A stretch of 29,628 bases of DNA, from NCBI RefSeq assembly GCF_946885885.1, contig NZ_CAMPHN010000045.1, forward strand, positions 1 to 29,628, read 5' to 3'. This document shows positions 1 through 29,628 of this stretch, piece by piece. Positions within the stretch are counted from its first letter, which is position 1. Each line of letters starts with the position of its first letter. The notes beneath the pieces are model-generated. The model ran no database searches, was not told the DNA's origin, and saw only the letters and a list, made by a program, of their open reading frames with translations. The DNA comes from an uncultured Pseudomonas sp. Lineage in GTDB: Bacteria > Pseudomonadota > Gammaproteobacteria > Pseudomonadales > Pseudomonadaceae. Both the position numbers and the translations under genes were made by a program.

Positions 1-263
1 CTCCCACCCTGGCGGATAGTGGAAAATGCCGGTGCACCGGGTAGCCCGGATGCAATCCGGGGAGCGATTGTGCGGTCGACATTGCTTCCCGGGTTACGCT
101 GCGTACCACGACCCGTGGGAGGCGCTTCAGCGGCGAGCTTTTCGCTCCAGCTGTCGCGGCTAAAGCCCCTCCCACCCTGGCGGATAGTGGAAAATGCCGG
201 TGCACCGGGTAGCCCGGATGCAAGAGGCAGGCTTTTCGTAGGAGCGGCCTTGGCCGCGATTGG
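1..263. repeat. Direct 55-bp repeat plus REP-like intergenic repeats
   Basis: Positions 1-55 and 169-223 are identical 55-base direct repeats. Each includes the motif GTAGCCCGGATGCAA, part of a palindromic family also seen at 24981-25003 and 29338 onward. At 238-260 lies a 23-base palindromic element whose exact reverse complement occurs at 24838-24860. The stretch 154-177 recurs at 29513-29536. No gene is credible here; an open frame from 19 to 471 runs through the repeats and overlaps yebG out of frame. Confidence 0.8.
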
Positions 264-356
264 ACGTGAAATAGCGATCGCAACGGGCCTCGAACGGCCG
301 CACGCGCGGGAATTGCCGCTGTTCAAATGCTCACGAGTTCTTTATGCTCGCAACTA

Positions 357-372
357 CTGTACAAACAACCAG
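357..372. promoter_or_regulatory. LexA (SOS) box upstream of yebG
   Basis: The 16-mer CTGTACAAACAACCAG fits CTGT-N8-ACAG with one mismatch, 40 bases upstream of the yebG start. yebG belongs to the LexA regulon in other gammaproteobacteria, so function and site agree. Confidence 0.75.
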
Positions 373-412
373 TTTCCTATAACCCATCAGCGTGAAGGCG
401 TAGAGGTGATGA

Positions 413-673
413 ATGGCCGTCGAAGTGGTGTACCGCAGCAGCCGAGATTTGGAGCGTTTGTTTATGGATAAAGCCGAAGCCGACCGTCACGACAAGATGC
501 TCGAACTGGCCGAGCTGTTGACCGACGTCCTGCAAAAAGCCGTGCCTTCGCTGAACGAGCAACAGGGCGAGGAGCTGGGGATTTTCATGGCGAAGAACCG
601 CGAAATCTTCGCCAAGGCGTTCAAGAACCAGCCGGATGCCCTGAGCGAGCTGGGCCAGAACGCAGCCGAGTAA
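413..673 (+). CDS. yebG: YebG family DNA-damage-inducible protein
   Basis: Small (86 aa) SOS-induced protein of unknown biochemical role, conserved in gammaproteobacteria. The family signature is visible: the N-terminus MAVEV-Y, the segment KAEADRHDKMLELAELLTD, and a C-terminal stretch with EEL-IFMAKNREI. The ATG at 413 follows GAGGTGAT at 403-410 and is preceded by a LexA box at 357-372, so DNA-damage control is expected. It stands alone: repeats lie upstream, and a repeat-rich gap and the converging phaC lie downstream. Length is slightly shorter than E. coli YebG because the acidic C-terminal tail is missing. Confidence 0.9.
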   Translation: MAVEVVYRSSRDLERLFMDKAEADRHDKMLELAELLTDVLQKAVPSLNEQQGEELGIFMAKNREIFAKAFKNQPDALSELGQNAAE

Positions 674-714
674 CCTGCAAGCCAGGCGGCCTTGCGGCCC
701 GCGTCACCGCGAGC

Positions 715-894
715 TGTAGGGTGGGTTAGGCGCATGACCACGGGTTATCTGTCGATGCTTGATCGGTTGCGCCGTAACCCACCAGCGGGGCCAAGCTGGA
801 GACCGCTTGGTGGGTTACGTGGCGCACAGATTCCACAGTTGCTTCACCAACTCGATTCCGCGCCACTAACCTGCGCGGCCCGACCCACCCTACA
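715..894. repeat. Inverted repeat pair in yebG-phaC gap
   Basis: TGTAGGGTGGGT at 715-726 is the exact reverse complement of ACCCACCCTACA at 883-894. Further TAACCCACC/GGTGGGTTA copies lie between them (about 775-783 and 809-817). The motif TAGGGTGGGT recurs twice at the right edge of the window. This is a dispersed intergenic repeat between two convergent genes and may help end transcription. No gene is seen in 674-940. Confidence 0.65.
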
Positions 895-940
895 AAAAAC
901 CGCCTGCAACACATGATTGGGACAGAGCCTTTTTCAACCG

Positions 941-2614
941 CTAGGCTTCGCCGGTCTGGAAGACATAGGTTCCGGGCGCGGGGTCTAACGCCGGGTAATC
1001 CTGGTTACCCAGAATATCCAGGGTTTCGCGTTGCTCGCCCGAGCGCTGCTGAACCCAATCGAGCCAGGTCGTCCACCAACTGCCCTTATATTGCTGCGCC
1101 TCGCCATGCCAGACCTGAGGGTCGTCATACAGCGTGTCGTGCTCCATGTACTCGGCTTTGGGATTGCCCGGTGGGTTGAGGATGGCCTGGATATGCCCAC
1201 TTCTGGATAACAGAAAGCGCTTCTTACCGCCGAGCGCGTTAGCCGAACGGTATGCCGTATCCCAAGGAGTGATATGGTCGTTGGCACCCGCCACGTGGAA
1301 GCTGTCCACATTGATCTTCTTCAGATCGACGGGCGTACCGCATACCTCCAGACAGTTGATTTTGAAGAAATCGAGAAAATCGGCATGTAGCGCCGCCGGC
1401 AGACAGGTGGTGTCGTTGTTCCAGAACAAAACATCGAATGACGGCGGCTCCTTGCCGAGCAGGTAATTGTTGATCCAGTAATTCCAGATCAGGTCGTTCG
1501 GACGCAACCAGGCGAACATCCTGGCCATATCCCGGCCATTCAGTACCCCATGCTGGTCGGAACGGCGCTTCGCCGCTTCCAGGGTCGGCTCGTCGACGAA
1601 CAAAGCCGCGGGGCTCTCCACCTGGCAGTCGAGCGCCGTCACCAGATAAGTCGCGCTGGCCACCTTGCGCAACTGGCGCTTGCTCAGCAGATACCCTTGC
1701 AACGCGGCAATGCTCAGGCCACCGGCACAGGCGCCGATCAGGTTGACTTCCTTACTCGCGGTGATCGACCGACACGCATCCACGGCTTGCTCGATCGCTT
1801 GCACATAGTCCGTCAAGCCCCAATCGCGATGACGCGCATCCGGATTGCGCCAACTGATTGTGAATACCTGTAAGCGGTTTTTCAGGGCGTACTGAACAAA
1901 GCTCTTTTCCACCGTTAAATCGTAAATGTAGAACTTGTTGATTTGCGGCGGCACGATCAACACCGGCCGCGCATATTGTTGCTCGCTCATCGGCTTGTAC
2001 TGGATCAACTCCAGCAACTCATTGCGAAACACCACGGCACCGGGGGTGGTCGCCAGGTTGCGGCCGACCTCGAACGCCTCCTTGTTCACCTGGCTGGGCA
2101 TGCCGCCGTTATGCAGCATATCGTCGACCATATGGCGAATGCCCTTGATCAGGCTGACGCCGCCGGTATTGAGCAGCTCCTTGAGCGCCAAAGGGTTGAG
2201 CGGGCTATTCGAAGGGGACAAAGAATCGGCGACGATCTCCAGGAGGAAGTGCACGCGGGTGCGATCGTCGGCCGACAAGTTGCTCTCATCGACCCAGGCA
2301 CCGAATTGCTTCTGCAGCGCCAGATAGGTCTGCAGGCGGCGCCGATAAAAGGGATTGAAGCGCCAGCTGGGGTCCTGAAAGCGCGCATCCTTGTCATCCG
2401 GGTGATGCACGGTGGCGCCGAGCAACACCCGGCTCAATTGACTGCCGAGTGCCAGAATATGGCGGGTGCTATGAATCGGCTGCTTGATGCCCTGCAAGGC
2501 CAACATGCGTAAGGTGGAAAACAGGTTACGGCCGCGCATGAGGGTGAGATTGCCGTGTTCCGCATCCATCTGGGATGTAAGTACCGGCAAAGAATCCGAC
2601 GATATTTCTCGCAT
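941..2614 (-). CDS. phaC: Class II poly(3-hydroxyalkanoate) synthase (PhaC2-like)
   Basis: Polymerises (R)-3-hydroxyacyl-CoA of medium chain length (C6-C14) into PHA on the granule surface. The 557-aa length is typical of class II enzymes. The lipase-like box GACAG lies at 294-298 with nucleophile C296, the position known for Pseudomonas PhaC; D446 (NDHITPW) and H474 (SGHIQ) fit the rest of the triad. The N-terminal part (DARFQDPSWR-NPFYRR) and VPPQINKFYI are class II signatures. GACAGG rather than GACSGG and the overall wording resemble PhaC2 more than PhaC1. GGAGTG precedes the ATG. It lies 126 bases downstream of phaG on the same strand, probably as one unit. No phaZ, phaD or phasin gene is adjacent, unlike the usual phaC1-Z-C2-D-F-I cluster. 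Confidence 0.95.
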   Translation of the reverse strand: MREISSDSLPVLTSQMDAEHGNLTLMRGRNLFSTLRMLALQGIKQPIHSTRHILALGSQLSRVLLGATVHHPDDKDARFQDPSWRFNPFYRRRLQTYLALQKQFGAWVDESNLSADDRTRVHFLLEIVADSLSPSNSPLNPLALKELLNTGGVSLIKGIRHMVDDMLHNGGMPSQVNKEAFEVGRNLATTPGAVVFRNELLELIQYKPMSEQQYARPVLIVPPQINKFYIYDLTVEKSFVQYALKNRLQVFTISWRNPDARHRDWGLTDYVQAIEQAVDACRSITASKEVNLIGACAGGLSIAALQGYLLSKRQLRKVASATYLVTALDCQVESPAALFVDEPTLEAAKRRSDQHGVLNGRDMARMFAWLRPNDLIWNYWINNYLLGKEPPSFDVLFWNNDTTCLPAALHADFLDFFKINCLEVCGTPVDLKKINVDSFHVAGANDHITPWDTAYRSANALGGKKRFLLSRSGHIQAILNPPGNPKAEYMEHDTLYDDPQVWHGEAQQYKGSWWTTWLDWVQQRSGEQRETLDILGNQDYPALDPAPGTYVFQTGEA

Positions 2615-2740
2615 TTTTATTTCACTCCGTTGTTATACCGGCATAGCGCCAACCAGAAAGAACCGATATCAGGCGCGTCGGAAACCGATCCAAACTGCCG
2701 CGCAAAAAATTGAGCCGAAAAAACAGATTCTCGGAACGCG

Positions 2741-3652
2741 TCAGGTCGCGATCTGACGAAAAGGGCTGCATAACGCGGCGGATCGTCCAACGTCTGCGCA
2801 CTCTTCGCGCTGAGTGCTAACGGCAACCGGGGTTAGAAAGCCTAGCAAAGCCTGCTGAGTGGCAAGCCAAGCGTCCTTATGCTCCATATCGAGGTAATGC
2901 CCGGTCTTTTCGATGGTGCGGAACTGGCAGTGACGCGCATGCTCGGCGAACAACCGCGCATCGTCCGCCGTGGTGTACTCGTCCCACTCGCCATTGACGA
3001 ACAGCAGGGGGATATCGATAGCGGCGGCGCAGGCTTTGTAGCAATCCGTAGGGTCCTGTGCGAACGCATCGCAGATATGGAAGTGCAACTGCTGGTATTC
3101 ACGCTCGGCCAGGTTACTGATATGGCGGTAGTTGAAGCGCTTGAACAGCGGCGGCAAATGCTTGCCGATGGTGTTGTTGATCAGCCGCGCGACATTCAGG
3201 CGGTCGCCCTCCGAGATGCAACTCAGCGCGGCCTTGATGTAGTCGCGCATCGGTTCGCTCATCCGCGCGGCGAATGAGCCGATCACCGCCTTCTCGATCC
3301 GTCGCGGCCGTTGCGCCAACGCCAGCAACGTGGAGGCGCTCCCCCATGAGAACGCCACTACATGGTTGGCGTCGAAATGCTCGATCAACGCCAGCAGAAT
3401 CTCCGCCTCGTCTTCCTTGCGGATCGGCTCGTCGTGAAAGTTATGCAACTGCGACCGTCCGGCGTAAGGCTGGTCGTACAACACCACATTGAAGTGCGGC
3501 TGCAAGTAACGCACGGTTTGCGCGAAGGACGTGGTGGTGGCAAGCGAGCCGTTGACCAGAATGATCGTTTTAGTGGCCGCCTTGTTAGCGTAGTACTCGG
3601 TATAAACCCTGTATTTCCTATGAATTTCAACGATGGCGGTTTCCGGCCTCAT
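2741..3652 (-). CDS. phaG: PhaG, (R)-3-hydroxyacyl-ACP thioesterase/transacylase
   Basis: Alpha/beta hydrolase that diverts (R)-3-hydroxyacyl-ACP from fatty-acid synthesis toward PHA precursors, allowing PHA from sugars. The 303-aa protein begins MRPETAIVEI-KYRVYTEYY, close to known PhaG, and keeps VNGSLATTTSFAQTVR, HFNVVLYDQPYAG and the nucleophile motif FSWGSAST (S102). A C-terminal GHYLDME supplies the likely catalytic His. RhlA, the rhamnolipid-precursor enzyme, is the nearest alternative family, but the N-terminus and the phaC neighbour favour PhaG. Start chosen at 3652 because GCCAGGAGGAG sits just upstream; an in-frame ATG at 3775 lacks one. The C-terminal tail after about residue 280 looks unrelated to the family and may be an extension. 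Confidence 0.9.
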   Translation of the reverse strand: MRPETAIVEIHRKYRVYTEYYANKAATKTIILVNGSLATTTSFAQTVRYLQPHFNVVLYDQPYAGRSQLHNFHDEPIRKEDEAEILLALIEHFDANHVVAFSWGSASTLLALAQRPRRIEKAVIGSFAARMSEPMRDYIKAALSCISEGDRLNVARLINNTIGKHLPPLFKRFNYRHISNLAEREYQQLHFHICDAFAQDPTDCYKACAAAIDIPLLFVNGEWDEYTTADDARLFAEHARHCQFRTIEKTGHYLDMEHKDAWLATQQALLGFLTPVAVSTQREECADVGRSAALCSPFRQIAT

Positions 3653-4165
3653 ATCGTTTCTCCTCCTGGCACGAGTTGGGCAATGAGCAGCCTGACCGGC
3701 CGCTCGAAGGGCAATATCGCTGACAACGGAACACCGGGACTGAACCCAAGAACCTCGCGAACAGATAAGTGACATATCCCCATTCGATTAGTTGCAAAGG
3801 TTTGGCAGCGCTTCCGGACACCCTGGAGCCCCGCTGTAGACCCTTCCCAGCGGGCACTTCGGGGCGTTCGAAAGCGCTGAAAGGCAGAATTCATGACTCA
3901 TCGGTCACGCTCGACCTAGCCTTTAGTACAGGGCGAAGCGACCTCAGCAGGCGCTCGTTCGGCGACAAGATTCCGACGAACCGTAGGTTATTTTCCTGCG
4001 GACCTGTGACCCGGGGCGGCCGACCGCAAAGGCGGCTCGATGCCCCAATAAATGCGGCGACTGCTGCGCTCTCGCCATGGCAGCGCCGAAGCCTTGTCAT
4101 TTGCCGAAGCTTGGGGCAGGGTCAGGGCATCCGCATTGATGCCCAACAAGGCGCTGGAGCACCGC
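3653..4165. other. Divergent intergenic region phaG / aminotransferase
   Basis: About 510 bases between divergently transcribed genes. It must hold both promoters, but I see no convincing -35/-10 or sigma-54 pair, no recognisable operator and no credible small gene. The open frames here are extensions or opposite-strand shadows of the flanking genes. Confidence 0.6.
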
Positions 4166-5299
4166 ATGTCAGACCTCTACCCCAGTATCGATCCCGATGG
4201 CCTGGTCGAATATTCGGTCGTCTACACCGACCGCGCCCTCAACCACATGTCGCAAGCCTTTCAACAGGTCATGCGCGACATCTCCAGCAACCTGAAGCAG
4301 GTGTACAACGCCGGCGCCATAGCCGTGGTGCCGGGCAGCGGCACCTTCGGCATGGAAGCCGTGGCGCGGCAACTGGCCACCGGCAAAAAATGCCTGGTGA
4401 TCCGCAACGGCTGGTTCAGCTACCGCTGGACGCAAATCTTCGAGATGGGCCAGATCCCCGCCGAAGCCCAGGTCTTGCAAGCCCGGCCGATAGAAGCCGG
4501 CAGCCAGGCCGCCTTCGCCCCGCCACCGATAGACGAAGTGGTAGCGGCCATCCAGGCGCAACAGCCACAAGTGGTTTTCGCCCCCCATGTCGAAACCTCC
4601 TCGGGAATGATCCTGCCCGACCACTACCTGCGCGCCGTCGCCGACGCCGTGCACGCGGTCGGCGGCCTGTTCGTGCTCGACTGCATCGCCTCCGGCACGC
4701 TCTGGGTCGACATGCGCGCCAATGGCATCGACGTACTGATCAGCGCTCCGCAAAAAGGCTGGAGCGCCTCGCCCTGCTGCGCCCTGGTGATGCTCAGCGA
4801 ACAGGCCCGCGAGCGCGTCGAAAGCAGCCAGAGCACCAGCTTCGCCTGCGACCTGAAGAAATGGCTGCAAATCATGCAAGCCTACGAACAAGGCGGCCAC
4901 GCCTACCACGCCACCATGCCCTGCGACGCCCTCGCCCGCTTTCGCGACGTGGTCAAGGAAACCGCCGGCTACGGCTTCGCCAAAGTACGCGACGAACAAC
5001 GGCGACTCGGCGAACAAGTCCGCGCCCTGCTCACCCGCAAAGGCTTTAAAAGCGTCGCCGCCGAAGGCTTCCAAGCCCCCGGCGTGGTGGTCTGCTACAC
5101 CGACGACGGCGAAATCAAAACCGGCAAAAAATTCGCCGCCCAAGGCCTGCAAATCGCCGCCGGCGTCCCCCTGCAATGCGACGAGCCGGCGGACTTCCAA
5201 ACCTTCCGCATCGGCCTGTTCGGGCTGGAGAAGCTGAACAATATCGAGCGCACGGTAAACACCCTGGAACAGGCGTTGGATAAGGTGCTGGAGAGCTGA
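4166..5299 (+). CDS. Class V-fold PLP-dependent aminotransferase
   Basis: A 377-aa fold-type I PLP enzyme of the alanine/serine-glyoxylate and 2-aminoethylphosphonate aminotransferase kind. Visible features: glycine-rich VVPGSGTFGMEA (about 54-65), LDCIASGT with D172 for the pyridine nitrogen, and SAPQKGWSASP with K197 as the Schiff-base lysine. The C-terminus carries FRIGLFGLEK, usual for this class. Start taken at 4166 (GGAG at 4156-4159); an earlier in-frame ATG at 4052 would add 38 arginine-rich residues unlike the family. Substrate cannot be told from sequence. EgtE-type C-S lyases share this fold, but distance and sequence give no reason to assign that role. Confidence 0.85.
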   Translation: MSDLYPSIDPDGLVEYSVVYTDRALNHMSQAFQQVMRDISSNLKQVYNAGAIAVVPGSGTFGMEAVARQLATGKKCLVIRNGWFSYRWTQIFEMGQIPAEAQVLQARPIEAGSQAAFAPPPIDEVVAAIQAQQPQVVFAPHVETSSGMILPDHYLRAVADAVHAVGGLFVLDCIASGTLWVDMRANGIDVLISAPQKGWSASPCCALVMLSEQARERVESSQSTSFACDLKKWLQIMQAYEQGGHAYHATMPCDALARFRDVVKETAGYGFAKVRDEQRRLGEQVRALLTRKGFKSVAAEGFQAPGVVVCYTDDGEIKTGKKFAAQGLQIAAGVPLQCDEPADFQTFRIGLFGLEKLNNIERTVNTLEQALDKVLES

Positions 5300-5307
5300 A
5301 AGCGCGT

Positions 5308-5334
5308 GGGAGCCACGACCGAGGTCTGGCTCCC
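5308..5334. other. Stem-loop between aminotransferase and DUF6434 gene
   Basis: GGGAGCCA (5308-5315) pairs exactly with TGGCTCCC (5327-5334) across an 11-base loop, just after the aminotransferase stop and just before the ribosome site of the next gene. No T-run follows, so it is not a classical terminator. It may stabilise or attenuate transcript. Confidence 0.5.
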
Positions 5335-5350
5335 TGTTACAGGAGGGCAA

Positions 5351-5560
5351 ATGACGTTTAACTGGCACAGCGACAAAATCACACGAAACACCACCGTCTG
5401 CGCAAGCTATAAAAACACCCAGAATGTGCGGCGTTTTATGCTTGAACAATGCGGACCGGGCTTTCGTTTCGACAGAAGCTTTATGGCCTGGATAGGAAAT
5501 GACACGCCAAAAAACATGGGCGAGGTGGTTGTTGAATGGAAGGCTCGCCAAAGAGCCTGA
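5351..5560 (+). CDS. DUF6434 small protein
   Basis: A 69-aa protein beginning MTFNWHSDKITRNTTV and containing YKNTQNVRRFM, CGPGFRFDRSFMAWI and MGEVVVEWK, the pattern of the DUF6434 domain, which is often found alone or behind a SAP domain. Function is unknown; FDR-FMAWI and the basic residues suggest nucleic-acid contact, but that is inference. The start is fixed by a strong AGGAGGG at 5341-5347, so the longer open frame from 5306 is rejected. It follows the aminotransferase by 51 bases with a stem-loop between. It is on the plus strand, opposite to the cassette genes that begin to its right, and no attC flanks it. Confidence 0.8.
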   Translation: MTFNWHSDKITRNTTVCASYKNTQNVRRFMLEQCGPGFRFDRSFMAWIGNDTPKNMGEVVVEWKARQRA

Positions 5561-5710
5561 GCGTGGTTGGGCGATTTGAAGGTCAATAGTTGGTCGTGAG
5601 TTATTTTTGATTAACCGGTTTAACATTGCCCTTCGGGACTGCTGGCAAATGGTCAGGAGCCGCCATTCAACATCAATATCGTGGTTTGTTCCCGACTACT
5701 TAACGAGTTC
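5561..5710. other. Left flank of cassette array
   Basis: No gene seen. On the minus strand a GTTAAAC core-like heptamer (5618-5624) and the pairing arms TCGGGA/TCCCGA could belong to a decayed attC ending the last cassette, but the outer halves do not pair, so this is not called as attC. Confidence 0.3.
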
Positions 5711-5989
5711 TCAATTCCTGTCGCCGAAGTTATGGTATTGAAACTGTGGCACAACGACTTCCTTGTCGCTTGCTAGTTTTTCACCACAATAAGGGCAGAA
5801 TGCTACCTGAATCTTTACGACCTCGATTAACTGCCCCTCATACTCAAGATAAGGGTCGTTTTCGAGATCTTCCTCTGTCGCTATCCTGTTCAGGTTTAAA
5901 TAGATATCGAAACCGTCTTCTTCAAACCATATTTATCCAAGCGAGCAAGAAGCAAAATTATGAAACAATGTTGGCACCTCGTTGATTAC
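5711..5989 (-). pseudogene. Small zinc-ribbon-like cassette gene with inverted 5' end
   Basis: On the minus strand 5711-5932 encodes 73 residues without a start: IWFEEDGFDIYLNLNR, then EDLENDPYLEYEGQLIEV, then FCPYCGEKL, ending FGDRN and a stop. A TAA directly precedes it. On the plus strand at 5960-5989 is ATG followed by codons for MKQCWHLVDY. If the 57 bases 5933-5989 are flipped in place, MKQCWHLVDY joins in frame to IWFEED, giving an intact 83-aa gene with AAGAAG ahead of the ATG. The CPYCG pair suggests a metal-binding knuckle. The gene is thus probably broken by a local inversion. The next attC (5990-6059) abuts the breakpoint. Function unknown. Confidence 0.6.
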
Positions 5990-6059
5990 TCATAACGTTT
6001 GAGTTCAACGGACGACAAAAACACAGCTTTTGACGGTCCGCTGGAACGAATGATTATAC
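5990..6059 (-). repeat. attC site (between cassettes 8 and 9)
   Basis: Core TCATAAC at 5990-5996 and a degenerate ATTATAC at 6053-6059 flank complementary arms (AACGGAC with GTCCGCT, extended by GTTC with GAAC). About 70 bases. Different in sequence from the GGGGCGGGC-type sites further right, which is normal within arrays. Confidence 0.6.
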
Positions 6060-6066
6060 CAAATAG

Positions 6067-6636
6067 TCATAAAGTTACCGACTGTGATGGGCCATTGCTG
6101 TTCTCATTTAGAAAAATTTGAGCGCCGTCTGAGAATTCGTAAAACAAAGACCAATGCTCTCTTGATGGGTCAATTCCTTCTGAAAAATTCTTTCCATGGC
6201 GAGCGCACAAGGAGTAGTAACCAAACATATAGAAGGCCACATTCTTGTCAATTTGATTGCTTCTGACGAGAAGAGCAATTTCCTCGAAGAAAACAAGCAG
6301 CTTCCTTTTCTTGTCCCACATATCTTCTTCGGCAAGACGGGGCTTATCTGCATCAATGAGGCAAAGGACTTCGTATAATTCTTTGTCGTCAAATAGACGG
6401 CGATGTTGTGATAAGAAAAATTCCGTTCTTTTTAAGCGAGCTGCCGTTTCCTTATCACTAATATCCTTTTCGCGCTGCTCGTTTAAGCGGCGAAGCTCCT
6501 GATAAATTTTGTACAGGCCAGCTGAACCAAATAAAACCGCAGAAATAACTCCAATTGCTTGCCAGTGGACAGCCCATTCCTGCATGGTGCGGCATATACT
6601 TGAAAGTGGTATGCAATAAAGTTCATGGGATTGCAT
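6067..6636 (-). CDS. Membrane-anchored protein, second gene of two-gene cassette (DUF4760-like)
   Basis: A 189-aa protein with one transmembrane segment near the N-terminus (IGVISAVLFGSAGLYKIY), then a charged coiled-coil-prone stretch (QELRRLNEQREKDISDKETAARLKR, given here only as a region about 46-72) and a helical cytosolic part with FFLSQHRRLFDD. The order resembles DUF4760 proteins; this is weak. Its ATG at 6636 directly follows the TAA of the upstream gene (TAAATG), implying translational coupling; an internal ATG at 6585 has no ribosome site. No attC lies between the two genes, so they form one cassette. Confidence 0.6.
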   Translation of the reverse strand: MQSHELYCIPLSSICRTMQEWAVHWQAIGVISAVLFGSAGLYKIYQELRRLNEQREKDISDKETAARLKRTEFFLSQHRRLFDDKELYEVLCLIDADKPRLAEEDMWDKKRKLLVFFEEIALLVRSNQIDKNVAFYMFGYYSLCARHGKNFSEGIDPSREHWSLFYEFSDGAQIFLNENSNGPSQSVTL

Positions 6637-7458
6637 TTATAAAATCTCTAGAATATCGTGAACAACATACCGTTTAACTACCCCCTGCGCACTAACAATC
6701 TTGGTGACTCTTAGGTGCATTTTTCCAGTTTCCCCGTCGTTGTGGTTCTGCATTGATTTTAGTGCCAAACCTCTCACACGTTTGTCGTCTGGATTGGCTA
6801 GCTCGAACGAAATCACACGACCTTCTTCATCAGAGAACAAGCGCCCAAACTGACTCAAGACATTAACCCGCGTGATGTTACCAAGTATGTACTCGGATTG
6901 TGTTTGCTCTTCTCGAATACTTACATAGTCCAGCGTGTCAGAGGTTAGCTCTAGCGAATCACCCACTCGCGGGCGGGACAGGAAAGCTTTAATAGAATTA
7001 TCATGAGAGATTGCTCTATGAATCAATTGCATCGGACTTTCAAGTGCATCCGCGATTTCATATATGAACAAATCGTTCTTTTCTGAGATTCGTCTAACTT
7101 GCGCCGTTTGTGGCTCGTAAGAAAAGCCAACGGCAGCATGCCAAGTCCAATTTAGATAATCCCAAAACGTGTTAGCCAATACTGAGCGGCCAATTTTTTC
7201 AACAATTTTGTTTTCGAACCTGATATCAACTTGCTCTTCAAAACATCCCTTCTTCGACGAGTGGATAAAGGCTTTAGCTCCGTGCGCACTCTGATTCTTC
7301 TTTCGTACTTCTTCGTCATTGGCGAATGAATGAGACACAAGATTTACGGCTCGTGCTAGGCCGTATATTGTGTTTGCTGCGTCATACACATCGAGCAAGC
7401 CTTCGTCGGTAATCCCACCCTCCAACCTTAGAATTAAACTAACTTCCTTCTCGCTCAT
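6637..7458 (-). CDS. Hypothetical cassette protein, first gene of two-gene cassette (DUF7946-like)
   Basis: A 273-aa soluble protein. The opening LILRLEGGITDEGLLDVYDA and the following AHGAKAFIHSSKKGCFEEQVD resemble proteins annotated as DUF7946, but I hold this loosely. No signal peptide, membrane segment or catalytic motif is seen. AAAGGATAA precedes the ATG at 7458. Coupled without a gap to the membrane protein at 6067-6636; a soluble sensor or enzyme coupled to a membrane partner is a plausible arrangement but is inference. The attC at 7485-7561 lies upstream. Confidence 0.7.
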   Translation of the reverse strand: MSEKEVSLILRLEGGITDEGLLDVYDAANTIYGLARAVNLVSHSFANDEEVRKKNQSAHGAKAFIHSSKKGCFEEQVDIRFENKIVEKIGRSVLANTFWDYLNWTWHAAVGFSYEPQTAQVRRISEKNDLFIYEIADALESPMQLIHRAISHDNSIKAFLSRPRVGDSLELTSDTLDYVSIREEQTQSEYILGNITRVNVLSQFGRLFSDEEGRVISFELANPDDKRVRGLALKSMQNHNDGETGKMHLRVTKIVSAQGVVKRYVVHDILEIL

Positions 7459-7484
7459 ACAGAATTATCCTTTAGTGTTAGAGG

Positions 7485-7561
7485 GCATAACGATTAAGCT
7501 AAGGGGCCGGCTTTAGCCGATCCAAGTGAGCGAAGCGAACGATTTGAGCGACTTGTTAGGT
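7485..7561 (-). repeat. attC site (between cassettes 7 and 8)
   Basis: GCATAAC (7485-7491) and GTTAGGT (7555-7561) bound a 77-base site with the GGGGCCGGCTTTAGCC centre and GAGCGAAGCGAACGATTTGAGC, near-identical to the sites at 11176 and 11786. Confidence 0.85.
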
Positions 7562-7576
7562 GCACTTTCGGGGAGG

Positions 7577-8029
7577 CTACTGCTTAAATACCATGCCTTC
7601 CCATGCTTTTACTTCACCCGGAGATCCTTTATATAAAAGACTTCCGCGAAGGATTAGTTTACCTCCCCTGTACTCGACGTGCATGAGCAGGGAGCCGGCG
7701 TCAATTACTTTGTATGATACGGGCTCGGTGAAGGCCATGAAGTACATGTTTTTTATCGTCCCGACCACGTTGTATGTGGTTACATCGCCTGGCTCTCCGT
7801 GAGAATATATACCACTGATTTTGTCGCCCCACTGCTTAAGATTAAAATTGGCGTCTCCTTCTTCTGATGACCATTCGCCGTCTATTCTGACACCTCTGTA
7901 AACTTTGTCAGAAAACCATGGGATCAATATTTTTCTAAAAGCCTCTGAGATACATATAAAAATTGCTGTCGCGACTAGACTGCTGGCAATCCCTAGCAAC
8001 AGTGGGAGAGTAATACTTTGTTGATCCAT
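7577..8029 (-). CDS. Membrane-anchored beta-rich cassette protein
   Basis: A 150-aa protein with one N-terminal transmembrane helix (LPLLLGIASSLVATAIFICI) followed by a beta-rich domain of about 105 residues that opens with RGVRIDGEWSSEEGD and continues KISGIYSHGEPGDV and TYNVVGTIKN. The GEW turn and regular strand pattern suggest a lipocalin-like barrel. CBASS effectors of the Cap15 type also place a small barrel behind membrane helices, but they have two helices and a nucleotidyltransferase partner, absent here, so that link is speculative. The ATG at 8029 has no strong ribosome site of its own; AGGT of the attC core lies about 7 bases upstream. Confidence 0.7.
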   Translation of the reverse strand: MDQQSITLPLLLGIASSLVATAIFICISEAFRKILIPWFSDKVYRGVRIDGEWSSEEGDANFNLKQWGDKISGIYSHGEPGDVTTYNVVGTIKNMYFMAFTEPVSYKVIDAGSLLMHVEYRGGKLILRGSLLYKGSPGEVKAWEGMVFKQ

Positions 8030-8036
8030 GGGATGT

Positions 8037-8290
8037 ACCTAACGAGGTTGTAGAAAAACGAAATGGTAAATTTTGCGGCTAGGATTTTGGCTATTTTTTA
8101 GCCGAAAACCTGCACCTCTCTTGAAATCTAACGTATTCATCTCGCTTAATTTCTCCAGACTTCGCATACGACAAGGCTCTTGAATAAGCCTTGAGGTTTT
8201 CCTACAGCCCCAACGCTTGCAGCATGCGCCCCATGGAATGAAGCCGAAGACGCAATGTAGTGGGCGTCGCCGTGCCTGCACTTGTTAGGT
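8037..8290 (-). repeat. attC site interrupted by 168-bp element (between cassettes 6 and 7)
   Basis: ACCTAAC at 8037-8043 and GTTAGGT at 8284-8290. Removing the 168-base element and one copy of the duplicated AAC restores an 83-base attC. The middle of this site differs from the GGGGCGGGC type. Confidence 0.75.
8044..8211. mobile_element. 168-bp MITE-like element, copy 1, inside attC
   Basis: Ends GAGGTTGTAGAAAAAC and, reverse-complemented, GGGGCTGTAGGAAAAC (13 of 16 match). AAC occurs immediately on both sides (8041-8043 and 8212-8214). About 89% identical, without gaps, to copy 2 at 9280-9447 by hand alignment. Read on the minus strand it carries a 33-codon open frame starting MNTLDFK and ending LQPR with its TAG made by the attC GTTAGG core. 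An internal GGCTATTTTTTAGCC hairpin is present. No transposase. Confidence 0.7.
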
Positions 8291-9235
8291 GCCGGGGTTG
8301 TCAGAGCGAACCACACAGGGGCGATTCCAAACTACTCGTTCCTTTGAAAGCTCTGAAATTATTGCATTCACCAACGGCTTTCCGCCCGGAAATGGCAGAT
8401 AAAGGCCAACGACTCTAGGGACAACAACCGTGCCGTCTTCGTAAAGGAGGGCCTTAATAGAACCAACTGCAACGATTGCATTTTGAGCGGTGGTTCGATT
8501 CAATTCGCTCTGGATTGGCAGTGCAGCAGCTATGGCTTGCCCATTTACTCCCAATGTTTGAACGGTAAGTGAACCTTGAAGTCTTTTAGCTTCGGCTTCA
8601 GCGCCGATTGCTCCAAGGCCTGAAATATTTGCAGCACCTTCTGCTGATTCAATGTTTGCAGTTACACGCAATCCGATTCCTACATAGACTGGTAGATTAA
8701 ACTCTTCGTAACCCTCTGGAGTTTTGGAGTTTTCATCAGCCCTAAGGACCTCGAAAATTTCGGAACCATAGGTATACTGACCGCGATTATTGGGCGCAGA
8801 CAATGCTACCGGGACTGTTGCGCCAGTGGAATATTCTTGAGCGAATTTTCTAATCCATAGTTTGACATTTGTTGTATCCGCGTTGATGTAGTCAACCGTT
8901 ACTCGGTAAGAATCTGCTTCTCCACTTACTTTGCTTGTTCCGTAAGTTACGGCTCCGGATTTGAAAAATTGCTCTATTGACATCCTAACTGCGTTGTCAG
9001 GGAGTGATTCAAGCAGGTTTTTGTAGCCAATCTGACCCACCTCTACGCTTTCAGCTAGAGTCGAAAGTTCATTACTTTCGCATGAGCTTCCAGGATTCGT
9101 TTTAACCGAAAATGGATCGACTGGAATATATGTATAGCCAGACAAATGTTCAGCCGGGGGTTTGGGTATGGTGACTGCGCAACCACTGCTTAGAATAAGA
9201 GCGATAGCTGCAACACTAAAAATCTTGAGGCTCAT
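8285..9235 (-). CDS. Putative cassette lipoprotein
   Basis: A 316-aa predicted lipoprotein: MSLKIFSVAAIALILSSGC, with C19 as the likely lipidated residue (the -3 position is Ser rather than Leu, so the lipobox is imperfect). The mature part is beta-rich and low in charge with no domain I recognise; a repetitive Ala/Glu segment (about 220-245) may be helical. Start set at 9235, where GGGAG lies 8 bases upstream; a longer frame from 9274 adds 13 residues. The stop TAA lies in the attC core. Probably in the inner or outer membrane facing the periplasm; function unknown. Confidence 0.75.
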   Translation of the reverse strand: MSLKIFSVAAIALILSSGCAVTIPKPPAEHLSGYTYIPVDPFSVKTNPGSSCESNELSTLAESVEVGQIGYKNLLESLPDNAVRMSIEQFFKSGAVTYGTSKVSGEADSYRVTVDYINADTTNVKLWIRKFAQEYSTGATVPVALSAPNNRGQYTYGSEIFEVLRADENSKTPEGYEEFNLPVYVGIGLRVTANIESAEGAANISGLGAIGAEAEAKRLQGSLTVQTLGVNGQAIAAALPIQSELNRTTAQNAIVAVGSIKALLYEDGTVVVPRVVGLYLPFPGGKPLVNAIISELSKERVVWNRPCVVRSDNPGT

Positions 9236-9272
9236 CTGAATTCTCCCTTGTTGATTATCTGAAGCACTAGGC

Positions 9273-9510
9273 ACCTAACGAGGCTGTAGAAAAACTAAAT
9301 GGCAAATTTTACGGCTAGGATTCTGGCTATTTTTTAGCCGAGAACCAGCATCTCCCTTGAAATCTAACGTATTCATCGCGCTTAAATTCTCCAGATTTCG
9401 CGTACGACAAGACACTTGAATAACCCTAGAGGTTTTCCTACAGCCTCAACGTTTGGTTAAGGGGCGGGCTTTAGCCCATCCCAGCGGGTGATTTGAACCA
9501 GTTGTTAGGC
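9273..9510 (-). repeat. attC site interrupted by 168-bp element (between cassettes 5 and 6)
   Basis: ACCTAAC at 9273-9279 and GTTAGGC at 9504-9510. With the element and one AAC removed, a 67-base attC with the GGGGCGGGCTTTAGCCC centre is restored exactly. Confidence 0.8.
9280..9447. mobile_element. 168-bp MITE-like element, copy 2, inside attC
   Basis: Terminal inverted repeats GAGGCTGTAGAAAAAC and GAGGCTGTAGGAAAAC match at 15 of 16. AAC flanks both sides (9277-9279 and 9448-9450). Same length, orientation and insertion point in the attC core as copy 1, though the surrounding attC sequence differs. The 33-codon minus-strand frame is also open here, with five amino-acid differences from copy 1. 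Confidence 0.75.
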
Positions 9511-9810
9511 TATGTTGCCCTCTAGTACGGCAGGAGTTCCAATATACGTCACGTATAAGAATGTACCGTTACTGAAGTTCTGCGCGGAGGTGGAAATTTG
9601 TACGCCTATAATTGCATTGGCTTCGGATGGTGCGCTGCGTATGAAAGCATCAACGACCTCTTGATATTCATTTTTCTTTCTTTCAAGAAGCCCTCGAATT
9701 ACTCCTTTATTTGAAACCTCAACTGTTCCTGTAATCTGGATCATTCCGAAGATCTCTTTAACAACTATGCCTTCAGGGAGATTCTCAGTTGTTAGAAGAA
9801 GTTTTGTCAT
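9505..9810 (-). CDS. YbjQ/UPF0145 family cassette protein
   Basis: A 101-aa soluble protein that fits the YbjQ (UPF0145) domain across its length: an early TTENLPEGIVV, a central VVDAFIRSAPSEANAIIGV, then the strand NGTFLYVTYIGTPAVL near the end. Members form pentameric beta-rich rings; their role is unknown. AAGGAA precedes the ATG at 9810. The TAA stop is formed within the GTTAGGC core of the downstream attC, a sign that it travels as a cassette. Confidence 0.8.
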   Translation of the reverse strand: MTKLLLTTENLPEGIVVKEIFGMIQITGTVEVSNKGVIRGLLERKKNEYQEVVDAFIRSAPSEANAIIGVQISTSAQNFSNGTFLYVTYIGTPAVLEGNIA

Positions 9811-9840
9811 AGTGTACGTTCCTTGTGGTTTGGTGATTTG

Positions 9841-9897
9841 GCCTAGCGTTTTTTGTTAAGGGGCGGTTTTTTGCCACTTTAATTTAAAGCGTTTTTC
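9841..9897 (-). repeat. Degenerate attC site (between cassettes 4 and 5)
   Basis: On the minus strand the 3' core reads GCTAGGC (one base off GTTAGGC) and the 5' core is poor (GAAAAAC). An inner stem AAGGGGC (9858-9864) with GCCACTT (9873-9879) remains, one mismatch. Probably decayed, so these two cassettes may now be fixed together. Confidence 0.45.
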
Positions 9898-10144
9898 AGT
9901 CTCGCTTCAGTGGCTCTGTGTAAACACATATTTTATGTGCGGTATGAGAGCCTTCGATCTTCCAAAAAATATGTTGAATATCTTTGACCCTAACTGTTTT
10001 GTTAGTGTCGCTGAGATTCATGGAGCCGCCATGGATGGCGTCTCCAACCTTTAATGCACCGAATGGTGTGCTGCTTTCATATGACGCAGCAACACAACCG
10101 CTGTCATCTGGTTCGTAGATTTCGAGGTGATACTCTGTTTTCAT
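9896..10144 (-). CDS. Small hypothetical cassette protein
   Basis: An 82-aa soluble protein starting MKTEYHLEIYEPDDSG, beta-rich, with ASYESSTPFGALKVGDAI and a C-terminal HKICVYTEPLKRD. No family recognised. The start at 10144 is fixed by CCAGGAG just upstream; the longer frame from 10264 would run through the attC and is rejected. Sits between a well-formed attC (10168-10263) and a decayed one. Confidence 0.65.
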   Translation of the reverse strand: MKTEYHLEIYEPDDSGCVAASYESSTPFGALKVGDAIHGGSMNLSDTNKTVRVKDIQHIFWKIEGSHTAHKICVYTEPLKRD

Positions 10145-10167
10145 GAGTGACTCCTGGTTGTTGCTTG

Positions 10168-10263
10168 GGATAACGTAAAGGTGAGGGGCGGCCGGAGCGC
10201 GAAGCGCGGAGGGAACCTGCAAGCGCAGCTTGTAGGCCGTCCCTCTCGACCGCCATGTTAGCA
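10168..10263 (-). repeat. attC site (between cassettes 3 and 4), divergent type
   Basis: GGATAAC (10168-10174) and GTTAGCA (10257-10263) enclose long pairing arms, GAGGGGCGGCC with GGCCGTCCCTC, plus an inner AGCGCGAAGCGC. 96 bases, longer than its neighbours. Both cores depart slightly from consensus. Confidence 0.65.
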
Positions 10264-10264
10264 A

Positions 10265-11158
10265 TCATGCGCTTACGGACATGGCAGTCATTCGATAAGC
10301 CGGTCCGTCGATAGAGAGGCGACAAAATTTTTCCACCATTGGTTTCGCTGAATCTATCGAATTCCTGTAGTTTTCGAAACTGCCCATGTTGTTGCTTACG
10401 GCCATTAACTTATCCAGAACGCTCATTACGTAGGATAAGAATGTCCTTTGCACCAAGCTTAGTGACTCTCCGTCTTCGACTCTTTTGGTCACCTTACCAA
10501 TGACGGTGAATTCGCCATCAGTGAGCTTTGCCTTTATCTCCTTCGGGTCGTAGTCAGTTACATCTAGGTCGACAACACCAAATGCAACTCCCGTTCTTGG
10601 ATGACACAAAAGCATTTCAAGTTGCTTTGACTTCAAGTAGTCCTGCTCAATTGCCTCGATGATTTGCGTTATAGGCTTTTCGTATTTGAGAAATTCGTCA
10701 AGCGACTTCTTGTCTATTCCGAACTTGACTCCGAAGTGCTTCAGAATCTGGATGATCAATGGCGCTGACGTCTGCAATGTTTCGACTAATTGAAATATGT
10801 CTATTGGCTGTAGGATGGCCTTCGCTTTGATGTACTGGCCCGCTTCAAAGTCTGTTCCCGAGCCATTTTGTATTTCCTTAATTTCTTCAAGCTCGTCGAC
10901 AACCGTCATATGCAATCCACCTAGGGTGTATCTCTTAACAGTTTTGACTTCATTCGCGCTTGCGCTACCCCCCTCAATTCCCAGTTCTGCCTTGCCAAGC
11001 AATCCTTGCAGGAACGAAAACCCTATCTTTGCATTGGCTTTGCTATTGGCTGAGCTATTTGTCTTTTCTTCTGACTCTGTGCTGACGCCCTTAAACAGAT
11101 ATGCGGCGGCATTCAAAACCATTTTTTCGTTTAGGTACAGAGGCTCAAGATATGCCAT
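10265..11158 (-). CDS. DUF6414-like cassette protein
   Basis: A 297-aa soluble protein. The order EPLYLNEKMV-AAYLFKG at the start, a polar low-complexity Ser/Asn/Lys segment (about 28-45), a glycine-containing stretch (LQGLLGKAELGIEGG) and an IYLD/LFxG-then-FxxG arrangement resemble DUF6414 proteins; I hold this at even odds. No membrane segment or catalytic motif. AAGGAC precedes the ATG at 11158. Its TGA is just upstream of the attC at 10168-10263. Function unknown. Confidence 0.7.
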   Translation of the reverse strand: MAYLEPLYLNEKMVLNAAAYLFKGVSTESEEKTNSSANSKANAKIGFSFLQGLLGKAELGIEGGSASANEVKTVKRYTLGGLHMTVVDELEEIKEIQNGSGTDFEAGQYIKAKAILQPIDIFQLVETLQTSAPLIIQILKHFGVKFGIDKKSLDEFLKYEKPITQIIEAIEQDYLKSKQLEMLLCHPRTGVAFGVVDLDVTDYDPKEIKAKLTDGEFTVIGKVTKRVEDGESLSLVQRTFLSYVMSVLDKLMAVSNNMGSFENYRNSIDSAKPMVEKFCRLSIDGPAYRMTAMSVSA

Positions 11159-11175
11159 AGGGCTGTCCTTGTGAT

Positions 11176-11252
11176 TGCTAACGATTAAGCTAAGGGGCGG
11201 GCTTTAGCCCGTCCCAGTGAGCGAAGCGAACGATTTGAGCGCATTGTTAGGT
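11176..11252 (-). repeat. attC site (between cassettes 2 and 3)
   Basis: TGCTAAC (11176-11182) and GTTAGGT (11246-11252), 77 bases, with the GGGGCGGGCTTTAGCCC centre. Nearly identical to the site at 11786-11862 outside the cores. Confidence 0.85.
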
Positions 11253-11780
11253 GCCAACATGCTCAGTAATGTAAGAAGTAAATTTTGATGCGTCATCTGT
11301 ATGCGCGAAGGCGTTGTTAGGGATGACCACGACTTGACCGTGCGTTAAATAAATTGCTAAGTGCTGTGAGAGCATTTGCACGCTCGATAGGCAGTTCCAT
11401 GGCAGAAGCGTTTGACCAAGTCTGCTCTTGAACTCCATTCCAAGATCGGAAACTGTAACGTGTTGATTAATTGGGAATGGCTCAAGAGATGCTCGTTGAG
11501 TGGCAAGAAACGCTCGGTGAATGTAGGCCCGGTAACCAAGATGAAAGGCTATGCCACCCAATGCACTTACGACCACGAAGAACATATTTGATATATACCA
11601 GTGCGGATTGTATCGCAACTCGTTTAAAGCTGAGACAAAACCAAAGCCAATAAAAATCCAAGTGACTAGATTTATTACTAGAGCAACTGACGTCCCCCGT
11701 GCGCACTTTGACGAGTGCTTCATAGCCAACCGTTGAGCGAGCGCGTAATCGGTCTTTTCAAAAGCGTAGGAGATTTCCAT
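11247..11780 (-). CDS. YcxB-like membrane protein
   Basis: A 177-aa inner-membrane protein: soluble N-terminus MEISYAFEKTDYALAQRLAM, two transmembrane helices (about 33-53 and 65-82), then a C-terminal YcxB-type domain with ISVSD-like VTVSDLGMEF and PWNCLSSVQMLSQHLAIYL and a closing VVIPNNAFA. This arrangement is that of the YcxB-like family, of unknown role. The ATG at 11780 lies 5 bases from AGGTG of the upstream attC, which probably serves as its ribosome site. The TAA stop is inside the downstream attC core. Confidence 0.8.
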   Translation of the reverse strand: MEISYAFEKTDYALAQRLAMKHSSKCARGTSVALVINLVTWIFIGFGFVSALNELRYNPHWYISNMFFVVVSALGGIAFHLGYRAYIHRAFLATQRASLEPFPINQHVTVSDLGMEFKSRLGQTLLPWNCLSSVQMLSQHLAIYLTHGQVVVIPNNAFAHTDDASKFTSYITEHVGT

Positions 11781-11785
11781 ATGGC

Positions 11786-11862
11786 ACCTAACGATTAAGC
11801 TAAGGGGCGGGCTTTAGCCCGTCCCAGCGAACGAAGTGAGCGATTTGAGCGCATTGTTAGGC
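11786..11862 (-). repeat. attC site (between cassettes 1 and 2)
   Basis: ACCTAAC (11786-11792) and GTTAGGC (11856-11862), both matching consensus, 77 bases, GGGGCGGGCTTTAGCCC centre. The best-preserved site in the array. Confidence 0.9.
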
Positions 11863-12276
11863 GTCACTTTTTACAATAGCTATTTCTTGACTTGTAAGGT
11901 CAGATTTGTTTGTCCAAAGATCTTTTCTCATTGCGATTACCGCGTTCAAAAAATTCTCCCGACTTGGCTGCTCTATGAAAGCCTTGACACTAAGTACGAC
12001 AGGCTTTGCAGCATAGAGAATCATCTCGTGATACTCCGCGTTAAGATATTCCATGACGTCTGACGCTGAGTCAATATCTGCTTGCCGGCTAGAAAGATAC
12101 TTGATGTTTTTGGGATTAAAGTAAACATCCATGTAAAGCAGGCAAGACTTGTAGCGACGCTCTTTACTTTCAAGTGCTTTGAATGCAAGTTCTTTATATT
12201 TGGTCTGAACGTTAGTAATAATCCCGCCGATTCCGACAAGGCCGAGTAGAGCAAGAATAATTTCGATGAGGGTCAT
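11857..12276 (-). CDS. Membrane-anchored hypothetical protein, first cassette
   Basis: A 139-aa protein with one N-terminal transmembrane helix (IEIILALLGLVGIGGIITNV) and a helical, charged cytosolic part containing ESKERRYKSCLLYMDVY and SVKAFIEQPSRENFLNAV. No family recognised. AGGAA lies upstream of the ATG at 12276. Being the integrase-proximal cassette it would be the most recently acquired, and most strongly expressed if an array promoter survives. The stop TAA falls within the attC core. Confidence 0.7.
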   Translation of the reverse strand: MTLIEIILALLGLVGIGGIITNVQTKYKELAFKALESKERRYKSCLLYMDVYFNPKNIKYLSSRQADIDSASDVMEYLNAEYHEMILYAAKPVVLSVKAFIEQPSRENFLNAVIAMRKDLWTNKSDLTSQEIAIVKSDA

Positions 12277-12293
12277 ATGGTTCCTGCTGTGAT

Positions 12294-12300
12294 GCCTAAC
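12294..12300 (-). repeat. Core site at the integrase-proximal end of the array
   Basis: GCCTAAC on plus (GTTAGGC on minus), 17 bases ahead of the first cassette gene. A second core-like GTTAGAT lies at 12305-12311. There is no attC-sized palindrome beyond, so this may be what is left of attI. That is inference. Confidence 0.5.
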
Positions 12301-12469
12301 AGTGGTTAGATGGAATTCTTCGCTAATCCGAAGTTAGTGGCTTCTGCATAAGCACGCACCAACGCGGAAGCTAGAAAATTAAAAACCTTCCCAAATCATT
12401 GTGTTACGTCGGCGTGGTAAGCGTTTTATTGTATTCGCTTGACTTCCCTATTTTGCTCTTCCATTACCA

Positions 12470-12485
12470 CTGTATGTAAAAACAG
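12470..12485. promoter_or_regulatory. LexA box at the integrase-proximal edge of the cassette array
   Basis: CTGTATGTAAAAACAG is a perfect CTGT-N8-ACAG. It lies about 170 bases outside the first cassette core. Integron integrase promoters are commonly LexA-controlled and lie next to attI, which matches this position. No SOS gene follows on either strand. Confidence 0.6.
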
Positions 12486-13030
12486 TTTCGGGTCGATATG
12501 GTTCGCTCACTCGCCCCATAAGTTTGCCGAACATGGAGGATGCACTTCTCAGGAAGGAGCGGGGACAACTGGCATCCAGCCTGCGGGGTGCGTCATTGCG
12601 TTGGTTGAACGCTAGTCCACAGTACCCTCGGTCACAAGTTTTTTATGGCTAATAGCCACACTTTTTTTGCGCTTGCCCATCGCGCCTTGCCGGGCTAGAG
12701 TTCGCCCGTCACGGTCAATCCCGTGGCCGGGTGTAGGAACCTGTGGTGTCTGAGGCGCGGAAGCGCCATAGCTAAGTAGCCGGCGCTTTTTTGTGCCCGG
12801 CTGTAGCACTTCTATGGCGGGCCGTGCGAGGCAGGCTTCGGCCTGGCCGGTTCCCTCGGACGCCGGTTTCCTACCCTTGTACGGTCCGCCACCCAAACCC
12901 GTAGGAAGGTCGGTCGGCGGCTCCTTAATCAGTTCGAGGAGCATAAGGAAAATGCACTTTCCCCCTTTTACCCAAGGGCTCCGCCTTGGAGTCTGCTGTT
13001 GCCCGTCCACCTCCGCCCTGGAGGTGTGCC
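12486..13030. other. Long leader with several stem-loops, no credible gene
   Basis: The stretch before the small gene at 13031 carries tight hairpins: GGCGC-ggaa-GCGCC, AGGC-TTCG-GCCT, and AGCCGG with CCGGCT across a T-run (about 12778-12808). Open frames at 12612-13010 (minus) and 12793-13038 (plus) have low-complexity translations and no ribosome sites, so I do not call them. It may be a structured RNA leader; type not recognised. Confidence 0.35.
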
Positions 13031-13300
13031 ATGACTAAGTCCCACCCCGCTGTCATTCCCTTTCCTAAACGTATCGAACCGCTCGACTGCACCATTTCCG
13101 CTGTCTGTCACTTTCAGGCGGCGGCCGAGTTGCGGATGACGCTGCTGCATAAGCTGTTCGATATCCTGGCGCGCACGGATGCGTCCACCGACAACGCTGG
13201 GCACTTGCGCGAGTGCTGCGACAATGCCCGCGAGCTGCTCAACGATGCGCAGGTGCTGTACCGCAGCGCGTTGGCGCAACGGAGGGCTGGCGATGAATAG
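13031..13300 (+). CDS. Hypothetical protein, first of overlapping pair
   Basis: An 89-aa protein, MTKSHPAVIPFPKR at the start, then an alpha-helical body with FQAAAELRMTLLHKLFDILA and CCDNARELLNDAQVLYR. No family recognised; the helix content with few aromatic residues resembles small Pseudomonas accessory proteins of unknown role. The start is set by CTGGAGGTG just before the ATG at 13031, and the longer frame from 12986 is rejected. It overlaps the next gene by 8 bases, so the two are translated together. Confidence 0.65.
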   Translation: MTKSHPAVIPFPKRIEPLDCTISAVCHFQAAAELRMTLLHKLFDILARTDASTDNAGHLRECCDNARELLNDAQVLYRSALAQRRAGDE

Positions 13301-13589
13301 ATATTTTGTCAGCCATCTACCCAGCCACGACGGCCAGCGCGGCGCGGTGATCCAGTGGACGCATAACTGCCAACAAGCCTTTGACCAGGGTGTGGGCAGC
13401 GCCCAGGCCTGGTTAAGCAACGACGACAGCGGTTGGCTGTGGGCCAACTTGATCGTCGAGCGCGACGCTTTGCCCCCAGGGCTGCCGCGCCGGGCGTTCG
13501 AGGTCGGCTTTCTCAGCCGGGTGCACCAGCGTTTGTGCTCGCCGTTCGGCGGTGGGCATCAGGCCCGGCAGACCTGTTTGCAGCTCTGA
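13293..13589 (+). CDS. Hypothetical protein, second of overlapping pair
   Basis: A 98-aa protein starting MNRYFVSHLPSHDGQRG and containing WTHNCQQAFDQGVG and WANLIVERDALPPGLPRR. No domain recognised. The ATG lies inside the end of the previous gene (8-base overlap) with GGAGGG upstream, so the pair is an operon. No signal peptide or membrane segment. The two genes lie just outside the integrase-proximal end of the cassette array and are on the opposite strand to it. Confidence 0.65.
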   Translation: MNRYFVSHLPSHDGQRGAVIQWTHNCQQAFDQGVGSAQAWLSNDDSGWLWANLIVERDALPPGLPRRAFEVGFLSRVHQRLCSPFGGGHQARQTCLQL

Positions 13590-13894
13590 ATGGCCTGGCT
13601 CGACAGCTACCGGTCACGGCCGGCAGCTGCCGAGCCCGCGCTGAAGCTCGGCAACATCGATGTCCCGATCTGCCCCTGACTGTTTGCCCTGGCTGTTCCA
13701 TCGGCCTGGGAGAGCCCCGTATGAATGTTGAACCTATGCCCATGAACCCTGTGCCACGCCACACCCCCAGTTGGCCGTCTTCCCTAGAATCCGGGGGTCG
13801 GTGCCGAGCAGCTTTGCCGCCGGCAATGGATCGGCCGTTCAGACGAGTGGACTACACTGAAGGCCAATCGCTGAACCAATCACAGGCAAAGATC
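13590..13894. other. Intergenic region before the solute-binding protein
   Basis: Contains one stem-loop, CCGAGC (13630-13635) with GCTCGG (13646-13651), possibly ending the preceding pair, and no gene I can support. The reading frame of the next gene stays open upstream to 13433, but that part overlaps the small gene at 13293-13589 and has no signal-peptide logic. Confidence 0.5.
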
Positions 13895-14647
13895 ATGGCT
13901 GTCTGGTTACTACGGTTGTTGGCTGCATGGGCGTTTTGCTCCTGGGCGACGGCGACCGAGTTGCAGCTGTATACCGAGGAAAACCCGCCGCTCAATTTCA
14001 GCCGCGACGGCCAGGTCGATGGCCTGTCGGTCGAGGTGGTGCGCGAGTTGCTCAGGCGTACCGGGGATAGCGGCACCATTTATATGGTGCCCTGGGCACG
14101 CGGTTATATGCGTGCGCAAAGCAGCGCCAATGTCGGGCTGTTCGTCACCGTGCGTACGCCGGAGCGCGAGGCGTTGTTCCAGTGGGTCGGGCCGCTGCTG
14201 TCGACCACCACCAGCTTCTACGCCCGACGCGGCAGCGGTTTGCATATCGACAGCCTGGAGCACGCGCGGCAGGCGGCGACGATCGGCGTGCCGCGCGATT
14301 GGTACTCGCAGCAGTATCTCGAGCGCGAGGGTTTCAGCAATCTGCACCTGGTCTCCAAGCCCCATAGCATGCTCGAGATGGTGCTGTATGGGCGCATTCC
14401 CCTGATGGTCTACGAAGACCAATTGCTGCCGAGCCTGATGGCCGAACTGGGTGCTTCGATGACCGATCTCGAACGCCATTACAGCTTTATGCACAGCAGC
14501 AGCTATATCGTGTTTTCCCTGCAAACCGATGCGCGCGTGGTCAATCGCTGGCAGGCCGCCCTGGATGACATGAGGAGCGACGGCAGCCTGGCCCGCCTGC
14601 ATGAACGATGGCTGCCGAACGGCGCTCTACCGGCACCGGCCGACTAG
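13895..14647 (+). CDS. Periplasmic solute-binding protein (SBP_bac_3 type)
   Basis: A 250-aa protein with a clear signal peptide (MAVWLLRLLAAWAFCSWATA) and a mature domain of the family 3 extracellular solute-binding type: LQLYTEENPPLNF, GLSVEVVRELLRR, VPWARGYMRAQ and a late TDARVVNRWQAALDDM. Members bind amino acids or act as sensors. No permease or ATPase gene is next to it, so it is an orphan like many in Pseudomonas. The ATG at 13895 is preferred because it starts the signal peptide; the ribosome site (AGGCAA) is weak. Confidence 0.85.
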   Translation: MAVWLLRLLAAWAFCSWATATELQLYTEENPPLNFSRDGQVDGLSVEVVRELLRRTGDSGTIYMVPWARGYMRAQSSANVGLFVTVRTPEREALFQWVGPLLSTTTSFYARRGSGLHIDSLEHARQAATIGVPRDWYSQQYLEREGFSNLHLVSKPHSMLEMVLYGRIPLMVYEDQLLPSLMAELGASMTDLERHYSFMHSSSYIVFSLQTDARVVNRWQAALDDMRSDGSLARLHERWLPNGALPAPAD

Positions 14648-14863
14648 CAGGCCTCCCCTGCCCCGGACCTGCACGGTGCGCTGCGCCCGATTTCGACTCG
14701 AACTTTTTTCCCGCCAGGGTCATCACAGATAGGGCTTGCCGACTTCACCACCCAGAAAAACACCGCACATCGAGCCATCCGGCCCCCAAAACGCCTGCCC
14801 GACTCAGGGCTCGCGCAGCGGGCGCCAGCCAGCGACGCCCCAGCGCCTCGGGAGAAGAGACCG

Positions 14864-17065
14864 ATGAACAGCACGCTTCTGGATCGTTACCTGCAGGTTC
14901 GCCGCTACACCGCGAAATTGGTCGCACCACTCAGCGACGAGGACATGGTCGTGCAGTCGATGGCCGATGCCAGCCCGGCCAAGTGGCACCTGGCGCACAC
15001 CAGCTGGTTCTTCGAGACCTTTCTGCTCACCCCATATGCGCCGGACTACCGCGAGTTCGATCCCGCCTTCGCGTACCTGTTCAACTCCTATTACGAAGCC
15101 CTCGGCCCGCGTCAACCACGGCCGCAGCGCGGTTTGCTGACGCGCCCGCCGCTGGCCAGCGTGTTGGCCTATCGGACGTATGTCGACGAACACATGAGTT
15201 GGCTGCTGCAAGCGCCGCTGGGTGCCGAACTGACGGCCCGGGTGGAGCTGGGCCTCGCCCACGAGCAGCAGCACCAGGAATTGCTGCTGATGGACCTGCT
15301 GCACCTGTTCAGCCTGTCGCCGCTCAAGCCGGCCTATGCCGAGCACTGGCAGGCGGATGCAGCCGGTCGGCGCGGGCGTTTCGTGCCCGTGTCAGGCGGT
15401 TTGATCGAGGTGGGGCATGGCGGCGACGGCTTCGCCTTCGACAACGAAGGCCCGCGCCACAGCTGCTACCTGCAGCCGTTCGAGATCGGCGACCGGCTGG
15501 TGAGCAACGGCGAATGGCTGGCCTTTATCGAAGCGGACGGTTACCGGCGCGCCGAGTTGTGGCTGGCGGACGGCTGGGCGCTGGCCCAGGCCGAGCAATG
15601 GCAAGCGCCCTTGTACTGGCAGCGACTCGACGGCCACTGGCAGACGATGAGCCTGCGCGGCCTGCAACCGCTCGACCCGGATGCCCCCGTAACCCATATC
15701 AGCTACTACGAGGCCGCGGCCTATGCCACCTGGGCCGACGCGCGCCTGCCGACCGAGGCGGAATGGGAGCACGCCGCCAGCAGCGGCCTGCTCGAACAGG
15801 TCGACGACGTGGCCTGGCAATGGACGCAAAGCGCCTATGCCGCCTACCCTGGGTTTCGCCCGGCGGCCACCGCTCTCGGCGAGTACAACGGCAAGTTCAT
15901 GATCAACCAGATGGTCCTGCGCGGCGGCGCCAGCGTCACGCCCAGCGGACATTCGCGCCCGAGCTACCGCAACTTCTTCTACCCGGCGCAGCGCTGGATG
16001 TTTTCCGGCCTGCGTCTGGCGCGGGATGTTGCGGCGGTCGATACCGCGGCAGCCGATGCTGGGGCGGTCGATACCGGGGCGGTCCGTACCGCGTCGGTCG
16101 ATACCCAGAAGATCGGTGGCGCACCGCTCGCACGGCCAGGAACCTTCGACGGAGAATTCGCCCGCGATGTGATCGCCGGCCTGTCCGCAGCACAGAAGCG
16201 CCTGGCGCCGAAGTACTTCTACGACGCCACCGGCTCGGAGTTGTTCGAGGCCATCTGCCGCACGCCGGAGTACTACCCCACCCGCGCGGAAACCGAGCTG
16301 CTGAAGCGCATCGCGCCGCAACTCGCCGCGCAAATCCCGGCCGGCGCCGCGCTGATCGAATTCGGCAGCGGCGCCAGCGAAAAGACCCGGCTGTTGCTCG
16401 ATGCCGCGCCGCAGCTCGCCGCCTACCTGCCCATCGATATCAGCGAGGCGGCCCTGCGCAAGGCCGCCGAGCGCTTGCGCCGCGATTATACGCAACTGGA
16501 AATCGCGCCCCAGGTGGCGGACTTCAGCCAACTGGCGCAGCTCTGCCTGGCGACTTCGGCGCAGGCGCGGGTGGGCTTCTTTCCGGGCTCGACCCTGGGC
16601 AACTTCAGCCAGAGCGAAGCGGTGCGCTTCCTCCGCTCGGTCCGCACCTTTCTCGGCCCGCACGCGCGCTTTATCGTCGGCGTGGATATGCTCAAGGACC
16701 TCGCCACCCTGGAAGCCGCCTACGACGACGCCGACGGCATCACCGCGCGCTTCAACAAGAACCTGCTGGTACGCATCAACCGCGAGCTGCAAGGCGACTT
16801 CGACCCGGACGCCTTCGACCACCTGGCGCAATGGAACCCGCAAGAGAACTGCATGGAGATGTACCTGGTCAGCCGCCACGAGCAACAGGTGCAGGCGGCC
16901 GGCCAGCGCTTCGCCTTCAAGCGTGGCGAGCGTTTGCATACCGAGTGCTCGCACAAATACAGCGTCGAATCCATTGCCCGGCTCACCGCCGAAGCCGGCT
17001 GGCAACTGGGCCGCTATTGGCTCAGCCCGGCACCACAGGTTGGGTTGTTTATTTTGCAAAGCTGA
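14864..17065 (+). CDS. egtBD: EgtB-EgtD fusion, ergothioneine biosynthesis
   Basis: A 733-aa single chain joining two enzymes. Residues 1 to about 389 are EgtB: a DinB-like part with H45 and HEQQHQE (H133, H137) as iron ligands, then an FGE-sulfatase-like part with RLPTEAEWEHAA and SGLRLARD. This is the iron-dependent C-S bond-forming sulfoxide synthase acting on hercynine. Residues from about 428 are EgtD, histidine N-alpha-methyltransferase (SAM-dependent): KYFYDATGSELFEAI, YYPTRAE, LIEFGSGASEKT and PIDIS. Between them is a repetitive linker (390-425). OvoA also joins DinB-FGE to a methyltransferase, but its C-terminal domain is of another class. GGGAGAAG precedes the ATG. No egtA, egtC or egtE nearby. 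Confidence 0.9.
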   Translation: MNSTLLDRYLQVRRYTAKLVAPLSDEDMVVQSMADASPAKWHLAHTSWFFETFLLTPYAPDYREFDPAFAYLFNSYYEALGPRQPRPQRGLLTRPPLASVLAYRTYVDEHMSWLLQAPLGAELTARVELGLAHEQQHQELLLMDLLHLFSLSPLKPAYAEHWQADAAGRRGRFVPVSGGLIEVGHGGDGFAFDNEGPRHSCYLQPFEIGDRLVSNGEWLAFIEADGYRRAELWLADGWALAQAEQWQAPLYWQRLDGHWQTMSLRGLQPLDPDAPVTHISYYEAAAYATWADARLPTEAEWEHAASSGLLEQVDDVAWQWTQSAYAAYPGFRPAATALGEYNGKFMINQMVLRGGASVTPSGHSRPSYRNFFYPAQRWMFSGLRLARDVAAVDTAAADAGAVDTGAVRTASVDTQKIGGAPLARPGTFDGEFARDVIAGLSAAQKRLAPKYFYDATGSELFEAICRTPEYYPTRAETELLKRIAPQLAAQIPAGAALIEFGSGASEKTRLLLDAAPQLAAYLPIDISEAALRKAAERLRRDYTQLEIAPQVADFSQLAQLCLATSAQARVGFFPGSTLGNFSQSEAVRFLRSVRTFLGPHARFIVGVDMLKDLATLEAAYDDADGITARFNKNLLVRINRELQGDFDPDAFDHLAQWNPQENCMEMYLVSRHEQQVQAAGQRFAFKRGERLHTECSHKYSVESIARLTAEAGWQLGRYWLSPAPQVGLFILQS
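16034..16108 (+). repeat. Five tandem 15-bp repeats encoding the EgtB-EgtD linker
   Basis: Five in-frame 15-base units, the first being GCGGTCGATACCGCG, encode a degenerate pentapeptide close to AVDTx (AVDTA, AADAG, AVDTG, AVRTA, SVDTQ). Unit length is a multiple of three, so copy-number change would keep the fusion in frame. Confidence 0.85.
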
Positions 17066-17352
17066 GCATCATCGCTTGCGGTCGAGCGCATGAAAACCTG
17101 CAAAAGCTTCGGCGTGTGATCACTTGAAAGCCCAAGTAACGGCCACAGCGAAATCGACCCGCGACTAAAAGCCCGAAACCCATCCATTAAGAACAGACTC
17201 TTTTAATGCATTGACACTTAAATTCTTAAGCAGGCATTTGAGTGCCCGCTTTAATAAGTGTGTTTGACGCACCGGAAGATCGACCAAGCGCTTCGCAGCT
17301 AGGAATAAAGTCTTATATACAAAACAGCTTCCGCATGCCGGCGAATAGCTTA
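17066..17352. other. AT-richer intergenic region after egtBD
   Basis: No gene. A weak hairpin GGCA-TTTGAG-TGCC (about 17235-17248) followed by TTTAATAAG could end egtBD transcription. TTGACA at 17211-17216 is a lone -35 match without a good -10. Confidence 0.4.
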
Positions 17353-17383
17353 TTGCAATGGACCACCCGCTAGCTGTTATAGT
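17353..17383 (+). promoter_or_regulatory. Probable promoter of the gspC-like gene
   Basis: TTGCAA (17353-17358) and the extended -10 TGTTATAGT (17375-17383, hexamer TATAGT at 17378). The spacer is 19 bases, longer than ideal, but the TGn extension compensates. It overlaps the upstream in-frame ATG (17358), which argues that translation begins further down. Confidence 0.45.
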
Positions 17384-17435
17384 CGGGAACGCATTTTACC
17401 CCCGTAACGAGCCGATTATTTGCGGAGTAACACCT

Positions 17436-18116
17436 TTGCGTTCGCGTCTTTCCCGCCTGCAACAGCAGGCTCCGCTTTTACTGGGCATACTGCTGATCGT
17501 GCTCATGAGCATCAGCCTGGCTTGGCAAACCCTGGGCTGGTTCCGGCTGGCGCGCACACCGCCGGCCGGCCTCGATACGCCGTCGCCCAGCGATCACCGG
17601 CAGCACGCCGCACCCGCTCAACTGGCCGCGCTGTTCGGCACCGTTGCGCAGGAAAATGGCCCGCCGCCGACCACCAACCTGCGCCTGACCCTGCTCGGCA
17701 GTTTCGTGCATGCCGATCCGCAACGTTCGAGCGCCATCGTTCAACGCGAAGGCAGCGCATCCCAGCGCGTGGCCATCGGCAGCGAGCTGGCGGACGGCAT
17801 CCGCCTGCACGCCGTGTACCTCGACCGCATCGAACTGGAGCGCCAGGGCCGCCTGGAGACCCTGCCTTTCCCCATCACCCCTCCCACCCAGATCGTTGCC
17901 GCCGATTACAGTGCAAGTGCCTATGATGACAGTGCCTATATCGAGCCGCCCCAGTACGACGAACCAGTGGGCGAACTCGGCGACTATGAAGAGGAAAGCC
18001 CCGAGCAACTGGAAGAACGCTTGGATGCACTGCGCAAACAGGTGATGCTGACCAGCGACCAAGTGATCAAAGACCTTGACGAAGCCTCTGCCGAACAGCC
18101 TACGGAACGAAACTGA
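17436..18116 (+). CDS. gspC: Orphan GspC-like type II secretion inner-membrane protein
   Basis: A 226-aa protein in the GspC/XcpP pattern: short cytosolic N-terminus, one membrane helix (APLLLGILLIVLMSISLAW), a proline-rich linker, then a homology-region domain with LRLTLLGSFVHADPQRSSAIV, VAIGSELADGIRLHAVYLDRIEL and a strongly acidic tail. GspC links the inner-membrane platform to the GspD secretin. I choose a TTG start at 17436 because GGAG stands 8 bases upstream; the ATG at 17358 would add 26 residues but has no ribosome site and overlaps a promoter-like sequence. No gspD or other gsp gene follows, so the gene is an orphan or remnant. Confidence 0.75.
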   Translation: MRSRLSRLQQQAPLLLGILLIVLMSISLAWQTLGWFRLARTPPAGLDTPSPSDHRQHAAPAQLAALFGTVAQENGPPPTTNLRLTLLGSFVHADPQRSSAIVQREGSASQRVAIGSELADGIRLHAVYLDRIELERQGRLETLPFPITPPTQIVAADYSASAYDDSAYIEPPQYDEPVGELGDYEEESPEQLEERLDALRKQVMLTSDQVIKDLDEASAEQPTERN

Positions 18117-18663
18117 CGCCCAATTGCCCCGCGCCAAGCCTGGCCCTCATCCTCCTCAGCCTGTCCCCGCAGGCAGAAAGCCGCGCGATCGACTCCAGCT
18201 TCGCAAGCGCGTCAAGTTCGGCGCCCTCGATGATAGTTGCGCTGCTTTAGGCGGTTTATAGCTGGCGGTTGCAGTCGCGTCGTAACTCATACCGCAAAGC
18301 ATCCAGACAGGCGTTTGTCTGCCATACGTCTAACAAAAAGAAATATAAGCTTATTTATTTAATAAGTATCGCTATATAACGACCGAATCTGAAAGAACAA
18401 CCTACATGCCGTAGGGGGATTCTTATATATATCTAGGTTCCTTCCCGATATACCGTGCCCAACCTCATCGATAGACTCAGAGTTGTCGGCCAAGCCCAAG
18501 TTTTTACAGGCCCACTCGAAATACCTGAGTACGGGGATTATAAGAACCAAGCGAGAGCCACCGCGTCACTAACAAACAACTCTACATAATTGCAAGCCAG
18601 GACACTTAAAGCTTTAGGCAGCTTGGCTTGACACTTAATACAACAACAAGAAGGAAGGCAATT
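18117..18663. other. Intergenic region after gspC, possible gspD remnant then AT-rich sequence
   Basis: Directly after gspC one frame (18113-18250) reads a signal-peptide-like APSLALILLSLSPQAESRA and then stops; no ATG, GTG or TTG starts it. It may be the leftover start of a secretin gene, but it is too short to call. From about 18250 to 18650 the sequence is AT-rich; a 63-codon minus-strand frame (18359-18550) has no ribosome site and no recognisable content. Confidence 0.4.
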
Positions 18664-19167
18664 ATGGCAATGAATAAACTCGGAAAGGCTGCAATCTCAT
18701 GCCTGCTGGCGGCTTCAAGTTCGCTGGTGCCCCTGGCGCAAACGGCGGGAGTACGCATAGCGGCCGTCGGTGCGGCGGTGTTATTGACGCCCTCGCTGGC
18801 GCAAGCGCAGACGAACAAACGGATATGCGGCTCCGTGTACACAGCGAAGGCCTGGAACCGTCTAGAAGGCTTGATGATGGAGGTCAACAAGGCCGATTTC
18901 GTCACCTGCGCTGGGATCATCAAGATCACCAGCAGCAATGCAACCCCTACCAATTTCGTCCAGATGGCCAACCATATCGTCAAAAGCTGGCACAAAGGCT
19001 GGCCCGACGCCAACCGAGTCGCCATTCTGAGGACCTGTGAAGCGGTCACCAGGGACTGGTTCCCGCCAGGCGCTTACAACGGCGACGTCTGCCATTCCAT
19101 GCAGGATTACCGGCTCTACTATTTCGAGTCTTGGTCGAACAAGAGGACCTATCTCAAGAAACTTTAA
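18664..19167 (+). CDS. Secreted protein of unknown function
   Basis: A 167-aa precursor with a long signal sequence: MAMNKLGKAAISCLLAASSS, then a second hydrophobic Ala/Val stretch ending LAQAQT, where cleavage is likely (after about residue 52). The mature part of about 115 residues has four cysteines (RICGSVY, FVTCAGI, LRTCEAV, DVCHSMQ) that could form two disulfides, and an aromatic, basic end (RLYYFESWSNKRTYLKKL). No family recognised. AAGGAAGG precedes the ATG at 18664; the frame from 18628 is rejected. The next gene, a membrane protein, follows after 21 bases. Confidence 0.75.
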   Translation: MAMNKLGKAAISCLLAASSSLVPLAQTAGVRIAAVGAAVLLTPSLAQAQTNKRICGSVYTAKAWNRLEGLMMEVNKADFVTCAGIIKITSSNATPTNFVQMANHIVKSWHKGWPDANRVAILRTCEAVTRDWFPPGAYNGDVCHSMQDYRLYYFESWSNKRTYLKKL

Positions 19168-19188
19168 GAACTCGAAGAGGCGACTGAC

Positions 19189-19566
19189 GTGACATACGCC
19201 CAGGTTTTCCTGATAGCGCACGGCACCATCCTGGGTGCCGTGATCGCGGCCACCATAGCGACAGTTCTTGCCTCGGGACTCAGGTTGGGCGTGCTGGCAT
19301 TGGCCAAGTACGTCCTGCCTGCTCTCCTGGTCTTCTATGTCGCCGGCTACCTGATGGACCTGCAATGGGAGGGGTCGCTGAGTGCTGCAATGCTGGCGAG
19401 TCAGCTACTGATGGGCGTTGCCTGGTTTCCAAGATGCTTTCGCCCTGGCCCGCACGCCGCTGGCCGCCCGGGATGGCGCTGGTGGTCCCCGCTGATGTTG
19501 GCCGTGCTGGCAGAAACCCTCAATACGATAATTCCCCTCATCGTATGGCGGATGCTGCTGCAGTAG
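19189..19566 (+). CDS. Small inner-membrane protein paired with the secreted protein
   Basis: A 125-aa hydrophobic protein with about four membrane helices (roughly 5-27, 30-55, 63-80 and 100-122), the connecting part PRCFRPGPHAAGRPGWRWW being basic. Start is GTG at 19189 with GAGG about 9 bases upstream. No family recognised. It lies 21 bases behind the secreted protein gene, so the pair is one operon. A secreted factor with a membrane-bound partner (immunity, export or anchor) is a possible reading but rests only on the arrangement. Confidence 0.7.
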   Translation: MTYAQVFLIAHGTILGAVIAATIATVLASGLRLGVLALAKYVLPALLVFYVAGYLMDLQWEGSLSAAMLASQLLMGVAWFPRCFRPGPHAAGRPGWRWWSPLMLAVLAETLNTIIPLIVWRMLLQ

Positions 19567-19583
19567 CCGTTTTAAGAGCCCGA

Positions 19584-19605
19584 GTCGGGCGGCGCCCCGC
19601 CCGAC
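19584..19605 (+). terminator. Strong GC-rich stem-loop after the secreted/membrane pair
   Basis: GTCGGGCGG (19584-19592) pairs perfectly with CCGCCCGAC (19597-19605) across four bases, 17 bases after the stop. No T-run follows, so termination would not be by the classical intrinsic route. Confidence 0.4.
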
Positions 19606-19749
19606 GACCTCACGCTCTTCATGCTCCGAAACCTTTCTCGAGTCCCTTTTTCTCTGCAAAGGTGAACTGAGCCACGCCTGGCAAACCCCATGCCCCGTAG
19701 GATCGCCCCAACCGATCCGATTCGTCTGCAAGCGATAAAAGCCCCAATC

Positions 19750-20397
19750 ATGAACAAACGCCGATTCGCCCTGTTGGCCGCCTGCGTGCTACTACCCCTG
19801 ATCGCGCTCGCGCTTTACGCAGGCGTTACCCGCATCAATCCCAACAGCCAACACCAGGTTGGTGATCGGCTCGATAAGTTGAATGGCGTCGCCATCTACT
19901 ACAACGGCGGGGTGAACAGCGTACAAGGTCGCAATCTGACCGTGGACGGCTACAACCTCGGCCTGCGCTACCAGTGCGTGGAGTTCGTCAAACGCTACTA
20001 CTTCGAGCGCCATGGCCACCGCATGCCCGACACCTACGGCCATGCCAAGGATTTCTTCGACCACAAACTCGACCACGGCGCCTTGAACGCCCAGCGGGCC
20101 ATGCTGCAATTCAGCAACGGCGGCCTCGAGCAGCCGCAGGCCGAAGACCTGCTGGTGTTCGGCCCCTCGCTGTTCAACCGCTACGGCCACGTCGCCATCA
20201 TTGCCCGGGTCGACCAGAACAGTCTGGAAATCGCCCAACAGAACCCTGGCCCCTATGGCAGCTCGCGCGAACAACTGCCGCTTGCCCAGCACGAAGGCCG
20301 CTGGTCTATCGAACATCCACGCGTACTCGGCTGGCTCAGGCTGGCGCCCAGAGAAGATTCCGAGGCAACGGTGGCGGCCTCACCAGCAACCCCATAG
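19750..20397 (+). CDS. CHAP-domain amidase (glutathionylspermidine amidase-like)
   Basis: A 215-aa protein with an N-terminal membrane or signal segment (FALLAACVLLPLIALALYAG), then a CHAP (NlpC/P60-related) cysteine amidase domain: LRYQCVEFVKRYYFERHG with nucleophile C76, and NRYGHVAIIARV with H147. The CVEFV-RYY wording is close to the amidase half of glutathionylspermidine synthase/amidase; CHAP enzymes otherwise cut peptidoglycan. The leader suggests action in the periplasm or at the membrane, favouring a cell-wall or secreted-amide substrate. Start at 19750 begins the signal-like segment; an earlier ATG at 19690 adds 20 residues. Confidence 0.85.
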   Translation: MNKRRFALLAACVLLPLIALALYAGVTRINPNSQHQVGDRLDKLNGVAIYYNGGVNSVQGRNLTVDGYNLGLRYQCVEFVKRYYFERHGHRMPDTYGHAKDFFDHKLDHGALNAQRAMLQFSNGGLEQPQAEDLLVFGPSLFNRYGHVAIIARVDQNSLEIAQQNPGPYGSSREQLPLAQHEGRWSIEHPRVLGWLRLAPREDSEATVAASPATP

Positions 20398-20479
20398 ATG
20401 TCCGCCTTTTCACCGTTTGGATCATAAGGCTGTCCATCTGCGTAATGCTGTTCACCTAAGGCTCCGACACCCCTCTGCC

Positions 20480-20537
20480 GTAGGAGCCAGCTTGCTGGCG
20501 ATCCTGCTAACGCTATCGCCAGCAAGCTGGCTCCTAC
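20480..20537. repeat. Perfect 23-bp inverted repeat (REP-like)
   Basis: 20480-20502 and 20515-20537 are exact reverse complements over 23 bases with a 12-base loop; the left arm begins GTAGGAGCCAGCTTGCTGG. This is a common Pseudomonas intergenic hairpin, here between two converging genes, where it may stop transcription from both sides. Confidence 0.85.
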
Positions 20538-20618
20538 AAAAGCACAGCGGTCGCATTGCTTAAATGAACAGCGTTAGTCCATCTGCGGGTTATTCGCTGT
20601 AGTGGCGTCGTGGGCTGC

Positions 20619-21326
20619 CTAAAATTCAGTTTCACCGGCGCAAGCACGCACAAAGGCAACAACCAACGGCGCAGAATTACCGTTGAGTGCACTGCGCTCC
20701 GGTTGAAACAGGGTCGCGACGAAGAATGGATGTCCGTCCAGCTCCACCGCGCGAACCTCGCCCGCCTCATCGTATGCCGCTGCCCGAAGCGGGCCGGCGA
20801 CGAGCGCTGCTTGGAACTCGGGGTTCAGCCCGTAGTTGCAGCGGTAACCCTCGGTGATCTTACTGACGCCATAGGCCGACGCGATTCGCGTGTTGGTGCA
20901 CAGGCGGACCGGATTCGTAACCTCGACAAGCGAACACGCCAGCGCAGAAATAACCGCGCGAGCGGCACCCGGTGCGGTTTCCGCATGCTCGGCATCGAGC
21001 CAGCCCAGGACATTCCGTGCGTACTCGACGACCGCGTGCTGGAAGCCGCCGCAGGTTCCCAGAAATGGAACCGCATGGCTGCGCGCATGGCCAATGGCGA
21101 GCAACGCGCCATCCATATTTCGATAGGGACTGGCTGGCACGCACCACAAGCCGTCGAACCGGGCAATGCGCGAGACAGAGGTGATGTCTTCAGTGGCGAC
21201 CCACTCGAAATGGACATCGAGCTGCAGCGCCTCGGCCGCAAGTTGCAGCGCGAGCGGGATGGCTCGATGCGCGGGAACGGACTCGTCGTAGTCGCCAATC
21301 AAGCCGATGGTGATGTTTTTCTGCAT
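20619..21326 (-). CDS. Class I glutamine amidotransferase-like protein (CTP synthase C-terminal region-related)
   Basis: A 235-aa stand-alone glutaminase-like domain. ITIGLIGDYDESVPAHRAIP at the start and FLGTCGGFQHAVVEYARN (C92, nucleophile elbow) match proteins annotated as CTP synthase C-terminal region-related (seleno)protein. In true glutaminases a late HPE supplies His and Glu; here the equivalent reads FQPER, so His is replaced by Gln. It may therefore not release ammonia from glutamine. AGGGAAG precedes the ATG at 21326. Divergent from topB across about 210 bases that hold a LexA box. Role unknown. Confidence 0.8.
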   Translation of the reverse strand: MQKNITIGLIGDYDESVPAHRAIPLALQLAAEALQLDVHFEWVATEDITSVSRIARFDGLWCVPASPYRNMDGALLAIGHARSHAVPFLGTCGGFQHAVVEYARNVLGWLDAEHAETAPGAARAVISALACSLVEVTNPVRLCTNTRIASAYGVSKITEGYRCNYGLNPEFQAALVAGPLRAAAYDEAGEVRAVELDGHPFFVATLFQPERSALNGNSAPLVVAFVRACAGETEF

Positions 21327-21458
21327 AGCGGCGTACTTCCCTGTTAATTCAACCTGGGGAGGGCGGATTGATCTTGCCCCAACGCGGAGCATCGGGAACG
21401 ACCGATAGCCTTGCTCAACAACGCCATAAATGCCAGCCCTTTCCGCATCCACACGAAA

Positions 21459-21474
21459 CTGTATATGCATACAG
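21459..21474. promoter_or_regulatory. LexA box between the GATase-like gene and topB
   Basis: CTGTATATGCATACAG is a perfect palindrome and a perfect CTGT-N8-ACAG. It stands about 72-87 bases upstream of topB and about 130 upstream of the divergent gene, so either or both could be under SOS control. Confidence 0.65.
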
Positions 21475-21545
21475 TTTTTGCTTGCCTGAATCCCTATCAC
21501 TGCGCATGCTATGCAGCATCCAACCGACAACCAACGATGGCGGCT

Positions 21546-23504
21546 ATGCGGCTCTTCCTCTGCGAAAAACCTTCCCAGGCCAAGGACATCGCCAAGGTGC
21601 TCGGCGCCAATCGGCGTGGCGACGGCTGTTGGCTGGGTGCCGATGTGACCGTGACCTGGTGCATCGGCCATTTGCTCGAGACCGCCCCGCCGGATGCCTA
21701 TGACGCGCGCTACAAGCGCTGGGTATTGGCCGATCTGCCGATCGTTCCCGAACGCTGGAAAATGCTGGTCAAACCGAAGACCGCCAGCCAGTTCAAGGCG
21801 GTGAAGCGTTTGCTCGGCGAAGCACGGGAATTGGTGATCGCTACCGACGCCGACCGCGAGGGCGAAATGATCGCCCGCGAGCTGGTCGAGCACTGCCGCT
21901 ATCGTGGGCCGATTCAGCGGCTGTGGCTGTCGGCGCTGGACGATGCTTCGATCCGCAAAGCCCTGGCGGCGCTCAAGCCGGGGGCGGAGACGTTCAGCCT
22001 CTACCACTCGGCACTGGGCCGCTCGCGCGCCGACTGGTTGATCGGCATGAACATGAGCCGCCTGTTCACCCTGCTCGGCCGCCAGTCCGGTTATCAGGGC
22101 GTATTGCCGGTGGGCCGGGTGCAAACGCCGACGCTGCGCCTGGTGGTGGACCGCGACCGCAGCATCGCCGACTTCGTGCCGGTGGCTTATTGGGCCATCG
22201 AGGTCGCCCTATTGGCCAACGGCAGCACCTTCACCGCCCAATGGCGCGCCGCCGAGGACGCCTGCGACGAACAGGGCCGCTGCCTGAACCAGGCGCTGGC
22301 GCAGCAAGCGGCCGCGGCCATCGGCAATGCCGCCGCTGCGCGGGTGGTGAAGCTGCGCACCGAGCGCATGCGCGAAGCGCCGCCGCTGCCGTTCGACCTG
22401 GGCACGTTACAAGAAGTCTGCTCGAAAAAGCTCGGCCTCGGCGCCCAGGAAACCCTGGATATCGCCCAGGCGCTTTACGAAACCCACAAGGTCATCACCT
22501 ACCCGCGCAGCGATTGCGGTTACCTGCCGCGGAGCCAGCACGGCGAGGCGCCGGCGATTCTCGCTGCCTTGGGCCGCGCCGATCCGGGCCTGGCCGAGTT
22601 GCTGCCGCACCTCAATGCGCAGCGCCGCTCGCGGGCCTGGAACGACGGCAAAGTCAGCGCCCACCACGGCATTATTCCCACGGCCGCGGCACTGAATCTG
22701 GATCGACTGGTCGGCAAGCAGCGCGCCGTCTACACGCTGATCCGCGCGCGCTATCTGGCGCAGTTCCTGCCCAACCACGAATACGACCGTACCCAGGCCG
22801 ACTTCGACTGCGCCGGCCAGGCGTTGCGGGCGGTGGGCAAAGTCATAGTCGAGCCCGGTTGGCGGCGGGCCCTGCCGGAAGCCTTGACGCCCGGCAAAGG
22901 CCGCGAAGCGCCACCAGCGCAACCCTTACCGGCGCTGCGCGAGGGGCAGGACTGCGCGGTGGACGGTGTCACCCTCAAGGATCTCTGGACTCAGCCGCCA
23001 AAGCCGTTCACCGAGGGCGACCTGATCAAGGCAATGAAGAACGTCGCCAAGCTGGTCGACGACCCGCGCCTGAAACAGAAGCTCAAGGACACCACCGGCA
23101 TTGGCACCGAAGCGACCCGCGCCGGGATCATCCAGGGTCTGATCGACCGCGGCTATCTGCTCAAACAGGGCAAGGCATTGGCCGCCACACCGGCGGCGTT
23201 CAGCCTGATCGATGCGGTGCCGCGCGCCATCGCCGACCCCGGCACCACGGCGATCTGGGAACAGGCGCTGGACATGGTGCAGAGCGGCGAAATGAGCCTG
23301 GAAGAGTTCGTCGCCAAACAGTCGGCGTGGATGAGCAAACAGGTGCAGCGCTGCGTCGGCCTGCGCATGACCATCAGCGCCCCGGCGAGCCCGGCCGGCG
23401 CCGCGCCCTGGAAAAAGAAACGCAAAACCGCACCGCGCAAGGCATCCGCAAGCAAAGGGAACGCCGCCGGCAAGCGCATAGCGAAACCGGCCAACCGGGC
23501 GTGA
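21546..23504 (+). CDS. topB: DNA topoisomerase III
   Basis: Type IA topoisomerase that passes single strands and resolves recombination or replication intermediates. The 652-aa protein starts MRLFLCEKPSQAKDIAKVLG, the family opening (Toprim domain, with acidic DADRE at 101-105). GYQGVLPVGRVQTPTL and KVITYPRSDC with the active-site Tyr319 follow, and TGIGTEATRAGII later. The C-terminus is a short Lys/Ala-rich tail without zinc ribbons, as in E. coli TopB. Start at 21546 aligns with the E. coli protein; an ATG at 21537 would add three residues. Ribosome site weak. A LexA box lies upstream, suggesting damage induction. Confidence 0.93.
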   Translation: MRLFLCEKPSQAKDIAKVLGANRRGDGCWLGADVTVTWCIGHLLETAPPDAYDARYKRWVLADLPIVPERWKMLVKPKTASQFKAVKRLLGEARELVIATDADREGEMIARELVEHCRYRGPIQRLWLSALDDASIRKALAALKPGAETFSLYHSALGRSRADWLIGMNMSRLFTLLGRQSGYQGVLPVGRVQTPTLRLVVDRDRSIADFVPVAYWAIEVALLANGSTFTAQWRAAEDACDEQGRCLNQALAQQAAAAIGNAAAARVVKLRTERMREAPPLPFDLGTLQEVCSKKLGLGAQETLDIAQALYETHKVITYPRSDCGYLPRSQHGEAPAILAALGRADPGLAELLPHLNAQRRSRAWNDGKVSAHHGIIPTAAALNLDRLVGKQRAVYTLIRARYLAQFLPNHEYDRTQADFDCAGQALRAVGKVIVEPGWRRALPEALTPGKGREAPPAQPLPALREGQDCAVDGVTLKDLWTQPPKPFTEGDLIKAMKNVAKLVDDPRLKQKLKDTTGIGTEATRAGIIQGLIDRGYLLKQGKALAATPAAFSLIDAVPRAIADPGTTAIWEQALDMVQSGEMSLEEFVAKQSAWMSKQVQRCVGLRMTISAPASPAGAAPWKKKRKTAPRKASASKGNAAGKRIAKPANRA

Positions 23505-23537
23505 TCGCGATCTGGCATCAATGATCTGTCGCTTTTT

Positions 23538-23612
23538 GTGGGAGCGGTCTTGACCGCGAAGCTTTTGCTCACCCCATTCGCGGGCAAGCGGAACACCGCC
23601 CGCCCCTCCCAC
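23538..23612. repeat. Imperfect palindromic repeat after topB
   Basis: GTGGGAGCGG near 23538 and CCCCTCCCAC near 23612 are outer arms, with GCGGTCTTGACCGC and a TTCGCGGG partner inside. This is a typical Pseudomonas intergenic repeat and lies between converging topB and the E2 gene. Confidence 0.6.
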
Positions 23613-23671
23613 GGACTGCGACAAATGATTCGTGTCGCGACACTAGCCCACGTTGCCGCAATCCACCTGCC

Positions 23672-24781
23672 TCACTCTTCCGGCGCCTCCAGCGCCTGTA
23701 CCAGGGCCTTGAGAAAACGCGCGGCCTCGCCACCGGTGACCGCACGGTGGTCGAAGGTCAGCGACAGCGGCAGAATCGGGTGCACCACCACTTTGCCGTC
23801 GACCGCCACCGGTTCGTCGCGGATGCCGCCGGCGCCGATGATCGCCACCTGCGGCGGGATCACGATGGGGTTGGCGTAGCGGCCGAACAGGGTGCCGAAG
23901 TTCGACAGGGTGATGGTCGCGCCCATCATTTCCCGGGGCGGGATCGAACGCGCCTTGACGTCCGCGCGCAGGCTCGCGACCCCGGCTTTCAGGTCCTCGG
24001 CGCTACGTGCGCCGACGTTGCGCAGCACCGGCACGAACAAGCCGTCCGGGGTGTCCACGGCGATGCCCAGGTCCAGCTGCTCGTGCTGTTTGAGCGACAG
24101 CGATTTGCCGTCGAACCAGCTGTTGAGCAGCGGCTCGACCCGGCAGGCGGCGGCGATGGCCTGGGCGATCCGTACCAGCGGATCGCGCGCCTGCGGCCAG
24201 CGGTGCAGGTCGGCGTCGCCGACGATAAACACCGGCACCACCTCGGCATGCGAGCGCGCCATATTGATCGCCATGCTGCGCCGCACGCCGCGCACCTTTT
24301 CGCCGCCGAATTTGTCGCGGGCATTCTGGGTCGCGGCTTCGACATCGCCGCGGGTGATCAGGCCATCGCTGCCGGAACCGCTCAGGTTGCTCAGGTCGAC
24401 GCCCAGTTGCCGCGCCAGCTGGCGCACCGCCGGGGTTGCGCGCGGCGCCATGTGTTCGCGGGTCGAAGGCGCGGCGCCGATGCAGAAACTGTCGGTCTGG
24501 GCATCGCCGCCGCCCTCCAGGCGACCGACCACGGTGCCGGAGTCGGCTTCGCCTTCGTAGGCCAGCAGCGGCTCGCCGACATGCAGGATGTCGCCCTCGG
24601 CACCGAAGGTTTTCACCACCTTGCCGTCGTAGGGCGCGGGAATATCGACGATGGCCTTGGCGGTTTCCACCGACACCAGCAGTTGATCGGCCTTGACCGT
24701 ATCGCCGGACTTGACGTGCCACTCGACGATTTCCGCTTCTTGCAGGCCCTCGCCGAGGTCGGGCAGTTTGAAATATTTCAT
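23672..24781 (-). CDS. Dihydrolipoyl acyltransferase E2 of a 2-oxo acid dehydrogenase
   Basis: A 369-aa E2 core subunit: lipoyl domain (about 1-75, VETAKAIVDI with lipoyl Lys42), a peripheral-subunit-binding domain (RATPAVRQLARQLGVDL), and a C-terminal catalytic domain with ITLSNFGTLFGRYANPIV. It passes acyl groups from E1 to CoA. The active-site motif, usually H-x3-D-G, here reads HRAVTGG (H345, T349), so the usual Asp is Thr. GGGAGAG fixes the start at 24781; an ATG 18 bases upstream lacks one. Last gene of the ldh-E1-E2 unit, separated from E1beta by 237 bases of repeats. No E3 nearby. Confidence 0.9.
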   Translation of the reverse strand: MKYFKLPDLGEGLQEAEIVEWHVKSGDTVKADQLLVSVETAKAIVDIPAPYDGKVVKTFGAEGDILHVGEPLLAYEGEADSGTVVGRLEGGGDAQTDSFCIGAAPSTREHMAPRATPAVRQLARQLGVDLSNLSGSGSDGLITRGDVEAATQNARDKFGGEKVRGVRRSMAINMARSHAEVVPVFIVGDADLHRWPQARDPLVRIAQAIAAACRVEPLLNSWFDGKSLSLKQHEQLDLGIAVDTPDGLFVPVLRNVGARSAEDLKAGVASLRADVKARSIPPREMMGATITLSNFGTLFGRYANPIVIPPQVAIIGAGGIRDEPVAVDGKVVVHPILPLSLTFDHRAVTGGEAARFLKALVQALEAPEE

Positions 24782-24837
24782 GGGCTCTCCCGGTTCCATC
24801 GTTTTTGTTCACCAGCCGCGCCGCGGTGGTTGGAGCG

Positions 24838-25003
24838 ATCGCGGCCAAGGCCGCTCCTACGGGCGCCGTTCGTTGTTTAACGCGCGCCGTAGGTTGGCGC
24901 TGAGCCTGCGAAGCCCAACGAGGGTCACACCACCCTCTAGCCCGAACGCAATCCGCGCAATCGTATCGCCACCCAAACCGCTCCCCGGATTGCATCGGGC
25001 TAC
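24838..25003. repeat. Block of three intergenic repeats between E1beta and E2 genes
   Basis: 24838-24860 is the exact reverse complement of the 23-base element at 238-260. About 24888-24920 carries CGTAGGTTGG and AGCCCAACG. 24981-25003 is a one-base-shorter inverse copy of the GTAGCCCGGATGCAATCC element at 41-64. The block separates two genes of one complex. Confidence 0.75.
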
Positions 25004-25018
25004 GGGGCTACGGCCACT

Positions 25019-26005
25019 TCATGCGTAATTCAGCACCGCATCGCAGGCCGCGGTTATGTCGGCGACGCTGGGGATATACAGCGACTCCAGGCGGTACAGC
25101 GGCGGCGGTATGTCCGGTGCGGTGACCCGTTGGATCGGCGCTTGCAGGTCGAGCAGTGCGCGTTCGTAGAGGCTGGCGGCGATCTCCGCGCCGACGCCGC
25201 AGCTTTTCGGCGCCTCATGCACGATCACGCAGCGCCCGGTTTTGCGCACCGAGGCCTCCAGGGTGTCGAGGTCCAACGGTTTGACGCAGGCGACGTCGAT
25301 CACCTCGACCGAGACGCCGCGCTCGGCCAATCGCTCGGCGGCTTGCAGGCTTTCATGGACGCTCGCGCCCCAGCTGATCAGGGTCAGATCGCCGCCCTCG
25401 CGCAGGGTGAAGCAGCTGTCCAGCGGCAGACGCTTGCCGTCGTCGGCCAGCGCCTGCGGGTTCATCCGGTACAGGCGCGTGGGTTCGAGGAAGATCACCG
25501 GGTCGGGATCGTCGATCGCCGCCAGCAACAAGCCGTAGGCCCGCGCCGGCGAGGATGGGATCAGCACGCGCAGGCCTGGGATATGGGCGAACATCGCCTC
25601 GATGCTTTCGCTGTGGTGCTCCGGCGCGCGGATGCCGGCGCCCATCGGGCTGCGCAGCACCAGCGGGCAGCTCAGGCGGCCGCGGGTGCGGTTGCGCATA
25701 CGCGCGGCATGGGACACCAGATGGTCCATGGCCGGGTAAACGAAGCCGAGGAACTGGATCTCCAGCACCGGCTTCAGCCCCTGCGCGGCCATGCCCACGG
25801 CCAGGCCGGAGATCATGGTTTCGGCCAGCGGCGTGTCGATCACCCGCTTGAAGCCGAAGGTGTCGCGTAGGCCCGCGGTGGCGCGGAACACCCCGCCATT
25901 GACGCCGACGTCCTCGCCGAGCACCACCACGTCCTCGTCCTCGGCCATGGCGCGGTGCAGAGCCCGGTTGATCGCTTCCAGCATGCTCAGTTTGGCTTCA
26001 CTCAT
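25019..26005 (-). CDS. 2-oxo acid dehydrogenase E1 component, beta subunit
   Basis: A 328-aa transketolase-type beta subunit that forms the E1 heterotetramer with the preceding gene. Family signatures: MLEAINRALHRAMAEDEDV, LGEDVGVNGGVFRAT, DTPLAE, FLGFVYPAMDHLVSHAARMR, RSPMGAGIRAPEHHSES, and VIDVACVKPLD near the end. Start at 26005 overlaps the E1alpha stop by 8 bases, with GGAGACC upstream; the longer frame is rejected. Wording fits both branched-chain and pyruvate-type enzymes; the ldh neighbour favours branched-chain 2-oxo acids. Confidence 0.92.
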   Translation of the reverse strand: MSEAKLSMLEAINRALHRAMAEDEDVVVLGEDVGVNGGVFRATAGLRDTFGFKRVIDTPLAETMISGLAVGMAAQGLKPVLEIQFLGFVYPAMDHLVSHAARMRNRTRGRLSCPLVLRSPMGAGIRAPEHHSESIEAMFAHIPGLRVLIPSSPARAYGLLLAAIDDPDPVIFLEPTRLYRMNPQALADDGKRLPLDSCFTLREGGDLTLISWGASVHESLQAAERLAERGVSVEVIDVACVKPLDLDTLEASVRKTGRCVIVHEAPKSCGVGAEIAASLYERALLDLQAPIQRVTAPDIPPPLYRLESLYIPSVADITAACDAVLNYA

Positions 26006-27119
26006 GGCGGGTCTCCATAGAACCGGCCGCAGCGCTTTGCGCCTCCGCCTGGCGCGCGACGCGCTCCAGGAGCATCTCACGCTGCTCGGCGAGGGCCGTC
26101 GGCCACTTGGCGTAAACGTAATCGAGCACCGATTCGGCGGGCTGGGTGCCGGCACTGTCGAAGGCCTCCACCGCGCGCTGCACCTCGGCCTGGCATTCGC
26201 CGATCAGCGCCTGTTCGCGGCGTTCGTCCCAGATCCCCTGATTGGCGAGAAAGCCCTGCAAGCGCTTGATCGGCTCCTCCAGCCAAGCCTGTTTGACTTC
26301 CTCGGCGCTGCGGTAACGGGTGGCGTCGTCGGCGGTGGTGTGGTCGCCCAGGCGGTAGCTGAGGCATTCCAGCAACACCGGACCTTTGCCGTGGCGGGCG
26401 CGGTCCATGGCGATCTGCATGCGCTCGTACAGCGCCAGCATGTCGTTGCCGTCCACCTGTTCGCCGTGGAAGCCGGCGCCTATCGCCTTCTGCGCCAGGG
26501 TCGGGGCGCCGCACTGAATGCGCCGCGGCACCGAGATCGCCCATTGGTTGTTATTGACCACGAACACCACCGGCAGCTGCCAGGCGCCGGCAACGTTGAG
26601 CGCTTCGAGAAAATCGCCCTTGCTGGTGGCGCCATCGCCGCAGGTGGTCACCGCGACCCGATGCTCGCCGCGGATCTTGAACGCGCTGGCCACGCCACAG
26701 GCATGCAGGGCCTGGGTGGCGATGGGCACGCACATGGGAAAATCCTGCGCCGAGGCCGGGTCGACATAGGCGCTGCCGCGCTCGTCGCCGCCCCAGTACA
26801 GCAGGATTTCTTCCATCTTCACCCCGCGCATCAATTGCACGGCGGTGTCGCGGTAATAAGGCACCAGCACGTCTTCGCTGCGCATCAGGCTGCCGAGCGC
26901 CACGCCTATGGCCTCCTGGCCGAGGGTCGGCGCATAGGTGCCGATGCGGCCGGTGCGTTGCAGGGCCACGGCCTTCTGATCGAACAGGCGGGTCAGGACC
27001 ATTTGCCGGTACAGGCGCACCAGCAAGGCGGGGTCGTCGACCCAGGCGGGCAGCGCGGCGAACGGCTGGCCATTGGGGTCGAGATAACGGGTGAAGGGTA
27101 ATTTCACGGTATCCGGCAT
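25998..27119 (-). CDS. 2-oxo acid dehydrogenase E1 component, alpha subunit
   Basis: A 373-aa thiamine-diphosphate-dependent decarboxylase subunit. RIGTYAPTLGQEAIGVALG, VPYYRDTAVQLMRGV and the ThDP motif GDGATSKGDFLEALN-VVFVVNNNQWAIS (about 163-200) are plain. The later LGDHTTADDATRYR is the phosphorylation-loop equivalent. GAGGAGT places the start at 27119; the ATG at 27137 lacks a ribosome site. Ends overlapping E1beta (8 bases). Second gene after ldh with a 90-base gap. Such loci are often annotated as pyruvate dehydrogenase, but the substrate may be branched-chain. Confidence 0.92.
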   Translation of the reverse strand: MPDTVKLPFTRYLDPNGQPFAALPAWVDDPALLVRLYRQMVLTRLFDQKAVALQRTGRIGTYAPTLGQEAIGVALGSLMRSEDVLVPYYRDTAVQLMRGVKMEEILLYWGGDERGSAYVDPASAQDFPMCVPIATQALHACGVASAFKIRGEHRVAVTTCGDGATSKGDFLEALNVAGAWQLPVVFVVNNNQWAISVPRRIQCGAPTLAQKAIGAGFHGEQVDGNDMLALYERMQIAMDRARHGKGPVLLECLSYRLGDHTTADDATRYRSAEEVKQAWLEEPIKRLQGFLANQGIWDERREQALIGECQAEVQRAVEAFDSAGTQPAESVLDYVYAKWPTALAEQREMLLERVARQAEAQSAAAGSMETRHE

Positions 27120-27209
27120 GAGGGTACTCCTCGACATCTTGTGAATGCCTGCTTCTGCCCGGACTTGTGGTCCGGGTTTTGCCGGCGCACTGCGGGTCGG
27201 CAGCTGCGC

Positions 27210-28232
27210 TCAGCGGTCGTACAACAAGCGCTCGGCCAGGGCGTCGGCGACCCGCGCGGGAGAACGCTTGTCGGCCTGGGCATGGGCATAGACTTCGCTC
27301 AGGCGCTGGCTGATTTTCGCCAGGTACGCGGTGATCGCGGCGAGGCTTTCGCCGCGATGCCGCAGGGCGACGTAGATCAACCCACCGGAGTTGATGATGT
27401 AGTCCGGCGCATAGAGGATGCCGCGCGCTTGCAAGGTATCGGCGACATCGGCACTCGCCAGTTGATTGTTGGCGGCGCCGGCGATGGCCGAGCAACGCAG
27501 TTGCATGACGCTTTCAGCGTTCAGCACACCGCCCAGACCGCAGGGCGCGAGTATGTCGCAGGGGCTGGCGAGCAAGGCGTCGCTGGCTACCGCCCGGGCG
27601 CCCAGTTGTTCGACGGCCAGTTGCACCCGGCCGTCGTCCAGATCGCTGACCAGCAGCTCGGCGCCGGCCGCGTGCAACTGCTCGGCCAGGGCATAGCCGA
27701 CATGCCCGAGACCCTGGATCGCCACGCGCAGGCCGTGCAGGTCATCGCTGCCGAGGCGCGCCAGGGCGGTCGCGCGAACTCCGGCGAACACGCCCATGGC
27801 GGTGTGCGGCGATGGATCGCCTTCGCTGGTGGTGCTGGTGACGTGCTGGGTGTGCTGGGCGATGCAATCCATGTCGGCGCTGGAGGTGCCGCTGTCCATC
27901 GCGGTGATATAGCGCCCATTGAGCGTTTCGATAAAACGCCCGAAGGCTTCGAACAAGGCGCCGCGGTTGTCCAGATGGGGCGGGCGGATGATCACCGCCT
28001 TGCCGCCGCCGTGCTCGATACCGGCCAGCGCGGCTTTATAGCTCATGCCCCGGGCAAGACGGATGGCATCCTGGATCGCGCTTTGTTCGTCCGGGTAGAC
28101 GAGATAACGGCAACCGCCGAGCGCGGGGCCGAATCGGGTGTTGTGGATGGCGATCACGGCCTTGAGGCCCGAGACCGGGTCCTGGGTCAGGTGCAATGCC
28201 TCGAGCCTGGCGGCCTCCATTGCGCTGAACAT
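27210..28232 (-). CDS. ldh: Leucine dehydrogenase (Glu/Leu/Phe/Val family)
   Basis: A 340-aa NAD-dependent amino-acid dehydrogenase that oxidatively deaminates leucine and other branched-chain amino acids to 2-oxo acids and ammonia. N-terminal GPALGGCRYLVYP, MSYKAALAGIEHGGGKAVI (K66 substrate, K78 catalytic) and the dinucleotide motif AIQGLGHVGYALAEQL; later PCGLGGVLN and AGAANNQL. Length is slightly short of the usual 364. AGGAG precedes the ATG at 28232. Its product can feed the E1-E2 complex encoded downstream, so the unit looks like a catabolic operon. A 19-bp palindrome lies upstream of the start. The same order with a SirB1-like neighbour is known from P. aeruginosa. Confidence 0.93.
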   Translation of the reverse strand: MFSAMEAARLEALHLTQDPVSGLKAVIAIHNTRFGPALGGCRYLVYPDEQSAIQDAIRLARGMSYKAALAGIEHGGGKAVIIRPPHLDNRGALFEAFGRFIETLNGRYITAMDSGTSSADMDCIAQHTQHVTSTTSEGDPSPHTAMGVFAGVRATALARLGSDDLHGLRVAIQGLGHVGYALAEQLHAAGAELLVSDLDDGRVQLAVEQLGARAVASDALLASPCDILAPCGLGGVLNAESVMQLRCSAIAGAANNQLASADVADTLQARGILYAPDYIINSGGLIYVALRHRGESLAAITAYLAKISQRLSEVYAHAQADKRSPARVADALAERLLYDR

Positions 28233-28264
28233 AGGGCGGCTCCTGTCTGTCGTGAAGGCGATGT

Positions 28265-28283
28265 CTGCGGTTACTAACCGCAG
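28265..28283 (-). promoter_or_regulatory. 19-bp palindromic operator candidate upstream of ldh, over a TATACT -10
   Basis: CTGCGGTTA-C-TAACCGCAG is a perfect 9+1+9 palindrome, 33 bases upstream of the ldh ATG. On the minus strand the -10-like TATACT (28282-28287) overlaps its edge, so a bound protein would block initiation. No -35 is clear. The regulator is not in the window. Confidence 0.55.
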
Positions 28284-28469
28284 TATAGGCGGCATGCCGG
28301 GCACTGCCCGCTCAAGCCGGCATAAGCTCCGCACCCTGCGGCGGCGGGCGGCATAAGAGCGCCGGAGGCGGATGGCCTTATCGCGGCAAGCCCGATGTGC
28401 TCGGTTTGCACGCATCGCTGGACGCCGCGCCGGTAGCCGGCTAAAAACACAGCATGACCGGAGGTGACC

Positions 28470-29273
28470 ATGAGCCCGCGCCAAACCTGCCTTGCCTGTC
28501 TTGACCGTGAGCCGCCCGCAATGTTCGAGGCGGCGTTATGGATTGCCGCCGAACACGACCCGCACTTGCAGGTGGCCGAGGCGCTGCGCGAGCTCAACTC
28601 GTTGCAACAGCAGGTCAATGCCGGCCTCCCCGACTTGCCCGCGAGCGAGTTGGCGCAGCCGCTGCTGCGCCGGCTCAACGAGCTGGATTTTCACCAGGAA
28701 GACGAAATGCCGCTACGCCCCGAGGTCGCGCTGCTGCATCGGGTGTTGGCACGCCGCCGCGGGCAGCCCTTATCGCTGGCGTTGCTCGCCTTGGAGCTGG
28801 CGCGGCGCTTGGCGATCCCGCTACAGGGGGTGAACTTCCCCGGCCATTTTCTCCTGCGCGTACCGGGCGCCGACCATCTGCTCGACCCCTGCGGCGGGCG
28901 CCGTCTGTATACCCGCGACTGCCGCGAACTGCTGATCCGCCATCAGGGCACCGCCGCCGAGCTCAACGCCGGGCATCTGCAAAGCAGCGATGCGCGCGGC
29001 ATGCTGCAACGCCTGTCGCGCAACCTGCGCCAGTTGCACCTGCTCAACGAAGACTATCTGGCGGCGCTGAAAGACGCCGACCGGGTGATGCAACTGGGTA
29101 CGCCGGCGCTCGCCGACCACCTGGCCCGCGCCGAGCTGTACCAGCGCCTGGAGTGCCCGCAGGCCGAGCGCTTCGATGTGCAGCACGCGCTGTTGCTGTG
29201 CGACGACCCGGGCCAGCACATCCTGCTCAGCGCCCGCCTGCGCCAGCTGAGCCAGCTGCCGGCGCTGCACTAA
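28470..29273 (+). CDS. SirB1 family transglutaminase-like protein
   Basis: A 267-aa cytoplasmic protein of the SirB1 type: an N-terminal helical domain (AALWIAAEHDPHL), a transglutaminase-like region with LLHRVLARRRGQPLSLALLALELARRL and GVNFPGHFLLRV, then a C-terminal TPR-like helical part (about 190-260, LNEDYLAALKDADRVMQL). The usual catalytic Cys is not obvious in the QPLSLA segment, which agrees with the family being of unclear enzymatic status. Start at 28470 with GGAGGT at 28460-28465; the GTG at 28464 is inside that site. Divergent from ldh across about 240 bases. Confidence 0.8.
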   Translation: MSPRQTCLACLDREPPAMFEAALWIAAEHDPHLQVAEALRELNSLQQQVNAGLPDLPASELAQPLLRRLNELDFHQEDEMPLRPEVALLHRVLARRRGQPLSLALLALELARRLAIPLQGVNFPGHFLLRVPGADHLLDPCGGRRLYTRDCRELLIRHQGTAAELNAGHLQSSDARGMLQRLSRNLRQLHLLNEDYLAALKDADRVMQLGTPALADHLARAELYQRLECPQAERFDVQHALLLCDDPGQHILLSARLRQLSQLPALH

Positions 29274-29628
29274 CGGTGCTGCTGAAAGCTAGCTGTGTAG
29301 GCCGCTTTTATAGGGTGGGTCGGACCGCGCAGCTTTGTAGCCCGGATGCAATCCGGGGCATCGCTGGTGACCATAAGACCGATCCCCGGATTGCGCTGCG
29401 CTTATCCAGGCTACGGGCTGTAGCCCTTTCAACCATTCAAGGCTGAACGAGGGGCCGGGCGGCGCTCCGCTTTAGCCGCGATTGACCTTAACAGCGCAGA
29501 CCACCACAAGCATCGCGGCTAAAGCCCCTCCCACCCAGCCCGCATGAACCGACACATGTGGCGGTCACGACATTAGCTGTGTAGGCCGCTTTTATAGGGT
29601 GGGTCGGACCGCGCAGCTTTGTAGCCCG
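29274..29628. repeat. Repeat-only intergenic stretch at right edge with exact 55-bp direct repeats
   Basis: 29290-29344 and 29574-29628 are identical 55-base repeats (TAGCTGTGTAGGCCGCTTTT at their start). Between them are the GTAGCCCGG element (29338 on, with an inverted partner ending near 29413) and a palindrome, GCTTTAGCCGCGAT (about 29469-29482) with ATCGCGGCTAAAGC (29512-29525). No gene seen. The window ends inside the second repeat. Confidence 0.75.

Follow-up and report, generated by a model that had tools for sequence, protein, structure and literature searches.

The window, by which we mean the whole stretch of 29,628 nucleotides analysed here, from an uncultured Pseudomonas sp., harbors a cassette array at about 5600-12300 that has an aminotransferase gene on one side and chromosomal genes on the other; no integron integrase was recognised in it. 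We scanned eight proteins of this array against Pfam (the ORF at 9896-10264 lay outside the scan): five have no match, two match only DUFs, and none matches an integrase or transposase family. Element-free attC sites are found in the array at 7485-7567, 11176-11258 and 11786-11868. A C4 antisense RNA with its a1/b1 target (Rfam RF01695, RF03163), a phage-type immunity control, borders the cassette region (12695-12896). Near both ends of the window there are a 41-nt inverted repeat pair (85%; 857-897 and 29306-29346) and exact 55-nt direct repeats (1/169 and 29290/29574).

Within the array we identified two elements of 168 bp bounded by terminal inverted repeats of 16 bases, which are identical to each other at 150 of 168 bases (89%) and contain no transposase gene (Table 1). 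On the plus strand, copy 1 is flanked by CCTAAC and AACGCT, and copy 2 by CCTAAC and AACGTT; on the minus strand, which is the cassette strand, each locus reads in the order of upstream attC half, CGTT, element, GTTAGGT and cassette gene. A pattern consisting of the two ends at the element spacing matches only these two copies within the window, and none of 100 shuffles gave two matches.

Table 1. Coordinates of the two elements in the window and of the features adjoining them
Feature	Position	Strand	Description
Element copy 1	8044-8211	- (attC orientation)	Probable non-autonomous element, 168 bp; ends GGGGCTGTAGGAAAAC and GAGGTTGTAGAAAAAC, matched at 13/16
GTT, downstream side of copy 1	8041-8043	-	Direct reading; within attC core GTTAGGT (8037-8043)
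GTT, upstream side of copy 1	8212-8214	-	Direct reading
Upstream attC part split by copy 1 (R'' to CGTT)	8212-8290	-	Microbulbifer-type site
Cassette gene directly downstream of copy 1	7577-8029	-	150 aa, no Pfam match
Element copy 2	9280-9447	- (as copy 1)	168 bp; ends matched at 15/16
GTT, downstream side of copy 2	9277-9279	-	Direct reading; within core GTTAGGT (9273-9279)
GTT, upstream side of copy 2	9448-9450	-	Direct reading
Upstream attC part split by copy 2 (R'' GCCTAAC to CGTT)	9448-9510	-	Pseudomonas-type site
Cassette gene directly downstream of copy 2	8285-9274	-	329 aa from GTG, no Pfam match

The attC halves of the two copies are unlike each other. The upstream half at copy 1 is 91.5% identical over 71 nt to an element-free site in Microbulbifer halophilus (L025:3776-3706), and a plasmid of Providencia rettgeri (L215) carries a similar element-free site, with 87% identity over about 77 nt; the attC type of copy 2 occurs in another Pseudomonas-group genome (L197), occupied at 1672 and empty at 2632. 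When the flanks of either copy were joined with a single GTT, the predicted fold of the cassette strand contained a 7-pair R''/R' stem, including one G-T pair in the case of copy 2. These results bear out what the initial annotation had described, namely, two 168-base copies of about 89% identity with inverted ends and AAC on both sides, both placed against a GTTAGGY core in one orientation at two different attC sites, and an attC restored by removal of the element together with one AAC. For the split sites, we compared the upstream half plus the element end with the joined site, using RNA parameters for the energies. On the cassette strand the split form was predicted to be almost as stable as the joined one, with -29.7 versus -30.9 for copy 1 and -22.9 versus -24.5 for copy 2; the values were, on the opposite strand, which is the one said to be used by the integron integrase, -25.3 versus -31.8 and -26.1 versus -27.4, respectively, with the R''/R' stem partly broken. 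The attC sites split by the element may retain some activity.

We then searched 84,980 species genomes using a pattern that took 11 bases from either end at a spacing of 120-150 and contained no flank bases, and obtained 115 loci, or 121 copies with the window counted; since the pattern is restricted to lengths of 152-182 and exact ends, the survey undercounts the elements and other sizes are not covered. Judging by the record titles, the loci belong mostly to Gammaproteobacteria and Betaproteobacteria, including Microbulbifer, Oceanospirillum, Marinospirillum, Pseudomonas, Gallionella and Nitrotoga, also Rhodocyclales and others. GTT is present on both sides of 104 of the 121 copies and on the expected right side of 113, where, as the copies were oriented with GTT at the right, about 2 in 64 would be expected by chance. 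On the left, CGTT adjoins 103 of the 121 copies, and another left triplet is seen in 9 of the 113 copies having the right-hand GTT. Among the eight copies in which the right GTT is absent, the flanks of L018, L050, L087 and L099 resemble attC but carry base changes, and L008, L062, L088 and L102, from other phyla, appear unrelated. The copies are partly non-independent, the flanks of L106, L109 and L115 being alike at 98-100%; these three loci also form the only group with a downstream flank in common, at 75% identity over 52 nt. Blastn searches of plasmids, phages and E. coli genomes, and an exact-pattern search of IMG/VR, did not find the element.

In several tests, the upstream flanks of the insertion sites resemble attC more often than the controls do. 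A fold z-score below -3 was obtained for 24 of 105 upstream 100-mers, compared with 2 of 105 random stretches, and one below -2 for 40 of 108 upstream 60-mers, compared with 18 of 150 CGTTA(A/G) sites sampled from the same loci. A fold rule based on AAC-GTT pairing held at 58 of 93 sites, against 19, 11 and 20 in three shuffles; it failed at the other 35, many of which we judged attC-like by eye. An 8-bp hairpin was detected at 29 of 101 sites (random mean 6.6, maximum 13; 49 of 452 CGTTA(A/G) sites). Exact complementarity of R'' to the core was found at only 10 of 101 sites (permuted mean 4.8, maximum 12; shuffled flanks mean 0.8), a weak signal that is explained by the R' end belonging to the next cassette in an array. 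Relatives were flagged as element-free for 51 of 107 flanks; at least four of these flags (L015, L029 at 2968, L056 and L093) proved false on reading, which leaves about 47. A strict search for intact attC sites gave six candidates. By eye, the sites remaining after these tests mostly look like attC. A test for hairpins at sites outside attC gave a weak signal. One copy outside attC (L084, 3168-3334) is located at CGTTAGAG between two ribosomal-protein-like genes, which we assume to encode ribosomal proteins L21 and L27, with no integron visible alongside, and another (L063) lies in a gap between genes unlike cassettes; the copies in L086, L048 and L007 are probably also outside attC. Since only a few copies, such as L084 and L063, lie outside attC, the targeting of attC is strong, but not absolute.

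The orientation of the elements relative to attC is nearly fixed: element-to-element alignments of at least 70 nt had the same orientation in 1602 cases and the opposite one in 4, where each pair is counted twice, such that the 4 represent two pairs, both involving L004. By a less refined k-mer test, 107 copies had the same orientation, 4 had the opposite one and 2 were tied. The 113 copies with a right-hand GTT can be clustered into 21 families, i.e., one of 50 copies (mostly 158-160 bp), one of 33 (165-168 bp), the window family of 5, and 18 with three or fewer. The window family consists of the two window copies and those in P. mendocina, P. benzenivorans and P. cuatrocienegasensis, and further copies of this kind were found in P. 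flexibilis (two) and L197 (one). In L029, L015, L093 and L151, elements stand head to tail with a single GTT between them, which indicates that the edge of an element can itself become a new target.

The interiors of the 159-bp and 166-bp classes are of near-constant length and have several blocks conserved across genera, with no coding signal in the 159-bp class and no clear RNA. For the 159-bp class, in which 16 of 30 sequences were kept for the structure alignment after removal of near-copies, the consensus energy was -20.8 versus -16.4 with interior columns shuffled (z -8.1; -9.1 for the other strand). No clear RNA was recognised here, since the pairs belong to the terminal stem, to an extension of it and to two stems of three pairs each. 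The window elements likewise fold better than their shuffles (z -3.05 and -3.51), mainly through the terminal stem and one inner hairpin. We also considered a promoter supplied by the element and rejected it, because none of the three promoter-like matches in 7900-9600 (2.1 expected) lies inside a copy; the same region has two terminator-like matches, one per copy on the plus strand, which is no more than chance (2.1 expected).

In some survey loci, paired ends are located 1.6-1.9 kb apart around a transposase gene. These partners of the short elements are mostly insertion sequences of 1.7-1.9 kb that have these ends and lie at the same GTT point, and two Pseudomonas species are among their hosts. 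The three partner proteins tested all match DUF772 and DDE_Tnp_1_6, and two of them score over the cut-off of the IS1182 transposase model NF033551 (L045, 281; L037, 278.4), the third (L082) reaching 252.9, below 270. Among 32 element-bearing genomes chosen from the 115 survey loci, 23 have a transposase match at an E-value of 1e-20, some being fragments only and one (G001) a distant relative only, and no match was found at this cutoff in the other nine. A match at 1e-30 is present in 24 of 369 gammaproteobacterial genomes, one of them (G142) distant, and the search of 72,556 plasmid records at 1e-40 returned three, all below 60% identity. On one P. benzenivorans contig (L082), a full insertion sequence (217-1995) and an element of the window family (2489-2656) occur together. 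The short elements and the insertion sequences have only about 25-37 nt in common, at the ends, and hence the former are not plain deletion forms of the latter.

For 26 of 34 distinct transposase ORFs (at least 38% identity) the ends were found automatically, and 21 of these elements are flanked by GTT/GTT. Two more (L178, L185) have the right GTT and, on the left, just GTT before the contig edge; the remaining three have AAC/AAC, AAT/AAT (L124) and GTT/GAT (L181), the last with another right end nearby that is followed by GTT. A looser reading of the other eight ORFs gave GTT/GTT for L119 and L120, AAC/AAC for L130 and L132, and only a left GTT for L100; no ends were resolved by either reading for L123, L160 and L184. 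L133, with a broken transposase gene, has AAC/AAC. The full-length elements measure 1379-1854 bp, most of them 1.7-1.85 kb.

In a maximum-likelihood tree of 38 transposases (the short ORF of L100 was left out), all 33 members of this clade lie beyond one branch with support 100/100, apart from five distant relatives of 20-25% identity, which have long branches and an unsure mutual order. These five carry other ends and are inserted in CTAG (L188, L175, L179) or at other sites (L138, L191). A CTAG target was not found in the clade, where members with resolved sites are at GTT and one is at AAT. As the outer ends GAGNCTGT also occur in three of the distant relatives, the GAGG end does not represent an adaptation peculiar to the clade. 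The transposase gene runs against attC in L126, L130 and L132, which form one subclade (100/99), and with attC in the other tree members having a resolved site, except L124 (AAT/AAT), for which the attC identity of the site is unconfirmed. The orientation thus seems to follow the lineage.

Given full-length IS1182-type partners that agree with them in their ends and in the GTT point, the 168-bp elements are very probably non-autonomous, MITE-like elements with ends from an IS1182-type clade that inserts at the attC core, mobilised in trans in one orientation with duplication of GTT, and they are most likely moved by this attC-targeting lineage. The initial annotation had itself proposed a non-autonomous element targeting the attC core, and this proposal gains support from the survey and the IS1182-type partner, with few copies outside attC. 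It had further suggested looking for a full-length insertion sequence with the same ends, which was found in this IS1182-type clade and not in IS1111, and had named two outcomes that would speak against targeting or for mere duplication. Neither is what we see: attC-like flanks exceed the controls and the expected GTT and CGTT predominate, so that the copies are not mostly outside attC, and beyond the one group of three similar loci they do not have identical surrounding cassettes. As for the mechanism, we propose that the clade transposase, acting in trans, would bind the GAGGCTGTAG(A/G)AAAAC ends and join the element to the attC R' core at CGTT in a fixed orientation relative to attC, with a 3-bp stagger that would duplicate GTT. 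The GTT repeat would then be a target duplication arising on insertion, and similar element-free sites carry a single GTT. Recognition would rely on the attC context, that is, sequence and hairpin-forming flank, and not on a short motif alone. A more tentative idea, which we find somewhat doubtful, is that a lineage of DDE transposases exchanged a short palindromic target for attC and that, like the integrase, it uses the folded or palindromic structure of attC as part of the recognition.

The initial annotation had offered the alternative of a tiny, gene-less cassette of 171 bases, which would be moved by the integron integrase at G^TT. This is the crossover point of that enzyme, and the element boundaries coincide with it exactly; moreover, an integron integrase exceeds the family cut-off in 26 of the 32 host genomes examined, and GTT followed by the element end GAGG resembles GTTRRRY. 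However, the ends and the site are common to full-length IS1182-type elements, some copies (L084, L063) lie outside integrons, and the full-length insertion sequence in L124 lies between two AATs, which would be compatible with a target duplication (at a site of unconfirmed attC identity). In addition, the predicted folds of the DNA of both window elements consist of the terminal-repeat stem and an inner hairpin, leaving the flanking GTTs unpaired, with no attC-like AAC-GTT pairing and no attC site of the element's own. The cassette alternative is thus not supported and very unlikely. It is extremely unlikely that the elements are remnants of IS1111-attC elements, which use a DEDD transposase and a guide RNA, since the transposases encoded by the elements whose ends match are of IS1182 type (DDE_Tnp_1_6, DUF772), and these elements have terminal repeats and GTT on each side.

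In the 159-bp and 168-bp classes, one reading frame has no stop through the right end (..VFLQPR), and a short peptide gene might be suspected from the fact that, among the copies listed, most of the 159-bp ones and the Pseudomonas ones keep it open. In the 168-bp family, pS is 0.213 and pN 0.121 in this frame, based on four copies, which are too few to decide. However, pN/pS in the 159-bp class is 0.96 with no third-position excess, and most of the 166-bp copies listed have stops (L079 and L089 do not), which makes a peptide gene highly improbable. Finally, the presence of both window copies in one array would be accounted for by a single ancestral duplication of an element-carrying cassette, but the two copies have different attC sites and different genes downstream, and are 89% identical; this origin is very unlikely.

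The preferred reading, i.e., non-autonomous elements with IS1182-type ends, can be set against several known systems. The clade resembles the IS1182 family in that its transposases match NF033551 (two of three over the cut-off), DUF772 and DDE_Tnp_1_6, and in its outer ends, seen in three of the five distant relatives. Those three insert in CTAG, whereas the clade is found at the attC core with GTT repeats and a lineage-dependent orientation; we take the CTAG target as a feature of these three relatives and not as defining the family. Group IIC-attC introns also insert at attC; they are ribozymes with a reverse transcriptase, and the Rfam scan of the window at the gathering threshold detected no intron. 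The IS1111-attC group (ISPst6, ISKpn4) is described as targeting the attC of integron cassettes (PMC11187229), but it has another transposase class; the system here has terminal repeats, GTT repeats and non-autonomous relatives of 150-180 bp. Bacterial MITEs include the Tn3-derived TIMEs (PMC13367494), and are like the window elements in being short, having terminal repeats and being presumably mobilised in trans, whereas the window elements lie at integron recombination sites and their presumed helper is from a different family. Among the open-access papers listed in our searches, titles and opening lines of abstracts yielded no IS1182 lineage or MITE targeting attC, and ISfinder may hold a named member.

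The attC sites have little sequence in common and are known to integrases by their folded shape. An unrelated transposase lineage acting at the same point offers a second, testable route to what marks an attC, and the clade allows one to ask how a DDE transposase comes to target a structured site instead of CTAG. Since the elements split attC sites in the chromosomal integrons of many genera, they may alter which cassettes still move, and can confuse the annotation of cassette boundaries. If recognition is indeed partly structural, this would be a DDE transposase guided by structure and accompanied by a large number of parasitic mini-elements, which insert where the integrase crosses over and may ride along during cassette recombination.
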